A stretch of DNA of 64,000 bases. It comes from Gemmatimonadales bacterium. Lineage in GTDB: Bacteria; Gemmatimonadota; Gemmatimonadetes; Palauibacterales; Palauibacteraceae. The stretch's first letter is position 1; each line of letters begins with the position of its first letter. The stretch is from positions 1 to 64,000 of the forward strand of contig VXOJ01000049.1 in the NCBI GenBank assembly GCA_009840115.1. The letters are read 5' to 3'. Below, piece by piece: positions 1 to 64,000 of this stretch. The notes beneath the pieces were generated by a model. That model did no database searches. It was not told where the DNA came from and saw only the letters and a program-made list of their open reading frames with translations. Made by a program: the position numbers and the translations under genes.

Positions 1-635
1 CATCCCTGGCACATTGCGATGCCGCCGGGAGGGGGCGTCCACTCCATCGCCTCAGCCACGATGCAGAGGCAGTAGTCGGCGTAGTTCGGCTGGATCCTCG
101 CCGCTTCCTCCAGCGTCAAACCCATCTCGTCGAGCCATTCGGAGAAGCGCCCGTCATCGGCGAGTTCCCACGCGTACACGTTGTTGTCCGCGCCCGCGAT
201 CTCCCGGACGAGGTTCTCGCGACCGGACCTCTGAAGCAGGTAGGCCACCGCGCACGGCGTCCCGTGTTCGTCGACGAAGACGGGTACGCGGCCGCCGGCG
301 TGCGTATGGTTGTGCGGGAACTCCCCCCGCTCCCGGTACTCGCGCAGCCAGTTCAGGGCCGTGTTCCGTCGCTCCCGCTGCGCGGCGCTCAGGGCGTCCG
401 TCGCCTTTCGCCTCAGCGCCTCCTCGACGTCGCGCAGGTGCCCCTCGATCCGTCGGGCCTCCAGCACGGCGGGCTCGATCCGCGACGACATCGCGGCGAA
501 CCAATGGGGGACGGCCCCTGTCCGCGCCGCGGTGAGCCCGGACGCCTCTTCGCTGGCTTCACGCGGACCGCCAGAGGCGGCGAAGAGCAGGCACAGACCG
601 CCAATGGCGGCAACGGCTCTCGAAGAAGTGGACAT
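1..635 (-). CDS. Secreted protein of unknown function, 3' end cut by window edge
   Basis: An uninterrupted frame runs from an ATG at 635 off the left end, giving about 211 visible residues. A GGGAG ribosome site lies 8 nt before the ATG. Residues 1-23 form a basic/hydrophobic signal peptide with no lipobox. A helical, Arg/Glu-rich stretch follows, then a conserved-looking core containing VPVFVDEHGTPCAVAYLL (about residues 117-134) and EWLDEMGLTLEEAARIQP. From memory this core occurs in uncharacterised exported proteins of Gemmatimonadota and Myxococcota, but I know of no assigned function. Near the break there are closely spaced cysteines (YCLC). The gene sits alone, 116 bp upstream of the end of the neighbouring repair gene. 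Confidence 0.75.
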   Translation of the reverse strand, partial: MSTSSRAVAAIGGLCLLFAASGGPREASEEASGLTAARTGAVPHWFAAMSSRIEPAVLEARRIEGHLRDVEEALRRKATDALSAAQRERRNTALNWLREYRERGEFPHNHTHAGGRVPVFVDEHGTPCAVAYLLQRSGRENLVREIAGADNNVYAWELADDGRFSEWLDEMGLTLEEAARIQPNYADYCLCIVAEAMEWTPPPGGIAMCQG

Positions 636-750
636 GGCTGCGGCTCCCGTGAAGGCCTCCCCCTTCCGGCGGCCGCGTGCAGGCACGGCGCCGGGACCCC
701 ATCCCTTGACGTACCGGCGGCACCCGTCGGAGTTCCGGCTTCCCGGCGGG

Positions 751-1473
751 TCAGGCGAGCGGCATCTCGGTCTGGCCGTGGGAGCGGAGGAGATCGGTCC
801 GGCCCTCAATGTCGAGGAGCGCGCGCTTGTAGCGGAGTCCGCCCGTGTATCCCCCCAGCGTCCGGTCGGTCCGGACGACCCGGTGACACGGCACGATGAT
901 CGGTATCGGGTTCCGGCCGAGCGCGTTGCCCACCGCACGCGATGCCTTCGGACGGCCGATTCGCCGGGCGATCTCCGTGTACGTCACCGTCTCGCCGAAC
1001 TCGAGTCCGGAGGCGGCGTCCAGCACGGCCTGCTGGAAGTCTCCCAGTCCCGCGAGGTCGACGAAGAGATCGAACCGAGCGCGGAGTCGGCCGAAGTACT
1101 CCGTCAGTTGTTCTTCCGCGGGGTCGAGTCGGTCGGTATCGCGCACCACGGGTGTCGACGGGTACCGGTGCTCGAGGCCGGCGACGAACGCGTCGTCGCC
1201 CTCATCCTGCCACGAGAGCGCGACCAGTCCACCCGTGCTCGCCGCGACCCGCATGGCGCCGAAGGGCGAACCGAAGCGGCGCCAGCGGATGACCCGGCCA
1301 TCTCGGAGGTTCTCCGCGGAGAGATGCAGAATCCGGTACTCCACCGCGCGCTCCCGGCAGACCGGGCACGCCGCCATGCGTTCGGCGAGCTTCCGAGCGG
1401 CGTCCGCATCCGGGTCGTCCAGGACCCAGGCGATGACGTCTTCTTCGTGACAGGTCGTGCAACGTCGCATCAT
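751..1473 (-). CDS. Anti-sigma-like Cys domain fused to O6-alkylguanine-DNA alkyltransferase
   Basis: This is a 240-residue fusion. Residues 1-45 contain C5-x2-C8-H9 and C36-x2-C39 around short helices, laid out like the zinc-binding anti-sigma (ZAS/zf-HC2) domain. The canonical His of H-x3-C is replaced by Arg, and the N-terminal CxxCH could supply ligands instead. Residues 70-135 resemble the N-terminal ribonuclease-H-like lobe of alkyltransferases. Residues 140-228 are the DNA-binding/active-site domain, with FQQAVLDA, RAVGNALGRNP and the suicide-cysteine motif PCHRV at C196. The family transfers alkyl groups from O6-alkylguanine irreversibly onto that Cys. The ATG overlaps the stop of the ECF sigma gene (ATGA), so the two are translationally coupled. 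The alkyltransferase call is firm; the anti-sigma role is inference. Confidence 0.9.
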   Translation of the reverse strand: MMRRCTTCHEEDVIAWVLDDPDADAARKLAERMAACPVCRERAVEYRILHLSAENLRDGRVIRWRRFGSPFGAMRVAASTGGLVALSWQDEGDDAFVAGLEHRYPSTPVVRDTDRLDPAEEQLTEYFGRLRARFDLFVDLAGLGDFQQAVLDAASGLEFGETVTYTEIARRIGRPKASRAVGNALGRNPIPIIVPCHRVVRTDRTLGGYTGGLRYKRALLDIEGRTDLLRSHGQTEMPLA

Positions 1474-2012
1474 ATCGGCCCCTCCTCGCGCCACACCTCG
1501 GCGAGGTCGCGGCGCAGCTTTTTCATCCCCTGATAGACGTTCGCTCTCGCGGCTTCGGGGGAGGCCTCCATCCGGCGCGCGATCGTCGCGTAGTCCAACC
1601 GCTCGATCCAGCGGAGCCAGACGGCGTCCCGCTGACGTCGGGGGAGTGCCGCGACACCCTTCCGGACGCGCGCCGCGGCGGCTTCGGAGAGCCGACCGCC
1701 GGCGGCATCGGTCGCGGCCAGGGAGGCGGGCCTCACCTCGTCCGCGTGCGCCACGAGCAACGCCGAGCGCCGGCGGCGCGTGGCCAGGTGGTCGAGCGCC
1801 CGCCGGGTCGCGACGCGATACAACCATGCGCGGATGTTCACGGCGTCTCCCGCCTCGGGCCGCGCGCGGAGCGCCGCCACCCACAGGTCCTGCACGATAT
1901 CGCCCGCTTCCTCCGCGTCCCCCAGCATCGCGGCCACATGGCGCCGCAATTCGGGGCCGTAACGTTCGGACCAGTCCTTCACCCGCCGTTCCGGCTCAGC
2001 CGCTGTGGTCAT
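1470..2012 (-). CDS. ECF-type RNA polymerase sigma factor
   Basis: This 180-residue protein has region 2 (AGDIVQDLWVAALRARP, then NIRAWLYRVATRRALDHL) and region 4 (LPRRQRDAVWLRWIERLDYA, then a helix-turn-helix around IARRMEASPEAARANVYQ). It has no regions 1 or 3, the hallmark of ECF sigma factors. The frame is open further upstream, but the ATG at 2012 has GGAG and AAGG just before it and begins directly ahead of region 2. The stop overlaps the start of the Cys-domain/alkyltransferase gene by 4 bp. ECF sigma genes are usually followed by their anti-sigma gene, which is why that neighbour's N-terminus matters. The target promoters cannot be deduced here. Confidence 0.93.
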   Translation of the reverse strand: MTTAAEPERRVKDWSERYGPELRRHVAAMLGDAEEAGDIVQDLWVAALRARPEAGDAVNIRAWLYRVATRRALDHLATRRRRSALLVAHADEVRPASLAATDAAGGRLSEAAAARVRKGVAALPRRQRDAVWLRWIERLDYATIARRMEASPEAARANVYQGMKKLRRDLAEVWREEGPI

Positions 2013-2223
2013 GCGCCTTGACTCCACCTCGTCCTCCGCCTTCTCCCTCGTTCTCACTCCATTGAACGTACTGTGCCGGAATCCGTGAAACGGGACCCCC
2101 TGTGAACTGGCCGCGCGCGCGCGTGAATCGTACCGTGTCGGCCCGAAGCCCCACCGGAGGCTTGAAGCGTACAGCGGCGGCGAAGGCGCCGCCCGACATC
2201 CAACCGCCAGGACCGAGGCTCTC

Positions 2224-3363
2224 TTGAAATCAGCACATATCGGACCCGTATCGTCCCCGACCTGCATCGCGGTCTCACTCACGGCCGCCTTCCTCACCAC
2301 GGCCTGTGCCGGTAACGCCGGAGAGGAAGCCGAGGCCGCGACCCACGAGAACGGCGCCGAGAACGCCGCCGTGATCCGCGATCCACTCCCGGGAGAACGG
2401 CGCTTCGCCAGTCTGGCTCAACTCACCTTCGAGGGGGAGAACGCCGAGGCCTACTACTCCTCCGACGGACAGCGGCTGATCTTCCAGCGCCGCCACGAGG
2501 GCGAGTACGAGTGCGATCAGATCTTCACCATCGGGGTCGAGGGCGGCGACCCGCAGCTCGTTTCGACGGGGCTGGGCCGGACCACGTGCTCCTACTTCTT
2601 CCCCGACGATTCGCGGATCGTCTACAGTTCCACGCATCACGCGGCGCCCGAGTGCCCTCCGCCGCCCGACATGCGACGCGGGTACGTGTGGCCGCTCTAC
2701 GACTTCGACATCTACACGGCGAACCCGGACGGTTCCGACGTCCAGCCGATCTTCTCGAGTCCCGGCTACGACGCGGAGGCGACCCTCGCTCCGGACGGGT
2801 CGCGGATCGTCTTCACCTCGACGCGCGACGGAGACCTGGACATCTACACGATGAACCCCGACGGCTCCGACGTCCGGCAGCTCACGAACGAACCCGGATA
2901 CGATGGCGGGCCTTTCTTCTCCCCGGACGGATCGAAGATCGTCTACCGGGCGAGATACCCGGAGAGCGAGGAGGAACTCGGGGACTACCAGGCGCTCCTG
3001 GCCGAGGGTCTCGTCCGGCCCGGCGTGCTCGACATCTACGTGATGGACGCGGACGGCTCGAACCGGGTGCGTCTCACGGACAACGGGGCCGCGAACTTCG
3101 CCCCCTTCTTCCACCCGAGCGGCGAGAAGGTGATCTTCGCTTCGAACCTGAACGAGGACGATCCTCGCAGCCGCAATTTCGATCTCTTCCTCGTGAACCT
3201 GGACGGCACGGGGCTGGAGCAGGTGACGTTCAGCGAGGACTTCGAGAGCTTCCCGATGTTCAGCCCGGACGGCCGTTATCTCGTGTTCGGATCGAACCGG
3301 CACGGATCCCACCTGGGCAACACGAACATCTTCATCGCGGAGTGGATCGACGATCTGCCCTAG
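2224..3363 (+). CDS. PD40/TolB-like beta-propeller lipoprotein
   Basis: This 379-residue protein starts with TTG, with GAGG 6 nt upstream. A signal peptide ends in a lipobox (LTTAC, C28), so it should be a lipid-anchored envelope protein. At least five WD40-like/PD40 blades follow, recognisable by repeats such as APDGSRIVFTSTRDGDLDIY and SPDGSKIVYRARYP. The same fold occurs in TolB and in the N-terminal propeller of prolyl oligopeptidases. There is no peptidase domain after the propeller, so a binding or scaffold role is more likely than catalysis. It is transcribed divergently from the sigma gene; the 211-bp gap probably carries both promoters, though I see no clear -35/-10 pair. Confidence 0.85.
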   Translation: MKSAHIGPVSSPTCIAVSLTAAFLTTACAGNAGEEAEAATHENGAENAAVIRDPLPGERRFASLAQLTFEGENAEAYYSSDGQRLIFQRRHEGEYECDQIFTIGVEGGDPQLVSTGLGRTTCSYFFPDDSRIVYSSTHHAAPECPPPPDMRRGYVWPLYDFDIYTANPDGSDVQPIFSSPGYDAEATLAPDGSRIVFTSTRDGDLDIYTMNPDGSDVRQLTNEPGYDGGPFFSPDGSKIVYRARYPESEEELGDYQALLAEGLVRPGVLDIYVMDADGSNRVRLTDNGAANFAPFFHPSGEKVIFASNLNEDDPRSRNFDLFLVNLDGTGLEQVTFSEDFESFPMFSPDGRYLVFGSNRHGSHLGNTNIFIAEWIDDLP

Positions 3364-3494
3364 GTGGCGACACCGCACCCGCTGTCCGTGACCGCCGGTG
3401 ACCGACTTCGCCCGCGGACCGTCTAGTCCTTGAAGACAGTCCCGGCGGCGAACCGGCCGCCCGGGGCGGGGATCGGGAAACACGGGAGCTTGGG

Positions 3495-5765
3495 ATGCGG
3501 TTCGCAAAGGCGGCAGGAAACTCCGGAGCGCCCCGGCGGTTGCGGGGCCGGCGGCGGGTGTGGGCGGTCGGGTTGGCGTGGGGCACCTCGTTCGTCGCGC
3601 CCCCGGTCTCCGCCCAGGAGGCGGGGACCCCGATCGACTATGACGCCGCGATCGCGCAGAGCGGGATCGACGGCAGCTACGGATACGTCCGTGCCCTGGA
3701 CGGGTCCGCGACGCTCATTCAGGGAGACACCCGGGAGCGCGTTCAGCTCGCGGTGAACGAACCTGTCCTCGCCGGCGACCGAATCTTCGCGTCCGGCGAA
3801 TCGCGCGTCGAAATCTCGCTCGCCGACGGGAACCTCGTTCGGATCGGGGACCGGGCGGAACTTCTCTTCCGCGCGCTCGCCAACTCTCCGGATACGAGCG
3901 ATCCCGCATCCATCCTCGAACTCCTGCGCGGGTCGCTGCAACTCGTAGTGCCCGCGAACCCGCCGGACTCCGAGTGGCCCTCGGTCGTGACGCCGAACGC
4001 GACGATCCGGCCGCGGGGAGCCGGTTCCTTCCTGATCGTGGTCGACGACGAGCGCCGCAGCGAGGTCGTCGTGCGCGACGGGCTGGCGGAAGTCACGACA
4101 GAGACGGAACTCGCCGAGGTCCGCCGCGGAGAGAGCCTCTTCGTCGAAGGTGCGCGAGGGGACCGGCTCCGCTTCGCGGCGGCCCCGGGTCTCGATCGCC
4201 TGGAAGCGTGGGGCCAGGGGCTCGGGGACGACGTGTCCGGCGAGTACACGGCTCATGTGGATCCGGATCTCCACTACGCCGCGTCTTCGCTCGGCGGGCA
4301 CGGATCGTGGGTACACGTCGACGCGGGGGTTGCCTGGCGGCCGCGCGTGTCGACGGGCTGGGCGCCGTACCGGCACGGGCGCTGGCGACACACGCCCAGC
4401 GGGATGTTCTGGGTCTCGTACGAACCATGGGGCTGGGTGCCCTATCACTACGGGTACTGGGACCTCGATCCCGACTGGGGGTGGATCTGGTTCCCGGGCC
4501 AGCGTTTCGCCGTCGCGCACGTGTACTGGTACTGGGGTCCGAGCTACGCGGGCTGGATTCCATCGGGCTACTACTGGCGCCACTACCGGAACTACTACGG
4601 GAGCAGCTGGGGCTTTCACTTCGGGGTCTACGGACACATCGGGGGCGGCTTCGGGCGCTATCGGCACTGGACCTTCCTGCCGCACGGCCGCCTCGGACAC
4701 CGGCGACAGCACTTCTACTCGGTGAGCGGCTCGGACTTCGGTCGCGGGCGGAAGGCGGTCGAGCGCGGCGTGTTGCTGACGGACTCCCGCCTGCTCGGGC
4801 GCGAGGCGCGGCGGCGGCCCGCGCAGACCCTGGCGAGCCTGCGGCGCGCGGTCTCGCGCGACGGGAGAACGGCCGTGGATGCGAACGGCTTCATCGATCG
4901 CGGCACGAGTCTGCCGCGGGAGGTCGAACGCGTCGTGCTGCGAGGGCGCGATGGCCGGTCGGCCCGCCCACGCGACGCGACCGCAGGGGCGCCGAGCGGC
5001 ACCTCGCGGACGGCCGGCTCACCGCCTGTCCGCGTGACCACGCGGTCGCCGGAGGCCGGCACGTTGCGGCTGGAGCGGGCCGGTGTGCAGCGAACGACGG
5101 AGCCCGGCGTGCGGCGGGCGACGCAGCGGGCCGGCGTGCAGCGGGCGACGCCGCCCGCGGCCGGAACCGGCGCCCGCCCGGCGATCCGCCGACCCACGGC
5201 ACGGGATGTATCCGACACCGCGAGACGCCCCGCCGTGCGGCCCACGACGCGGACGGGCTCCGGCGGCGTGCAGCGCGCATCCCCGCGGACGGGTGACGAC
5301 GGCGTTCGTCGGATCGTCCGTCCGCGGACGGCGCGGGAGTCGCCGGCCGTTCGGCGGACGGGGGGCACGGCGACGCGGCCGACGGCACGGTCCAACACGG
5401 CGCGACCGACCGTGCGCTCCGCACCGGCACGGCCGGCGGTGCGGCCCACGACGGCGAGGCCCTCCCGACCGACCGTTCGCCGCCCGTCGTCCACCACGAG
5501 ACCCGTGACCCGGCAATCCGCCCCGCGGCCGCCGCGGCCGGCGGTGCGGCCGCCCGGCCCGTCGAGGTCGAGTGGCACCGTCAGTCGTTCCGGCGGCGGG
5601 TCCCGATCCGGGGGTGCGGTCCGCCGCTCCGGCGGCGGGTCCCGATCCGGGGGCGCGGTCCGTCGTTCCGGCGGCGGGTCCCGGTCCGGGGGCGCGGTCC
5701 GCCGCTCCGGCGGCAGCACGCGGTCGACAGGCGCCGCCCGCGCACGCGGCCGGTCCGGAGGCTAG
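3495..5765 (+). CDS. FecR-like / DUF6600-type secreted protein with long cationic tail
   Basis: This 756-residue exported protein has GGGAG 6 nt ahead of its ATG and a signal peptide ending near VSAQEAG. Residues about 55-230 form a FecR-like beta domain. Residues about 255-400 are rich in Tyr, Trp and Gly with recurring motifs such as GWAPYRHGRW, WVSYEPWGWVPYHYGYW and GWIPSGYY, as in DUF6600 proteins (family recalled, not searched). From about residue 460 to the end the chain is low-complexity and strongly basic (VRPTTAR, GVQRAT, RSGGGSRSGGA). The fold suggests an envelope or surface protein; the tail could bind polyanions such as LPS, extracellular DNA or polysaccharide. No enzyme motif is visible. 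Confidence 0.8.
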   Translation: MRFAKAAGNSGAPRRLRGRRRVWAVGLAWGTSFVAPPVSAQEAGTPIDYDAAIAQSGIDGSYGYVRALDGSATLIQGDTRERVQLAVNEPVLAGDRIFASGESRVEISLADGNLVRIGDRAELLFRALANSPDTSDPASILELLRGSLQLVVPANPPDSEWPSVVTPNATIRPRGAGSFLIVVDDERRSEVVVRDGLAEVTTETELAEVRRGESLFVEGARGDRLRFAAAPGLDRLEAWGQGLGDDVSGEYTAHVDPDLHYAASSLGGHGSWVHVDAGVAWRPRVSTGWAPYRHGRWRHTPSGMFWVSYEPWGWVPYHYGYWDLDPDWGWIWFPGQRFAVAHVYWYWGPSYAGWIPSGYYWRHYRNYYGSSWGFHFGVYGHIGGGFGRYRHWTFLPHGRLGHRRQHFYSVSGSDFGRGRKAVERGVLLTDSRLLGREARRRPAQTLASLRRAVSRDGRTAVDANGFIDRGTSLPREVERVVLRGRDGRSARPRDATAGAPSGTSRTAGSPPVRVTTRSPEAGTLRLERAGVQRTTEPGVRRATQRAGVQRATPPAAGTGARPAIRRPTARDVSDTARRPAVRPTTRTGSGGVQRASPRTGDDGVRRIVRPRTARESPAVRRTGGTATRPTARSNTARPTVRSAPARPAVRPTTARPSRPTVRRPSSTTRPVTRQSAPRPPRPAVRPPGPSRSSGTVSRSGGGSRSGGAVRRSGGGSRSGGAVRRSGGGSRSGGAVRRSGGSTRSTGAARARGRSGG
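5580..5735 (+). repeat. 39-bp in-frame tandem repeat, about 4 copies
   Basis: Three near-identical 39-bp units (5580-5618, 5619-5657, 5658-5696) and a fourth diverged one (5697-5735) encode the 13-residue unit VRRSGGGSRSGGA at the C-terminus of the FecR-like protein. Differences between copies are mostly synonymous, which points to slippage or recombination under protein-level constraint. Copy number may vary between strains. Confidence 0.9.
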
Positions 5766-5775
5766 CAGTCCGAGA

Positions 5776-6345
5776 TCAGGGGTCCGGCCACACGGCCGGG
5801 TCCCGCTCCATCTCGGGCTCCGGTTCGACGCCGAGCGCCTCGACCATGCGCACGTAGTAGTTGAAGAAGCCGACGACCTCCGTCGCGGTCAGAATCTGCG
5901 CGTCGGTCCAGCCGACCTCCCGCAACCCGTCGATGTCCCGCCGAGCCGTGGAGGCCGGCTCGCGCGTGATCGCCACCGCATAGTCCATCAGCCGGCGTGT
6001 CTTCGCATCGAGTCCCGCCGTCCGATAGTCGCTCCGGATCGCGCGGGCCAGGTCATCGTCCCCGGTGGCCTGACGGAGATCCTCTCCGTGCGCCTCCGTT
6101 CAGTAGAAGCAGTCGAGTTCGCGCGAGGTCACAGTCGCGAGCATCTCGCGCACGTCCCGCCCCAGCGGTCCCGGCGCCAGCATCAACGTCTCGTAGAGCC
6201 GGATGGAGGCACGCATGACGGGCGGGTTCAGGCTCTGAATGCCGATCACGTTGAAGACGCGCCCCGCGCGGCGGACGGCCTTTTCGTATTCGCGGGCGAC
6301 GAGCCCGTCCGCTTCGTCGGGATCTACCGTCTCGATATGCGGCAT
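5776..6345 (-). CDS. AhpD-like peroxidase-related selenoprotein (UGA = Sec82)
   Basis: Reading through one in-frame TGA (6102-6100) gives a complete 189-residue carboxymuconolactone decarboxylase/AhpD-fold protein. GGAGG lies 5 nt before its ATG. The N-terminal half ends ...TVTSRELDCFY and the continuation is TEAHGEDLRQATG, so the TGA falls exactly at the second active-site cysteine of the family motif CxxCxxxH, making C79-x2-U82-x3-H86. The rest (RLMDYAVAITREP, FFNYYVRMVEALG) matches the TIGR01926-type peroxidase-related enzymes. These act on peroxides through a thiol (here selenol) relay. A SECIS-like hairpin follows the UGA. A random nonsense mutation at precisely this residue, with an intact frame on both sides, is improbable. 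Termination would yield only an 81-residue fragment lacking the active site. Confidence 0.9.
6073..6089 (-). promoter_or_regulatory. Putative bacterial SECIS hairpin after UGA of the AhpD-like gene
   Basis: On the minus strand the mRNA contains ACGGAGA-GGA-UCUCCGU, a perfect 7-bp stem with loop GGA. The loop begins 17 nt after the UGA. Bacterial SECIS elements recognised by SelB are stem-loops starting immediately 3' of the UGA, with the apical loop about 16-37 nt downstream and a G among its first two bases; both conditions hold. The hairpin lies inside the coding sequence. Confidence 0.75.
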
Positions 6346-6405
6346 GTCGCCTCCTGTGGGCGATGGATCCGGGGTGCGAACCGGCTCATCGGCGGAACCG
6401 GCGCC

Positions 6406-7434
6406 TCAGCGTACGAGGAAGCCGTCCCGCCACGGATCCTCCGGGTCGACGAGGAACTCGTGGCGGCCCGTGACCCAGGCCCGGCCGCCCACCTCCGGCA
6501 CGACGGCCGCGTGCCCGCCGACCGACGTCGTGTCCACGACGCGCCCGCTGAACCGGCCGCCGATGATGCTCTCGACGATGATCTCCGAATCCCCGGAGTA
6601 CTCACCCCGTGCGCCAAGGATGGCGAGGCGGCCGCTTACGGCGGTCCCGGTCGGGCTTCGGTCGAGTTCCCCGTCCGCGAAGATGCAGACGTGGCGCGAG
6701 TGGTGCGCGGCGTCTGCCGCCGCACCGGTAAAGACGGTGCCATAGAGGAACCCGAGATCGGGATCGTCCGGATGCGCGATGTCGCCGGCGGCGGACGAGG
6801 ACACCGCTCCCGTGATCCGGCGACCCGCGTCGATGAGGTCGGCCGCGCCGCCGGGGGTGAGGGGGAGCCCGAGCGCGTCCGCGTCGACGTAGGCGTAGAA
6901 GGCCCCGCCGAAGGCGAGGTCGTATGACACGGCGCCCAGCCCCTCGACCTCCACGGCCTGCCCAAGCGCGGGCGCGAAGGAAGGCACGTTGACGAACCGG
7001 ACCTCCCGGACCCGTTCGCCGTCCAGGATTGCGGTGGCGCGCACGAGCCCGGCAGGCGTATCGATCGCCACGGGCCGCTCCCTGCCCGACCCGTCGATCC
7101 AGCCGGCTTCGACGGCGATCTTCGCCACGCCGATGATCCCGTGACCGCACATCGTCGAATACCCCTCGTTGTGCATGAAAAGGACGGAAAAGTCCGATCC
7201 GGGCCGCACGGGAGGCATCACGAGGCAGCCGTACATGTCCGCGTGCCCGCGCGGTTCCCACATCAGCGCGCGGCGGACTTCGTCGTGGTCCGCCCGCGCG
7301 ACGCGACGCCGCGCGAGGACCGTGTCTCCCTGCAGCTCCGGGAAGCCCGCCACGATGATGCGCAGCGGCTCTCCCTCGGTGTGAGCGTCGATCGTCTCGA
7401 TGCGCAGCCAGTGCTCGGGCGCGGTCCAGGTCAT
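6406..7434 (-). CDS. Trans-3-hydroxy-L-proline dehydratase (proline racemase superfamily)
   Basis: This 342-residue protein of the proline racemase fold has GGAGG 7 nt before its ATG. The first catalytic residue is present in STMCGHGIIG (C96). The second motif reads DRSPTGTAVSG, with Thr262 in place of the second catalytic Cys. In this superfamily Cys/Cys proteins are proline racemases or 4-hydroxyproline epimerases, whereas Cys/Thr proteins are trans-3-hydroxy-L-proline dehydratases (EC 4.2.1.77), which make delta1-pyrroline-2-carboxylate. The Cys/Thr pair supports the dehydratase call. It is divergent from a MIP channel gene 129 bp away. Hydroxyproline would point to collagen- or wall-derived peptides as a food source. 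Confidence 0.85.
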   Translation of the reverse strand: MTWTAPEHWLRIETIDAHTEGEPLRIIVAGFPELQGDTVLARRRVARADHDEVRRALMWEPRGHADMYGCLVMPPVRPGSDFSVLFMHNEGYSTMCGHGIIGVAKIAVEAGWIDGSGRERPVAIDTPAGLVRATAILDGERVREVRFVNVPSFAPALGQAVEVEGLGAVSYDLAFGGAFYAYVDADALGLPLTPGGAADLIDAGRRITGAVSSSAAGDIAHPDDPDLGFLYGTVFTGAAADAAHHSRHVCIFADGELDRSPTGTAVSGRLAILGARGEYSGDSEIIVESIIGGRFSGRVVDTTSVGGHAAVVPEVGGRAWVTGRHEFLVDPEDPWRDGFLVR

Positions 7435-7563
7435 GTGAACTCCTCCGTGAGGCAGTGGCCCCCGGCGACGGAATCGTCGTATGCTGGCGCCGCTGATCTT
7501 ACATCCCGCCGCCGAAGTCCGCTCCGGTGGCGGCTCGCCGTACCGCGCAAGCAGGGAGAAGGC

Positions 7564-8187
7564 ATGAGGCCGAGGCCTGTCGCCGCCGAACTCGTGGGCA
7601 CGTTCGCGCTCGCGCTGTCCGTATCGATCTCCGTCAACAACCCCGGTTTTCCCATCCCGACGCCAGCGATGGCGGGACTCACGCTGGGGGTTCTGGTTCA
7701 CCTGCTCGGGCCTGTCTCGGGCTGCCTGCTCAACCCGGCGGTGACGATCGCCATCTGGTCGATCGGCAGGCTCGAGGCGAAGGACGCCGGCTCGTTCATC
7801 GCGGCGCAGTTTGCGGGGGCCGGACTGGCCCTCGCCCTCGGCAGCGCCCTGTTCGCCGACCGCGTCCCGCTCCCCGTGGACGCTTCGGCCGGCACCGGCG
7901 TGGCCGAGTTGCTGGGCGCCGCGTTGCTCGCCTTCACGATCGCGGCCGTCTTCATGGGCCGGATCCCGGCCCGGCTGACCGGCGCCGTCATCGGCGCGGC
8001 GCTGGTCGTGGCGATCTCGTGGGCCGCGCACGGATCGAACGGCGTGCTCAACCCCGCGGTCGCCCTCGGGATCGGATCCCTCTCGCTCCCCTACATCTGG
8101 GGCCCGGTGGCCGGCGCCCTGATCGGCGCGCACCTGTCCCGGTACGTGTGTGACCCGGGCGGCCGGACGACCCGGGTCGATTCCTAG
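7564..8187 (+). CDS. MIP/aquaporin-family channel
   Basis: This 207-residue membrane protein has GGGAGAAGG in front of its ATG. It shows about six hydrophobic helices in two inverted halves, each with an NPA loop: LLNPAVTI near residue 58 and VLNPAVAL near residue 162. It is shorter than most aquaporins (about 230-280). The second loop is NPAVA rather than NPARS, so the selectivity-filter Arg of water and glycerol channels is absent and the substrate is uncertain. The divergent position next to the hydroxyproline dehydratase may be coincidental. Its stop overlaps the convergent VOC gene by 4 bp. Confidence 0.85.
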   Translation: MRPRPVAAELVGTFALALSVSISVNNPGFPIPTPAMAGLTLGVLVHLLGPVSGCLLNPAVTIAIWSIGRLEAKDAGSFIAAQFAGAGLALALGSALFADRVPLPVDASAGTGVAELLGAALLAFTIAAVFMGRIPARLTGAVIGAALVVAISWAAHGSNGVLNPAVALGIGSLSLPYIWGPVAGALIGAHLSRYVCDPGGRTTRVDS

Positions 8188-8585
8188 CTGCCGGAGAAGT
8201 CCTGGCCCTCGGGCGGGTCCGGTGTCTCGCCCTCCGCGAGGCCGCGGTAGAAGGTGAGTCCGTTCATGTCGAGGTCGTAGAAGGCGAATTCGCGCGTGCC
8301 CCAGGGCGTTCGCCGCAGGGCCGTGCGCTCGTGGAAGACCCCCTGTTCCCGATACTCGTCGAACAGGTCCTCGACCGCGGGCACGACGAAGCGGAGCATG
8401 GGCCGCTCCACGCGGGACCATTCCTCCTCATCGTGCCACTGGATGTGCAACTCGATCCCGTCCCGCCTCACGCCGGCGTACCCCGGATCGCGGGTCGAAT
8501 CGGCGAAGGCGAGTTCGAAGCCGAGCCGTCCCACGTAGAAGCCGATCGCCGCGGCGACGTCCCGCGACGGAAGCACGGGCTGCAC
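8184..8585 (-). CDS. VOC (glyoxalase/bleomycin-resistance) family protein
   Basis: This VOC-fold protein has QPVLPSRDVAAAIGFYVGRL at the N-terminus, IELHIQWHD in the middle and EFAFYDLDMNGLTFYRG at the end, a typical single-module arrangement of about 130 residues. The start is uncertain. The frame stays open to a GTG at 8690 inside korB, and another GTG lies at 8666. I use the GTG at 8585 because it leaves the domain intact and avoids a 49-73 bp overlap with korB, but no convincing ribosome site precedes any of them. It is the last gene of the korAB operon. Substrate unknown; a small-molecule binding, detoxification or metal-dependent role is possible. Confidence 0.75.
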   Translation of the reverse strand: MQPVLPSRDVAAAIGFYVGRLGFELAFADSTRDPGYAGVRRDGIELHIQWHDEEEWSRVERPMLRFVVPAVEDLFDEYREQGVFHERTALRRTPWGTREFAFYDLDMNGLTFYRGLAEGETPDPPEGQDFSGS

Positions 8586-8617
8586 CGCCTCGAAGCGGGC
8601 CGCCCGCTCCTCGGCCG

Positions 8618-9691
8618 CTATCGGTAGTTCTCCATCAGGGCGTCCAGCGCCTCGGCTCCCGGGCACAACTCCTCGAACGGGAGGTTCCACAGCGGCCGGT
8701 CGACCGTTCCCAGCACGTCGTGCAGGTCCCTCGAATCCGGGTCCACGTAGAGGAGACCCGTCGGAACCTCCCCCGCGTTCTGGCGCTCGCGCAGGTAGCC
8801 ATACACGGCGTCCCTGTCGGTCGCGTCGTAGTCGCCTTCCACCTGCCGGAAGCGGATCACGCTGCCGTCGTGCATGCGGACATCGCGCACATCGGCGGAC
8901 CCTATGTCGGCCGTGATCTCATCCGCGGGGGCGACGAAGTCCTTCGGGGCCACGAACGCGGCCTCGACCGCTTCGCGGAAGTGCTCGCGCGTGTAGGCGT
9001 AGCTCTTCGTCGACCCGACGTGGTCGTTGAAGGTCACGCACGGAGAGATGACGTCGACCAGGGCCAGGCCGGGGTGCCGGATCCCCGCCTTGATGATGGG
9101 GACGAGCTGCTGCTTGTCGCCGGAGAAACCGCGGGCCACGAAGGTCGCGCCGATCGAGAGCCCGAGCAGGGCCGGGTCGATGGGAGGCTGTTCGTTCGGC
9201 ACGCCCCGCTTCGACTTCGAGCCCATGTCGGCCGAGGCCGAGAACTGGCCCTTCGTGAGGCCGTAGACGCCGTTGTTCTCGATGATGTAGAGGAGATTGA
9301 GGTTGCGCCGCACCGCGTGGCACAGTTGCCCGAGTCCGATCGAGAGCGAGTCCCCGTCGCCGGAGACGCCGATATAGACGAGGTCGCGGTTCGCGGCGTT
9401 CGCTCCGCTCGCCACCGATGGCATCCGCCCGTGCACGCTGTTGAAGCCGTGGGACTCGGACATGAAGTAGGCGGTCGTCTTCGAGGAGCAGCCGATCCCG
9501 CTCATCTTCGCGGCCCGGTGCGTGGGGATCGCGAGTTCCCACGCCGCCTCGATCAGCGCCGCGGTGACGGAATCGTGGCCGCACCCCGCGCACAGCGTCG
9601 ACATCACGCCCTCGTAGTCGCGGCGCGTGAGCCCCAGTTCGTTCTTCTCCAGACTCGGGTGGAAGACCCGCGGCTTGGCGATGTGCGTCAC
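8618..9691 (-). CDS. korB: 2-oxoacid:ferredoxin oxidoreductase, beta subunit
   Basis: This 357-residue thiamine-diphosphate subunit starts at a GTG that overlaps the korA stop (GTGA). Visible motifs are CAGCGHD, SGIGCSSKT, the TPP/Mg motif GVSGDGDSLSIG and NNGVYGLTKGQFS. The substrate may be 2-oxoglutarate, as in KorB, because the sequence has the two-subunit KorAB form; pyruvate or branched-chain oxoacids cannot be excluded. The enzyme decarboxylates a 2-oxoacid to acyl-CoA and passes two electrons to ferredoxin in the cytoplasm. The [4Fe-4S] ligands expected in this subunit are contained in the CxxC clusters noted. Confidence 0.93.
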   Translation of the reverse strand: MTHIAKPRVFHPSLEKNELGLTRRDYEGVMSTLCAGCGHDSVTAALIEAAWELAIPTHRAAKMSGIGCSSKTTAYFMSESHGFNSVHGRMPSVASGANAANRDLVYIGVSGDGDSLSIGLGQLCHAVRRNLNLLYIIENNGVYGLTKGQFSASADMGSKSKRGVPNEQPPIDPALLGLSIGATFVARGFSGDKQQLVPIIKAGIRHPGLALVDVISPCVTFNDHVGSTKSYAYTREHFREAVEAAFVAPKDFVAPADEITADIGSADVRDVRMHDGSVIRFRQVEGDYDATDRDAVYGYLRERQNAGEVPTGLLYVDPDSRDLHDVLGTVDRPLWNLPFEELCPGAEALDALMENYR

Positions 9692-11529
9692 GTACCCACT
9701 CCTTCCGCGGTCTCCGCCGCGAGGCCGAGGCGGTCCTTCACGCCCGCGATGACGTGGCGCGCGCTCAGCGGGAGCCCTCCGTAGCGGAGGACCGAGGTCA
9801 GCCGGTCCTTCGAGGCCGGCGTCTCCAGCGTGAGCAGCGACTTCAACTGCGCGTCCCGGTTCTGTTCGATGACGATGTTGAGGTCGTGGGCCTCGATGAA
9901 GCGCGCGACCTCGGGCGCGAAGGGAAAGCCGCGGATCCGCATGTAGTCGAGCCGGAGCCCGTCTTCCGCCTCCATGCGCTCGATGGCCTCGCGCACCGCG
10001 CCGTCGCAGGCGCCCAGCGTGATGAGTCCGTATCGGGCGTCCGGACGCGAGCGGATCTCCGGGGGAGGCACCGCGTCCGCCGCGTTGTCGATCTTCACGG
10101 CGATGCGGTCGATGACCTCCTGGTATTCGTCGGGGTCCTCCGTGTACTTGCCGTACTTCGTGTGGCCGGAGCCGCGCGTGAAGTAGGCGCCCTTCGGATC
10201 CTCGCCCGGGATCGTCCGATACGGGATCCCGTCGCCGTCCACGTCGAGGTAGCGATAGAAGGTCTCGATCTCGGCGAGCGCCTCCGCGTCGAGCACCTTC
10301 CCGCGATCCGGCCTGTACCCGTCGTCCCACTCGAAGCGGGGCACGACCCAGTCGTTCATCCCGATGTCGAGGTCGGAGAGCACGAAGACGGGCGTCTGGA
10401 AGCGTTCCGCCAGATCGAACGCCTGTACGCTGAACTCGAAGCACTCCGCCGGGTCCTTCGGGTAGAGGCAGACGTGCTTCGTATCCCCGTGCGAAGCATA
10501 GGCGCAGAGAAGGATGTCGCCCTGCTGGGTGCGCGTCGGCATCCCGGTCGACGGGCCGACGCGCTCGACGTCGAAGAACACGCAGGGGACTTCGGCGTAG
10601 TACGCGAGTCCGATGAACTCCGTCATGAGCGAGATCCCGGCCCCGCTCGTCGCCGTGAAGGCGCGGGCTCCGGCCCACCCGGCGCCGATCGCGATGCCGG
10701 CCGCCGCGAGTTCGTCCTCCGCCTGCAGGATCGCCGCCGTGCTCCGCCCGGTGTCCTCTTCGACGCGCAGGCGCCGGCAGTAGGCCGTGAAGGCGTCGAC
10801 GAGCGAGGTCGAGGGCGTGATCGGATACCAGGCCGCGACCGTCGCGCCCGCATAGACACAGCCGAGCGCCGCCGCCGTGTTCCCGTCGATCAGGATCGAG
10901 TCGCGCGTGGCATCCATGCCCTCGAGCCGGATCGGCAGGGGGCACTCGAAGTTCTCGGCCGCGTAGTCGTAGCCGAGCCGGATCGCCTTGAAGTTCGCGT
11001 CGAGCAGGTGACGCTTCCTCTCGCCGAAGGTCTCCTCGAGCAGCCCGCGGATCACATCCATGTCGATGTCGAGGAGGGCGGCGAGGGCGCCCGTGTAGGC
11101 GATGTTCTTCATCAGGATGCGCGTGCGTCCGCCGTCGAACGCCTTCACGCACATCTCGGCCAGCGGGACGCCGAGGAACGTCACTTCCTCGCGCCGCAGC
11201 GTATCGGCCATGGGCCAGCTCGAGTCGTACAGCAGCCAGCCGCCGGGGACGAGTTCCTCGATGTCCTGTGCGTACGTCTCCGGGTTCATCGCCACGATGA
11301 GGTCGAAGTCCGGCGTGCGGGCGACGTGGCCCGACCGGTTCACGCGGATCTCGTACCAGGTGGGAAGACCCTGGATGTTCGAGGGGAAGACGTTCTTCCC
11401 CGACACCGGGACCCCCATCCGGAAGATCGACTGCATGATGAGACCGTTGGCGCTCGCGGAGCCCGTGCCGTTCACGGTGCCGATCTTGAGCGCGAAGTCG
11501 TTCACGCGGTCCGCCTTCATGTCGGCCAT
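9688..11529 (-). CDS. korA: 2-oxoacid:ferredoxin oxidoreductase, fused gamma-alpha subunit
   Basis: This 613-residue protein joins an N-terminal gamma domain (residues about 10-190, GxGxxSANGLIMQSIF) to the alpha domain (about 205-600). The alpha domain contains the CoA/TPP-contact motif YPITPST, then AEDELAAAGIAIGAGWAGAR and ATSGAGISLM. The fused gamma-alpha form is typical of KorA in aerobic and microaerobic bacteria using the reductive or ferredoxin-linked TCA step. It starts 4 nt after the stop of the Fe-S/FAD gene and overlaps korB by 4 bp, so the three are co-translated. A second ATG at 11520 is also possible. Confidence 0.93.
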   Translation of the reverse strand: MADMKADRVNDFALKIGTVNGTGSASANGLIMQSIFRMGVPVSGKNVFPSNIQGLPTWYEIRVNRSGHVARTPDFDLIVAMNPETYAQDIEELVPGGWLLYDSSWPMADTLRREEVTFLGVPLAEMCVKAFDGGRTRILMKNIAYTGALAALLDIDMDVIRGLLEETFGERKRHLLDANFKAIRLGYDYAAENFECPLPIRLEGMDATRDSILIDGNTAAALGCVYAGATVAAWYPITPSTSLVDAFTAYCRRLRVEEDTGRSTAAILQAEDELAAAGIAIGAGWAGARAFTATSGAGISLMTEFIGLAYYAEVPCVFFDVERVGPSTGMPTRTQQGDILLCAYASHGDTKHVCLYPKDPAECFEFSVQAFDLAERFQTPVFVLSDLDIGMNDWVVPRFEWDDGYRPDRGKVLDAEALAEIETFYRYLDVDGDGIPYRTIPGEDPKGAYFTRGSGHTKYGKYTEDPDEYQEVIDRIAVKIDNAADAVPPPEIRSRPDARYGLITLGACDGAVREAIERMEAEDGLRLDYMRIRGFPFAPEVARFIEAHDLNIVIEQNRDAQLKSLLTLETPASKDRLTSVLRYGGLPLSARHVIAGVKDRLGLAAETAEGVGT

Positions 11530-11533
11530 TCCG

Positions 11534-13372
11534 TCAGGGAGTCACCGAAACGAGGCCGCCCGGCGCCATCTCCTCGATGCCCAGCCCGGAGTAGGGATGC
11601 TCCGCGTCCTGTCCCGCGTAGGGCTTGAGCAGATCGAAGGTCCGCATGTCCCAGGCGGCCGTCGGACAGCGCTCCGCGCACAGCCCGCAGTGAATGCAGA
11701 GGTCCTCGTCCTTCACCATGACGCGGGCCGTCTGCGGCAGCGGCTCCGACACGTAGATGTCCTGCTCCGCGTTCTCGGCCGGCGCGGTCAGCCGCGTGCG
11801 AAGTTCCGCCTCTTCCCCGTTGTGCGTGATCGTGAGGCAGCTGAGGGGACAGATGTCGATGCAAGCATCGCATTCGATGCACAGGCTGCCGGTAAAATGC
11901 GTCTGAATGTCGCAGTTCAGGCAGCGTTCGACCTCGGTCAGCGTCTGCTCGAGGTCGAACCCCTCCTCGACTTCCGTCTCGATGCTCTGGAGACGCTCCT
12001 CCAGACGGACGTGCCGCATCTTCCGCCGGTGCGCGTACTCGTAGTCGTTCGAGTAGCTCCACTCGTGGAGCCCCATCTTGGCGCTCACGAGGTTCATTTG
12101 CTCGGGCGGGCGCTTCCGGAGATCTTCGCCGTTACAGTACGCGTGGATGGAGATCGCCGCCTGATGCCCGTGCTCGGCCGCCCAGATGATGTTCTCCGGG
12201 CCCCACGCCGCGTCGCCGCCGAAGAAGACGCCCTCGCGCGTCGACATGAAGGTCGTCTTGTCGACGACCGCCTCGCGCCACTTGTTGAACTCGATCCCCG
12301 CATCGTCCTCGATCCACGGGAAGGCGGTCTCCTGCCCAATGGCGAGGATGACGGCTTCCGCCGGGAAGAACGCCTCGTCGAGCTTCGTAGAGACGAGGCG
12401 CCCCTCATCGTTCTCGTGCCATTCGACGATGTCGAAGTTCATCCCCTGCAGGACGCCGTCCTCGACGACGAACTCCGTGGGCGAGTGGTTCTCGACGATG
12501 TCGACGAGTTCCTCCTCCGCGTCCTCCAGTTCCCAGGGAGAGGCCTTGAAATACGGCTTCGACTTGCGGGCCATGACCTTGACGTTCGTGCCGCCGATCC
12601 GCTTCGACGTCCGGCAGCAGTCCATCGCGGTGTTCCCCACCCCGATGACGAGCACGTTCTCTTCGATCGAGTTCGTGTGCCCGAAGGCGACGGATTCCAG
12701 CCAGTCGATGCCGATGTAGATGTGGTCCGTGTCGTACCGGCCCGGCAGACGCAGCTCCTTGCCGCGCGGGGCGCCGGAGCCGACGAAGACGGCGTCGAAG
12801 TCCTGCTCCAGCAGCCACTTCATGCTTTCGACGGGCGCGTTGTAGCGAATGTCCACGCCCATGTCGAGGATGTAGTCGATCTCCTCCCACAGCACTTCGG
12901 GAGGCAGGCGGAACTGCGGAATGTTCGTCCACATGAGGCCGCCCGGCCGGTCGTTCTTCTCGAAGATCGTGACCTCGTAGCCGAGGGGCATGAGGTCGCG
13001 GGCGACGGTCAGCGACGCGGGGCCCGCGCCCACGCAGGCGATTCGCTTTCCGTTCTTCTGCTTCGGGATCTCCGGGAAGCGGGGCGTGATGTCGCCCCGG
13101 AGGTCGGCCGCCACCCGCTTGAGGCGGCAGATCGCGACCGGCTTCTCCTCGACCCTTACGCGGCGGCAGGCAGGCTCGCAGGGGCGGTCGCACGTCCGGC
13201 CGAGGATGCCCGGGAAGACGTTCGACTCCCAGTTGAGCATGTAGGCGTCGTCGTACCGTTCCTGCGCGATGAGGCGGATGTAACCCGGTACGTTGGTGTG
13301 GGCCGGGCAGGCCCACTGGCAATCCACGACTTTGTGGTAGTAGTCGGGATTCTCGACGTTCGTTGGCTCCAC
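11534..13372 (-). CDS. Iron-sulfur/FAD NAD(P)H oxidoreductase (GltD/NfnB-like) with C-terminal ferredoxin domain
   Basis: This protein of about 612 residues has an N-terminal Fe-S domain (CQWACPAHTNVPGYI, later CDRPCEPACRR). A FAD-binding GAGPASLTVA fold and a second Rossmann fold (VIGVGNTAMDC) follow, as in the glutamate synthase small subunit and NfnB. The C-terminus carries two [4Fe-4S] motifs, CIECDACIDICPLSC and CIHCGLCAERCP. The GTG at 13372 is preferred because GGGAGAG lies 5 nt before it; an in-frame start at 13411 is less likely. As first gene of the operon with korA and korB, it probably shuttles electrons between the oxoacid enzyme's ferredoxin and NAD(P). Confidence 0.88.
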   Translation of the reverse strand: MEPTNVENPDYYHKVVDCQWACPAHTNVPGYIRLIAQERYDDAYMLNWESNVFPGILGRTCDRPCEPACRRVRVEEKPVAICRLKRVAADLRGDITPRFPEIPKQKNGKRIACVGAGPASLTVARDLMPLGYEVTIFEKNDRPGGLMWTNIPQFRLPPEVLWEEIDYILDMGVDIRYNAPVESMKWLLEQDFDAVFVGSGAPRGKELRLPGRYDTDHIYIGIDWLESVAFGHTNSIEENVLVIGVGNTAMDCCRTSKRIGGTNVKVMARKSKPYFKASPWELEDAEEELVDIVENHSPTEFVVEDGVLQGMNFDIVEWHENDEGRLVSTKLDEAFFPAEAVILAIGQETAFPWIEDDAGIEFNKWREAVVDKTTFMSTREGVFFGGDAAWGPENIIWAAEHGHQAAISIHAYCNGEDLRKRPPEQMNLVSAKMGLHEWSYSNDYEYAHRRKMRHVRLEERLQSIETEVEEGFDLEQTLTEVERCLNCDIQTHFTGSLCIECDACIDICPLSCLTITHNGEEAELRTRLTAPAENAEQDIYVSEPLPQTARVMVKDEDLCIHCGLCAERCPTAAWDMRTFDLLKPYAGQDAEHPYSGLGIEEMAPGGLVSVTP

Positions 13373-13545
13373 CGTCTCTCCCTCGGGCCGACCCCGCCCG
13401 ACCGTCCCCACGGCTCCGCAACCCGTGAGTCGTATGGTGAGATAACCGCCCGCAATCCTAGGGGACGAGGGGAGTTGTCGCCAGTTTTGTCGGGCGGTAG
13501 TGGCGGATCGTTGCTGCGGCGCCCGGGGCCGCGGAAGTTGAGCCG

Positions 13546-14790
13546 ATGATCAAGCAGCCCGTGCACACGGTGGCCGGCGGGGCTCACCTCTTCCGGCGAG
13601 ACACGGCGGCCAAGCTCGGACGGATCGCCGGACGCTACCTGGACCGGTACGCGCCGGACCCTGCCGCTCTGCGCGAGACCCTCGGGACTCGCGTTCCCCC
13701 GGGCACCGCGGAAGCGGTGCACCGGCGGGTACGCGTCAAGCTCGAACGGGAGCCGGTCGAGTGCTTTCTGATCGACTTCGAGGATGGGTTCGGGACCCGG
13801 TCCGAGGCGGAGGAAGATGACGCGGCGGCGACGGCGGCGAGGGAGGTCGCGGCGGGGGTCGCCGCCGGCAGTCTCCCGCCCTCGCTCGGCATCCGCATCA
13901 AGTCGCTGGACGAGGTCACCGGCGAACGGGCGTTGCGCACGCTTGAACTTTTTCTTGCGGCGTACGCGCGGACCCGGCGCGACCTGCCGGACGGATTCAC
14001 CGTGCTTCTTCCCAAGATCATCGCGGCCGCCCAGGTGGAACGGCTCTCGGAGGTCCTGACTCGGCTCGAGACGACGCTCGGCCTGCCGGAGGAGGAGGTG
14101 GCGATCGACCTCATGATCGAGACGCCGCAGTCGCTCGTGGCGCCGGATGGACGGATCGCCGTGCCCGAGCTCGTCGCGGCGGCGGGCGGGCGGTGCCGCA
14201 CCGTGCATCTCGGAGCGTACGACCTCACGGGCGCCGTGGCGGTCGCGGCGGAAGATCAGACGCTGGGGCACCCGTTGTGCGACGTGGCGAGGCAGCTCCT
14301 GCAGCTCTCGCTCGCCGGGACCGGCGTCCGGCTTTCGGACGGGGCGACGAACGTGCTGCCCGTCGAACCGCATCGCGGGGAGACGGCGCTCTCGCCGGCC
14401 GAGCGGGCGGAGAACATGGCGGTCGTGCACCGCGCATGGCGCCTGCACTACTCCGACGTTCGGCGGTCGCTGAGCCAGGGGTTCTACCAGAGCTGGGATC
14501 TTCACCCGGCACAGCTCGTCTCCCGTTTCGCGGCCGTATTCTCGTTCTTCCTGGAGGGTCTGGACGCGGCGGCGAGCCGGCTCGACCGCTTCGTGACCGC
14601 TGCGGGACAGGCCGTCCTCACGGGATCCGTGTTCGACGATGAAGCCTCGGGCCAGGGCCTCCTGAACTTCTTCCACCGGGGGCTCGCGAGCGGCGCCCTG
14701 ACGCCGGAGGAGGCGGCGCGCTCCGGTCTGACCGCCGCGGAACTCGAAACCCGGTCGTTCCGTGCGATCCTCGAGCGGCGCCGCGGGTGA
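13546..14790 (+). CDS. HpcH/HpaI-aldolase-like protein (DUF6986 type)
   Basis: This 414-residue protein has the look of the citrate-lyase-beta/HpcH aldolase TIM barrel: CFLIDFEDGFGTR, DGFTVLLPKI, AIDLMIETPQSL (the conserved metal-site Glu) and TVHLGAYDLTG. It is longer than CitE and matches what I recall as the DUF6986 family, sometimes annotated as aldolase or phosphoenolpyruvate kinase; the reaction is not established. Its TGA overlaps the GTG of the following dehydrogenase (GTGA), so the two form an operon. It diverges from the kor operon across a 173-bp gap. Confidence 0.8.
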   Translation: MIKQPVHTVAGGAHLFRRDTAAKLGRIAGRYLDRYAPDPAALRETLGTRVPPGTAEAVHRRVRVKLEREPVECFLIDFEDGFGTRSEAEEDDAAATAAREVAAGVAAGSLPPSLGIRIKSLDEVTGERALRTLELFLAAYARTRRDLPDGFTVLLPKIIAAAQVERLSEVLTRLETTLGLPEEEVAIDLMIETPQSLVAPDGRIAVPELVAAAGGRCRTVHLGAYDLTGAVAVAAEDQTLGHPLCDVARQLLQLSLAGTGVRLSDGATNVLPVEPHRGETALSPAERAENMAVVHRAWRLHYSDVRRSLSQGFYQSWDLHPAQLVSRFAAVFSFFLEGLDAAASRLDRFVTAAGQAVLTGSVFDDEASGQGLLNFFHRGLASGALTPEEAARSGLTAAELETRSFRAILERRRG

Positions 14791-15767
14791 TCGCGGCCTG
14801 GATCGACCGCGGCGCCGTCCGCGTGCGCGAGGATCTGCCGCGGCCCTCACTCGAGCCCGGGGAGGCGATCGTCCGGGTCTCGCTGGCGGGGATCTGCGGG
14901 ACGGACCTGGAGCTGATGCGGGGCTACCGCAACTTCTCGGGGATTCCGGGGCACGAGTTCGTCGGACGCGTCGAGGAGGGACCGCCCGAATGGGTCGGGG
15001 CGCGGGTCGTGGCGGAGATCAACGTCACCTGCCGCTCGCGACCTGCCGAGCCGCTCTGCCCCAGTTGCGCGAACGGCCAGCCGACGCACTGCCTCCGCCG
15101 CGAGGCGATCGGCATCCGCGGCCGGGACGGCGCGTTCGCCGAATGGCTGCGGGCGCCCGTCTCGAACCTGCATCGCGTCCCGGAGTCGCTTCCGGACGAG
15201 GTTGCCGTGTTCGCGGAGCCGGTGGCGGCCGCCTGCCGCGTTCTGCGGCAGGTGGAGGGCGACATCGAGCACGGCTGCGTGACTCGGGCGCTCGTGGTGG
15301 GGGCGGGCCGGCTGGGGCAACTCGTGGCGCGCGTGCTGGCGATCCGGTTGCCGGGGCTGGAGGTCGCCGGGAGGTCGGAGCGGAACCTGGCGCGGGCTCG
15401 CGCGGCCGGGTTCGCCGCAGGACCGGTCACCGAGGTGAAGGCGTCGGCCTACGATCTCGTCGTCGAATGCAGCGGCGCGTCGGCCGGCTTCACCGCCGCC
15501 CGCCGGGCCGTTCGGCCGCGCGGGACGATCGTTCTCAAGAGTACGCACAAAAACGATTTAGCTGTCGACATCTCATCCGTCGTGGTAGATGAAATCCGAC
15601 TCCTCGGCTCCCGGTGCGGGCCCTTCGAGGACGCCCTGTCCGCACTGGAGCGAAGAGACGTCGAGGTGCGGGACCTCATCGACGACCGGCTGCCGCTCTC
15701 CGCCGCCTCCGAGGCGTTCGACCGGGCGGCGGAGCCGGGAGTCGCGAAGGTGCTTCTCGTCCCCTGA
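14787..15767 (+). CDS. Zinc-dependent MDR-family alcohol/polyol dehydrogenase
   Basis: This 326-residue medium-chain dehydrogenase has the catalytic-zinc motifs ICGTDLELMRG and IPGHEFVGRVE. A structural-zinc cluster (CRSRPAEPLCPSC, then a fourth Cys after ANGQPTH) and a Rossmann segment (ALVVGAGRLGQLVARVLAIR) follow. It belongs with sorbitol/threonine-type dehydrogenases and should oxidise a secondary alcohol with NAD(P). It is translated from a GTG coupled to the upstream aldolase-like gene, suggesting both act on the same carbon compound, which I cannot name. Confidence 0.87.
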   Translation: MIAAWIDRGAVRVREDLPRPSLEPGEAIVRVSLAGICGTDLELMRGYRNFSGIPGHEFVGRVEEGPPEWVGARVVAEINVTCRSRPAEPLCPSCANGQPTHCLRREAIGIRGRDGAFAEWLRAPVSNLHRVPESLPDEVAVFAEPVAAACRVLRQVEGDIEHGCVTRALVVGAGRLGQLVARVLAIRLPGLEVAGRSERNLARARAAGFAAGPVTEVKASAYDLVVECSGASAGFTAARRAVRPRGTIVLKSTHKNDLAVDISSVVVDEIRLLGSRCGPFEDALSALERRDVEVRDLIDDRLPLSAASEAFDRAAEPGVAKVLLVP

Positions 15768-15778
15768 CCGTGCCGGAC

Positions 15779-17068
15779 TCAGTCGGAGAGTCGCACGGAG
15801 CGGACGCGTACGCCGCCGCCCTCGCCGGGAATCGTCCACGCGAAGAGGAATTCGTCCCCCGCCCGCACCATGCGCGGGAACCCGCTCGAGCGTTCCCCGG
15901 CGGTCTCGGAGATCAGAAGCGGCGTCCCGAGCGACCCGTCCGGCTCGACCCGCCGGGCGAGGACACGCGGTGTGTCGTTGGAAGCCTCCAGCCATACCGC
16001 GACGACCGAGCCGTCGTCGAGTCGTTCGACGTCCACGCGCCCCAGCGGGAGCCCCTCATCGACCCGGATCCGCGGGCCGAAGGTTGCGCCACCGTCGTGC
16101 GAGAATGCGGCGTACACCTGCGGGGCGCCATCGACGCCCGTGTACCACACCGCGGCGAGGGTCCGATCGTCCCCGCTCAACTGCGGGCCGTTCACGGGAC
16201 AGCCCGGGATGACCCAGCCATCGGTGGACAGGGCCGCGGGTTCGGTCCAGCGCTCCCCCGCCCCGCGAACCACGGCGATGTCCCGGACTTCGGATTCGCT
16301 CCGGTCGCGGTAGGCGGCCACGAGCCCTTCGCCCACGCGAGCCAGTGCGGTCTGGCAGCACTCGCACGTCCGGTCGTCGAGCAGCACCTCGGGGCCGAGA
16401 TGGCCATCCGGGGCGAGGGTGCGGAAGCGGACGGACATCGCCCCGCGCTCTCCGCCTCCGCCTCCGGCCAGGTGCTCGCCGCCGCCCAGGTGCTCGCCGC
16501 CGACATCGCCCGCCATGGCGCGGGCGTCGAGCCAGGTCAGCCCCGCGCCGTCGCCCCACGGCACCATCGACACGAAGCCGTGCTCCGTCGGCGACGCGTC
16601 GTCGTGCGCGCGGAACGGCGCCGTCCACGTCATGCCGTCATCCGAAGAGAGCGCCAGCATGACATGGTAGGCGTAGGGCGCGTCGGCCACTTTCTCCAGC
16701 CAGTGAACGGCGAGCGTCCCGTCCCGCATCTCCACCGAGGACGGAAAGTCGGCCCAGTTCACGAACATCTCTTCCGACGCCCACACGGTCCGCGGCCCGG
16801 ACCAGCCGTCCTCCCCGCGGATCGCCAGGCGCAAGGCGGGTACGCCCTCGTCGGGCTCGATCCACGTCAGGATGGCGCGGCTCCCGGCACCGACCGACAG
16901 GTTCGGCTCGCCGCTGGGCGGCGGCCGATCGAACTCGACATCGCCCGCCTCCAGCGACACCTGCGTTCCCCCGCCGCCGGAGCATCCGCCGAGGAGGGCC
17001 GCCACGGCAAGGAACCGGATTCGCCCCGGACCGCATCGGCTACGGACGCGCGTATCGGCTTCGGACAT
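15779..17068 (-). CDS. Sialidase/BNR-repeat-like beta-propeller lipoprotein
   Basis: This is a 429-residue lipoprotein. The ATG at 17068 has GGGGAG 6 nt upstream, while a nearby ATG at 17074 is too close to that site. The lipobox is LLGGC. The rest is a beta-propeller with Asp-box-like turns (SSDDGMTWTAPF, SHDGGATFGPRI) as in exo-sialidases. A conserved RTCECCQTAL segment lies in the middle. A Gly/Glu/His-rich insertion near residues 200-222 has a short internal duplication (GGEHLGGGEHLAGGGG). The catalytic Arg triad and Tyr/Glu of true sialidases are not obvious, so it may be a carbohydrate-binding or structural propeller. Confidence 0.78.
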   Translation of the reverse strand: MSEADTRVRSRCGPGRIRFLAVAALLGGCSGGGGTQVSLEAGDVEFDRPPPSGEPNLSVGAGSRAILTWIEPDEGVPALRLAIRGEDGWSGPRTVWASEEMFVNWADFPSSVEMRDGTLAVHWLEKVADAPYAYHVMLALSSDDGMTWTAPFRAHDDASPTEHGFVSMVPWGDGAGLTWLDARAMAGDVGGEHLGGGEHLAGGGGGERGAMSVRFRTLAPDGHLGPEVLLDDRTCECCQTALARVGEGLVAAYRDRSESEVRDIAVVRGAGERWTEPAALSTDGWVIPGCPVNGPQLSGDDRTLAAVWYTGVDGAPQVYAAFSHDGGATFGPRIRVDEGLPLGRVDVERLDDGSVVAVWLEASNDTPRVLARRVEPDGSLGTPLLISETAGERSSGFPRMVRAGDEFLFAWTIPGEGGGVRVRSVRLSD

Positions 17069-17151
17069 TCTCATCTCCCCTGGTTGAAGCCATATGATAC
17101 ATGCCCAACGCGGAACGGAGAACCAACGGAGAGCCAGGGACGGGAGGCCAG

Positions 17152-18261
17152 GTGTCACAACGTGCGTCGATCATGCCGGGACCGGGACGACCGCTCGAGG
17201 TCCGGACCTTCGATGATCCCGATCTCGGACCGGGCGAGACGTGGCTCGAGATAGAGGCGAGCGAGGTGTGCGGGACGGATGTCCATCTCCATCACGGACG
17301 CCTCGCGGGCGTGCCCTGGCCGATCATCCCGGGGCATGTGAGCGTGGGACGCATCCGGGAGACGCGAGGTCCGGGGGTCGATGCCGCGGGACGGCCGCTG
17401 GCCGAGGGGGACGCCGTCACCTTCTTCGATGTGGTGGGCACGTGCCACCGCTGCTTCTACTGCTCCGCCGCCCGGCAGCCGAACCTGTGCCCGCACCGCC
17501 GCGTCTACGGCATCACATTCAGCGCTCGCGAAGGACTGCTCGGAGGGTGGGCGACGTCCATGCGGCTCACCGCCGACACGTCGATCTTCAAGCTGCCCGA
17601 GGGGCTCGAGACAGCGGATGTCATCGGAGGCGGCTGCGGACTCTTCACCGGTTTCGGAGCCGTCGAGCGCTCGGAACTCCGGCCGGGCGACACGGTCGTC
17701 GTCCAGGGCTCCGGCCCCGTCGGCCTCGCGGCCGCCGCCTTCGCCCGGGTCCGGGGCTGCGGCCCCCTCGTGGTCATCGGCGACCCCGACGAGCGCCTCG
17801 AACTCGCGACCGCCATGGGCGCCGACGTCACGCTCTCGCTGGACCGAACGTCGGGCCGTGACCGGTCGGCACGCGTGGCCGACCTCACGGAGGGCCGGGG
17901 CGCCGACGTCGTCATCGAAGCGAGCGGCAACCCGGCGGCGATCCCGGAGGGGTTCGCCCTCCTCCGCGAAGGAGGCACGTACGTCGTGGCGGGACACTAC
18001 ACGGACGTCGGTCCCGTCTCCATCAACCCGCACCTCGACATCAACCGGAAGCACGCGACCGTGAAGGGGCGCTGGGGGACCGAACTGCCGCACGTCTCGG
18101 GCGCGCTCGACCTGCTCGCGCGGCACCGCCTCCCCTTCGCCCGGGTGATCGGGGGCGAATACGGTCTCGGGGAAGCGGGTCGAGCCCTCGCCGATGTCGA
18201 GCGGCTCGCCGTCACCAAGGCGATCATCGTTCCGTCCCGGGATCGGACGATCCCCGGCTAG
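17152..18261 (+). CDS. Zinc-binding MDR-family dehydrogenase
   Basis: This protein of about 369 residues starts at a GTG with GGGAGG 4 nt upstream; an ATG at 17101 lacks a ribosome site. Motifs are EVCGTDVHLHHG, IPGHVSVGRI, a four-Cys structural-zinc loop (CHRCFYC plus NLC) and the cofactor-binding segment VVVQGSGPVGLAAAAF. The usual GHE of the catalytic site reads GHV here. The substrate is unknown; family members act on sugar alcohols, threonine or long-chain alcohols. It is monocistronic, divergent from the BNR lipoprotein and convergent with the NCS2 permease 3 bp away. Confidence 0.85.
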   Translation: MSQRASIMPGPGRPLEVRTFDDPDLGPGETWLEIEASEVCGTDVHLHHGRLAGVPWPIIPGHVSVGRIRETRGPGVDAAGRPLAEGDAVTFFDVVGTCHRCFYCSAARQPNLCPHRRVYGITFSAREGLLGGWATSMRLTADTSIFKLPEGLETADVIGGGCGLFTGFGAVERSELRPGDTVVVQGSGPVGLAAAAFARVRGCGPLVVIGDPDERLELATAMGADVTLSLDRTSGRDRSARVADLTEGRGADVVIEASGNPAAIPEGFALLREGGTYVVAGHYTDVGPVSINPHLDINRKHATVKGRWGTELPHVSGALDLLARHRLPFARVIGGEYGLGEAGRALADVERLAVTKAIIVPSRDRTIPG

Positions 18262-18264
18262 ACC

Positions 18265-20034
18265 CTAGAAGTCGCCGGCGACCTGGGGGGCGGACTCGAC
18301 GCGGATCGTGAGGATGTCGATGTCATGGTACTGCTGGTGGCGGATGGATGAGGCGTAGTGCCGCAGCAGCCGAAGGGGAGTCTCCGCCTCGACGGGGACC
18401 CCCGCGGCCACTTCGCTGAGCATCGCCAGCTGATCCTCGACGTTCTTCTCATCGGTCGTTGCGATGAACTCGAGATCCGCGGCAGGGCCATCGCTGCTCG
18501 CGATGAGCAGCAGGCTTCGCGCATCATCGGCGTCGGTTTCGGCTTCCGCGCGGCCGAGAATCTGCATCGTCTCTTCGCCCACCGCGCGCAGACGCGTTTC
18601 CATCTCCTCGTCCCAGCCCCTGCGCGCCGCGAACTTCACCAGGAAGGCATCGACTTCCGACCACGTGTCGTCCGACAACCGCGTCTTGAGGCGGAGGCGA
18701 CGGCCTCCCGTGACCTCCGCGAAGATGGTGAGCAGGATCACCGTGATGCCGCCGACCGTCATGCCGTTGCCGAGGAATTCCTCCCAGGCCCCGGTGATAT
18801 GCTCCGGGTAGATCCAGTCGAACTGGAAGACGATGCCCAACCAGAAAGCGACGCCGACGACGAGGCCGTTGCGGTAATCCAACCCCTCCTGGAGCAGAAT
18901 CTTCATCCCGAAGACGAAGATCAGCGCGACGACCACGATGAAATAGGCCGCCACGACGGGGCCGGGGATCGCGATAATGAGGGCGAGCAGCTTCGGCAGG
19001 AAGGCGAACGCCGCGAAGACGACGCCGACGCAGATGCCGATGGCGCGAGAGGTGACGCCGGTGAGTTCGGCCACGGCGATGCCCACGCCGTAGGTCGTGT
19101 TGGGGACGGTCCCCGCCAGACCGGAGAGGAGGTTGCCCGCGCCGTCGGCGGCGATCGCCCCCTGGATGGAGCGGAAGTCGATCGCGCGCGGCCTGCGCCA
19201 GGAGACTCGCTGAATCGCGATCGCGTCGCCGAGCGTGTCCATCGCGCTCACGAGCGTCACCATGAGGAAGGACGGCAGCAGAGCCCAGAACTCGGGGCGG
19301 AAGCTCAGATCGAGACCGGGGTACGCCAGATCCGGCAGACCGATCCAGCGGGCTTCGTAGACCGTGGACAGGTCGTAGATCCCGAACCCGAGGCCGGCCA
19401 CGAGAGATCCGGCGACGATCCCGAGGGCCGGGGCCCACAGCCGAAGAGCGCCGGAGAACCGAAGCGGGACCAGGACCGTGACCGCCAGCGTCACGCCGGC
19501 CACGAGCGGACCCGTGGCGGTCGGGGCTCCGGCCGGGACCTCGGCGAGCTTCCGCAGGATCATCGGGGTGAGCGTCACCGGGATGAGGATCAGCACGGTG
19601 CCCGCCACGGTGGGCGTGAACACCCGGCGCAGGAGCGCCATCCTGGACGCGAGCAGGAACTGGACCAGCGACGAGGCGATGATCAGCACCGCGAGCATGC
19701 CCGGCCCGCCCTGCTCGATGGCGGTGACGCTCACCGCGATGAAGGCGCTCGTGCTCCCCATGATGAGCACGTAGCCGGCGCCGATCCGTCCCACTCTGCG
19801 CGCCTGGATCGCCGTCGTGACCCCGCTGATCACGAGCGCCGCGAACACCGCCCACGACAGGTATTCGGTGCTGCCGCCCGCCACGGTGATCATGACCGTC
19901 GGCGTGAGCACGATGCTGGCGAGGCAGATGAGCGCGTACTGGACGCCGAGTCCGGCGGCCATGGGGAGCGGGGGGCGTTCGTCCGGCTCGAAGCGCACGT
20001 CCTGGCGGGCGAGCCCGGGGCCGGAACCCGCCAT
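18265..20034 (-). CDS. NCS2 (xanthine/uracil) permease with C-terminal soluble domain
   Basis: This 589-residue protein has about 13-14 hydrophobic helices (residues about 25-455) with NCS2 hallmarks: VMITVAGGS near TM1-2, SAMDTLGDAIAIQRVSWR before the TM8 region and GLAGTVPNTTYGVGIA, where the family signature normally reads NTTF/NTTY. Such proteins import purines, pyrimidines or related acids using a proton or sodium gradient. A hydrophilic tail of about 130 residues follows (SEVDAFLVKFAARRGW, then SLLLIASSDGPAADLEF), which ordinary NCS2 permeases lack. Its start overlaps the stop of the PLP decarboxylase (TGATG), so transporter and decarboxylase are co-translated. Confidence 0.87.
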   Translation of the reverse strand: MAGSGPGLARQDVRFEPDERPPLPMAAGLGVQYALICLASIVLTPTVMITVAGGSTEYLSWAVFAALVISGVTTAIQARRVGRIGAGYVLIMGSTSAFIAVSVTAIEQGGPGMLAVLIIASSLVQFLLASRMALLRRVFTPTVAGTVLILIPVTLTPMILRKLAEVPAGAPTATGPLVAGVTLAVTVLVPLRFSGALRLWAPALGIVAGSLVAGLGFGIYDLSTVYEARWIGLPDLAYPGLDLSFRPEFWALLPSFLMVTLVSAMDTLGDAIAIQRVSWRRPRAIDFRSIQGAIAADGAGNLLSGLAGTVPNTTYGVGIAVAELTGVTSRAIGICVGVVFAAFAFLPKLLALIIAIPGPVVAAYFIVVVALIFVFGMKILLQEGLDYRNGLVVGVAFWLGIVFQFDWIYPEHITGAWEEFLGNGMTVGGITVILLTIFAEVTGGRRLRLKTRLSDDTWSEVDAFLVKFAARRGWDEEMETRLRAVGEETMQILGRAEAETDADDARSLLLIASSDGPAADLEFIATTDEKNVEDQLAMLSEVAAGVPVEAETPLRLLRHYASSIRHQQYHDIDILTIRVESAPQVAGDF

Positions 20035-21554
20035 CAGGCGCCGCCTCCCCCGGCGAGCGCTTCGGCGGGCGCCGCGGAGCGCCAGCGCTCGGGGTGGGCC
20101 TCGAGGCGCTCCACGGCTTCCGCGAGGACCTCGAGCGCCAGGTCGATGGTGTCGAGGTGCGTCCGGAACGCGAGCGCCGCCATCCTGAGCAGGAAGGTCC
20201 CGTCGATCGTCGTGGAGGAGAGGAAGACCCGGCCATCGCGGTGCGTCTCTTCGATCAGGGCCCGGTTGAATGCGTCCGCGTCGCCCGACTCCGGGACCCA
20301 GCGGTAGGTGACCACCGACAGCGGCGGCTCCGGACCCACCTCGAACCCGAGCGCCTCGATCTCCCGGTGGAAATACCGTGCGAGTTCGAGCTTCTCCCGA
20401 AGGCAGGCCTTGAACGGCGCCTCCCCGTGAAGGAGGAGCGGCAGCCAGACCCGCAGTCCGCGAAAATGCTTGGTGAGTTCGGGCGATACGGCGGCGGGAG
20501 AGGGCCCCCAGCGCTCGGCCTCGACCGTGTCCTGCAGATAGCTGGCGCCGGAGGCGTGCGCCTCCGCCAGGGCGTTCCCGTCGCGGACGAGCACGGCGCC
20601 GGTCCCGTAGGGGAGGAACATGCCCTTGTGCGGGTCGAGGACGAGGGAATCCGAGCGTTCCAGTCCCGCGAGCGCGGGCCGCATCTCCTCGAGCAGGGCG
20701 AAGAAGCCGCCGTAGGCGCCGTCCACGTGGAACCAGAGATCCTCGCGCTCGGCGACGTCCGCGATCTCCGCGAGCGGGTCGATGGCGCCGATGTCCACGG
20801 TGCCCGCCGATGCGAATACGAGCCAGGGCCGGAGTCCGCGCGCGCGGTCCTCCGCCACGGACTCGGCGAGCGCGTCCACCCGCATCCGGAAGTCGCCGTC
20901 CAGCGGGACGTCCCGCCGCACCGCCTCTCCCACCCCGGCCATTCTGAGCGCCTTGTGGAGGCAGTGGTGGAGGTGGGGCGAGGAGTAGACGACCGCCCGC
21001 TCGTAGTCGCGGGCGCGCAGTCCGGCCGCCTCGCGGGCGGTGACGACGGCGATGAGGCTCGCGATCGAGCCTCCCGAGGCAAGGTTGCCGGCGCAGGTGG
21101 CCGGGTATCCCGTGAAGCGCGCCATCCAGCCGAGGATGACGTTCTCCATCTCGACCGCGCCCGGCCCGGTGAACCGTACGCCGGCGTATTCGTTCGTGAC
21201 GGCCGCAAGATAGTCCGCCAGCGAAGAGGCGTAGATGCCGCCACCGGGGATGTACCCGAGGTGGCCGGCGTGCGAGGGCACGAGTCCCACGCCCACGACG
21301 GACTCGTCGATCCGGTCGATGAGCCCCTCGATGGGCCGCGTATCGGTCCCGGCGCCGAGTTCCCGTATCTCGGCGACGGAGGACTTGTCGTGCCGGTAGG
21401 CGGGCCGTTCGGGGAGTCCGTCGAGGAACCGCTGCGCGTAGGCGTGCACCTCGGCCATGAGGCGGTCGCGCTCGCCCGCGTCGGGGTCGAGCGGCCGCGC
21501 AGCCTGCTCCAGTTCCAGGATCCGGGACCGCTGCCGACTTGAGATCGAGCGCAT
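20034..21554 (-). CDS. Group II PLP-dependent amino acid decarboxylase
   Basis: This 506-residue member of the aromatic amino acid/glutamate decarboxylase family has SGGSIASLIAVVTAR (phosphate binding), HVDGAYGGF (the Asp that contacts the pyridine ring) and the Schiff-base lysine in LDPHKGMFLPYG (K310). A YSSPHLHHCLHKAL segment precedes the cofactor site. Family members remove the alpha-carboxyl of Tyr, Trp, DOPA, Glu, Asp or related amino acids in the cytoplasm; the substrate cannot be read here. It is coupled to the downstream NCS2 permease, which might import the substrate or export the product. Confidence 0.9.
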   Translation of the reverse strand: MRSISSRQRSRILELEQAARPLDPDAGERDRLMAEVHAYAQRFLDGLPERPAYRHDKSSVAEIRELGAGTDTRPIEGLIDRIDESVVGVGLVPSHAGHLGYIPGGGIYASSLADYLAAVTNEYAGVRFTGPGAVEMENVILGWMARFTGYPATCAGNLASGGSIASLIAVVTAREAAGLRARDYERAVVYSSPHLHHCLHKALRMAGVGEAVRRDVPLDGDFRMRVDALAESVAEDRARGLRPWLVFASAGTVDIGAIDPLAEIADVAEREDLWFHVDGAYGGFFALLEEMRPALAGLERSDSLVLDPHKGMFLPYGTGAVLVRDGNALAEAHASGASYLQDTVEAERWGPSPAAVSPELTKHFRGLRVWLPLLLHGEAPFKACLREKLELARYFHREIEALGFEVGPEPPLSVVTYRWVPESGDADAFNRALIEETHRDGRVFLSSTTIDGTFLLRMAALAFRTHLDTIDLALEVLAEAVERLEAHPERWRSAAPAEALAGGGGA

Positions 21555-21651
21555 GATGCGATCCTATCCCTTTCGTTCGGGGGACGCGAGCTTTCCGGCC
21601 ACGGGCTGCTGGCCCCCTTCCGGTCGCTTTCCGTCTACGGGAGGATCCCGC

Positions 21652-23409
21652 TTGTATCCGCGTCGCAAGTCATTCTGGAGGTACGGTCTCGCTGCCGCGC
21701 TCGTCGCCGGGTTCGCGTCCGCCGCCGAGGCGCAGTCGCGCGCGGAACGGGCGGAAGGCTACCTGCGGTCCTTCCACGATCTGCGGCTCTTCAACGGCGC
21801 GGCGCTCATCGTCGACGAGGGCGAGGTCCTGTTCGAGGGAGGGTTCGGACGGTCGGACTTCGCGGAGGGCGGCGCCAACGACCCGAGCACGCGGTTCCGC
21901 ATCGCGTCGCTGACGAAGCAGTTCACGGCCGCGCTCATCCTGAGACTCGAGGAGGAGGGACTGTTGCGAGTCGAGGACCCGGTGGGCCGCTATGTCGAGG
22001 AGTATCCGCCGGAGTTCGCGGAACGGATCACGCTCCACCACCTGCTCACGCACACCTCCGGGTTGCCGAGCTACACGAACCTGCCGGGGTTCATGGACTG
22101 GGAGGCCGCGACCCCGTTCTCGCCGGACGAGATCGTCGCCCTGACCTGGGAGGCCCCCCTCTCCTTCGAGCCGGGTACCGATTTCGAGTATTCCAACTCG
22201 GGCTACGTACTCCTTGGCTGGATCGCGGAACGCGTCACGGGGCTTAGCTACGAGGGAGCGCTCCGCACGTACGTGCTCGACCCGCTGGAACTGCGCGATA
22301 CCGGATACGATCACGCGCTCTGGCCGCCGGAGGGCCACGCAGGCGGCCACACGCGCAACCTCGTCGGCTATCGGCCGGCGCGCCTGATCGACCCGTCGGT
22401 GCCCTATTCCGCCGGCATGCTCTACTCCACCGTGGGCGATCTCGCGCGCTGGGCCACGAACCTCTTCGTCGAAGGAGGTCTGTTCCGGGACCCGGAGACG
22501 CTGGCGCGCATGACGACGCCGGGCCTCGAATCCGGGGCGTACGGGTACGGCGTGGGGGTGCGGACGCGGGATATCGGGCAGGACCGCGGCGTGCGCGCGA
22601 TCGAACACTCGGGAGGGATCTTCGGCTTCTCCGCCTGGCTGCGCGTCTTCCCGGACCACGGCCGGCTCATCGTGCTGCTGGACAACACCTCCTCCGACCT
22701 GGGACCGCTCGTGGATGGGTTGACGAATCTGCTGTGGGGCGCCGAGGCCGTGCGCCCGAAACCTTCGATCGCGGAGCGGCTGCTGCCGGTCGTCGAGGCG
22801 GGCGGGGTCGAGGCGGCGATGTCGAGGTACGACAACTGGCGGCGCACGCGACCGGAGGATTACGACTACTCTCCCGGCCAGATCCTGAGGCTCGCGGGCC
22901 ATTTCCGGGAGCGCGAGCCGGGCACGGCCATCGCAATCCTGGAGGCCTACGCGGCCGGAACGCCGGAACCTCCCGCCATCCGCTTCGCGCTGTCCGAGCT
23001 TCACGAAGAGGCCGGGGCCCCGGACGCGGCGTCCGACCACATCCGGGAGGCGCTCACGTACAATCCCGGAATGCCCCGGCTCCTGGGGCGTCTGTCGGAC
23101 CTGGGCGTCGAACCCGATCCGGCGCTTCGGCTCCCCATCGTGCGCCTGGAACCCGAGAACCTGTCCCTCTTCGTGGGCGAGTACCGCATCGACCCGGCCA
23201 CGACCCTGACCGTGACGCTCGAGGAGGGCGTGCTCATGGCGGCCCGCACCGGCGAGGCCGCGTTCCGACTCCTTCCCCAGTCCCCGACCACCTTCCTTCT
23301 GCGCGGTTCCGCCGTGCAGTTCGTGTTCGAGGTCGTGGACGGCGTCGCGGCGGCGGTCTCCGTCGTGGAAGCCGACCAGCGCCTCGCCTTCCCGAGAATC
23401 GGACGCTGA
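21652..23409 (+). CDS. Exported serine hydrolase of the beta-lactamase/PBP4* class
   Basis: This protein of about 585 residues starts at a TTG with GGGAGG 7 nt upstream. An upstream ATG pair at 21553 is possible but overlaps the divergent decarboxylase. Residues 1-28 are a signal peptide ending AEAQ. The class-C-type domain has the nucleophile S86-x-x-K89 in RIASLTKQF, the YxN motif in FEYSNSGYV and the third motif as HSGGIFG. A helical, TPR-like segment (about 370-480) and a small C-terminal beta domain (FVGEYRIDP) follow, as in many serine hydrolases with DUF3471-like tails. It is likely a periplasmic D-aminopeptidase, esterase or amidase; antibiotic resistance is not implied. Confidence 0.88.
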   Translation: MYPRRKSFWRYGLAAALVAGFASAAEAQSRAERAEGYLRSFHDLRLFNGAALIVDEGEVLFEGGFGRSDFAEGGANDPSTRFRIASLTKQFTAALILRLEEEGLLRVEDPVGRYVEEYPPEFAERITLHHLLTHTSGLPSYTNLPGFMDWEAATPFSPDEIVALTWEAPLSFEPGTDFEYSNSGYVLLGWIAERVTGLSYEGALRTYVLDPLELRDTGYDHALWPPEGHAGGHTRNLVGYRPARLIDPSVPYSAGMLYSTVGDLARWATNLFVEGGLFRDPETLARMTTPGLESGAYGYGVGVRTRDIGQDRGVRAIEHSGGIFGFSAWLRVFPDHGRLIVLLDNTSSDLGPLVDGLTNLLWGAEAVRPKPSIAERLLPVVEAGGVEAAMSRYDNWRRTRPEDYDYSPGQILRLAGHFREREPGTAIAILEAYAAGTPEPPAIRFALSELHEEAGAPDAASDHIREALTYNPGMPRLLGRLSDLGVEPDPALRLPIVRLEPENLSLFVGEYRIDPATTLTVTLEEGVLMAARTGEAAFRLLPQSPTTFLLRGSAVQFVFEVVDGVAAAVSVVEADQRLAFPRIGR

Positions 23410-23425
23410 GTCGGCGGCCATCGAC

Positions 23426-24541
23426 ATGCACGACTTCGCCGTGATCGGGCTCGGGGCCATCGGAAGCGCAACCGCGGCCGAATTCGTCCGGCGAGGACAT
23501 TCGGTGGTCGGATTCGACCGCTACACGCCACCGCACACGATGGGGTCGGCGCACAGCGACACGCGGATGATCCGCGCGGCGTGGTACCACGGGTCGCCGT
23601 ACATGCCGCTCGTCCGCGACGCCTTCCGGTGCTGGAAGAAGCTCGAGCGCTCGTCCGGCCGTACGCTGCTGCGGACGGCGGGCGCCCTCATGATGGGGCC
23701 GGAAGACGGCCGCGTGTTCGCGGGGAGCCCGCTTCTCGACGCCCGGCCGGGCACCGACGACGTCCCCCTCTCCGCGGAGGAAGTCGCCGAGCGGTTCCCC
23801 TGGCTCCGCCCGGATCCCGGGACCGTCACCATCTACGAACCGGGTGCCGCCATCCTCTCGCTGGAGGCCTGCCTCGAGGCGATGCTGGAGGCGGCCGGGG
23901 GCGCGGACTTGCGCTTCGACGAGCCCGCGATCGCGTGGTCCGCTTCGGCCTCGGGCGTCCGGATCCGGACGGAACGGGGAGAATACGCGGCGCGCCGGCT
24001 CGCCATCGCCGCGGGAGCCTGGACTCCGCAACTGGTTCCCGCACTTTCCCTGCCGCTCGAGGTGGAGCGCACGGTGCAGTACTGGTTCGAACCCGCCGGG
24101 CCGCATGCGGACACGCTCGCGGAGGGTCCCGCCTGGGTGTGGGAGCTCGAACGGGAGGGGACGTGGTACGGGTTCCCGCCGACGGCGCGAGGCCTCAAGG
24201 CGGGGATGCACTTTCAGGCCGGACGCGGGACCGATGTCGGGCGGGTCGACCGCGAGGTCGGGACCACGGAGACGGAGGAACTGCGAAAGCTGTTCAGGCG
24301 GTACGCGCCGGGCGTGGCGGGCGCGCGGGCCCACGCGTCCGTCTGTCTCTACACGAACACGCCCGACGAGCACTTCATTCTGGACCGCCACCCGGGCCAT
24401 CCCGGAGTTGTGCTTTTCGCCGGCGGCTCCGGGCACGCGTTCAAGTTCGCCCCCGTCCTCGGGTCGCTCATGGCCGACCTCCTCGCGGATGAGCTACCCC
24501 GTGACGCACCGCCGATCTTCTCGATCGGCCGGTTTGGGTGA
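23426..24541 (+). CDS. Sarcosine oxidase / N-methyl amino acid oxidase family
   Basis: This 371-residue FAD enzyme begins with the dinucleotide-binding motif VIGLGAIGSATAAEFVRRG. It has the MSOX-family segment MGSAHSDTRMIR and ends with the covalent-flavin cysteine in SVCLYTNTPDEHF (C307) and AGGSGHAFKFAP. Monomeric sarcosine oxidases and N-methyltryptophan oxidase demethylate N-methyl amino acids with O2, giving formaldehyde, the free amino acid and peroxide. The GcvT/DmdA-type gene at 57.9 kb could belong to the same one-carbon economy, but the genes are not linked. The intergenic gap to the serine hydrolase is 16 bp, so they may share a transcript. Confidence 0.9.
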   Translation: MHDFAVIGLGAIGSATAAEFVRRGHSVVGFDRYTPPHTMGSAHSDTRMIRAAWYHGSPYMPLVRDAFRCWKKLERSSGRTLLRTAGALMMGPEDGRVFAGSPLLDARPGTDDVPLSAEEVAERFPWLRPDPGTVTIYEPGAAILSLEACLEAMLEAAGGADLRFDEPAIAWSASASGVRIRTERGEYAARRLAIAAGAWTPQLVPALSLPLEVERTVQYWFEPAGPHADTLAEGPAWVWELEREGTWYGFPPTARGLKAGMHFQAGRGTDVGRVDREVGTTETEELRKLFRRYAPGVAGARAHASVCLYTNTPDEHFILDRHPGHPGVVLFAGGSGHAFKFAPVLGSLMADLLADELPRDAPPIFSIGRFG

Positions 24542-24585
24542 GACGAGAGACCGTCGCCGACGGCGCCCGCGCGAGGTAGCCGAAC

Positions 24586-25212
24586 TCATCCCCCGGGCTC
24601 GGGAGTCAGCGGGATCTCGCGGTTCAGGTCTATGTCCACGGCGTTGCCGCACAGCGTGCCCGAGGCACTCCCCGTCTGCATCAGATCGCCGAAGTCCAGC
24701 CGGGATTCCACCGTGACGGAAACCTCGCAGGTCCCGGCTCTTTCCTCGAGTTCATATGCGAGAGACCCGACCATCGACACGTTCATGTCGAACACGAACA
24801 CAAGCGCTTCCGGCATGGAGAACGCGTACGAGCCCGTCTGTCGGAGGCTGGGAGCCCCATCGAGCGTGAACGTCCTGCCGCGGGCAGTTTCCACGCAGTC
24901 CTCCGGCACGATCGTCAGGTTCGCCAGCAACCTGATCCCGGTGTCGGTTTCCGACGGGATCAGCGTACCGCCCGCGTTGACCAGCCCGCCCCCCGAGCAG
25001 TCGGCCGTCAGGCTCACGGAACCGGCGAAGGAGGCCGGGTCCGCCTCCAGCGCCCTCGCCCCGACGAGGTTGATGGCGTCGAGCAGCGCCTCGCTCTCCT
25101 CCAACGTCAGCGTGGGCTCCTCCGGCCCCGCCGTGTCGTCGCTGCAGCCCACCACCCCAAGAACCATGGCCAGCAGGACTCCGCTTCGTAGCGCCGTTCC
25201 TTTGATCGTCAT
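24586..25212 (-). CDS. Lipoprotein of unknown function
   Basis: This 208-residue protein has a signal peptide and lipobox GVVGC (C23) followed by an acidic linker (SDDTAGPEEPTLTLEESE). The remainder is predicted beta-rich, with three spaced cysteines (ADCSGG, EDCVET, GTCEVS) and a fourth in GTLCGNAVD, suggesting two disulfides in the periplasm or at the surface. I recognise no family. It is alone between the oxidase gene (convergent, 45 bp) and the end of the RND pump gene. Confidence 0.7.
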   Translation of the reverse strand: MTIKGTALRSGVLLAMVLGVVGCSDDTAGPEEPTLTLEESEALLDAINLVGARALEADPASFAGSVSLTADCSGGGLVNAGGTLIPSETDTGIRLLANLTIVPEDCVETARGRTFTLDGAPSLRQTGSYAFSMPEALVFVFDMNVSMVGSLAYELEERAGTCEVSVTVESRLDFGDLMQTGSASGTLCGNAVDIDLNREIPLTPEPGG

Positions 25213-25302
25213 CTCCCCACCCCTCCTCGCTTCCCAACCAATCCGGCCATCCCGCCATCGACGGGCTTCACTACTCTACTGACGGCCCAAGGGTCCCCGC
25301 CG

Positions 25303-28300
25303 TCACCCGTCCCGGTCGCCGGCGAAGCGGAGGAAGAGGGCCGGGACGACAACCATGTTGAGCGTGGTGGAGGTCAGCAGGCCCCCGAGTACGACGACGG
25401 CGAGCGGGGCCTGGATCTCCTTGCCGGGTTCGCCGAGGCCCAGGGCGAGCGGAACGAGCGCGAGGCCCGCCGTGAGCGCCGTCATGAGGATGGGACTGAG
25501 ACGTTCCATGGAGCCGCGCCGGATGCTCGGCCCCAGCCCGGCGCCAGCCGCACGCAGATCCTGGTAGCGGCTCACGAGAAGGATCCCGTTTCGCACGGCG
25601 ATGCCGAACAGCGTGATGAGCCCGACCAGCGTCGCGATGTTCACGGTGCCGCCGATGAGCAGCACCGCGAGCACGCCTCCCGCCAGTGCCAGGGGCAGGT
25701 TCACCATGAGAAGAGCGGCGATCCGGGCGCTCCCGAACGTCCGGAACATGATGAGGAAGATCGCGGCGATCGAGAACAGCGAGAGCAGCGTGATGCGCCG
25801 CGTCGCCTCCCGCCCGCTCTCGAACTGGCCCCCGTACTGGACGTAGTAGCCCGGCGACAGTTCGACCTCGGCGGCGACCCGCGCCTGAAGCTCCTCCGCC
25901 GCCCCGCCGACGTCGCGCCCCGCGACGTTTGCGCTCACAACGATTTTCCGCTGCACGTTCTCCCGGCTGATCGTGTTGGGGCCCAGCGACGGCACGATCG
26001 AAGCCAGTTGCGACAGCGGCACCGTGGCGCCCGCCGGGGTCGTCATCAGCGTCCGGCCGATCGCTTCGGGGTCCGTGCGGTGTTCGTCCGCGTAGCGCAC
26101 CACGAGATCGAACGCGCGATCGCCCTCCCGGATGAGCGATACCTCCTCTCCCTGGAACGCGACGTCGACGGCCGCGGCCATCTGCGCCGGCGTGACGCCG
26201 TGGCGGGCCATGGCGCGGCGGTCGGCGCGGATCTGAAGCTGGGGGATGTCCGCCTGCCGCTCGACGGAGACGTCCACGAGCCCCTCCACCGTCCCCGCGA
26301 CGGTCTCGATCTCGGCGGCGATGTCGCGCAGTTGCCGGAGGTCGGGGCCGAACAGATTGGCCGCGATGGCGGCCCGCGTGCCGGAAAGCATGTGGTCGAT
26401 CCGGTGTCCGATCGGCTGTCCGATCGTGACGTTGGTGCCGGGGAGTCCCGCCAGGTCGGCCCGGAGGGTGGCCATGACTTCCTCCAGGTCATACTCCGAG
26501 AGGTCCAGCCGCGCGTCGACTTCGGAGGCGTTGGCGCCCTGCGCGTGCTCGTCGAGCTCGGCCCGGCCGGTCCGCCGCGAGGTGGAGACGACGGCAGGGT
26601 GCGCCAGGAGTTGGCGCTCCACGCGGGCGCCGATCGCGTCGGACTCCATTAGTGAGGTTCCGGGCAGGCTCACGACGGAGATGGTGAGCGTTCCCTCCTG
26701 GAACTCGGGCAGGAAACCGCGCCCCAGCAACGGCACGAGCGCCAGGGTGCCGGCCAGCAGGAGCGTCGCACCGGCAAGCACCGCCCCGGAACGGCGAAGC
26801 GCCCCATCGAGCACGCGCCCGTACGCCCATTCGATCCCGCGCATCAGCCAGGGATCGCGCGGACGGCCGATCGCCCGGTCCCCCGGCAGAAGCATGTGGC
26901 AGAGCGCCGGCGTCACCGTCACCGCGACGAGCAGCGACGAGAGAATGCTCACGATGTACGCCAGCCCCAGCGGTCGGAGCATGCGCCCCTCTACGCCCGA
27001 GAGGAAGAAGAGCGGGACGAAGACGATGGAGATGATGAGCGTGGCGCTGAGGATCGGGTTCCGGATCTCCCGCGCCGCGTCCCGGACGAGGGCCAGCGTT
27101 CGCCGTCGGCGCTCCGGCGGACGGCGGCGGTCGTCGCGCAGACGGCGGTACACGTTCTCGACGACGATGATCGCGTCATCGACCAGCGCTCCGATGGCGA
27201 TGGCCATGCCGCCCAGCGTCATCGTGTTGATCGTCCCCCCGAGGAGCCGCAGCACGATGACCGCGAGCGCCAGCGAGAGCGGGATCGCAAGCACGGAGAT
27301 CGCCGTCGTCCTCAGGTTCCACAGGAAGAGCAGGAGCACCGCGACGACGAGCAGCGCGCCGTCGCGCAGGGCTTCGATCACGTTCTCTACGGCAAGTGAT
27401 ATGAAATCGGCCTGCCGGAACACGGACCTCTCGAACGCCACGCCCGCGGGGAGTTCCGCTTCGATCTCGCTCAGTTCGGCGTCGATCCGCTCCGTCAGCT
27501 CCAGCGTGTTCGCGCCGGGCTGCTTCTGGATCGAGAGCACGACGGCGGGCTCCGCGTTCACGGAAGCGGTGCCGAGCCGGACGCGCGGACCGATCCGGAC
27601 TTCCGCCAGGTCCTCGATGAGGACGGGTACCCCCTCCTTCACAGCGACGACGGTGAGACCGATCTCCTCCAGGTCGCGCGCGCGCCCGATGCCGCGGATC
27701 AGGATCTCGCGACCGCCCGAACGATAGACGCCTCCGGACGCGTTCCGGTTCGATCCGGCCGCCGCCTCCAGTACCTCGTCGAGCCCGACGCCGTACGCGA
27801 GCAGGCGCTCGGGCCGGATCAGGATCTGGTACTGGCGGACCTGTCCGCCGATCGACACCACCTGCGAGACGCCGGGTACGGCGAGCAGTCTGCGCCGCAC
27901 GGTCCAGTCCGCGGCGGTCCGTGCCTCCATGAGTTGCGGAGCGGGCGCGCTCATGCCGACGAGCAGGATCTCGCCCATGATCGAACTCACGGGCGCGAGG
28001 ACGGGGGCGCTCACGTCCTCCGGCAGTTGGGCCGTGGCGAGTTGAAGCCGCTCGTTCACGATCTGCCGGGCGCGGAGGATGTCCGTCCCCCAGTCGAAAT
28101 CCACCCAGACGATGCTGATCCCCTGCGCCGAACTCGACCGGACCCGGCGCACGCCGGCGGCACCGTTCACCGCCGTTTCGATCGGGAAAGTGACGAGGCT
28201 CTCGACCTCTTCCGGGGCCAGCCCGTGGGCGTCGCTGAGCACCGTCACCGTGGGGGCGGTGAGGTCGGGAAAGACGTCGACGGGCAGCGTGGCGCCCACC

Positions 28301-28398
28301 CAGCCCCCGCCCGCCAGGAGGAGGGCCCCGGCGGCCACGGCGAGGAAGCGGTTCTCCAGCGAGGCATGGACGAGCCGGTCCAGCAGTCTGGTGCTCAG
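25303..28398 (-). CDS. RND heavy-metal efflux pump, inner-membrane subunit (CzcA/CusA family)
   Basis: This protein of about 1031 residues, standard for the family, begins with LLDRLVHASLENRFLAV and the first helix and has two large periplasmic loops. The TM4 signature GALVDDAIIVVENVYRRL carries the proton-relay acidic residues, and duplicated transmembrane halves are visible (LIMFRTFGSARIAALLMVNL, GIAVRNGILLVSR). No ATG, GTG or TTG lies near the expected start. The best candidate is a CTG at 28398 overlapping the adaptor's TGA (CTGA), consistent with translational coupling. With the adaptor upstream it would export metal cations from periplasm or cytoplasm across the outer membrane; no outer-membrane TolC/CzcC gene is adjacent. 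Specificity between Cu, Ag, Co, Zn and Cd is not readable. Confidence 0.92.
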   Translation of the reverse strand: MSTRLLDRLVHASLENRFLAVAAGALLLAGGGWVGATLPVDVFPDLTAPTVTVLSDAHGLAPEEVESLVTFPIETAVNGAAGVRRVRSSSAQGISIVWVDFDWGTDILRARQIVNERLQLATAQLPEDVSAPVLAPVSSIMGEILLVGMSAPAPQLMEARTAADWTVRRRLLAVPGVSQVVSIGGQVRQYQILIRPERLLAYGVGLDEVLEAAAGSNRNASGGVYRSGGREILIRGIGRARDLEEIGLTVVAVKEGVPVLIEDLAEVRIGPRVRLGTASVNAEPAVVLSIQKQPGANTLELTERIDAELSEIEAELPAGVAFERSVFRQADFISLAVENVIEALRDGALLVVAVLLLFLWNLRTTAISVLAIPLSLALAVIVLRLLGGTINTMTLGGMAIAIGALVDDAIIVVENVYRRLRDDRRRPPERRRRTLALVRDAAREIRNPILSATLIISIVFVPLFFLSGVEGRMLRPLGLAYIVSILSSLLVAVTVTPALCHMLLPGDRAIGRPRDPWLMRGIEWAYGRVLDGALRRSGAVLAGATLLLAGTLALVPLLGRGFLPEFQEGTLTISVVSLPGTSLMESDAIGARVERQLLAHPAVVSTSRRTGRAELDEHAQGANASEVDARLDLSEYDLEEVMATLRADLAGLPGTNVTIGQPIGHRIDHMLSGTRAAIAANLFGPDLRQLRDIAAEIETVAGTVEGLVDVSVERQADIPQLQIRADRRAMARHGVTPAQMAAAVDVAFQGEEVSLIREGDRAFDLVVRYADEHRTDPEAIGRTLMTTPAGATVPLSQLASIVPSLGPNTISRENVQRKIVVSANVAGRDVGGAAEELQARVAAEVELSPGYYVQYGGQFESGREATRRITLLSLFSIAAIFLIMFRTFGSARIAALLMVNLPLALAGGVLAVLLIGGTVNIATLVGLITLFGIAVRNGILLVSRYQDLRAAGAGLGPSIRRGSMERLSPILMTALTAGLALVPLALGLGEPGKEIQAPLAVVVLGGLLTSTTLNMVVVPALFLRFAGDRDG

Positions 28399-29900
28399 TG
28401 CGGATGTCCGTGGTCCGAGATCTCCACGTCGCCGAGCGAGGCCAGTCTCACCTGATAGGCACCGACGGCGACCACCTGCTCCCCGCTCGCGACCCCGGAG
28501 TGAACGATGGTCCACGAACCGTCCGAGGGGCCGGTCTCCACCACCCGCCGCTGAAACGCTTCGCCGCCGACCTTCACGTAGACGACGGAGAGCCCGTCCT
28601 CGTCCAGGATGGCCGGCGTCGGGACGGCCACCCCTTCCACGGGCTCGCCAAGGAGCACATGTCCTTCGGCCAGCATCCCCACCTTGAGGACGCCGTCCGG
28701 GTTCGCCACCGCAAACCGGATCGGCAGCGCCCGGCTCCCCGCATCGATGATGCTGCCCACGGACACCACGCGGTCGGCGGCAAGCGCCCGGGTGGCGCCT
28801 TCGACGGTGAACCATGCTCCGCGGACTTTGCCGGCCGCCTCGGCATGGCGGGCCGGGACCCGCGCGACGAACCAGAGGGTGTCGGGACGCACTACCGTGA
28901 ACGCGTGCGTCCCGACGGCGACGTGCTCGCCGGGCGCCACATGGCGATCCGCGATCACGCCCCCGATCGGACTCCGAAGCCGGTAGACGTGCGGGTCGGA
29001 ACCGCCGTCCTCGTCGGCGGAGCGAATGCCTCCCACGGCTTCGAACGCCGCCCGGGCCACCTCGAGGTTGTGGCGCGCCTCCTCCAGGCGGCGCTCGGCG
29101 ATGGCGCCGGCAGCGAACAGACGCTCCGCCCGGTCCGCCTCGCGCTCGGCCTCCACGACGTCGGCCCGCATGCGGGCGTACGAATCGTCGAGGCTCGTCG
29201 GGGCGATGAGCGCCAACGTCTCCCCCTCCCGCACGCGCTCGCCGGGGGCGGGCGACGGCCCCTGGACGAGCAGGAGGCCTTCCACCGGCGTCGAGACGTG
29301 CGCGAGGCCGCCCGCCGGGGCCGTGACCTCTCCGGTCACCGGGATCGAGTTCGGGATCCGGCGCGTCTCGGCGACCGCCACCTCGAACGGCATCGCCCAC
29401 TGCTCTTCCTTCGGTAGCGCGATCAGCCCGGGAAGCGGCTGCTCCTCGTCGTGCGGGAGCGCCTCTTCGCTCGTGAACACCTCCAGTTGTCCCACCGGGA
29501 TCGCGTGGTCCGCACCGCGGGCCGTGAGGGTCAGGTCCGCCCGCCACGTCCCGGTCTCCGTGAGGGTCGGGCTCGCAGCGTAGACCCCCGGGGTCGCCGG
29601 GGCCTGGAGCACGATCTCTTCGCGGGCGCCGCCCGGTCCCCGGAGCAGGAGCACGAGCCGTCCCTCTCGCACCGGCTTCCAGTCCTCTAGCCAGGTGAGG
29701 TAGATGGCCCACGGTTCGCTCCGGACGTCCCGGACGTGCGGCGGGTACTCGACGAAGAGTTCGAGCGACTCGGTCCAGTGCGTCACCACGCCGCCGCCGG
29801 CATGGGAATGCGTGGCTGCCGCCGCCTGGTCGGCGGGGGGCGAATCGCACCCTACACAAGAGAGCACCGCCACGAAGGCGAGCGCCCGGGTCACGCGCAT
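28395..29900 (-). CDS. RND efflux periplasmic adaptor (CzcB/CusB family), lipoprotein
   Basis: This 501-residue lipoprotein has the lipobox SCVGC (C18). A His-containing segment (THSHAGGG) and a domain of about 150 residues precede the membrane-fusion core. The core shows the lipoyl halves (PVEGLLLVQGPSPAPGERV and LRSPIGGVIADRHVAPGEHV) around a coiled-coil hairpin (about residues 245-285, rich in Glu/Arg/Ala), then beta-barrel and membrane-proximal parts. The last residues are DHGHPH, which could bind metal. It is first in a two-gene operon with the pump. Confidence 0.9.
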   Translation of the reverse strand: MRVTRALAFVAVLSCVGCDSPPADQAAAATHSHAGGGVVTHWTESLELFVEYPPHVRDVRSEPWAIYLTWLEDWKPVREGRLVLLLRGPGGAREEIVLQAPATPGVYAASPTLTETGTWRADLTLTARGADHAIPVGQLEVFTSEEALPHDEEQPLPGLIALPKEEQWAMPFEVAVAETRRIPNSIPVTGEVTAPAGGLAHVSTPVEGLLLVQGPSPAPGERVREGETLALIAPTSLDDSYARMRADVVEAEREADRAERLFAAGAIAERRLEEARHNLEVARAAFEAVGGIRSADEDGGSDPHVYRLRSPIGGVIADRHVAPGEHVAVGTHAFTVVRPDTLWFVARVPARHAEAAGKVRGAWFTVEGATRALAADRVVSVGSIIDAGSRALPIRFAVANPDGVLKVGMLAEGHVLLGEPVEGVAVPTPAILDEDGLSVVYVKVGGEAFQRRVVETGPSDGSWTIVHSGVASGEQVVAVGAYQVRLASLGDVEISDHGHPH

Positions 29901-30043
29901 GACACCTCCTGAAATGCGAACCTGTCCGGTCCGTTCAACGTTGCCCGACTCCCGGCCGGGTGCCAGAGCGCCCGAAACCTCGACCCGGGAGCTGCCCGTA
30001 CTGTAGCTTGAAGCCTACGCCATGCGCGGAAGAGGGAGACCTG

Positions 30044-30106
30044 ATGAGAAAGATCGCCATCGCCGTCGCCGTGATCGTCATTCGGAAGCTGCTCAAGAAG
30101 CTCTGA
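30044..30106 (+). CDS. Possible 20-residue hydrophobic-cationic membrane peptide
   Basis: A short frame reads MRKIAIAVAVIVIRKLLKKL and stops with TGA. It has a strong ribosome site, GGGAG 5 nt before the ATG. Eight to nine alternating Ile/Val/Ala residues are followed by RKLLKKL, so the product would be a membrane-inserting, cationic peptide. It lies in the only sizeable gap between the RND adaptor (divergent) and lepB (convergent). Its expression is unproven; it could be a small membrane regulator, a type I toxin-like peptide, or a fortuitous frame. Confidence 0.45.
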   Translation: MRKIAIAVAVIVIRKLLKKL

Positions 30107-30122
30107 CGGCGGGACGGGATGC

Positions 30123-30140
30123 GCCCGGTTCCCGCCGGGC
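30123..30140. terminator. Possible GC-rich stem-loop between convergent transcripts
   Basis: GCCCGG-TTCCCG-CCGGGC forms a perfect 6-bp stem between the small frame at 30044-30106 and the end of lepB. It lacks a T-tract on either side, so intrinsic termination would be weak; its placement between convergent ends is the main support. Confidence 0.35.
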
Positions 30141-30152
30141 CCTCGGTTCCCG

Positions 30153-30923
30153 TTAGTCCGGGGAGGGTCCGATCCGTCCCGGCCGCATCGCCGTGAGGAA
30201 CTTCACGGGTCTCAGCGCGTCCCGGTCGTACGAGAAGTAGATGAAGAAGGGCCTGCCCCGCATCTTCCCGCGCTCGACGAACCCCCAGTAGCGCGAATCG
30301 AGGCTCTCGTCCCGGTTGTCCCCCAGCATGAAGTAGCGTTCCGGCGGCACCACGAGCGGTCCCCAGTTCTGTCGCGTGGGTTCGTACTCGCCCCGTTCCG
30401 GATCCGGAATCAGGTGCGCCAGTTGCCACTGCATCCGGGGATCCCGTTCATCCAGCACTCGCGGATTCCGGCGGACGTAGGGTTCGTCGGGGGCGACGCC
30501 GTTCCGGTAGAAGACGCCTCCCTCCATGCGGAGCGTGTCTCCGGGCAGACCCACGGTGCGCTTGACGATGTCCAGCCCCGGAGAATGGTCCGCCCTGAAC
30601 ACGATGATGTCCCCGTACTCCGGCTCGGCGTATCCCGGCACGCGGGCATTCGTAAACGGGATCGGCGCACCGAGCGATGTCTTGTTCACCAGCAGGAAAT
30701 CGCCGACCAGGAGCGTCCCCTCCATCGACCCCGACGTGATGACGAACGTCGCCAGCAGGAACGTCCGGAAGAAGATGAAGATGAAGAAGGCGACGAGCAG
30801 CGTGCGCGCCCAGTCGCGGAACCACTCCGCGCTGAACGCCGCCGGAGACGGGGGACGTTCCCGCGTTTCCGCGGCGTCGTCCGCCTCTCCGGTACGGCCC
30901 TTCGCTCTGCGGCTTCGTGCCAT
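30153..30923 (-). CDS. lepB: Signal peptidase I
   Basis: This 256-residue protein has a basic, hydrophilic N-terminus and one transmembrane helix (about residues 41-62, LLVAFFIFIFFRTFLLATF). The catalytic serine lies in ITSGSMEGTLLVGD (S66), the general-base lysine in DIVKRTVGLPGD (K121), and a conserved box E reads YFMLGDNRDESLDSRYWGF. It cleaves signal peptides of Sec and Tat substrates at the outer face of the inner membrane; many proteins in this window carry such signals. It is monocistronic. Confidence 0.96.
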   Translation of the reverse strand: MARSRRAKGRTGEADDAAETRERPPSPAAFSAEWFRDWARTLLVAFFIFIFFRTFLLATFVITSGSMEGTLLVGDFLLVNKTSLGAPIPFTNARVPGYAEPEYGDIIVFRADHSPGLDIVKRTVGLPGDTLRMEGGVFYRNGVAPDEPYVRRNPRVLDERDPRMQWQLAHLIPDPERGEYEPTRQNWGPLVVPPERYFMLGDNRDESLDSRYWGFVERGKMRGRPFFIYFSYDRDALRPVKFLTAMRPGRIGPSPD

Positions 30924-31044
30924 GTTCGGCGTGCTCTTTGCGGGGATCGCCGGCGCGCCGGGCGCCGGGTGTCATCGTCGGTTGCGGCGGACGCTACTCT
31001 GCGGCCATTTCACCCGCCACGCAAACGCCCGACGCTCGGCATCA

Positions 31045-33327
31045 TTACATGAGGCCGTCGGAGTATACGTGGAGTCGCCAGAGGTTGCCGCCACGGACGG
31101 CGCGGGCGATGTCGATGCGAAACAGCCCGTCCATGAGCGACAGTCCGACCCCCACGCTCGACCGCCAGCCCTCCGTGCCGAAGGCATCCACGGGTCCCGC
31201 CCATCCCGTGTCCCAGAACCCCGTGATCCGCACCGGGCTTCCCCCGACATCGTACGCCGGATCGCCGACTCGGAAACCGCGCCCCAGTTCGAACCGGCCG
31301 AACCAGAAGCTCGCGCCCCCGTTCGACACCGGGTCGAACGCGCGCAGCGTGTACGACCCGCCGAGGTGGAAGCGCCGCTGTGGAGGCGGCTCCCCGAACA
31401 CTCTGCCCGCCCCGCCCTCCAGCGCCACGGACCACTGGCTCACGGGGAGTTGAAGGGCCGCCGAGACCGCGGCACGCCCGTAGAGGTCGAAGTCGCCCGC
31501 CGCGGCTTCTCCCCAGATGGAGCCGCTGAGGACCGGCGTGCCCGGATCCACCGAGGAGAACGCGCGCAGGCGACCCGAGATGCCGGCGATGTCGCCGCGC
31601 GCGGCCACGATGTTGTCCGGAAAGACCGCATCGCCGAACACGTTCGGGAGCGAGGCATCGCTCTGTTTCGGTGCGTTCCGGTGGCGCTCCGCGAAGAGCG
31701 CGCCTTCTACGCGGGTCCGCTTCCCCTGCCGGCTCGCCGAAATCTCGAAGCCGGTCTCCCGGAAGTAGAGGCCTTCGTCGTACCCCATGACGAGGCTGTT
31801 GAAGGAGTTGCCGAAGGAGAGCGGACGGCCCCAATCGCCGAGGTCCGTGAGGCGCCGGTACGCCATGATCCCGACACCGCCCGTCGCCGTCTGCCGCCGC
31901 CACCCGACCTCCAGGCCCGGCTCCCACTCCGGGATCCCGACGCGCGGCGTGACGGAGAACTCGGACGTGACCCCCGTCGGTACGGCGAAGCGGGCGCTGA
32001 ACGACAGGCCCTCGACTCGATTGTAGCGCAGCCTGCGCAGACCCGGAGCGAGATCCAGGCGGGGGCCCAGACCCCCGGCGGCGGGGATGTGCAGCGAGGA
32101 CAGACGATCCTTCAGGTCGTCGAGTTCCTCCGCCGCGAAGGCGTCGACGGTGGCGGAAAAGAGCGGCTCCGGAAGCTCCCGGGCCGACGGGAGCTCGTCG
32201 AGGGGCGGGACGATGATCACGATGGGACGGACCCTGGCGGGAAGTGAATCGGCTTCCGCCGTCAACGGATCGTCGCGGATTCCCTCGACTCGCGCCCTTT
32301 CTCCCTCGTTCGCCTGGATCCGCCCCTCTTCGGCGTCGGTCTCCTCGTCGACCCACCGCATCCAGCCTTCCGGCAGATTCTCGCCCGGATCGAGCGACGG
32401 TTCCCGATCCACGGCATAGTCCTCGAAGGTCCATTCGTAGCGCACCGGCATGCTCGCCAGATTCGCCATCGTGGCAACCGCGTCGAAGGCCATGCGATTC
32501 GGGAGCCACCAGCGGAGTTCCTGGAGTCCGTAGTCGATCGTGATGAATTCGACCCTGGCGCGGATCGGCTTCACGAACCCGGGAACGTCTTCCGCGTCTT
32601 CCGGTTCTTCGCGGTCGAAGTCGTACTCGATCGCGGGACGGTAGGCGGCGCGCGTAAGGACTCCTTCGTCCGCGTCGAACCACAGCGAGCCGGCAATGCG
32701 GTCGAAGCGGGCCTCCCGCGGCTCGACGATGGCCTCGATCAGCGTCACCGTGCGGTTGTCCCCGGGGAAGCGGATCCGAAGCGTGTCTCCGGAGCGGTAG
32801 CGGTAGTGATAGGCCGCGGTATCGGCGAGGGGATGGAGGGCCCACTCCGAACCGACCGTCACGTGCTCGCTCGCCGGGTCGATCATGTCGAAGTCGAGTT
32901 CGAACGCGTCGTCGTCGCGCAGATCGTCCTCGAACTCGACCCCCAGGCCGACGATCGGCACCCCGCGGCGCACTCCCAGCCAGCGGACGATGTGTTCGCC
33001 CTCCGCCGCCCAGCGCAGGCGCGCGGCGCGCTCCTGGTGAAACATCGCCCGCTCCCGGCGCAGGGCCGCGCCGCCCAGCCCGGCGTAGATGCGCTCGCGG
33101 AAGGTCGCCTCGAAGCTCGTCAGCCCTGCGGCCCGGGCTTTGCGCTGCGCCAGCGCTCGCTCGATCAGCCCCGCGATCCCTTCATCGGCGTAGGCGTCGA
33201 CCGGAATCGGCCGCGAGACGGAAACGGACGGTTCCTGCAGGGCGCGCGCGTCGGATGCGACGCCCGCGGCCGCCCCCATGCACACCGCCAGTGCAACGGC
33301 GCACCCGGCAGCAGACATTCGGTTCAA
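31045..33327 (-). CDS. Outer-membrane beta-barrel protein, BamA/surface-antigen-like C-terminus
   Basis: This protein of about 760 residues starts at a TTG with GGAGAG 5 nt upstream; an ATG three codons later is the alternative. A signal peptide ends near ASDARA. The N-terminal ~400 residues contain a beta-rich region (TFRERIYAGLGG, LIEAIVEPREARFDRIAGSL, GVLTRAAYRPAIEY). These recall the DUF5686-type proteins linked to carboxypeptidase-like domains in Bacteroidota. The last ~300 residues are amphipathic beta strands with a BamA-like ending (HLGGSYTLRAFDP, GWRSSVGVGLSLMDGLFRID). It probably forms a barrel and acts in outer-membrane transport or surface display; function unknown. Confidence 0.78.
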   Translation of the reverse strand: MNRMSAAGCAVALAVCMGAAAGVASDARALQEPSVSVSRPIPVDAYADEGIAGLIERALAQRKARAAGLTSFEATFRERIYAGLGGAALRRERAMFHQERAARLRWAAEGEHIVRWLGVRRGVPIVGLGVEFEDDLRDDDAFELDFDMIDPASEHVTVGSEWALHPLADTAAYHYRYRSGDTLRIRFPGDNRTVTLIEAIVEPREARFDRIAGSLWFDADEGVLTRAAYRPAIEYDFDREEPEDAEDVPGFVKPIRARVEFITIDYGLQELRWWLPNRMAFDAVATMANLASMPVRYEWTFEDYAVDREPSLDPGENLPEGWMRWVDEETDAEEGRIQANEGERARVEGIRDDPLTAEADSLPARVRPIVIIVPPLDELPSARELPEPLFSATVDAFAAEELDDLKDRLSSLHIPAAGGLGPRLDLAPGLRRLRYNRVEGLSFSARFAVPTGVTSEFSVTPRVGIPEWEPGLEVGWRRQTATGGVGIMAYRRLTDLGDWGRPLSFGNSFNSLVMGYDEGLYFRETGFEISASRQGKRTRVEGALFAERHRNAPKQSDASLPNVFGDAVFPDNIVAARGDIAGISGRLRAFSSVDPGTPVLSGSIWGEAAAGDFDLYGRAAVSAALQLPVSQWSVALEGGAGRVFGEPPPQRRFHLGGSYTLRAFDPVSNGGASFWFGRFELGRGFRVGDPAYDVGGSPVRITGFWDTGWAGPVDAFGTEGWRSSVGVGLSLMDGLFRIDIARAVRGGNLWRLHVYSDGLM

Positions 33328-33494
33328 GAGCGCTCTCCAATCCAGGGCCGACTTCGCGGCGTCGAGGCGCGGGGCTCGCGGCCGGTCGCGAGACGCAACC
33401 GGCCCGGGCGGGCGATACATCCCGACAGGTGCCGTTACGTCTATGTTTGGGTAGACGTTTCAACCTTCGCCCGCGTCACCGGGGAGAAAAGCGC

Positions 33495-34127
33495 GTGGGT
33501 CTGTACTCCGAACACATCTTTCCGCGTCTCATGGAGAGCGGACTCAAGGGCGACGTGCATCGCAGGTATCGGCGCCGGGTTCTCTCCCGTGCGCAGGGGA
33601 ACGTGCTCGAAGTCGGCTTCGGCACCGGCCTGAATCTCGAATGCTACCCGATGTCGGTTCGCCGCGTCACGGGCATCGACCCCGCGGCCGTACTCGAGCG
33701 CCGCGTGCGCGCCCGCGTCGCCCGTGCCCCCTTCCCCGTCGAGCGCGTGATCCACGACGCCGCCGACCGACTCCCCTTTCCGGATGGGCATTTCGACACG
33801 GTGACGAGCACCTGGACGCTGTGTTCGATCGAACGGCTCCGGGACGCCCTCGTCGAACTGAGGCGCGCGCTGAAGCCCTCCGGCGAGTTCCTCTTCCTCG
33901 AGCACGGGCGGAACGACAAGGGCTGGGTTTCGCGCATCCAGGACACCCTGAACCCGGTCCAGAACCTGGTCGCCTGCGGCTGCAACATAAACCGGAAGAT
34001 CGACGTCGAGATCGAGGACGGCGGATTCCGGATCGTCGACCTCGACCGCTTCACGATGCCCGGGGTGCCCCGGGCGCTGGGTTCCGTCTACCTTGGCGTG
34101 GCCAGACCGCGGACCACGGACGGCTAG
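33495..34127 (+). CDS. Class I SAM-dependent methyltransferase (UbiE/PMT-like)
   Basis: This 210-residue protein starts at a GTG with GGGGAG 8 nt upstream. It has SAM motif I LEVGFGTGLNLECY, the acidic motif II region VTGIDPA, AADRLPFPDGHFDTVTSTW (motif IV) and LKPSGEFLFLEHGRNDKG. The GxGTG form and Cys-rich end (ACGCNINRKID) resemble phospholipid-, quinone- or arsenite-type methyltransferases of the Methyltransf_11 family. Substrate unknown. Its stop overlaps the convergent small membrane protein gene by 4 bp. Confidence 0.87.
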   Translation: MGLYSEHIFPRLMESGLKGDVHRRYRRRVLSRAQGNVLEVGFGTGLNLECYPMSVRRVTGIDPAAVLERRVRARVARAPFPVERVIHDAADRLPFPDGHFDTVTSTWTLCSIERLRDALVELRRALKPSGEFLFLEHGRNDKGWVSRIQDTLNPVQNLVACGCNINRKIDVEIEDGGFRIVDLDRFTMPGVPRALGSVYLGVARPRTTDG

Positions 34128-34483
34128 CCTTTCAGCGTCCTCGTGGCGAGGACGGCGCCCGCCGAGCCCGCGACGGCCGGGCCGAGCAGGAAGAGAAGCG
34201 CGAGGCCCCAGTGGCCGGAAGGAGGATCGGTCACCGTCACCCAGACGCCGATGACGCCCAGCAGGGCGAGGCTCCAGCCCGGCGCCAGCCCCCAGAGGAG
34301 GGGACGCGCGCCCCGGTGCCACCGCGCGAGGCCGAAGCCCGCCAGAAAGTACAGGAGACCCCCGAGCGCGATGAGCCCGGGACCGGGACCCACAGGCAGA
34401 TCTCTGAACACGAGCGCCAGCCCTGCGAGGCCGGCGAGGAGGCAGACGATGACGGAAACCAGGAGCTTCAGGGCGGCTCTCAT
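34124..34483 (-). CDS. Small membrane protein, four predicted helices
   Basis: This 119-residue hydrophobic protein has helices around residues 5-27, 35-55, 62-83 and 92-115 separated by short polar loops. There is no recognisable family or motif beyond a terminal TRTLKG. Its ATG shares the CATG palindrome with the divergent DUF6265-like gene, and its stop overlaps the methyltransferase stop, so it is locked between two neighbours. Probably an inner-membrane accessory protein; nothing more can be said. Confidence 0.65.
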   Translation of the reverse strand: MRAALKLLVSVIVCLLAGLAGLALVFRDLPVGPGPGLIALGGLLYFLAGFGLARWHRGARPLLWGLAPGWSLALLGVIGVWVTVTDPPSGHWGLALLFLLGPAVAGSAGAVLATRTLKG

Positions 34484-35045
34484 GGCGTGCGAAGATGGGG
34501 CGAGATCCGCGGTTTCTCAAACGTCCCCGGCGCGCGCCTTTCGCCGGAGCGCGGCAGCGGTTGCCGTCGCGCTCACCGCCGTCGTCCACCCGTTCGGCGC
34601 CACGGGGGCGATGGGCCAGGCCATCGATCTCGAGGAGCTGGCATGGATCGCCGGCCACTGGGGCGGAGACGCCTTCGGAGGGCAGATCGAGGAGGCGTGG
34701 TTCAGCCCCGCGGGACGCTCGATGTCCGGCTCCTTCCGCCTCGTCCGGGACGGTCTCGCGGTCATGTACGAACTTCTGCTGCTGGAGCAGGATGACGATG
34801 GCGAGATCTACTACCGGTTCAAGCATGTCGGGCGAGGCTGGGTGCCATGGGAGGAGACGCGGCTCGAATATCGTCTCGCCGCCTTCGAAGGCCGGAAGGC
34901 CACCTTCCGGAGCACGGCGGAGACGCCGCCGCCGAACGCTCCCTGGTGGTTCACGTACGAGAGCCCGACAGGCAGCGAGCTGATCGTAACGATACATGGC
35001 AGCGCGGGCGGCGATCCCGTGGTGCTGTCGATGACAAGGCGATGA
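34482..35045 (+). CDS. Exported DUF6265-like protein
   Basis: This protein of about 187 residues has an N-terminal hydrophobic stretch (RRSAAAVAVALTAVVHPFG) compatible with a signal peptide. The single domain has the pattern LAWIAGHWGG, then EEAWFSPAGRSMSGSFRLVRDG, IYYRFKHVGRGW and a final ELIVTIHG, matching what I recall of DUF6265. These lipocalin-like proteins have no known reaction. The ATG used shares bases with the start of the minus-strand membrane gene; the ribosome site is weak (AGGGCGG). It may be co-transcribed with the plug protein 67 bp downstream. Confidence 0.75.
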   Translation: MACEDGARSAVSQTSPARAFRRSAAAVAVALTAVVHPFGATGAMGQAIDLEELAWIAGHWGGDAFGGQIEEAWFSPAGRSMSGSFRLVRDGLAVMYELLLLEQDDDGEIYYRFKHVGRGWVPWEETRLEYRLAAFEGRKATFRSTAETPPPNAPWWFTYESPTGSELIVTIHGSAGGDPVVLSMTRR

Positions 35046-35112
35046 GGCCGTATCTTTCGGGCGACGGAAAGCGTTCATCGGGGAGAGAGCCGGACTCGAC
35101 CGGGGGAGTCGC

Positions 35113-35934
35113 ATGAGTGTATTGGAGTCGAGACATGGAGGCGCCCGCCTGGCGGCGCTGACCCTCGTCGCGGCGGGCGTGCTGGCGGGTTCGCCGAGTT
35201 CGGCCGCGGCGCAGGAGGAGACGGAACGGGAGACGGCGGAGCTGATCGGGCAAGTGGTCAGCGCGTCGACGGGACTCCCGCTCGAAGGGGCCCGGGTGAT
35301 CCTCCTGGGTTCCGGGTACGGGGCGATCACCGATGCCGAAGGCAACTTCCGGGTCCCGCGGACCTGGGCCGGCAGGGACTCGGTCGAAGTGCGGTACATC
35401 GGGTATGAGGCCGGCTATACGATCATCGAGCTCGAGCCGGACCAGACGACGCGCGTCACGTTGACCCTTTCGAGTACCGTCATTCGCATCGCGGATCTCA
35501 CGGTGGAGGTACGGCAGACCCGCCGCGCACGGCACGTGGAGGGCTTCCTGGAACGCAGGGAAAAGGGGTTCGGGACCTTCTTCACGCCGCGGGACATCAT
35601 CAATCGTAACCCGCGTCTGCCCAGCGACCTCCTGCGCGGCCTGCCGAACGTCGCCGTGGGCCGGATCGAATACGGGAGAGCGGAGGTCTTCCTTGGAGAG
35701 GGTGCCCGGCTCGGATGTCCGCCGGCGCTCTACCTGGACGGGATGTACCAGGCGGGGATGCAGTTCGACGATCTCGAGAAGGAGGTTCTGGGCGCGGTCG
35801 AGGTCTACAGGCGGGACGTCGAGACGCCGATGGAGTTCATGCGCACGGGTTCGACCTGCGGCGCGATCGTGGTCTGGACGCCGGACGGCGCGGGCTTCCT
35901 GGACTGGGCCGGGGAACTTCCCCCCTTCGAATAG
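35113..35934 (+). CDS. Carboxypeptidase-like domain plus TonB-plug domain, no barrel
   Basis: This 273-residue exported protein has GGGGGAG before the ATG and a signal peptide ending AAAQE. It carries a carboxypeptidase-regulatory-like beta sandwich (LIGQVVSASTGLPLEGARV, VRYIGYEAGY). A TonB-receptor plug-like segment follows (FFTPRDIINRNPRLPSDLL, RGLPNV, CPPALYLDGMYQAG, GAVEVYRRD) and ends at GAIVVWTPDG. Full receptors continue for 500 or more residues as a barrel; this one stops. A second protein of the same design lies at 42.0-43.1 kb. A periplasmic signalling or scaffold role is possible; function unknown. Confidence 0.8.
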   Translation: MSVLESRHGGARLAALTLVAAGVLAGSPSSAAAQEETERETAELIGQVVSASTGLPLEGARVILLGSGYGAITDAEGNFRVPRTWAGRDSVEVRYIGYEAGYTIIELEPDQTTRVTLTLSSTVIRIADLTVEVRQTRRARHVEGFLERREKGFGTFFTPRDIINRNPRLPSDLLRGLPNVAVGRIEYGRAEVFLGEGARLGCPPALYLDGMYQAGMQFDDLEKEVLGAVEVYRRDVETPMEFMRTGSTCGAIVVWTPDGAGFLDWAGELPPFE

Positions 35935-35956
35935 CAGGGCGTGAAAAGACCCCGCG

Positions 35957-36379
35957 TCAGTCCCGCCCGCCCGCGGGCTCGCCGTTGAGGGTCAGCGTCC
36001 ATTCGAGTTCCATATCCTTCCGGAGCGAATGGTAGACGGAGCAGTAGCGTTCGAACGAGAGCATGACGGCCCGCCGAGCCTTGGCTTCGTCCACCTTGCC
36101 GGAGACGTGGAAGTCGAACTGGAGACCCTTCACGTAGCGCGGCGCCGCTTCCGCCCTGCGCGCCCTCGCCCGGACCGAGAGCCCGGTGAGTTCCTGGCGC
36201 CCCTTCTCGAGGATGACGACCACGTCGATCGCGGCACAGGCGGCGACGGATTCCACCATCAGGGCGACCGGGCTGGGGGCGATCCCCTCGTCCCCGTCGA
36301 TTCGCGTCTCGTGGTCGGCCCGGTCGGCGCTGAACTTGAGGCCGCCGTCCCACCGGACCTGGATTCCGTCCGTATCCAT
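35957..36379 (-). CDS. OsmC/Ohr-family protein
   Basis: This 140-residue protein starts at an ATG with GGAGAT 6 nt upstream; the frame is open further 5' but lacks a better start. It has the OsmC swap-dimer pattern: VRWDGGLKFSADR, APSPVALMVESVAACAAIDV (first peroxidatic Cys), a basic helix RQELTGLSV and SFERYCSVYHSLRKD (second Cys). Such proteins reduce organic hydroperoxides with dithiol partners in the cytoplasm. Together with the AhpD-like and UGSC selenoproteins it gives this window three candidate peroxide/redox enzymes. Confidence 0.88.
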   Translation of the reverse strand: MDTDGIQVRWDGGLKFSADRADHETRIDGDEGIAPSPVALMVESVAACAAIDVVVILEKGRQELTGLSVRARARRAEAAPRYVKGLQFDFHVSGKVDEAKARRAVMLSFERYCSVYHSLRKDMELEWTLTLNGEPAGGRD

Positions 36380-36533
36380 CTCGATCTCCGTGGCAAGTGT
36401 AGTGTCGCAGGAATACTGGGTTTGGACTCCGGCAACATAGTACAACGCGGCCGGCAGCCGGTGGCAAACGGGCTGCCGAACCGCTGAAACCGCCCCGGGA
36501 TGGAGGGCGTACGGGCTCTTCGGGAGGTGCGAC

Positions 36534-36818
36534 ATGTTTGAGTTCATCGGGAATTTTCTCTGGCTCGCCATCGCCGGCGCCGCTTCGGTCGGCGGCTACG
36601 TGACGATGAAGAGGTTCGTACACAGACGATTGCGCTTCGTGGACGGCGTTCACCGGCGCGGCGTTCCGCTCGTGGCCGGGATCGCAGGCGGCGTGGTCGG
36701 ATTGCTCGCTGCGGCCCTGCCGCTCATCACTCCCCTCACGGCCGTTCTGTTCGGGATCGGGGTCGGTACGGGCGTGGCGGCGGGCCGAAGGGAGATCAAG
36801 CGCCTCCCGAGCCCTTGA
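36534..36818 (+). CDS. Small membrane protein of unknown function
   Basis: This 94-residue protein has GGGAGG 7 nt before its ATG. It has an N-terminal helix (FIGNFLWLAIAGAASVGGYV), a basic amphipathic linker (MKRFVHRRLRFVDGVHRRG) and two more helices in the C-terminal half. No family recognised. Its stop overlaps the TTG start of the M20 peptidase (TTGA), so the two are translationally coupled; whether it assists that enzyme is unknown. Confidence 0.7.
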   Translation: MFEFIGNFLWLAIAGAASVGGYVTMKRFVHRRLRFVDGVHRRGVPLVAGIAGGVVGLLAAALPLITPLTAVLFGIGVGTGVAAGRREIKRLPSP

Positions 36819-37987
36819 CCTTCTCCGCGGATCCGCTCCGCCTCACAACCGTCCTCGCGGACCTCGTCACCACGAACTCCGTGAATCCGACCCTCGTGGA
36901 GGGGGCGCCGGGCGAGACGGAGATCGCGCGCCTCACGACCCGGCACATGCGCGAGGCGGGCCTCGAAGTGACCCGGTACGAACCCGAGGCGGGCCGGCCG
37001 AGCGTCATCGGGCGCCTCGCGGGCGTTGGGGGAGGGCCGGCCCTGATGCTGAACGCCCACTACGACACGGTCGGCGTGGAGGGCATGGATGCGCCGTTTT
37101 CGCCGAGCATACGGGACGGGCGGCTCTACGGACGGGGGGCCTGTGACATGAAGGGGGCGCTGGCCGCCTGCATCGAGGCCGCCCGGCTCCTCCACGAATC
37201 GGAAACGCACCTTGCCGGCGACGTCCTCGTGGCCGCCGTGGCGGACGAAGAATACGCGAGCCTGGGCACCGCGGACCTGCTCGAACGGCGCGCGCGCGGT
37301 GAACTGGCCTTCGACGCCGCGATCGTCACGGAACCCACATCGCTGGATCTGTGCATCGCCCACCGCGGGTTCACGTGGATCGAGATCACGACCCGCGGGC
37401 GCGCCGCCCACGGAAGCCGCTACCGCGACGGTATCGACGCGAATCTTCGCATGGGACGCGTCTTGCACCGGCTGGAGGCGTTCATTGACGAACTCCAGTC
37501 CCGGCCGGGGCACGCCCTTCTCGGCCCCCCCTCGATGCACGCGGCGCTGCTCGAGGGCGGGAGCGGGATCAGCACCTACTCCCCGCGCTGCACGCTCAAG
37601 GTCGAGCGGCGCACCGTGCCGCCCGAGACGCGGGAGTCCGTGGAGGAAGAGATCGCCGCCATACTCGACGACCTGAGGACCGAGGACCCGTCCCTCGAGG
37701 TCGCCTGGTCGACCTTCTTCCACCGCGAACCCTTCGAGACGACGCCGGAGGCGCCCGTCGCGGCCTGCGTATCGCGCGCCGCCCGCACCGTGCTCGGCCG
37801 CGCGCCAGCGGTCATCGGCGACTCCCCCTGGATGGACTCCGCCCTGACGCAGGCCGCGGGCGTCGACAGCGTCGTGATCGGCCCGCACGGCGAAGGTGCG
37901 CACGCCGACGTCGAGTGGGTGGACCTCGCGTCGTGCGCGAGGCTGGCCGAGATCCTCGCCGGGGCCGCGGCCGACTACTGCGGCTGA
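36815..37987 (+). CDS. M20-family metallopeptidase/deacylase (ArgE/DapE-like)
   Basis: This protein of about 390 residues starts at a TTG coupled to the preceding stop. Its zinc ligands and catalytic residues are visible: LNAHYDTV (first His and Asp), GRGACDMKGALAA (bridging Asp), DEEYASLGTADL (catalytic Glu pair), IVTEPTSLDL and a final HGEGAHADVEWV. This pattern fits acetylornithine deacetylase, succinyl-diaminopimelate desuccinylase or related exo-/dipeptidases. Two cobalt/zinc ions hydrolyse an amide bond; the exact acyl substrate is not deducible. It ends 12 bp into the convergent SDR gene. Confidence 0.9.
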   Translation: MTFSADPLRLTTVLADLVTTNSVNPTLVEGAPGETEIARLTTRHMREAGLEVTRYEPEAGRPSVIGRLAGVGGGPALMLNAHYDTVGVEGMDAPFSPSIRDGRLYGRGACDMKGALAACIEAARLLHESETHLAGDVLVAAVADEEYASLGTADLLERRARGELAFDAAIVTEPTSLDLCIAHRGFTWIEITTRGRAAHGSRYRDGIDANLRMGRVLHRLEAFIDELQSRPGHALLGPPSMHAALLEGGSGISTYSPRCTLKVERRTVPPETRESVEEEIAAILDDLRTEDPSLEVAWSTFFHREPFETTPEAPVAACVSRAARTVLGRAPAVIGDSPWMDSALTQAAGVDSVVIGPHGEGAHADVEWVDLASCARLAEILAGAAADYCG

Positions 37988-38896
37988 CCGGGGCCGTTGG
38001 CACCCTCGGATCGCGTGACGCCCGTCCATTCGAGGCTCCGGTCCCAGAGCTCCCGGGCGAGATCTGCGTCGTAGGCCTGTGCGGTCGCGGCGACCTCATC
38101 TTCCACCTTGAAGTACCTCCCGGTCACCGCATCGCGGGCGGGGTCCGCGACGAGCCGCATCACGGCGCGGCCGCCGACCTCGGGCTTCGCCATCAGGCCC
38201 CTGGCCGCGTGCAGGAGCAGGCCCAGCGCGCTCCGGTTCTTCCGCCAGATCCGGGTGCGGAGCACGCCGGGGTGCATGGCGTTCGCGGTGATCCCGCGGG
38301 CGCCCCAGCGCCGCACCGACTCGAAGGTGAAGAGGGCGTTGGCCAGCTTCGTGTCGCCGTAGGCCTGGAAACCGCCCTTCCAGGCGTCGCCGCGGACGAT
38401 GGGCTCGAGGGCGGCGCGGCGCAGGTCCCCGTTGCGGTGGGCTTCGGAACTCACGTTGACGATCCGGCCCCGCCCGGCCGCGAGCGGTGCGAGCAGCCGG
38501 TGGGTGAGGAGGAAATGGCCGAGGTGGTTCGTCGCGAACGTGACCTCGAAGCCCTCGGACGTGATCTCGCGCCGGTGGAGCCAGACGCCGGCGTTGTTCA
38601 CGAGAATGTCGATGGCGCGGAAGCGGGCGGCCAGGCGGTCGGCGAGGGTGCGGACGTCGGCCTGGAGCGAGAGGTCGGCGAGTTCGAGGCGGACATCCGC
38701 GCCCGTCGCGGCCCCCGCCTGCCGCACGTCGGCGAGCGCCGGCTCCCCCCGCTCGCGGCTGCGGCATACCAGGGTCACGTCGGCGCGCGCGCGCGAGGAG
38801 TTCGGCGGCGGACTTCCCGACGCCCGAGTTGGCGCCGGTGACGACGGCGACCTGCCCTTTCAGGTCGAGAGCCGCTCCTTCCACCGCCTCCGTCAT
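37975..38896 (-). pseudogene. Short-chain dehydrogenase/reductase gene broken by a frameshift in a GC run
   Basis: The first ~30 residues (QVAVVTGANSGVGKSAAELL) lie in one frame and the remainder (LVCRSRERGE, DILVNNAGVWLHRREITSE, then the catalytic YGDTKLAN, Y-x3-K) in another. The switch falls in a 13-nt alternating GC run at 38783-38795. Both halves together make a normal SDR resembling retinol-dehydrogenase/oxidoreductase subtypes, with the glycine-rich TGxxxGxG and NNAG motifs intact. The start overlaps the PQQ-dehydrogenase stop (TGATG), so expression would depend on that gene. Sequencing or assembly error in the GC run, slippage-mediated phase variation, or a true pseudogene are all possible. 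Confidence 0.8.
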
Positions 38897-40905
38897 CGGG
38901 CCGGGAGGGCGAACGCCTGCAGCTTCGAGTCGACCTGTCCGTCGGCGGAGGTCGCGACGACGACGAACTGGCGTCCGGACCGGGTGCGATACGTCATCGG
39001 GTTGCCGCGCCCCAACCCTCCATCCAGGCCCCCTCGCCAGAGGGTGGCTCCATCGCGGACATCCATGGCCTCAAGCCACGGAGTGCCGCCCGCCAGGAAC
39101 ACAATCCCGCCCGCCGTCGCCAGCGGCCCCGACGTCGTGCCGTGGCTCTGCGGCGTGCCTCCCATGGGCGGCAGGTCGAGGCCCGCGAGCGCCGGGTGCT
39201 CCCGGATCGCGGAGTCGTCCCCGAACGGGCGCTGCCACAGGTGGGCCCCCGTGTTGAGGTCGATCGCCGTGATCGTGCCGTAGGGCGGCTTGAGGATCGG
39301 AAGCCCGCCGGCCACCGAGAGGGTGCTCGCGAAGTTCGGGAGGTAGTCCGCGTCCCCGGCCCCCGGCTCCGCCGCGGCGACGCGCGCGAGGAAGGGATCG
39401 TCATACGCCTTCACGAACATTTGGCCGCTCTCCGGATCGATCGCCGCGCCGCCCCACCCCGCCCCGCCGATGAGCCCCGGCATCATGATCGTCCCTTCGA
39501 CGGAGGGCGGCGTGAAGATCGGCCCGGTGCGGTGGCGGCCGAACACCTCCAGCGCCTCCGCCCTCAGTTCAGGCGTGAAATCGATGAGGTCGTCTTCCGT
39601 GATCCCCTGGCGGGAGAACGGCGCGGGCCGCGTCGGGAACGGCTGGGTCGGCCACGGCACCTCGCCGGGAACCGTGCTCTCGGGCACGGCCCGCTCCTCG
39701 ACCGGCCACACGGGCTCGCCGGTCTCGCGGTCCAGCACGTACGTGAAGGCCGTCTTCCCCACCGCCACGACCGCGTCGATCTGGCGCCCGTCGACCTCGA
39801 TCGTCACGAGCCCGGGCGGCGCGGGCAGGTCGTAGTCCCACAGCCCGTGGTGAACGGTCTGGAAGTGCCACACGCGCTCGCCCGTCCGCGCATCCAGGCA
39901 CACGAGCGACTCCGCGAACAGGTTCTGCCCCCGCCGGTGCCCGCCGTAGAAGTCGTTGTTCGGCGTCGAGACGGGCAGGTAGAGGAGCCCGCGCTCGGGG
40001 TCCAGCGAGAACGGCGCCCATACGTTCGCCGATCCGGTGTACGACCAGGACTCGTCCTCCCACGTCTCGACCCCGTACTCCCCTTCCTTGGGGATGGTGT
40101 GGAAGGTCCAGCGCAGTTCGCCGGTGCGCGCGTCGAACGCCTGGACGTCGCCGGGCGGGTTGTTGCGATAGATCCGGTTGTCCGGGACGCCGCTGCCCAC
40201 GATGACGATGTCCTCGTACACGACGGCGGGTGAGGTGTTGGAGATGTGAAGCCGGTTCGCGTCCCAGGCGAGCCCCTCCGTCAGGTCGACCTCGCCCCCA
40301 TCGCCGAAATCGGGAATCGGCTCGCCGGTGGCGGCGTCGAGCGCGATCAGCCGCCAGCGCGAGTTGAGGAAGATCCGGCGCTCGCTTCCATCGCTCCACT
40401 GCGCGATCCCGCGGTGACAGAAGCGGCAGCCGCGGTGGAGGTTCCCCCACTCCCACGCCTTGGGGTCGTAGTTCCAGAACTCCTCTCCCGTCTCCGCGTC
40501 CAGCGCGACGACCCGGCTGTAGGGGGTCGAGAGCCACATCGTGTCGTTGATGACGATCGGCGTCGCCTCGAAGGCGCCCGGCGCGACGCGTTCGCCCTGG
40601 ATGGGGCTCGCCGCGTCCGGAATCGGCTCTTCTCCCGTCTCCCAGACCCAGGCGGCCTCGAGTTCCGCGACGTTGGAGCGGTCGATGTCGGTGAGAGCGG
40701 AATACTTGAGGCCGCCGGGGTCGCCGCCGTACACCGGCCAGTCGTCGCCCGCGTACGCCGCCATCGGCTGCAAACTTTCCCCGGCATCGCCGGCGGCTTC
40801 GTCGCCGCCGCAGCCCGAGAACGCAATCCCGAATCCAAACGCCAACCACGCGAGGGCCGGCATGGCGGGGGCAACGCGGGGCATCGGGAACCATCGTCGG
40901 GGCAT
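38893..40905 (-). CDS. PQQ-dependent dehydrogenase lipoprotein (glucose/alcohol type)
   Basis: This 670-residue lipoprotein has GGAGG 4 nt before its ATG and a lipobox FSGC. The quinoprotein eight-bladed propeller is marked by repeated Trp-docking motifs such as VVALDAETGEEFWNYDPK, VQAFDARTGELRWTFHTI, VCLDARTGERVWHFQTVHHG and TAIDLNTGAHLW, plus NDFYGGHRRGQNL near the cofactor. PQQ is carried in the periplasm and electrons pass to ubiquinone or a cytochrome. An unusual CRFCH segment (C160-x2-C163-H164) sits near the PQQ entrance. No pqq biosynthesis genes are in the window. Its stop is coupled to the SDR start. The substrate, sugar or alcohol, is undetermined. Confidence 0.9.
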   Translation of the reverse strand: MPRRWFPMPRVAPAMPALAWLAFGFGIAFSGCGGDEAAGDAGESLQPMAAYAGDDWPVYGGDPGGLKYSALTDIDRSNVAELEAAWVWETGEEPIPDAASPIQGERVAPGAFEATPIVINDTMWLSTPYSRVVALDAETGEEFWNYDPKAWEWGNLHRGCRFCHRGIAQWSDGSERRIFLNSRWRLIALDAATGEPIPDFGDGGEVDLTEGLAWDANRLHISNTSPAVVYEDIVIVGSGVPDNRIYRNNPPGDVQAFDARTGELRWTFHTIPKEGEYGVETWEDESWSYTGSANVWAPFSLDPERGLLYLPVSTPNNDFYGGHRRGQNLFAESLVCLDARTGERVWHFQTVHHGLWDYDLPAPPGLVTIEVDGRQIDAVVAVGKTAFTYVLDRETGEPVWPVEERAVPESTVPGEVPWPTQPFPTRPAPFSRQGITEDDLIDFTPELRAEALEVFGRHRTGPIFTPPSVEGTIMMPGLIGGAGWGGAAIDPESGQMFVKAYDDPFLARVAAAEPGAGDADYLPNFASTLSVAGGLPILKPPYGTITAIDLNTGAHLWQRPFGDDSAIREHPALAGLDLPPMGGTPQSHGTTSGPLATAGGIVFLAGGTPWLEAMDVRDGATLWRGGLDGGLGRGNPMTYRTRSGRQFVVVATSADGQVDSKLQAFALPAR

Positions 40906-41036
40906 GCGTCCTCCGGTATATCGTCGGCAGATGAACTGTCGTCGCAAACGGATCTCAGGGGCGGGAATCTGGGGGGCACGCCCGGATGCGGCGAGTCCGC
41001 CGCCGTCCGCGGCGTTCGGTCGGTGGCGGGTTCAGA

Positions 41037-41936
41037 TCATTCGCCGGCGAGGAGTCCCGGGTTGTGCCGGCGGGCATAGTCCACGCAGGCCTCCCAGTCC
41101 GCTGCGTAGAAGGCCCGGGCGCGCGCGAGTTGCGCTTCGGTGAGAAGCGGGTCGGCACTCAGGATCCGCTCCGGCGCGACCCCTCCGAGCGTCACGCCCG
41201 CGTGCCAGGCGAGCCGGCGAGACCGCACACGGAGCCACCGGAGGCCGGCGGACGCGGGCTCTACGCGCCGCTTCACGGGCCAGCGCCGGCCCACCTCGCG
41301 CAGGAGCCGGTACTGCCGGTCGCGATAGGAACGGTTCGACGGACGGAACGAGATCCGGGCCTCCTCGTACGCCGCGCCCACGTAGTCGGCGATGGTGCGA
41401 ACGAATCCCCGGGGATCCGCGACGAGACGGTCGAAGAAGAGGACGAGGGGCCGATGTTCGAAGTGGTCCTCGAGCACCCGGATGCGTTCGCGGAAGAGGG
41501 CCGAGGACTGCGGCCGGACGCCTTCGTCGCGCTCGAGGTCGATGAAGGCCTCGAACGGGACGTAGCGCAGTTCCTTGATCTCCCGGAGATACACCGACCG
41601 GAGCCACTCATCGTGGCGGCGCAGGACCAGAATCGGCCGGGCCGCCGGCGCCGCGCGCGCGAACCACTCCACGGCGGGCGTCAACTCGCGGTATCCGAGT
41701 TGCCGGGACACGAGCACGGGAAGATCTCCGCCCCGCCGCATCACCTTCGCGCTCTGCCGAAACCGGGTGCGCGGCACGTAGCGCACGCCCCGAAAACGCG
41801 GAAACACGCGCTCCTGCAGCCACCGCGAGGCCGCCCGGCCCGCTCCCACGTGGAAAAAGACTTCCGGGGCCGTCTTCGGTGCCGCAGCGTGTGACGGTTT
41901 CGTGATGTGAACCTCGGCGTCGGGCATCGGAGCCAT
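41037..41936 (-). CDS. Sulfotransferase-family-like protein
   Basis: This protein of about 299 residues contains EVFFHVGAGRAASRWLQERV, reminiscent of the 5'-phosphosulfate-binding loop of PAPS sulfotransferases (IFVHIPKTGTTWLQ type), with ILVLRRHDEWLRSVYLREI as the 3'-phosphate region (RxxxxxxxS/Y). The conserved Lys of KTGT is replaced by Arg/Ala. It is a soluble cytoplasmic-looking protein without signal peptide. It may modify a surface glycan or small metabolite, or be a degenerate member. It is divergent from a TonB-plug protein gene 103 bp away. Confidence 0.75.
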   Translation of the reverse strand: MAPMPDAEVHITKPSHAAAPKTAPEVFFHVGAGRAASRWLQERVFPRFRGVRYVPRTRFRQSAKVMRRGGDLPVLVSRQLGYRELTPAVEWFARAAPAARPILVLRRHDEWLRSVYLREIKELRYVPFEAFIDLERDEGVRPQSSALFRERIRVLEDHFEHRPLVLFFDRLVADPRGFVRTIADYVGAAYEEARISFRPSNRSYRDRQYRLLREVGRRWPVKRRVEPASAGLRWLRVRSRRLAWHAGVTLGGVAPERILSADPLLTEAQLARARAFYAADWEACVDYARRHNPGLLAGE

Positions 41937-42039
41937 GTGACGCCGCTGGTGATTCCGGCGTCTTCCGGACAGCATCCGGGAACGTAGCCTCACCACGCCG
42001 CCATCGGGACGGGCGATGCACCTCGCGGGAGTGACGGAC

Positions 42040-43128
42040 ATGTATCACGGACGAGCGTGGGCGCTGGCCATTCTGGTCGCGCTGCAACCGGTTGTCCTCC
42101 CCGGCGGCGTGGGGGGCCAGTCGCTGGACGACTGCGACGACCGGGCCTCCCTCCGGATCTCGATCGTGGACGAGTCCGGCTTCATTCCGATTCCCGAAGC
42201 CACGGTGGTTCTGCGCTGGACGGACACGGTGCGGCGGCCCGTGCGCGAAACCGCAGGCACGGACGGACACTTGCTGCTCTGCGCTCCGCGGGACGCGGGG
42301 GAGGCCACGCTCTGGGCGGAGTTCGGCGACGCATCCAGCCAGGAAGCCGTCGTGGCCCTTGAAGCGGGGGTGCCGCATGACGTCGAACTTCGGCTTCTCC
42401 TGTCCGAGACCGGTACCGGACGGCTCGTGGGGCTCGTCCGCGACGCCGCTACGGATGAGCCCGTGGCCGCGGCGGCCGTGTCCATCCTCGGCGGCACCGG
42501 CGAAGTGTCGAGCAATCGGCGGGGCCGCTTCGTCCTCAGCGGCGTGCCCGTCGGTCGGCGCGAGATCGCCGTGCGCCACATTGGCTATGCGCCTTTCCGC
42601 CATCCGGTCGCGGTGGCCCGCGGCCACACGACCGAAATCGAGATCGGTCTCGTCCCGGAACCGGTGGAGCTGGAGCCGCTGGTCGCGACCGTTGTTCGGT
42701 CTCGCCGGCTGGAGACCCGGGGCTTCTACGAGAGAAAATACTGGGGAGAACTGGTCAGCGGCGGCACGTTCTTCACGGCCGAGGACATCGAGCGCCGGAA
42801 TCCCCTCCGGATCACGCAGATGGTCGCAGATATCCCGGGAATCCGACTCCGGAACTGCGGCGTGCGGCAGAACGACTGCAAGCTGTACAACACCCGGATA
42901 TCGGACATCTCTTCGAACGATGGCTGCCTGATGAACATCTACCTCGACGGCAGCCTCATCGTGCGCAGGGGTCGGATCGGGGGCGGTGCCGTACCGAACA
43001 TCAACGATTTCGTCCTTCCGATCGAGATCGCGGGTGTCGAGGTCTATCTGGGCCCTTCGGAGCTGCCGGCCGAGTTCGCCGGGATGGAATCCCGCTGTGG
43101 CGTCGTCGTGATCTGGACGAGGTCGTGA
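42040..43128 (+). CDS. Carboxypeptidase-like domain plus TonB-plug domain, no barrel (second copy)
   Basis: This 362-residue exported protein has GGGAG 8 nt before the ATG; the signal peptide ends near GVGGQS. It has two beta-sandwich modules. The first (ISIVDESGFIPIPEATVV) is atypical; the second (LVGLVRDAATDEPVAAAAV, VRHIGYAPFRHPV) is a canonical carboxypeptidase-regulatory domain. A plug-like part follows, FFTAEDIERRNPLRITQMV, a Cys-bounded loop (NCGVRQNDC) and MNIYLDGSLIVRR, ending before any barrel. The same FFT-x2-DI-x2-RNP motif occurs in the 35.1-35.9 kb protein, so they are paralogues. Confidence 0.8.
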   Translation: MYHGRAWALAILVALQPVVLPGGVGGQSLDDCDDRASLRISIVDESGFIPIPEATVVLRWTDTVRRPVRETAGTDGHLLLCAPRDAGEATLWAEFGDASSQEAVVALEAGVPHDVELRLLLSETGTGRLVGLVRDAATDEPVAAAAVSILGGTGEVSSNRRGRFVLSGVPVGRREIAVRHIGYAPFRHPVAVARGHTTEIEIGLVPEPVELEPLVATVVRSRRLETRGFYERKYWGELVSGGTFFTAEDIERRNPLRITQMVADIPGIRLRNCGVRQNDCKLYNTRISDISSNDGCLMNIYLDGSLIVRRGRIGGGAVPNINDFVLPIEIAGVEVYLGPSELPAEFAGMESRCGVVVIWTRS

Positions 43129-43130
43129 GT

Positions 43131-44690
43131 TCAGCCCTCGCACAGCGCGTCGAGGAACACGTCGCCGTACTGCTGGAGCTTGGCGGGGCCGATGCCGGGG
43201 ACCCGCAGCATCTCCTCGGGCGAGCCGGGACGCAGGTCGATCAGGTCCCACAGCACCTGGTCGCTGAACACGATGTAGGCGGGGACGCCGCGCGCGTCCG
43301 CCAGTTGCTTCCGCAGGGTGCGGAGGCGCTGGAAGGTGGGGTCCGACGGAGACCGGTCGACGTCGGCCGCCGCGGGGCGCCGCCGGGAGCCCCCCGCGCG
43401 CGCCTTCCGCTTGAGCACGGGGAGCACGTCCACGAGATCCGTCACGCCGAGTCCGGTGCACACATCGCACGATTCGCCGCACCCATCGAAGTCCTCCCCG
43501 AAGTAGGCGAGCAGCCCGCGGTGGCGGCACGCGTCGCGGTCCGCGAGCCGGAAGAGGTCGACGGCCGCCCGGCGCTTCGCCTCGCTCACCCCCGGATCGT
43601 CGATCTCGGCGAGGAACCGCTCGCGCACCTTCACGTCCGCCCATGAGTAGAAGAGCACGCAATCGCTCGGGAGTCCGTCCCGTCCGGCGCGTCCGATCTC
43701 CTGGTACCACGACTCGATGTCCGACGGCATGTCCCGGTGGATGACGAAGCGCACGTTGGACTTGTCGATCCCCATCCCGAACGCGATCGTCGCCACGACC
43801 ACGTCGACCTCGTCGCGGGCGAACGCGTCCTGGTGCTCGGCCCGCGCGTCGTCGTCGAGTCCCGCGTGGTAGGGGACGGCGTCGACGCCCTCGCGCCGCA
43901 GGAACTCCGCCATCTGTTCGACGGACTTTCGCGACAGACAGTAGACGATCCCGCTCTCCCCCCGGTGCCGGCGGATGAGCCCGAGAATCTCGGCCCGCGT
44001 ATTCCCCTCCCCTTTCTTGCGGCAGACGACGCGGAGGTTCGAGCGAAAGAAGGAACCCTTGTATCCCTCGGGTTTCCTCATCCCCAACTGTCGAACGATG
44101 TCGGCGGCGACCCGCCGGGTGGCGGTCGCGGTGAGCGCGAGGATCGGCAGTCCGTTTCCTCCCGCGCCTTCGTCGCGAATCTCGTCCCTCAGTCCCTGGA
44201 GCGCCCGGTAGGACGGACGAAAGTCGTGTCCCCACTGCGAGATACAGTGCGCCTCGTCGACGACGATCAGGGAAAGCGGCGCGTAACGGAGGCGTGCCCG
44301 CATGTGCGGCCCCAGCGCTTCCGGCGCCAGGTAGACGAGTTCATAGTCCCCGCGCTCGAATCCCCGCAGCCGGCGCCGGCGCTCGTCCGCCGCGAGCGAC
44401 GAGTTGATCGCCGTGGCCCGGAACCCGAGGTCGCTGAGGGCGTCGACCTGGTCCTTCATGAGGCTGATGAGCGGGGAGAGGACGAGCACCGTCCCCGGCA
44501 TGAGACGCGCCGGGATCTGGAAGGTGAGCGATTTCCCCGCCCCGGTGGGCATGACGCCGATGCAATCCCGCCCCGCGAGGACGGAATCGATGATGTGCGC
44601 CTGTCCCGGCCGGAATTCGTCGTAGCCGAACACGTCGCGCAGGACGGATTCCGGGTGGGGGGCGCGCGGCTCGATCATCGTTCGCAACAT
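43131..44690 (-). CDS. recQ: ATP-dependent DNA helicase RecQ
   Basis: This 519-residue superfamily 2 helicase has the Q motif (GYDEFRPGQ), Walker A MPTGAGKS, DEAHCISQWGHDFRP, ALTATATRRV, GIVYCLSRKSVEQMA, VVATIAFGMGIDKSNVRFV and the arginine finger IGRAGRDG. A four-Cys zinc site follows (ACRHRGLLAYFGE..CGESCDVC), then directly an HRDC-type domain (FQRLRTLRKQLADARGVPAY, MLRVPGIGPAKLQQYG). The winged-helix part of the RQC domain seems missing, as the Zn motif passes quickly into a basic linker and the HRDC. RecQ unwinds forks and recombination intermediates 3'-5'. It is monocistronic. Confidence 0.95.
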   Translation of the reverse strand: MLRTMIEPRAPHPESVLRDVFGYDEFRPGQAHIIDSVLAGRDCIGVMPTGAGKSLTFQIPARLMPGTVLVLSPLISLMKDQVDALSDLGFRATAINSSLAADERRRRLRGFERGDYELVYLAPEALGPHMRARLRYAPLSLIVVDEAHCISQWGHDFRPSYRALQGLRDEIRDEGAGGNGLPILALTATATRRVAADIVRQLGMRKPEGYKGSFFRSNLRVVCRKKGEGNTRAEILGLIRRHRGESGIVYCLSRKSVEQMAEFLRREGVDAVPYHAGLDDDARAEHQDAFARDEVDVVVATIAFGMGIDKSNVRFVIHRDMPSDIESWYQEIGRAGRDGLPSDCVLFYSWADVKVRERFLAEIDDPGVSEAKRRAAVDLFRLADRDACRHRGLLAYFGEDFDGCGESCDVCTGLGVTDLVDVLPVLKRKARAGGSRRRPAAADVDRSPSDPTFQRLRTLRKQLADARGVPAYIVFSDQVLWDLIDLRPGSPEEMLRVPGIGPAKLQQYGDVFLDALCEG

Positions 44691-44805
44691 ACCATGGATG
44701 TCCGCCCCCGGCTCAACGGGACCTCAACGGCGGGAAACCCTTTTCGTGATGTCAACGTCCGTACAGGTTGAGAAGCTCAGCCTGTCCCTGCCCCGGAGGT
44801 GTGCG

Positions 44806-47052
44806 ATGTCGACGCGTTCCCACCGATCCGGCCCGAAGGTCGGACTCTCTCTTCCGCTCGTCGTGTTTGCATGCGCGCTGCTTGGAGCGTGTGGGGACGG
44901 TGCCGCTCCGCGCGATTACACGGCCGAGGAACTCCAGGCGGCGAAGGCCGAGCTCCGGGACCATGCGCGGCTGCGCACCTTCGAGGCCGGAAAGCTGTTC
45001 GGAGACGAGTGGGTCGCCCGCGCTCCGGACGACGCGGAACTTCGAGGCCTCTACGCCTACCAGCTCGCGGGCTGGGGGCTGTCGAAAGAGGTCCGCGAGC
45101 AGGCCGACGCGATTCTCGCCGAAGATCCGGAAAACCCGTGGGGCATCTACGCGAAGGCCTACGCGCACCTCCTCGACCGTGAAGCGAAGCTCGCGGTCGA
45201 AACCGTTCGGGAGGCATGGGAGGCTTCGCCGCAGCCGGAGTTCGCCTTCCTCTACCTGAGGGCGCTGGCGCAGGCCGACTTCAACGCGGCACGCGAGTTG
45301 CTCGCATCGTTCGACGAAGAGACCCGCGCCTGGCCGGAGGTTCTGCGAATGAAGGGCCGGATCGAGTCGCAGGCCCGCTACGCGCTGGACGATCCGACAT
45401 GGGCGGACACCAGCTCGGCGACGTTCACGGAACTCATTGAGCGCTTCCCGAACCACGTCAGCGGATACACGTGGCTGGCCAACGAGGCCTACAACGCCCG
45501 CCGCATGGACGAGTGGACGACGCTCATGGAGACCGCGCTCGAGCTTGCACCGGGGTCGGGGGACGTGCGGAGCCAGCACTGGAGGGGCTTGTGGCAGTCG
45601 GAACTCCTTCCCGCCGAGGAACGGCAGGCGGCGGTGGAAGCGAGCATGGCGGCATATCGGGAGGCGAGCCCCGAGACCCTGGAGGGCCTGCAGGCCATGG
45701 CCTCCATGTACCGGCAGATGGAAGACGAAGAGCGCGCGGCCGAACTCGAGGCCCGAATCGTCGAGAGCGATCCGGCGAGCTATCACGCGATGACCGTGTA
45801 CGTGGGCGAGACGCGAAGAGTCGGTCGGAAGTCATTCGAGATCTACCAGGAGCACGGCGAAGATTCGCCGGAATACCGCGCCCATCTGGAAGTGATGCGC
45901 GAGGCCGCCTATCGCTATCTCGAACGTCCACTGTACAACGACGTCTTCACGGGCGGCGTTTATCTCGACCTCTACTCGGCACTCGAGGCGATGGACCCCA
46001 TCCCGGCGGAAGAGTTGGCCGAGGCGATCCGGGGACTGGCGAAGTACGAGCGTCTCAATCCCCACTTCACGTTCGGGCTGGCCCCGCTGGCGATGGTCGA
46101 CCACACGCCATACCCGCTCGAAGCCGTCGACATCGTACGCGAGGGCATGCCCGTCGTGCTGGAGCGATTGAACGAGTCGCGAGACCGCTACGACACGGAG
46201 GGCGAGTGGGATCAGGCACTTCGGTACTACCTGGGCGGCATCTACGACGTCATCGGGTGGGCATACTTCAAGGCCGGCCGTACGGACGACGGGCGCCACA
46301 CGCTGGAGCGCGCGCTGGCGATCAATGATCGCAACCAGGATGCGAGGCATCACGCGGGTCAGGTGTACGAGCAGTTGGCCGCGGAGGCGGAGGACGCGGG
46401 GGACGCGGAGGCGGTCATTGAGTGGCTGGATCGGGCGGAAGACTCCTACATCGCCGGATTCGGGGCCACCCGCGGCGAGAACCCGAACGAGGCGGCGCTC
46501 GAAGCGCTCTATGAGAGCCGGAACGGGAGCCGCGATGGGATCGAGGAGTACCTCGCGACGCTGGACGAGCGCGACCGGATCCGGCGGCGCGAGCGCATCC
46601 TCGAGTCGCGGGTGGAGGCGGCGGGGACGTACGAACCGTTCACGCTCGCGCGGCTGGACGGCGAAATGGTGGATTCGGCAGAGCTCGATGGGAAGATCGC
46701 GGTGCTGCACTTCTGGGGGACGTGGTGCGGGCCGTGCGTCGTCGAGATGCCGGAATACCAGAAGTTCGACGAACGCTACCGCGACGACGCGGAGGTCGCC
46801 GTGCTCTCGATCAGCAACGACCGCACGAACGACGTGATCGAGGAGTACCTGGCGAAGAACGACTTCGACTTCACCGTGCTCGTGGACGACGACTACGTGA
46901 CGCGCGCGGGCGTGAGCGCCTGGCCGACCACCTGGTTCGTCGACCGGAAGGGCTACATCCGGTTCGTGAAGATCGGCACCGCCCTGAAGCTCGACGAAGA
47001 GTTCTCATGGCGTGTCGAGGCCCTGCGGGAAGAGGCAACCGGAAGCCCCTGA
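44806..47052 (+). CDS. TPR lipoprotein with C-terminal thioredoxin/TlpA domain
   Basis: This 748-residue lipoprotein has GGAGG 6 nt before the ATG and lipobox LLGAC. Residues about 60-560 are helical, TPR-like repeats (ARELLASFDEETRAWPEVLR, HVSGYTWLANEAYNARRMDE, YNLGG-type turns). The last ~150 residues are a TlpA/ResA-type thioredoxin domain with W640-C-x2-C644 in FWGTWCGPCVVEMPEY and the cis-Pro loop WPTTWFVDRKG. Such domains reduce disulfides in periplasmic proteins or in cytochrome c maturation. The TPR arm may dock a client. It is monocistronic. Confidence 0.9.
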   Translation: MSTRSHRSGPKVGLSLPLVVFACALLGACGDGAAPRDYTAEELQAAKAELRDHARLRTFEAGKLFGDEWVARAPDDAELRGLYAYQLAGWGLSKEVREQADAILAEDPENPWGIYAKAYAHLLDREAKLAVETVREAWEASPQPEFAFLYLRALAQADFNAARELLASFDEETRAWPEVLRMKGRIESQARYALDDPTWADTSSATFTELIERFPNHVSGYTWLANEAYNARRMDEWTTLMETALELAPGSGDVRSQHWRGLWQSELLPAEERQAAVEASMAAYREASPETLEGLQAMASMYRQMEDEERAAELEARIVESDPASYHAMTVYVGETRRVGRKSFEIYQEHGEDSPEYRAHLEVMREAAYRYLERPLYNDVFTGGVYLDLYSALEAMDPIPAEELAEAIRGLAKYERLNPHFTFGLAPLAMVDHTPYPLEAVDIVREGMPVVLERLNESRDRYDTEGEWDQALRYYLGGIYDVIGWAYFKAGRTDDGRHTLERALAINDRNQDARHHAGQVYEQLAAEAEDAGDAEAVIEWLDRAEDSYIAGFGATRGENPNEAALEALYESRNGSRDGIEEYLATLDERDRIRRRERILESRVEAAGTYEPFTLARLDGEMVDSAELDGKIAVLHFWGTWCGPCVVEMPEYQKFDERYRDDAEVAVLSISNDRTNDVIEEYLAKNDFDFTVLVDDDYVTRAGVSAWPTTWFVDRKGYIRFVKIGTALKLDEEFSWRVEALREEATGSP

Positions 47053-47071
47053 CCGGGCCGCCGACGGTCGC

Positions 47072-48700
47072 TTACCAGCGGAAGGCGGTTCGGGCGGCCT
47101 CCGCGGCGAGAAGCGTCCGCAGTTGTCGAGCCGTGTCGAGGGGCAGGTAAGGGATGTCGACCTTGTGGGAGGCGGCCGCCGCTCCCGCCGTGTCCACCCT
47201 GAGGCTGGCCATGCCCCGCCAGCGGTCGATCGGGGATGCGCGCAGGGCCACGACCTGGATGCGGGTGTAGCGGGCGATCGTCGTCCGGCGCCACAGCCAG
47301 CCGCTCCGGAACCAGACCATGTCGTCCTTCAGCGCCCACCCGAGCCAGTCGACGTAGCGCCGCGCGTAGAACACGGCCCAGGCGAGGAAGGCGGCGTGGA
47401 AGGCCATGCCCCAGGCTTCGAGCGCGAAGTAGAGCGGCACCGCGGCCAGCGTGGCGAGGAAGCACGTTCCCCTCAACACGCGCCGGAACGCGAGCGGAGA
47501 TACGGGCTCCCAATTGACCTCGGGGGCGTCCAGCTCGGGGATCACCTCCCGAAGGAAGTCGCGCAGGCGTTCCCGCGGAAGAATGGGCGCGAGCTGCTGC
47601 CGGTGCGGATCCGCGTTCCCCGGTTGCCCGGCCTGGCTTCCTCCGGCGGTCTGTACGCCGACCGCGACCCGGCCCGCCAGACGCTGCAACGGTCCCTCGT
47701 GGATCGTCACCGTCTGTACGCGGCGTAGCGGGATGGTGGCGGCGACCTGCGTCAGCATGCCGAACGTGGCGCGCAGCCCCTCCTCGGACCGCACGACCCG
47801 GTAGTCGTGCAGGCGTACGAGCGTCCAGACGACGGAGAGCATCCGGGCGAAGATCACGAAGGCGACGACCAGCGCCGCAACGGCGACCACGGTCACGAGA
47901 ATGCCGGCCGCCACCACGTCCGCCGCTACGCCCTCGACCGCGGGCCCGATCCGCGACTGCTCCCCGGCGACCCAGTCGGAGGCCCGCTCGAAGAGCCCTG
48001 TCTCCCACGCGAGGCCGAAGGCGGCCGCGATCAGCACCATGCCGCGGTTCTGGAGCAGACCGTGGAGCAGGAGTTCGCGCGCGGGAAGATGCAGCAGCGT
48101 GCGCCCCTCCGGGGTAGCGGCCGACGCGAGATCCGTCGCCGCTGGCTCCGCGAGTATGCCGGTCGGCGCCTCCCCGGCACCCGTCCCCGTCGCGGCGTCC
48201 GTCACCTCTCCGGCAGCCGCCGCCTCCCCGGCGGCCTCGCGCTTTCCCTCGCGGACCCGCTCCCGCAGCGCTTCGAGGGCCGGCAGCGGGAGGACGGTCA
48301 GCGTCGCCTCGGGTTCCTGTCCCCCGCCCGTCTGGAGCTTGACCTCCACGACGCCCAGCACGCGATGGAACACGCCCTGCACGGCGTCGAGGTTCTGGAT
48401 CCGGGCGTAGGGGACGTGCCGCTCTCGCCGAAACAGGAGCCCGCTCCGGATCACGAGTTCCGCCTCTTCGTACCGGTACCGGAAGGTCAGGTAGCGGACC
48501 ACGGACCCCACCACGAGAGGGATGAGCCCGACAAGGAGGACGAAACGCATCTCCACGACGCCCAGGAAGTTGGCCGAGGCGCCTCCGATGATCAGGGGGA
48601 GGATCGCCCGCCGCAGTTGGCTTGCGAGCGAGAAGCCGACGGAGAGCGGATGGAGCCGGTGCTCGGTGGCCCGGGAGGGCGCCGCCGTCTCAGACGGCAT
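47072..48700 (-). CDS. Membrane protein with several bacterial PH (bPH2) domains
   Basis: This 542-residue protein resembles YdbT. It has an N-terminal helix pair (ILPLIIGGASANFLG, FVLLVGLIPLVVGSVV) and a PH-like module (ELVIRSGLLFRRERHVPYAR). Further transmembrane pairs each precede a module (DYRVVRSEEGLRATFGML, IPLRRVQTVTIHEG; DDMVWFRSGWLWRRTTIAR). The bPH2 fold binds unknown ligands at the membrane. Its start overlaps the end of the next upstream PH gene by 11 bp, and the pair is a recurring two-gene unit (ydbS-ydbT-like). Confidence 0.83.
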   Translation of the reverse strand: MPSETAAPSRATEHRLHPLSVGFSLASQLRRAILPLIIGGASANFLGVVEMRFVLLVGLIPLVVGSVVRYLTFRYRYEEAELVIRSGLLFRRERHVPYARIQNLDAVQGVFHRVLGVVEVKLQTGGGQEPEATLTVLPLPALEALRERVREGKREAAGEAAAAGEVTDAATGTGAGEAPTGILAEPAATDLASAATPEGRTLLHLPARELLLHGLLQNRGMVLIAAAFGLAWETGLFERASDWVAGEQSRIGPAVEGVAADVVAAGILVTVVAVAALVVAFVIFARMLSVVWTLVRLHDYRVVRSEEGLRATFGMLTQVAATIPLRRVQTVTIHEGPLQRLAGRVAVGVQTAGGSQAGQPGNADPHRQQLAPILPRERLRDFLREVIPELDAPEVNWEPVSPLAFRRVLRGTCFLATLAAVPLYFALEAWGMAFHAAFLAWAVFYARRYVDWLGWALKDDMVWFRSGWLWRRTTIARYTRIQVVALRASPIDRWRGMASLRVDTAGAAAASHKVDIPYLPLDTARQLRTLLAAEAARTAFRW

Positions 48701-49307
48701 CGTCCCCCGCCGGCGGCAGGAGATGATCCCGGATGCGGAGCGCCGTGTCGTGCTCGAGTCCGTCGAGGGAGACCTTGGCGTGGTCCGTGCCCGCGGTGTA
48801 GATGCCCAGCGTCCCGAGGCCGTACTTCCGCTCGAGCGGCCCCTGCGACACGTCGGTATGCTGGACGCGGGAACGCGCCACGCTGATCGCCTGCCGCCAG
48901 ATCACGCCCTTGCGGATCTCGATCCCGTCCGGGTGCACGGCGTAGGACGCGTAGCGGTGGTGAAGGACGGGCCACCGGTACAGCCACCAGCCCAGCCCGA
49001 CCGTGATGGCGCTCCAGACGCCGACCAACCCCGCCACGACGCCGGGTGGCGGCCCGGCCACGACCCACAGCACGGCGACGGCCGCCGCCAGCGGGAGCGA
49101 GACGCAACCCGTGACGATGCCGCCGATCGTACGCTGCAGCGGGATCACCTTCGGATCGAGCGAACGGCGCACGCCGTCCGCGATGCCGCCGGGCGCCGTC
49201 GCCGCCAAGCCCGCCGGGTCCGCCGAGCCCGCCATCTCCGCTGTCTCGGCTGTCGCGGCCGCTTCCGGCGTCTCCGGCGTCCCGATGCTGTGCGTCGACT
49301 CGTTCAT
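48690..49307 (-). CDS. Membrane protein with single bacterial PH domain (YdbS-like)
   Basis: This 205-residue protein has an Ala/Gly-rich N-terminus (about 45 residues), two helices (IVTGCVSLPLAAAVAVLWVV and GLVGVWSAITVGLGWWLYR) and one bPH2 module (IEIRKGVIWRQAISVARSRV, HTDVSQGPLERKYGLGTL). It is the first gene of the PH pair and overlaps the larger partner. No catalytic motif. The pair may form an envelope or stress-related complex; function unknown. Confidence 0.82.
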   Translation of the reverse strand: MNESTHSIGTPETPEAAATAETAEMAGSADPAGLAATAPGGIADGVRRSLDPKVIPLQRTIGGIVTGCVSLPLAAAVAVLWVVAGPPPGVVAGLVGVWSAITVGLGWWLYRWPVLHHRYASYAVHPDGIEIRKGVIWRQAISVARSRVQHTDVSQGPLERKYGLGTLGIYTAGTDHAKVSLDGLEHDTALRIRDHLLPPAGDDAV

Positions 49308-49391
49308 GTGGACAAGTTACGCTGATCGAAGGGTTTTCGTGTCGGCGCCCCGGGCCGGCGGGAACGGCCGGCGATCCGATGGGAGGAAGCC

Positions 49392-49742
49392 GTGAACGCC
49401 GCGGAGTCACGCAGCGACGAAGAACTGCTCGCCGAGTGCACGGTCGAGACGTTCCGGGCCGGCGGTCCGGGCGGCCAGCACCAGAACAAGACGGAGTCGG
49501 CCGTCCGGCTCACGCACCGGCCCACCGGCATCGTCGTGACCGCGCGCGAGTCCCGCAGCCAGCACCGCAACCGCGCCCGGGCCCTGGATCGGCTCCGCGC
49601 CGCCCTCCGGGAGCGGGAGCACACGCCGCCGCCCCGCCGCCGGACGAAGCCCACGCGGGCCTCCCGCGAACAACGGCTGCAAGAGAAACGGCGCCGCTCC
49701 CTCACGAAGAGGCAGCGGCGCCGTCCCGAATCCGACGAGTAG
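49392..49742 (+). CDS. Peptide chain release factor-like GGQ protein (ArfB-like)
   Basis: This 116-residue protein starts at a GTG with GGGAGG 5 nt upstream. It has only the peptidyl-tRNA-hydrolase half of a release factor: the GGQ motif in [19 protein letters not shown] and the basic segment [20 protein letters not shown]. The tail is highly basic ([18 protein letters not shown]). It has no codon-recognition domain, so it resembles ArfB/YaeJ or mitochondrial ICT1-type stalled-ribosome rescue factors, which hydrolyse peptidyl-tRNA on stalled ribosomes; C-terminal basic tails of that family enter the empty mRNA channel. Confidence 0.87.
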
Positions 49743-49750
49743 GCGGGCTG

Positions 49751-51106
49751 TTACGTCGTCGTCGTGGTGACCCGCCGCGCCGGGCGGTTCCTGTATTCCT
49801 CCCACAGGCTATCGTGCTTGTTGTCCAGGTCGGACGGCACGCCCTTGATGAACACCCACTCGATCCGGGTCGTGATCTCGAGCGGATCGCCGTCGGTCAC
49901 GATCAGGTTCCCCACCTTCCCCACCTCCAGCGACCCCAGCCGGTCGTCCACGCCCAGCACCCGCGCGGGGCCCAGCGTCACCGCTTCCAGCGCGGCCTCC
50001 TTCGAGAGCCCCCACGACACGGAGTTCGCGGCCTCGTAGGGAAGGGTTCGCGCGTCGGACGAGTTGAAGGTCGCGAACGCGATCTCGACCCCCGCGTCGC
50101 GCAGCACGCCGGGCAGCGTGTTCGGATCGTCGTACGCGGTGTCCTCGCCCTGCGGCAACCGCTGCACCGGCCCCAGGATCACGGGGATATTCTTCTCGGC
50201 GAGCGTACCGGCGATCTCGCGGGCGCCGTTTCCGCCCGCGATGACGAGGTCCAGGTTCCACTTCTCCGCGAACTCGATGGCCGACTCGATCTCGCGCCAC
50301 CCGTTCGCCCGCACGATGACCTTCATCCCCCGGTCGAGGACGCGCGACAGGTGCTCGAGCTGGATGTTGCGCGGCACGCGGCTCGACCCGGACGCTACCG
50401 CCTGCCGGTAGTGCTCCGCGGCGACGAACCACGAATCCATCTCCGCCACTTCCTCGTCGAAGCGCTCCTGCGCCCGCCGGAAGGAACGGCCGCCCGCCGG
50501 GGGGCCGAAGCCGGCGAAGGCGCGGAAACCCGTCGAGAGCGTGGGCCAGCCGAGGACCATGGCCGCGGTCTTCTCGATCTCCATCTCCTCCACCGTCCAG
50601 CCGTCGAGGTGGACGAGCGTGGCCTGGCCCTGGATGCCGGACCCGCCGCCGCCGAAGCCGCGGCCTCCGCCGCCGGGCGCGACCATCGAGTGCGTGATCC
50701 CGTTCGCGCGCGCCACGGGGATGTGCTCGCTGGCGGGGTGGATCGCCGTATGGGCGTTGAGATGCGGGTTCCAGCGCCCCAGCTCGCCCGCGTCGTTCGT
50801 CACCGCGACGGCCCCGATCTCCGTGAGCCCGAGCGAGCTGAACGAATCGATCATGCCGGGAAAGACGTGCTTCCCTTCCCCGTCGATGATCTCGGCGTCC
50901 GCCGGGATGTCGACGTCCGATCCGACCGCGATGATACGGCCGTCGCGGATCACGATCGTCCCGCCCTCGATCACGCCGTCGGCCACGGTGTGAATCGTGG
51001 CCCCCTGCACGGCGAACGTGCCGCCCTCCTGCGCGGCGGCCTGAGCCGGCAGGGTAAACCCGACGGTCCCGAGGACGGCCGCCGCCGCGACTATCGACTT
51101 CACCAT
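49751..51106 (-). CDS. Exported amidohydrolase-like protein lacking the HxH metal motif
   Basis: This 451-residue protein has a signal peptide ending AAAQ. The amidohydrolase fold is shown by the N-terminal beta barrel (ATIHTVADGVIEGGTIVIRD) and the C-terminal GSLEVGKVGNLIVTDGDPL. Where active members have PGxIDxHxH, this one reads VFPGMIDSFSSLGLTEIG, so both His ligands are lost. A Gly-rich loop (GGGGRGFGGGGSGIQGQA) replaces another active-site segment. It is last of a three-gene amidohydrolase operon. It may be a structural or non-hydrolytic partner, or bind metal differently. Confidence 0.85.
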   Translation of the reverse strand: MVKSIVAAAAVLGTVGFTLPAQAAAQEGGTFAVQGATIHTVADGVIEGGTIVIRDGRIIAVGSDVDIPADAEIIDGEGKHVFPGMIDSFSSLGLTEIGAVAVTNDAGELGRWNPHLNAHTAIHPASEHIPVARANGITHSMVAPGGGGRGFGGGGSGIQGQATLVHLDGWTVEEMEIEKTAAMVLGWPTLSTGFRAFAGFGPPAGGRSFRRAQERFDEEVAEMDSWFVAAEHYRQAVASGSSRVPRNIQLEHLSRVLDRGMKVIVRANGWREIESAIEFAEKWNLDLVIAGGNGAREIAGTLAEKNIPVILGPVQRLPQGEDTAYDDPNTLPGVLRDAGVEIAFATFNSSDARTLPYEAANSVSWGLSKEAALEAVTLGPARVLGVDDRLGSLEVGKVGNLIVTDGDPLEITTRIEWVFIKGVPSDLDNKHDSLWEEYRNRPARRVTTTTT

Positions 51107-51159
51107 GGTGTCGATCCTGTCGTTGGTAGTGTTCCCGGGTGCGTTCCCGGATCTGCGCA

Positions 51160-52572
51160 TCATCGCCCACCTCCGGGCCGCCGGCCCGGCTCGCGCTCGT
51201 TGCCGGAGTCGTCGTCCTCGTCGGCCTCGCCGAGCATCTCCCTCAACTCGGCCTTCTCGGCCTCGATCTCGGCCCGCATCGCCAGGTCCGCGTCGATATC
51301 GAACACCACCTCGCCGTCGATATACGTCGTCCGGACCCTGGCGTAGGAGGAGAGCGGATAGTTCTCCCACAGGACGATGTCCGCGTCCTTCCCCGCCTCC
51401 AGCGAACCCACGCGGTCGTCGATCAGGAGCTGGATCGCCGGGTTGATCGTGACGGTGGCGAGGGCCTCGGCCTCGGTCAGGCCGCCCCACTTCATTGTCT
51501 TGGCGGCTTCCTGATTCAGGTGCCGTCCCTCTTCTCCGCTGTCGGAGTTGATGGAGACGTTGACGCCGCGTTGCGTCATGATCGCCGCGTTGTGCGGAAT
51601 CGCCTCGTAGGCCTCCATCTTGTACGCCCACCAGTCCGAGAACGTGGAGGCGTGGGCCCCGTGCTCCGCCATCTCGTCGGCCACCCGGTAGCCTTCCAGG
51701 ACGTGCTGGAACACGTGGATGCGGAAGCCGAACTCCTCGGCCACCCGCATGAGTTGCAGGATCTCGTCCGCGCGGTAGCTGTGCGCGTGCACGTAGCGCG
51801 TGCCTTCGAGCACTTCGACGAGCGGATCCATGGTCAGGTTGCGGCGCGGCGGGATCGCATCGCGGTCGCCGTCGGCCACGCGCGCCCGGTAGGTGTCCCA
51901 CTCGGCCTTGTACTCGCTGGCCTCGATGAAGGCCTGCCGGACCACGTCCATCACCCCCATGCGGGAGGCGGGATAGCGCGCCTCCTGGCCGGGGAGCGTC
52001 GGGCTCCCGGCCCGCTTCGGGTTCTCGCCGAGGGCGAACTTGATGGTGGGCGGCGCGCCCTGGAGGAGGAGACCCTGCGCGTCCGCGCCCCAGCGGTGCT
52101 TGATGACGGCGTTGTTGCCGCCGATCGGGTTCGCGCTCCCGTGCATGACGTGCGACGTCGTCGTGCCGCCCGCCGCCTCGCGGTAGAGCGCGATGTCCGT
52201 AGGATCGATCACGTCGTGGATCGATACCATGGAAGAGACGGAGACCGCCCCTTCGTTGATCGCGTCGGCCGCGATGTGCGAGTGCGCGTCGACAATCCCG
52301 GGCGTGATGAACTTGCCCGTCCCGTCGATGACCATCGCATCGGAGGGCGCCTCCACCTCGGAGGCCGGCCCCACGGCGACGATGCGCCCGTTCTCGAACA
52401 GGATGGCGCCCTCCTCGATCCTCCCGGCTTCCGCCGCCGTGAGAATCGTCGCGCCCGTGATGAGGATCGGCTGCTCCTGCGCGGCCGCTCCGCTCGGGAC
52501 CGCGAGCGCAAGACCGAGCGCCAGGCACCCGGCTCCGACTCGCTCGGCAGCCCGTGTCATCGGATGTCTCAT
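51160..52572 (-). CDS. Exported amidohydrolase (imidazolonepropionase/prolidase-like)
   Basis: This 470-residue protein has GGAGGAGG before the ATG and a signal peptide ending AAAQ. It keeps the metal ligands: PGIVDAHSHIAADA (HxH), the probable carboxylated Lys in TIKFALGENPKR, VHAHSYRADEI, IHVFQHVLEG and INSDSGEEGRH. This matches exported amidohydrolases annotated as imidazolonepropionase- or prolidase-like, probably a peptidase or cyclic-amide hydrolase of unknown substrate. A very acidic/Gly-rich C-terminus follows (EADEDDDSGNEREPGRRPGG). It is the middle gene of the operon; its start overlaps the first gene's end (ATGA). Confidence 0.9.
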   Translation of the reverse strand: MRHPMTRAAERVGAGCLALGLALAVPSGAAAQEQPILITGATILTAAEAGRIEEGAILFENGRIVAVGPASEVEAPSDAMVIDGTGKFITPGIVDAHSHIAADAINEGAVSVSSMVSIHDVIDPTDIALYREAAGGTTTSHVMHGSANPIGGNNAVIKHRWGADAQGLLLQGAPPTIKFALGENPKRAGSPTLPGQEARYPASRMGVMDVVRQAFIEASEYKAEWDTYRARVADGDRDAIPPRRNLTMDPLVEVLEGTRYVHAHSYRADEILQLMRVAEEFGFRIHVFQHVLEGYRVADEMAEHGAHASTFSDWWAYKMEAYEAIPHNAAIMTQRGVNVSINSDSGEEGRHLNQEAAKTMKWGGLTEAEALATVTINPAIQLLIDDRVGSLEAGKDADIVLWENYPLSSYARVRTTYIDGEVVFDIDADLAMRAEIEAEKAELREMLGEADEDDDSGNEREPGRRPGGGR

Positions 52573-54281
52573 CGGACACCTCCTCCGGGCCTCGTGCCCG
52601 TGAAGTCCATGTTGCGCATGCCTCCGAAGGAAGCGTTCCCTTCGATCGAATCGCCCTCGACGGTGCCGGTGTAGACGATCTCCACGTCCATGCCCGGTCC
52701 CATCGTGGCGGAGACCGTGATGCTGAATTCGTTGCCGCTCACCCAGCCGTCGGTGATCTGCTGCTCGCCCCGCTCGCCCTGGATGATGCCGGAAATCGTG
52801 CCGTCCTCCGAAACCTCGAGTTCGGCCGTCGCCTCCTGCGAGTCGTTGTTGAGGGAGAGGAGCCAGGTGCCGTTCATGTCGACCGCCGGGGGCTCCGTCG
52901 GCCGCGGCTCCGGTGCCTCCTCCTCGAACCTGTGGCCATCGACGAACACCATTCGAATGTCGGTGTCCTCATCGAACAGCGGACCGTCGGTCACGACGAG
53001 GTTCGCGATCTTGCCCGCCTCGACGGAGCCGAGCATCGCGTCCACGCCGTAGATGCGGGCGGGTGCGGCGGTCAGCGCTTCCAGCGCCGCCTCCTCGGAG
53101 AGCCCGTTCTCGATCGCCGTCCGCACCTTCTCCATCATGGCGCGGGGGCTCCCGGCCGAGCCGCTGTAGAAGGCCCATTCGACGCCCGCCTCCTCGAGCC
53201 GGGCCGGCGTCGTGGGCGCATAGGCGCGGCGCTTCAGCGACGCGAGCGACTCCTCCGCCTCCGGATCCGCATCACGGTTCCGCTCGGGCCAGTCCGCGTT
53301 CACGAGCACCTGGACCCCGGCCGACGCGATCTCGTCGGCGAGTCCGTACGCCTCGTGCGCGCCCTGGAGGACCGGGCGCGAACCCGTGTCGCGCCCAAGC
53401 TTGATCGCGCGCCGGATCTGCCGCACTTCGTTCGCCGGCATCACGGTCGGCCACCCTGCGGTGATCGCGTCCTGGATCGGACCGAGCGTCCGGTCGTAGG
53501 TGGGCCGCGGCTGGCCGCTCGGGTTGGCCGTGTAGCGCGCCTCGTACTGCTGGCTGTGATCCGCATCCAGGTACAGTTGCCGGATGTAGGCGATGACGCC
53601 CATGAGCGAACCCGGGAAGCTCCGGAATCCGCCGGCTCCGCTCATCGTCACGCGGAGGGCGGCCGGCGCCTTCACGACCATCTCCTGCTCGTCGCCCGCG
53701 AGGTTCACCACGACGCCCTGGCCCGTCACGATCCCGTCGTCCGGGGCGACCAGCGCGTTCGTGAACCCACCGCTGCGCCACGTCTCGATGTCGTCGGAAT
53801 CCGGGTCCAGCATGTCGGCCGCGTTCACCCAGGAGTTCGTCGCCGGACGGTCTTCGGGCCCCACGGTGCGGGGCTGGTTCGCCTGCTCGACAAACACGGC
53901 GAAGGGGTTGCCACCCGCGCCGCCTGCGGGATTGCCTCCCTGGGAGGCCAGCCCGATCCGCGACAGCCCGTCGAACAGGCCGGGGTAGACGGTCAGGCCC
54001 GAGACGTCGATCAGCCAGGCGTCGCCGGGGACCTCGACATCGGCTCCGACCGCCTCGATGAGGCCGTTGGCGATGACCACGGTGCCGTTCTCGATCACGG
54101 CGCCCGTGCCGGTCACGATGCGCGCGTTCTGGAGGGCGAAGAACGGGGGAGGTACCGGGGCCTGGCTCGGCATGTACTGCGCGTCGGCGGGCGCCGGGGC
54201 CGCGAGGCCGGACAGCGACGCGAGGAGCAGGCCCGGGACCACCCCGCCCGCCAGCCGGCGCGCGAGTGCGGTTCGGTTCAT
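52569..54281 (-). CDS. Exported amidohydrolase-like protein with C-terminal beta domain, lacking HxH
   Basis: This 570-residue protein has a signal peptide ending APADAQ. Its amidohydrolase fold (IVTGTGAVIENGTVVIANG; GSVEAGKIANLVVTDG) has VYPGLFDGLSRIGLAS in place of PGxIDxHxH, so the first two metal ligands are gone. The last ~110 residues are a beta-rich module (MNGTWLLSLNNDSQEATAEL, GNASFGGMRNMDFTGTRPGG), unusual for the family. First gene of the operon. Together with the third gene it looks like a non-canonical partner of the intact middle enzyme. Confidence 0.85.
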   Translation of the reverse strand: MNRTALARRLAGGVVPGLLLASLSGLAAPAPADAQYMPSQAPVPPPFFALQNARIVTGTGAVIENGTVVIANGLIEAVGADVEVPGDAWLIDVSGLTVYPGLFDGLSRIGLASQGGNPAGGAGGNPFAVFVEQANQPRTVGPEDRPATNSWVNAADMLDPDSDDIETWRSGGFTNALVAPDDGIVTGQGVVVNLAGDEQEMVVKAPAALRVTMSGAGGFRSFPGSLMGVIAYIRQLYLDADHSQQYEARYTANPSGQPRPTYDRTLGPIQDAITAGWPTVMPANEVRQIRRAIKLGRDTGSRPVLQGAHEAYGLADEIASAGVQVLVNADWPERNRDADPEAEESLASLKRRAYAPTTPARLEEAGVEWAFYSGSAGSPRAMMEKVRTAIENGLSEEAALEALTAAPARIYGVDAMLGSVEAGKIANLVVTDGPLFDEDTDIRMVFVDGHRFEEEAPEPRPTEPPAVDMNGTWLLSLNNDSQEATAELEVSEDGTISGIIQGERGEQQITDGWVSGNEFSITVSATMGPGMDVEIVYTGTVEGDSIEGNASFGGMRNMDFTGTRPGGGVR

Positions 54282-54486
54282 GAGAGGTACATCCTTCCGA
54301 ATGGGTCCATCACGGTGAAACAAACCCCTGCACATCCTTTCACAACACACCTGAGTGAATCTCCGTTCAGTCACCCACGGGGTCAACGGCGCGCCGTGCT
54401 GGCGGACGCGGTCCGATGGCCCGGATCAATCCGGGTTCGATGTGCATTCGTTTGGATGGAAGCGACCCGTGCGTTACGGTTGGGAA

Positions 54487-55938
54487 ATGGAACACACTCC
54501 GCTCCCGCAGGAGGGATTCGCGGTCGTCGTGAAGCGCGACTGCCCAACGTGTCGGCTGGTGGAACCGGTGCTCGAGCGGCTCGCCGATGGGCCCGGCGGT
54601 CTCGTGGTTCTCAGCCAGGACGACCCGGACTTTCCCGAGGCGCTCTCCGGCGTGGTGGACGACACGGAACTCGAACACTCTTTCCGCCTCGGGATCGAGA
54701 CGGTTCCCACGCTCGTGCGCTTCGAGGACGAGAAGGAGACCGGCCGCGCGTTGGGCTGGAACCGGGCGGAATGGCGCGACCTCACGTCGATTCCGGACCT
54801 GGGCGCGGAACTGCCCGAGTTCCAGCCGGGCTGCGGTTCCCGGTCCGTCGAACCCGGCGCGGCGGAGCGCCTGCGGGCGCGCTTCGGGGAGACCGGCATC
54901 GAAGCGCGGCAGGTGGCGCTGGAACCGCACGCCGACGCCCTGGAGGCCTGTTTCGAGCGCGGGTGGACGGACGGGCTTCCCGTCGTGCCGCCGACCCCGG
55001 AGCGGATCCTGCGCATGCTCGCGGGCACGCCCCGGGCGCCGGATGAGGTCGTGGGCGCCGTGCCGCCGGACTACGCGGAGTGCACGGTCGAGAAGGTCGC
55101 GATCAACGCCGTGCTCGCGGGCTGCAAACCGGAGTACATGCCCGTCGTGCTCGCGGCGCTCGAGGCGGCGCTCGACCCCGACTTCACGCTGCACGGGATC
55201 CTGTGCAGCACATGCTTCACCGCGCCCCTCGTCATCGTCAACGGCCCCATCGCCCGCCGCATCGGGATGAACGCGGGGCTGAACGTCCTCGGCCAGGGGA
55301 ACCGCGCCAACGCGACCATCGGGCGCGCGCTCAACCTCATCGTGCGCAACGTGGGCGGCGGACGGCCCGGCGAGATCGACCGCTCGACCTTCGGGGCGCC
55401 CAGCAAGTACACGTTCTGTTTCGCGGAGGACGAATCGGACGAGGAGTGGGAGCCGCTCTCGGTGTCGCGCGGCGTTCCTCCCGGCGTCAGCGCCGTCACG
55501 CTCTTCCAGGGCGAGGGCGTGCAGGGGATCATGGACCAGCGCTCGCGCACGCCGGAGGAGCTGACCGCGTCGCTGGCGGCGTGCCTGCTGGCCGTCTGCC
55601 ACCCGAAGATCTGCGAGTGGGCGCACGCGGTGCTCCTCCTCTCGCCCGAGCACTACGGCATCTACCGGGAAGCGGGCTGGGACCGGGCGCGAATCGTCGA
55701 GGCGCTGCTCGAGGCGACGACGCGGCCGCTGAGCGAGGTGGCGCGCGGCGCGGGAGGCCTGGCCGAGGGCGTGCCGGACTCGGAGACGCGCCGCCATGTG
55801 CCCAAGTTCCCGCCCGGGGGACTGCTCCTCGCCCGGGCCGGCGGCGCGGCCGGACTGTACTCCGCGATCCTGGCCGGCTGGCCCGGCGGCCGCGCCTGGC
55901 AGCACTCACACCCCATCACCCGAGAGATCGAGACATGA
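54487..55938 (+). CDS. Thioredoxin-fold protein with large C-terminal Cys-containing domain
   Basis: This protein of about 483 residues has an N-terminal thioredoxin-like domain with C19-P-T-C22 in VKRDCPTCRLVEPVL and a cis-Pro-like TVPTLVRFED. A ~330-residue domain of unknown function follows, with CKPEYMPVVLAALEAAL, LHGILCSTCFTAP (a second CxxC), NLIVRNVGGGRPG and CLLAVCHPKICEW. Neighbours of UGSC selenoproteins that I recall often include a similar long protein. Its stop overlaps the selenoprotein start (ATGA), so the two are translated together, probably as redox partners. Confidence 0.83.
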   Translation: MEHTPLPQEGFAVVVKRDCPTCRLVEPVLERLADGPGGLVVLSQDDPDFPEALSGVVDDTELEHSFRLGIETVPTLVRFEDEKETGRALGWNRAEWRDLTSIPDLGAELPEFQPGCGSRSVEPGAAERLRARFGETGIEARQVALEPHADALEACFERGWTDGLPVVPPTPERILRMLAGTPRAPDEVVGAVPPDYAECTVEKVAINAVLAGCKPEYMPVVLAALEAALDPDFTLHGILCSTCFTAPLVIVNGPIARRIGMNAGLNVLGQGNRANATIGRALNLIVRNVGGGRPGEIDRSTFGAPSKYTFCFAEDESDEEWEPLSVSRGVPPGVSAVTLFQGEGVQGIMDQRSRTPEELTASLAACLLAVCHPKICEWAHAVLLLSPEHYGIYREAGWDRARIVEALLEATTRPLSEVARGAGGLAEGVPDSETRRHVPKFPPGGLLLARAGGAAGLYSAILAGWPGGRAWQHSHPITREIET

Positions 55939-56489
55939 CCGCTTCGACCGCGCCGAGTCCGGCAGCGCCGGCGACCGTCCTGCACGACCCCACCTCGGAA
56001 CTCGCCCCGGAGATGCGCCCGCGGCGGGCGCCTCCTCCGTCGCTCGAAGGACGGGTCGTCGCGCTCCAGGGGATCGGCAAGCTGCGCAGCGACGAGTTCC
56101 TCGACCACGTGAAGACGCGGCTGGATGCGCTCGGCATCGCGACGATCCGCACGGACAAGCCGACCAACGCACGTCGGGCCCCGACCGAGTTGCTGCAGAG
56201 GATCGCCACGGAAGCCGATGTCGTCGTGCAGGCCTTAGCCGATTGAGGGTCCTGCACGTCGTGCGGTCTGCACGACCTCAGAGACCTCGACGAACGCGGG
56301 ATCCCGGGCTGCTTCGTCGTCACGACCGAGTTCGAGCAGGCCGCGCGCAGCCAGTCACGCACGCTCGGCTTCGAGCCCGGCATCGTCTGGGTCCCGCACC
56401 CCATCCAGAACCGCACCGCCGGCGAACTCGAGGCGCTGGCGGACGAGGCGATCGACCCGATCCTGGCCATGATCACGGCACCGGATTGA
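55935..56489 (+). CDS. UGSC-family selenoprotein (UGA = Sec104)
   Basis: Reading through the in-frame TGA at 56244-56246 gives a 184-residue protein. The first 103 residues end ...RIATEADVVVQALAD and the continuation is GSCTSCGLHDLRDLDERG, so the UGA makes the U-G-S-C motif that names the UGSC (seleno)protein family; a further CxxC follows. The C-terminal half (IPGCFVVTTEFEQAARSQ, LEALADEAIDPIL) is in the same frame and ends normally. The start overlaps the thioredoxin-fold gene by ATGA. A perfect hairpin with loop GGUCU follows the UGA. Family members are predicted thiol/selenol oxidoreductases; the precise reaction is unknown. Without readthrough the protein would lose its putative active site. 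Confidence 0.92.
56258..56276 (+). promoter_or_regulatory. Putative bacterial SECIS hairpin after UGA of the UGSC gene
   Basis: GUCGUGC-GGUCU-GCACGAC is a perfect 7-bp stem with a GG-starting loop beginning 18 nt after the UGA. From memory, the apical loop of the E. coli fdhF SECIS is also GGUCU, the part contacted by SelB. Placement and loop satisfy the known bacterial rules. Confidence 0.85.
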
Positions 56490-56592
56490 CGCCTCGCGCT
56501 GCCGGGAGCGTCGGGCGCCGGACTTGCTCGCGGGGCCGAAAACGGTCTATTTGACAGCTGCCGGACCGGTACCGAACCAGCCAGGAGGCCGC

Positions 56593-57900
56593 ATGCCCAC
56601 CCGCCGACGATTCCTCGCCCGCCTTGGGGGCTCCGCCGCAGCCGCGGGGGCCATGACCGTCGTTCCCACGAAGTGGAGCACCGCGGTCGCGGCGGCCCGC
56701 GACCTGTCCCGTACCCCCGGCTCCCCCGAGGAGATCGCGCGGGACGAGGAGTTCTGGATCGAGATCCAGAAGGCGTTCACCACCGACCGTTCCCTCGTCA
56801 ACCTCAACAACGGGGGCGTGAGTCCGACGCCCGCCCACGTGCTCGAGGCGATGAAGCGGGACCTCGATTTCGCGAACCAGATCCCGGTCTACAACGGGTG
56901 GCAGATCCTGGAGCCCCAGCGGGAGGGCGTCCGCGCCCGGCTCGCCCGGCAGTGGGACGTGGACCCGGAGGAGGTCGCGATCACGCGCAACGCGTCGGAA
57001 GGCCTCCAGATCCTCCAGAACGGGTACGACCTCGAACGCGGCGACGAAGTCGTGACGACGACCCAGGACTACGGGCGCATGATCACGACCTTCCAGCAGC
57101 GCGAGCGCCGCGAGGGGATCGTGATGAAGCAGTTCAAGATCCCGGTCCCGGCCGAGGATCCAGCCGAAATCGTGCGGCTGTTCGAGGAGCAGATCACCGA
57201 CCGTACGCGGCTCATCCTGATGTGCCACATGATCAACATCACGGGGCAGATCCTTCCCGTGCGCGAGGTCGTCGAGATGGCGCGCGGCTACGACATCCCG
57301 GTCCTCGTCGACGGCGCGCACTCGCTCGCGCACCATGACTTTACGCTCTCCGAGCTCAACTGCGACAACTACGCCGTCAGCCTGCACAAGTGGCTGCACG
57401 CCCCGGTCGGAACCGGCCTCCTCTACGTGAGGCGGGAGAAGATCCCCGAGATCTGGCCGCTGCAGGCCGCGGCCGAGAGCCGCGACGACGACATCCGGAA
57501 GTTCGAGGCGATCGGCACGCACCCGGAGGCCAACTTCCTCGCCATCGGCGAAGCGCTCACCTTCCACCAGCTCGTCGGCGGCGAGCGCAAGGAGGCGCGC
57601 CTCGTCCACCTGCGGAACTACTGGGCCGAGCAGCTGCTCGAGCACGACCGCGTGCGGCTCAACACGAGCCTCAAGCCGGGCTTCGCGTGCGGGATCGCCA
57701 ACGTCCAGGTCGAGGGCATCGACACGAGCGCGCTCCGAAACTGGCTGTGGAACCAGCACCGGATCTTCACGGTCGCGATCAACCACGCCGAGTTCACGGG
57801 GCTCCGCATCTCGCCGTCCACCTACACGACGCTCGAGGAACTCGACCGCTTCGTGGACGCGATGACCCGCGCGGTGAAGCACGGCATCCCCGCCTCATGA
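56593..57900 (+). CDS. Class V PLP aminotransferase/isopenicillin-N-epimerase-like, Tat-exported
   Basis: This protein of about 435 residues has AGGAGG 4 nt before its ATG. The N-terminus has a twin-arginine signal (TRRRFLARLGG, then a hydrophobic stretch), so it should be folded with PLP in the cytoplasm and exported. The class V fold shows LNNGGVSPTP, ITRNASEGLQI, VDGAHSLAHHDF and the Schiff-base lysine K266 in SLHKWLHAPVG. Relatives are isopenicillin N epimerase-like and cysteine desulfurase-like proteins; the substrate is unknown. It overlaps the GcvT-like gene by ATGA. Confidence 0.88.
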   Translation: MPTRRRFLARLGGSAAAAGAMTVVPTKWSTAVAAARDLSRTPGSPEEIARDEEFWIEIQKAFTTDRSLVNLNNGGVSPTPAHVLEAMKRDLDFANQIPVYNGWQILEPQREGVRARLARQWDVDPEEVAITRNASEGLQILQNGYDLERGDEVVTTTQDYGRMITTFQQRERREGIVMKQFKIPVPAEDPAEIVRLFEEQITDRTRLILMCHMINITGQILPVREVVEMARGYDIPVLVDGAHSLAHHDFTLSELNCDNYAVSLHKWLHAPVGTGLLYVRREKIPEIWPLQAAAESRDDDIRKFEAIGTHPEANFLAIGEALTFHQLVGGERKEARLVHLRNYWAEQLLEHDRVRLNTSLKPGFACGIANVQVEGIDTSALRNWLWNQHRIFTVAINHAEFTGLRISPSTYTTLEELDRFVDAMTRAVKHGIPAS

Positions 57901-59063
57901 CCGAGACCTTTGACATGGCCTTGATCCAGCGCGGGGCGCGACTCCGCCGCTCGCCGTACTTCGAGGCCACCCTCCGAGACGGGTGCCGGAGCTATACGGT
58001 CTACAACCACATGTTTCTCCCGACGCGCTACGACGATCTGCACGCGGAGTACGAGAAGCTCCTGAACGGCGTCACGGTGTGGGACGTGAGCGTGGAGCGG
58101 CAGGTGGAGATCACGGGGCCGGACGCCTTCGAGTTCACGAACCTGCTCACGCCCCGGGACCTCTCGAAGTGCGCCGTCGGGCAGGGGAAGTACGTCCTCA
58201 TCGGTGCCGACGACGGCGGCATCGTGAACGACCCGGTGCTGCTGCGGCTGGGCGAGAACCACTTCTGGCTTGCGCTGGCCGACAGCGACGTGCTGCTCTA
58301 CGCGAAGGGGATCGCGCTCAACGCCGGTCTCGACGTCGAGATCCGGGAGCCGGACGTCTCGCCCATGCAGGTGCAGGGTCCGAAGTCGAAGGAAGTCGTG
58401 CGCCGGCTGTTCGGTGAAGACGTCCTCAAGCTCCGCTACTACTGGTTCCTCGAGACGGACGTGGACGGCATCCCCGTGGTCGTGACCCGGACGGGGTGGA
58501 GCGGCGAGGTCGGCTACGAGATCTACCTGCGGGACGGAAGCCGGGGGGTCGAACTCTGGGACCGCGTGATGGCGGCGGGCCGCGACCTGGGCATCTCCCC
58601 TACCGGCCCGTCGGACATCCGCCGCATTGAAGCCGGCATCCTCAACTACGGGATCGACATGACGCTGGACACGAACCCCTGGGAGGTCGGACTCGGCTGG
58701 CAGGTCGACTTCGACCAGGAGGCCGACTTCATTGGCCGGGAGGCGCTGGCCCGGATCGCCGAGGAGGGGCCGCGGCGGCTCCTCGCCGGCATCGAAATCT
58801 CGGGCGCGCCGCTCGACCTGAACATGGACCGCTGGTCCGTGCGCGGAGGCGGCGGTGCGAACGGAGCCGGCGGCGCGATCGGATTCGTCACGTCCGCCGT
58901 TTACTCACCGCGTCTCGGCAAGAATATCGGCTACGCCCTCGTCCCGGCCGCGGCGGGGGAACTCGGGACGCGCCTGGTCGTGACGACGCCGGACGGAGAG
59001 AGGGATGCCGTTGTGGTGCCCCGGCCCTTCGTGGATCCCCGCAAGGATATCCCCAAGTCCTAG
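57897..59063 (+). CDS. GcvT/DmdA-family tetrahydrofolate-dependent demethylase-like protein
   Basis: This 388-residue protein has the aminomethyltransferase fold: VTVWDVSVERQVEITGPDA, LLTPRDLSKCAVGQGKYV, ADDGGIVNDPVLLRLGENHF and a C-terminal barrel with GFVTSAVYSPRLGKNIGYALV. Features such as NDPVLL, MQVQGPKS, VTRTGWSGEVGYEIYL and RRIEAGILNYGIDM closely recall dimethylsulfoniopropionate demethylase DmdA rather than GcvT of the glycine cleavage system; no gcvPH genes are adjacent. I infer a THF-dependent demethylase of a methylated sulfur or amine compound. Coupled (ATGA) to the exported aminotransferase, which is odd for a cytoplasmic enzyme. Confidence 0.85.
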   Translation: MTETFDMALIQRGARLRRSPYFEATLRDGCRSYTVYNHMFLPTRYDDLHAEYEKLLNGVTVWDVSVERQVEITGPDAFEFTNLLTPRDLSKCAVGQGKYVLIGADDGGIVNDPVLLRLGENHFWLALADSDVLLYAKGIALNAGLDVEIREPDVSPMQVQGPKSKEVVRRLFGEDVLKLRYYWFLETDVDGIPVVVTRTGWSGEVGYEIYLRDGSRGVELWDRVMAAGRDLGISPTGPSDIRRIEAGILNYGIDMTLDTNPWEVGLGWQVDFDQEADFIGREALARIAEEGPRRLLAGIEISGAPLDLNMDRWSVRGGGGANGAGGAIGFVTSAVYSPRLGKNIGYALVPAAAGELGTRLVVTTPDGERDAVVVPRPFVDPRKDIPKS

Positions 59064-59081
59064 CAGTGCGTCAGGAGTCCG

Positions 59082-59642
59082 TCAGGGCCTCATCCCCAGG
59101 ACGGAGGGTATCGCGCGTCCGAACCATCGGCCGATCGCGCTCACCGGCACCGACACACCCACGACTCTGGAGTTCTGCGGCGGGTCGGTGCTCGGCGCGT
59201 CGCCGGCGTCGCCTCCGCCGACCCCCGCCGCGGCGGCAGCCAGGGCCGCCGTCCCCGCCAGAATCCCGGCCCCGAGCAGAACGCTCTTCGTCGTCGAGAA
59301 TTCGCGCACCTCGATGCTCGTCACACCGTCCCGGGCCACGCGGAGGGTGTCGTACTGCACGACGTCCTGGAACAGGCCGAGAGTATGCCGCGTGGTCGCT
59401 TCGAACGAGATGGTATCTCCCACGCTGATGACCTTCCCTTCGACCGCGACCGTCCCGGCAGGCGAGTTGGGATCGACGATCGCGGACTGGATCGGTACGC
59501 GCAGCCTGGCCACGGCGCCCACCGGCGCGTCCTCTACGAGCCGGTAGGAGTAGCAACCCGGCACGGTGAGCACGGCCCCCAGAAAGGCCACGAGCCAACG
59601 TCGCCGTGCTCCGCCGCTCGGCGGAAAGTCAGAACTCAACAT
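59082..59642 (-). CDS. Small lipoprotein of unknown function
   Basis: This protein of about 186 residues has a signal peptide and lipobox TVPGC followed by YSYRLVEDAPVG. The folded part is beta-rich (VARLRVPIQSAIVDPNSP, VISVGDTISFEATT) and ends in a Gly/Ala-rich helix-like stretch (LAGTAALAAAAAGVGGG). No family recognised. Its ATG lies 14 bp inside the end of the next upstream lipoprotein gene. It is the last gene of the SusC-SusD-lipoprotein operon. Confidence 0.7.
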   Translation of the reverse strand: MLSSDFPPSGGARRRWLVAFLGAVLTVPGCYSYRLVEDAPVGAVARLRVPIQSAIVDPNSPAGTVAVEGKVISVGDTISFEATTRHTLGLFQDVVQYDTLRVARDGVTSIEVREFSTTKSVLLGAGILAGTAALAAAAAGVGGGDAGDAPSTDPPQNSRVVGVSVPVSAIGRWFGRAIPSVLGMRP

Positions 59643-60108
59643 CGAGGTCCCGTGTCAGGAGTTGATTGAACGAATAGACGAAGTGCCAGGGTTCGTCAGG
59701 AAATATCCCACCGGATTCGTTCACGAGACCCCGGTCATCCACGTTCACGATGACCTGGACGGAAAGCGTATCCCCATCCAGCGATTCCACCTGGACGAAC
59801 CACCGCCGGTCGATGGATATATCCACCGCTCTCTGGAAGGGGATCTCGTGAATGACCGTGTCCGACCGGACCACCTGCACCCGCGTCACGCCGAACTCGT
59901 TGAGGCCGGCCACGAACTGCGTGGAGTAGATCGCCCTGACCCGGTCGCCCGCCGCGCCCCGCATCTCGAAATGGATGTTCTCGGGCGTCGGGTCATCGAA
60001 AATCTCCGAGCACCCGCCAAGGGCGATCGCGGCCAGCAGGAACGGCAGTCCCGTAAAGGGGGTGGCAGAGGCGGCGGGTGCGAACCGCCGCCTCTGCCTT
60101 GAAGTCAA
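59629..60108 (-). CDS. Lipoprotein downstream of SusD
   Basis: This protein of about 159 residues probably starts at a TTG overlapping the SusD stop (TTGA); no better start precedes the signal. The n-region is TSRQRRR, then a hydrophobic stretch and lipobox LGGCS. The remainder is beta-rich and acidic (TPENIHFEMRG, VTRVQVVRSDTV, FHFVYSFNQLL-like end). Small lipoproteins after susCD often help substrate capture at the surface; specificity unknown. A perfect 14-bp hairpin lies in the signal-peptide coding part. Confidence 0.72.
   Translation of the reverse strand: MTSRQRRRFAPAASATPFTGLPFLLAAIALGGCSEIFDDPTPENIHFEMRGAAGDRVRAIYSTQFVAGLNEFGVTRVQVVRSDTVIHEIPFQRAVDISIDRRWFVQVESLDGDTLSVQVIVNVDDRGLVNESGGIFPDEPWHFVYSFNQLLTRDLDVEF
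60064..60098. other. Perfect 14-bp inverted repeat at susD/lipoprotein junction
   Basis: On the plus strand GGCAGAGGCGGCGG is followed 7 nt later by CCGCCGCCTCTGCC, a perfect 14-bp stem with loop GTGCGAA. It begins a few bases after the SusD stop and covers the codons for the next lipoprotein's signal peptide. No T-tract follows on either strand. It may attenuate or stabilise the transcript between susD and the lipoprotein gene. Confidence 0.7.
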
Positions 60109-61436
60109 CCTCCGCAACCCAGTCCGTTCAGATGGCAGTTCGCCCGCAGCTCGATGATCGAAATCGGGAGCATCGTGCCCGGCGCCGCAGACGCCGCGGC
60201 GGCGCCCTGCCACTTGGGATCCTTGATTCCCCACCTGTACATGTCCGCTAGGCGCAGGCCCTGCAGCATCACGTTCACCCGCCGCGTGTGCTGGAGCATC
60301 TCCATCTCGGAGATCTGGCCGGAGTAGGGCGTCAGGCCGTCCAGCGCGCGGATGTGATTGATGTGCATGGCGAAGCCATTGGAATCCCCGCCCGCCAACG
60401 CGTTCTCGGCCAGAATCAGGTGCATCATCCGCGCCGAGGCGACCGTCAAGGGTGGATAGATCCCGCCCTTGTCCAGATAGCTGCCGCCCTTCCACTGATT
60501 CAGCCACTTGATGACGGCCGGATCGTCGACGTTATCGATGGGATCCTGGAGCGCGATGCCGTTGATGTCGTTCTGGTCGTCGACCGTGGCGATCGAAAGG
60601 TCGATCTGGTTCTCCTTGCGGTCGTTCACCCAGGACGCCATCGAGTTGGACCTGCTGGCACTCGAATACGTCAGGTTGTACGTCCAGTCCGGCTGGACGC
60701 TCGCCAGTACCGCACTGGCGTCCGCGCCGGCCTCGGCCGAGGCCGCCAGCCCGCTCCCGGACGGCGACGGGTTGATCACGTCCCATATCGCGCGGGACTG
60801 CCGGGCGCGAGCGCGGAGCGCCCTCGCCTGCGTCGCCATGTCCGTGGCCCCCACCTCCATGAAGCCGGAGATGGCCGAGGAGAGGCGGTCGATCGCACCA
60901 TCCAGGACCTGACTCATGTTTGCCGGTCCGACCGGAGGTCCGCTCTCCGTCTTGTCCGAGAACGCGAAGTCCTCCTGGATCTCCCCGATCACCATGTAGA
61001 TGATGCCGGAGTACAGGTATGCGCGCGCCAAGTCGGTCTTGATCGCGGTGGATGGGTTGTTGCTGAGGTGCCCCTGGACGATTTCGACGGCTTCGTCGCT
61101 CATCCACCGGGCCTGTCCCATGGCCGGGAACGGGCCATCGATGAACTCGTTCAGCGGATCATCCACGAATCCGAGATCGAGCGAGAGCCAGGCATCCCTG
61201 GAGCCGATCCAGCGCATCTCGTCGGACGCCACCAGGTACGGCTGCCAGGACTGGGATACGGAAGACGCCACGAGCGTGAGCGTTCCGTTCACGACGGCGG
61301 CCGCGGCGGCCTCCTGGCGGATGTCCTCCTCGACCAGGTCGTTGGGATTGTTGACGTCCAGCAGGTCGCCGCACCCAAGCGTGAAAGCGGCCAGAACAGG
61401 CGCGGCCAACCAGGCCTTCAAATTTCGATTCCTCAT
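60105..61436 (-). CDS. SusD/RagB-family outer-membrane lipoprotein
   Basis: This 443-residue lipoprotein has lipobox FTLGC (C22) followed by GDLLDVNNPND, the classic SusD N-terminus. Helical TPR-like segments follow (AIKTDLARAYLYSGIIYMVI, LDGAIDRLSSAISGFMEVG) and it ends with LQGLRLADMYRWGIKDPKW. SusD proteins sit over the SusC channel and bind oligosaccharides or peptides for TonB-dependent import. The adjacent amidohydrolases and peptidases make peptide-like cargo plausible. It has GGGAGAA before its ATG and lies 22 bp after the SusC gene. Confidence 0.92.
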   Translation of the reverse strand: MRNRNLKAWLAAPVLAAFTLGCGDLLDVNNPNDLVEEDIRQEAAAAAVVNGTLTLVASSVSQSWQPYLVASDEMRWIGSRDAWLSLDLGFVDDPLNEFIDGPFPAMGQARWMSDEAVEIVQGHLSNNPSTAIKTDLARAYLYSGIIYMVIGEIQEDFAFSDKTESGPPVGPANMSQVLDGAIDRLSSAISGFMEVGATDMATQARALRARARQSRAIWDVINPSPSGSGLAASAEAGADASAVLASVQPDWTYNLTYSSASRSNSMASWVNDRKENQIDLSIATVDDQNDINGIALQDPIDNVDDPAVIKWLNQWKGGSYLDKGGIYPPLTVASARMMHLILAENALAGGDSNGFAMHINHIRALDGLTPYSGQISEMEMLQHTRRVNVMLQGLRLADMYRWGIKDPKWQGAAAASAAPGTMLPISIIELRANCHLNGLGCGG

Positions 61437-61458
61437 GGTATGGTTCTCCCGCTTGGAT

Positions 61459-64000
61459 CTAGAAAGTGACGCGCACGGACATCGTGAAGCGCCGCGGCAC
61501 CGGAATCCCCCAGCCTTCCGTCGAATTCAGGAAGTTGCAGTTGAGGCCTCCGTTGCAGCGCCCGAGGACGTTGCCCTCCGGGTCCATGCCGGGGTAATCG
61601 CCCAGCATGAAGAGCAACAGGTTGCGCACGCCCATGTTCACCGTAGCGGCGGAGAAACCCCAGCGCTGGACGAACGTGGCCGGCACCCGGTAGCTGAGCG
61701 ACAGCTCGCGCCACTGGATCCAGTCGGCGTCGTAAATCCCGTTCATGCCGCTCATCGGCGAGAGACCTTCGACCTCGTGCGCCCAGGCGACCGCCGCATC
61801 GAGCCGCTCGTCCGCCGACGAACCGGGGTTCAGCATCGTGGCGTACAGTTCGGCCGAGCGCGGCGTGTTGCGCCCGATGAAGTTGTTCGCGCGCCGGAAC
61901 ATGCCCGACAGATCCTGCACCTGGTGGCCGAACTTGTACTCCATGAGCGTCGTCAGCTGGAAGTTGCCCAGGAACGCGAGGTCGAAGCCGAAGGAGCCCG
62001 CGTAGTCCGGAGTGGGATCGCCGAGGTGCGTATCGAGCAATCCGGCTCCGCAGTTATGCGACGCCAGTCCCCCGTTGGGCACTCCGAAGTCCTCGTTGCC
62101 GATCGCCAGCGGCTTGAAGCTGTTGGGATTGCGCGGCTGGCTGAAGTACGCAAGCGCCTGATCGCGCGTCGGCACGACGCACTGGCCGTCGACCGGATCG
62201 AGGATGTTCAGCGGGATCGCCAAATCGGCGACCTTCGCGCCGAAGAAGGCGCCCGGCGTAAAGCCCTCCACCAGGTAGTTGCGGTAGCGCGGATAGCTGC
62301 CGCCGGTCTTGAGGGGAGGCGCTCCGCCCATGTCCGTGATCTTCTCGGACAGGAAGGCCGTGTTCGCGAAGACGTTGAGGGAGATATCCCGCGCCTGGAT
62401 CAGGTTGCCGCGGATACCGAACTCGACGCCGTGCGCCGTCACCTCGCCGATGTTGTCGAGCTGCGTCTGCGTGAACCCGCCCGTGACCGGGAACTGGCGC
62501 GCGACCATGGCGTCGGTGACCACCCGATCCCAGTAGGTCGCCTCGATGGACCACCGGTCGTTGAAGAGGCCCAGATCGATCCCGAACTCCAGCTCCGTGG
62601 ACACCTCGGGCCTCAACTGTTCGTTGCCGAGATTCGACGGCTGGACGCCGGGACCTACCTCCGTGCCCAGCGACGAGAAGGTCGTGAACTTGTCGAAGGC
62701 GCCCGGCTGCAACCCGGACGTGCCGTAGGCTCCCTTGATCCGCATCGACGAGAAGACCTCGCTGTCCCAGCGTTCGCTCGGGACGATCGCGAAGTTGGCC
62801 TTCGGGTAGAAGGCCGTGTTGAACGCCTCGCCGAACGCCGAGTTGGCATCCCAGCGAGCGCCCACGGTCAGGAAGAGCCAGTTGTCCCATCCGACCTGGT
62901 CCTGCACGTATCCGCCGAGCTGCGTCACCCGGAGCCAGTTTTCGAACGAGGACTCGGAGCCCAGCGCCGAAAGCGTCTCCAGGCCGGGGCCGGGGAAGTC
63001 GCGTCCGCTGCCGCCCGCCGACTGCGACTGGCGCAGGAACCCCTGCCCGCCGAACAGCAGCGTGTTCTCGAGCCGGCTGGTGTTGAAGACGTACGATCCC
63101 TTGATGTCGGCCGTCAGCTCGCGGCTACGGTTCTCCTGGACGTTCCGGCTCCCGTCCGGGGTCGAGCCCGAGAAGCCGTCCACGTTCCACCGATAGGGGC
63201 GGAAGCTGACCGCGTCGTCGGACGTGAAGTCGATCCCGAAGGTTCCGTTGATGTTGAACGCCTCCGAGGGCGAGAAGTCGATGTTCGTGGATCCCGCGAA
63301 GTGCTGCGAGTTCACGAAGTTCAGCTGGTAGGCGTTCTCGCGCAGAGTGGCGAACGCCGGCTGGCCGTAGAAGTTGATCTGCCCGAGTTCCGGGTCGGCG
63401 TTGGCGAGCCGCAGCTGCGACATGAGCGCCGACGAGAACACGCCGTAGATGTTGTTCGAGTTATCGGGCGTGTGATGCTCCATGTCCGAATAGAGCGTCG
63501 TCACGCCGATGCGCAGATCGCTGCTCGGGATCAGCGTGAAGTTGGTGTGGATCGACGCGCGGCGGTTGGTGTCGTTCTCGGGGTCCAGCCCCTCCGCCAC
63601 GTCGAAGTTCTTCGCCGCATCGTACGGCCCATCCTCGCTGGCGAGACGCGCGGAGGCGAAGTACTGGAACACGCTCGATCCACCCTGCAGCGATCCGGAG
63701 TAGGTCTGACCCAACCCGGTGGTGAGCAGATCGGGAATCAGGTCGCGTTCGATCGGCTCCCAGGGCGACACGGGCTGTCCCCAGCGCGACGACATCAGGT
63801 TGACGGCGTCCGCCAGCCGCTGCGCGTCGCCGTCTCCGGTGCATCCGGGACTGGCGCAGGCCCGGCCGGCGAAGTCGGCGACCGGCAGGATGCGGTTGGT
63901 CGGCACGGAGATCCCGGTCAGGTCGGCTCGGAACGTGAACCTCGGAGTCCCGACGGTGCCGCGCTTCGTGAAGATCTGGATCACGCCGTTCGAGGCCTCC
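61459..64000 (-). CDS. SusC/RagA-family TonB-dependent receptor, 5' end cut by window edge
   Basis: About 846 C-terminal residues are visible. The frame reaches the right edge, where ASNGVIQIFTKRG marks the end of the plug domain typical of SusC/RagA proteins. The rest is a large 22-stranded barrel with aromatic-rich strands (IGDFGYFASARLAS-type, PYRWNVDGFSG, NTAFYPKANFAIVP) and the terminal VPRRFTMSVRVTF ending in Phe. With the SusD gene downstream it forms an importer powered by TonB-ExbBD. The missing N-terminus would carry the signal peptide, carboxypeptidase-like domain and TonB box. Confidence 0.93.
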   Translation of the reverse strand, partial: EASNGVIQIFTKRGTVGTPRFTFRADLTGISVPTNRILPVADFAGRACASPGCTGDGDAQRLADAVNLMSSRWGQPVSPWEPIERDLIPDLLTTGLGQTYSGSLQGGSSVFQYFASARLASEDGPYDAAKNFDVAEGLDPENDTNRRASIHTNFTLIPSSDLRIGVTTLYSDMEHHTPDNSNNIYGVFSSALMSQLRLANADPELGQINFYGQPAFATLRENAYQLNFVNSQHFAGSTNIDFSPSEAFNINGTFGIDFTSDDAVSFRPYRWNVDGFSGSTPDGSRNVQENRSRELTADIKGSYVFNTSRLENTLLFGGQGFLRQSQSAGGSGRDFPGPGLETLSALGSESSFENWLRVTQLGGYVQDQVGWDNWLFLTVGARWDANSAFGEAFNTAFYPKANFAIVPSERWDSEVFSSMRIKGAYGTSGLQPGAFDKFTTFSSLGTEVGPGVQPSNLGNEQLRPEVSTELEFGIDLGLFNDRWSIEATYWDRVVTDAMVARQFPVTGGFTQTQLDNIGEVTAHGVEFGIRGNLIQARDISLNVFANTAFLSEKITDMGGAPPLKTGGSYPRYRNYLVEGFTPGAFFGAKVADLAIPLNILDPVDGQCVVPTRDQALAYFSQPRNPNSFKPLAIGNEDFGVPNGGLASHNCGAGLLDTHLGDPTPDYAGSFGFDLAFLGNFQLTTLMEYKFGHQVQDLSGMFRRANNFIGRNTPRSAELYATMLNPGSSADERLDAAVAWAHEVEGLSPMSGMNGIYDADWIQWRELSLSYRVPATFVQRWGFSAATVNMGVRNLLLFMLGDYPGMDPEGNVLGRCNGGLNCNFLNSTEGWGIPVPRRFTMSVRVTF

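Follow-up and report, generated by a model that had tools for sequence, protein, structure and literature searches.

That UGSC proteins are a family of selenoproteins was in the literature by 2008 at the latest: a study of Global Ocean Sampling data ranked them fifth among selenoprotein families by number, with 255 Sec and 21 Cys genes, and noted a UGSC/Unknown_1 fusion (PMC2398784). A 2026 review places UGSC among the selenoproteins with largely uncharacterised functions (PMC13188914). The gene considered here lies in a 64-kb stretch of Gemmatimonadales DNA, referred to as the window, and shares with this family (PF24696; NF041046; the 'UGSC-containing protein' of the ocean sampling study) its sequence relationship, the UGSC motif, the exchange of Sec with Cys and a bacterial-type hairpin following the UGA. 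For the second system to be compared, glycine reductase and its relatives, the clostridial gene order is trxB-trxA-grdE-grdA-grdB. Electrons in glycine reductase pass from NADPH through thioredoxin reductase, thioredoxin and GrdA to GrdB (PMC3091704). The link to thioredoxin is made by biochemistry in glycine reductase, and it is made by the genes in some UGSC loci. The GrdB/GrdF/PrdB proteins (PF07355, TIGR01918), which are selenoprotein B of the glycine, sarcosine and D-proline reductases, have in common with UGSC a UxxC Sec site and about 30 similar residues round the Sec; UGSC differs in being much shorter, in giving no match to their Pfam or NCBIfam models and in having a partner which was unlike GrdE in a single test. 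The selenoprotein in the window is a Gemmatimonadota member of an already known family. What is new here is the near-constant, unannotated partner of UGSC.

The UGSC gene occupies positions 55935 to 56489 of the forward strand. Its frame begins with an ATG at 55935, ends with a TGA at 56487–56489 and contains a further TGA at 56244–56246 as codon 104. The sequence-only reading had proposed that this TGA lies within an otherwise open frame of 184 codons and creates the motif U-G-S-C, and both the sequence and its translation bear this out: with the TGA read as Sec, the protein of 184 residues has the motif ADUGSCTSCGLHD round Sec104. The Pfam UGSC model PF24696 matched residues 16–181 with 114.6 bits (gathering cut-off 25), and the match in the source genome has the one TGA inside it. 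The NCBIfam equivalog NF041046 (UGSC_fam), searched with C replacing Sec, gave 117.3 bits against a cut-off of 125. Membership of the UGSC family therefore holds under PF24696 but, being 7.7 bits short of the second cut-off, the protein is placed outside the curated equivalog. With the TGA taken as C, an alignment of 41 Sec sequences shows the Sec/Cys column and the following GSC to be invariant in all 41; near the Sec, K49, K75, D103, D114 and H155 are invariant as well. A filter requiring coding-type third-base composition on both sides left two TGAs of the 64 kb, that at 56244 and one at 6102 on the minus strand. The latter is in frame within an AhpD-like CFYUT protein (6345–5776, minus strand) which scores 128.8 bits against TIGR01926 (cut-off 81.8) and 44.8 bits against NF041238 (cut-off 175); it is presumably the other case that the sequence-only reading had counted in the 64 kb.

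Since UGA is ordinarily a stop codon, the TGA at 56244 could be a true stop and the frame beyond it a decayed remnant or a separately started gene. The homologues argue against this. A Pfam-based search of 395 Gemmatimonadota genomes found 51 UGSC matches in 49 genomes, one of them (G327) weak and partial, and every one of the 51 contains one TGA. In the window and in the 30 phylum loci that were read, this TGA falls at the AD-x-GSC site. A scan of GTDB genomes, a few of them shared with the phylum set, found at least 577 relatives, and of these 80 loci were kept, all 80 with TGA at the Sec site. The pattern searched for required A-D ahead of the Sec and all seven Cys forms read G-D or G-H, so it could not match the Cys forms and the 80/80 count is biased and uninformative on their share; the Pfam-based phylum count is free of this bias. 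Cys replaces Sec in distant homologues. A Streptosporangiaceae genome has two Cys forms beside one Sec copy, and Cys forms were found on plasmids of Natrinema, Roseovarius, Arthrobacter, Halorientalis and Neorhizobium. The sequence-only reading had made its case depend on homologues aligning Cys or Sec with residue 104, and the Cys forms do place their Cys there. A copy on an Acidovorax plasmid has TGA and its annotation ends at that codon.

The same reading would have fallen had selB and selC been absent genome-wide. Both were found in the source genome, which is 98% complete: selC at 77.9 bits over cut-off, called by ARAGORN as tRNA-SeC with anticodon tca, and selB at 370.8 bits, together with selA (489.7 bits) and selD (369.1 bits). 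This selD has an internal TGA of its own. Across the phylum, selA is present in 282 of the 395 genomes; of the 48 whose UGSC match is full, 45 have it, the three without it being G275, G334 and G377. The complete Sec machinery in the genome is a further argument against a true stop.

A SECIS-like hairpin extends from 56258 to 56276. Its 5' arm (56258–56264, GTCGTGC), loop (56265–56269, GGTCT) and 3' arm (56270–56276, GCACGAC) form exactly the perfect 7-bp stem with loop GGUCU, 18 nt past the TGA, that had been described from the sequence, and agree with the bacterial-selenoprotein pattern, in which the UGA is closely followed by a hairpin whose small apical loop contains G. When all 1,174 TGAs on both strands of the window were compared, this was the sole context with at least 7 Watson-Crick pairs, a 5-nt loop and that spacing, and also the sole one in which 5 or more pairs enclose an RGUNU loop at that spacing; a much looser SECIS-like definition passed 14 of them (1.2%). 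Nothing in the window reached the gathering threshold of any Rfam family. The E. coli fdhF SECIS, with its loop GGUCU, 18-nt spacing and bulged U in the stem, had been put forward as the counterpart. The likeness extends to the loop letters and the spacing but not to the bulged U, which the stem in the window lacks, and the loop of the UGSC family is RGUNU rather than strictly GGUCU.

Conservation of the hairpin was examined in 110 Sec genes (the window, 30 Gemmatimonadota loci and 79 further loci; their first 33 nt give 66 distinct sequences, many of them related). The pentanucleotide at position 18 is RGUNU in all 110 and the five loop-closing pairs, Watson-Crick or G-U, are likewise formed in all 110. 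The loops are AGUUU (52), GGUCU (22), AGUGU (18), AGUAU (16) and AGUCU (2); the clade of the window, with UGSCTSCGLHD and GGUCU, stands apart from the commoner AGUNU of the family. Stem pair 14/26 occurs as G-C, G-U and A-U, and pair 17/23 changes from C-G to G-C in three loci (L023, L193 and L196), each with TGG in place of TGC plus a C-ending codon ahead of the His codon. At the second Cys codon of the motif, 65 of the 66 distinct sequences have TGC and the remaining one TGG; at the first, 40 of the 66 have TGC (Fisher p 1.4e-9, although the sequences are not independent). The RGUNU loop was absent from all seven Cys genes that were read, two of which keep a stem; the residues encoded at the loop differ as well. 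When 60 nt from the window are folded freely, another structure is favoured (z −1.82, with 9 of 200 shuffles equally stable), a point in favour of a true stop. Compared with synonymous recodings, the stem length in the window is marginally unusual (p about 0.07), and over the 110 genes stem length and folding energy show a mild excess (median p 0.07, mean z −1.08). Since folding energies and stem length are weak by themselves, the case for the hairpin rests on its conservation across the family, and these conserved SECIS features again speak against a true stop. Given the family membership, the Sec machinery and the exchange with Cys at the Sec position, the UGSC gene almost certainly encodes a genuine selenoprotein, with insertion of Sec expected to take place in the Gemmatimonadales host itself; that the TGA is a true stop is very improbable.

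The partner gene lies directly upstream on the same strand, at 54487–55938. Its frame, taken from the list of open reading frames, is open from a GTG at 54355; the ATG at 54487 is the likely start and gives a protein of 483 residues; its stop overlaps the UGSC start as ATGA. Residues of about 10–102 (54514–54792) form a thioredoxin-like domain with the motif C19-P-T-C22, which VIA-align superposed on thioredoxin 3e3e (Z 9.9, rmsd 1.9, 86 residues) and which has profile matches to ResA and thioredoxins. The remainder, from residue 126 or thereabouts to 483 (54862–55935, some 350 residues), is a conserved domain referred to here as the C-domain. An alignment of 37 sequences showed C213, H236-G237, N252-G253-P254, R273 and P387-E388-H389 to be invariant in it. 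The partner in the window matched no Pfam family at E≤0.1, the C-domain is without a Pfam family, and the recurring Pfam matches among the 37 members are to thioredoxin and redoxin models.

Pairing of the two genes was counted in the 395 Gemmatimonadota genomes, leaving out the weak UGSC match in G327 and partner matches confined to the thioredoxin domain in G095 and G167. UGSC was present in 48 genomes and the partner in 48, with both in 47 and either in 49. For 45 of 50 UGSC matches the partner is directly upstream on the same strand. In three of the exceptions (G053, one of the two copies in G275, and G377) the partner is on another contig, in G235 it is downstream and in G239 none was found. 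In the 80 GTDB loci the partner is upstream in 65, with a detectable thioredoxin domain in 57 of the 65. The other 15 are all Poribacteria, and in all 11 of these genomes tested the C-domain was found elsewhere, as a stand-alone open frame of 315–335 aa without the thioredoxin domain. A further ten loci in eight genomes (L184–L193) have the C-domain within their 1.5-kb flanks in nine cases, the exception again being from Poribacteria. The C-domain is beside UGSC or fused with it in all ten plasmid loci fetched, out of 14 records, and trxB is present in the stretch in four of the ten. The gene order is trxB-trxA-C-domain-UGSC on the Arthrobacter plasmid, C-domain-UGSC-trxB on that of Roseovarius and trxB, two genes and C-domain-UGSC on that of Variovorax; on the Neorhizobium plasmid UGSC is joined to the start of the C-domain with a trxB-like stretch behind. 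The UGSC/Unknown_1 fusion of PMC2398784 is possibly the same pairing of UGSC with a conserved unnamed domain, the Neorhizobium gene beginning as such a fusion. The window has no trxB match, and among the 80 GTDB loci only three (L122, L139 and L151) have trxB in the vicinity of UGSC, each time on the opposite strand. A conserved system of UGSC, C-domain and thioredoxin is not mentioned in the available passages of PMC2398784, PMC13188914, PMC9312934, PMC9402790, PMC5330540, PMC5029168 and PMC7539508.

Neighbours of the plasmid UGSC genes include CoA transferases, CoA-ester lyases and TRAP and tricarboxylate transporters, which point to catabolism of organic acids. When the neighbours of the 80 loci and the window were clustered, genes other than the partner and antisense ORFs each occurred in 20 loci or fewer; among them are what we take, from their sequences, to be SDR, acyl-CoA dehydrogenase, MFS and TauD-like genes. 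Among 61 loci taken with 1.5-kb flanks, a class V aminotransferase follows UGSC in 15, of which two are the window's own; some genomes are counted twice. Because the catabolic neighbours vary between loci, they were not used to name a substrate.

The Sec site of UGSC was compared with that of selenoprotein B. A UGSC profile aligned by hhalign to a profile of 12 GrdB/PrdB-like Gemmatimonadota proteins gave a probability of 88 (E 3e-6) with Sec on Sec and with the Cys after the Sec also aligned; a later HP region was aligned but the HP is not conserved. In controls, 40 column shuffles reached at most 8.5 and the reversed profile 1.2. UGSC gave a probability of 0.3 with the partner thioredoxin domain and 0.2 with the C-domain. 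The GrdB-like profile reached 34 on the same thioredoxin domain, indicating that a shared Cys motif alone can raise such scores. The signal covers about 30 residues round the Sec and is owed mainly to a single protein, L163, whose own TGA stands in UGSCNRCG and which scores 449.7 bits against the selenoprotein B model TIGR01918 (cut-off 65) while falling below the narrower GrdF, GrdB and GrdH cut-offs. L163 alone matched UGSC with a probability of 85 over 29 columns (40 residue shuffles of L163, maximum 0.9); with L163 removed, leaving small PrdB-like proteins, the match of the profile fell to 5.

In searches with family models, the single UGSC protein listed PF24696 only (E≤10, where the HMMER filters drop most matches above 0.1) and gave no match to Pfam GRDB (PF07355), which was also not among the eight Pfam families listed for the UGSC alignment at E≤1. 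This non-match tests little since the Pfam model ends just before the Sec. There was no match to the NCBIfam selenoprotein B models TIGR01917 and TIGR01918, NF041046 being the only one listed at E≤0.001. The source genome (G000) has no GRDB and no GrdE-family (PF09338) match. The C-domain gave a probability of 0.4 with one GrdE-like sequence and 1.3 with one GrdB-like sequence; by these tests no partner of the GrdE/PrdA type was recognised. A search of the PDB by sequence returned no GrdB structure. A kinship of UGSC with GrdB is suggested by the resemblance of the sequences round the Sec, and UGSC is not filed under PF07355.

The predicted structure of UGSC, from 41 sequences, has a pLDDT of 94.6 and five alternating strands and helices; strand 96–102 ends ahead of Sec104 and helix 105–120 begins after it. 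The best Foldseek rows were TIR, FMN-reductase, NanR and flavodoxin-type folds with TM below 0.5, and the best 50 VIA-align rows (Z 9–11.5) were, as judged by eye, mostly CheY/Rossmann-like. A search of the PDB with the UGSC sequence gave chance-level matches only. A thioredoxin-like fold had been suggested for UGSC in 2008. One proposal is that UGSC serves more generally as a thiol peroxidase or thiol-disulfide oxidoreductase of the thioredoxin/peroxiredoxin kind, lacking a metabolic substrate of its own. In its favour, UxxC is a redox motif, and peroxidase activity has been reported for GrdB itself. However, the predicted fold is a fivefold beta-alpha arrangement of flavodoxin/CheY type, and no thioredoxin was found among the best 50 Foldseek or the best 50 VIA-align rows, an absence which excludes neither thioredoxin nor other unlisted folds such as that of GrdB. 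The profile comparison with the partner thioredoxin domain given above, the constant pairing with the C-domain, and the transporters and CoA transferases adjoining several plasmid copies also go against such a general role, which we regard as unlikely.

The model of the partner (pLDDT 88.6) was searched in the same manner. Its thioredoxin domain fills the VIA-align list and the remainder gave weak matches only, the Foldseek likeness being to class I fumarate hydratase and cyclic amide hydrolases (best E 8e-5, TM 0.14–0.25). This likeness, together with the invariant C213, H236 and R273, would fit a C-domain that is itself the enzyme, a hydratase, lyase or hydrolase, with UGSC and thioredoxin as a redox pair for its maturation or repair. 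The TM scores are low, however, and the invariant K49, K75, D103, D114 and H155 of UGSC seem to exceed what a plain reductant would need. Such a division of roles appears rather improbable.

The explanation which we prefer as a whole, and consider somewhat probable, is that UGSC is a genuine selenoprotein and provides the selenium in a two-component reductase driven by thioredoxin. This model is patterned on glycine reductase, both on its electron path and on its gene order in clostridia. SelB, bound to the hairpin just past the UGA, would insert Sec104, and UGSC would then be the selenium-bearing catalytic subunit, working like component B of the glycine, sarcosine, betaine and D-proline reductases. 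Sec104, at the start of a helix, may be the nucleophile, its target being a substrate that the C-domain binds or activates. A Se-S bond between Sec104 and Cys107 would form and be reduced by thioredoxin, which is fused to the partner in the window and is encoded by a separate trxA beside trxB in Arthrobacter. The partner thioredoxin domain would in turn be fed by TrxB and NADPH. The rarity of trxB beside the Sec copies and its absence from the window count against a reductase, as does the occurrence of the Poribacteria C-domain away from UGSC and without thioredoxin. The reductase mechanism taken by itself, with a putative reaction and substrate, has about an even chance of being correct.

The conserved gene system round UGSC gives the locus a value beyond that of an ordinary new family member. 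The near-constant partner, the thioredoxin genes by some copies, the Cys forms on plasmids and the GrdB-like Sec site turn an 'unknown function' into a concrete hypothesis that can be tested, and the Cys forms occur on plasmids of cultured bacteria and archaea. More tentatively, and with somewhat less than even confidence, UGSC and the C-domain may represent an unrecognised and widespread group of thioredoxin-driven two-component reductases, in Sec and Cys forms and from haloarchaea to Gemmatimonadota, which would cleave or reduce a small organic acid ahead of its CoA-dependent catabolism. In organisms other than the anaerobic fermenters of amino acids, they would correspond to the Stickland (glycine/proline) reductases.

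The gene following UGSC in the window encodes a class V aminotransferase (56593-57900), and its annotated start, MPTRRRFLARLGG, was twin-arginine-like when inspected by eye. Next after it, from 57900 onward, lies a gene resembling DMSP-demethylase and GcvT, which scored 385.7 bits, below the NCBIfam cut-off of 410.

Copies of UGSC were also found on plasmids. The conjugative IncP plasmid of Acidovorax sp. T1 carries a Sec-containing form (L196, 5923-6213 and beyond) that is annotated as a hypothetical protein of 96 aa ending at the TGA; past this annotated end the open frame continues, as does a SECIS-like hairpin. On a plasmid of Neorhizobium galegae a fusion of UGSC with the C-domain, the conserved C-terminal domain of its partner protein, is followed by a trxB-like stretch (L198, 5917-8533). 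The C-domain and the trxB-like stretch are each spread over two frames and the whole region looks decayed. In the Tectomicrobia genome G411, the source of locus L154, there were eight UGSC match rows, seven of them with a TGA; two of the eight look like a single split gene.

Small, stand-alone PrdB/GrdB-like proteins (L164-L176) were present in 13 of 200 Gemmatimonadota genomes, and PVUPMC is one example of the motifs that hold the TGA of their genes. In one Gemmatimonadota genome (G145, contig C75) a selenoprotein-B gene adjoins a GrdE-like gene (L163 and L183), the latter being the sole match to PF09338 among the 200 genomes.

The window holds a second selenoprotein gene, AhpD/peroxidase-related and with the motif CFYUT (5776-6345, minus strand, TGA at 6100-6102). 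By eye, a loop AGGAU on a 6-bp stem starts 16 nt past this TGA. Elsewhere in the same genome, selD (L020, G000:C63:5-922, minus strand) has a TGA within a GAGUACKLG stretch, again read by eye, and is itself a selenoprotein gene.
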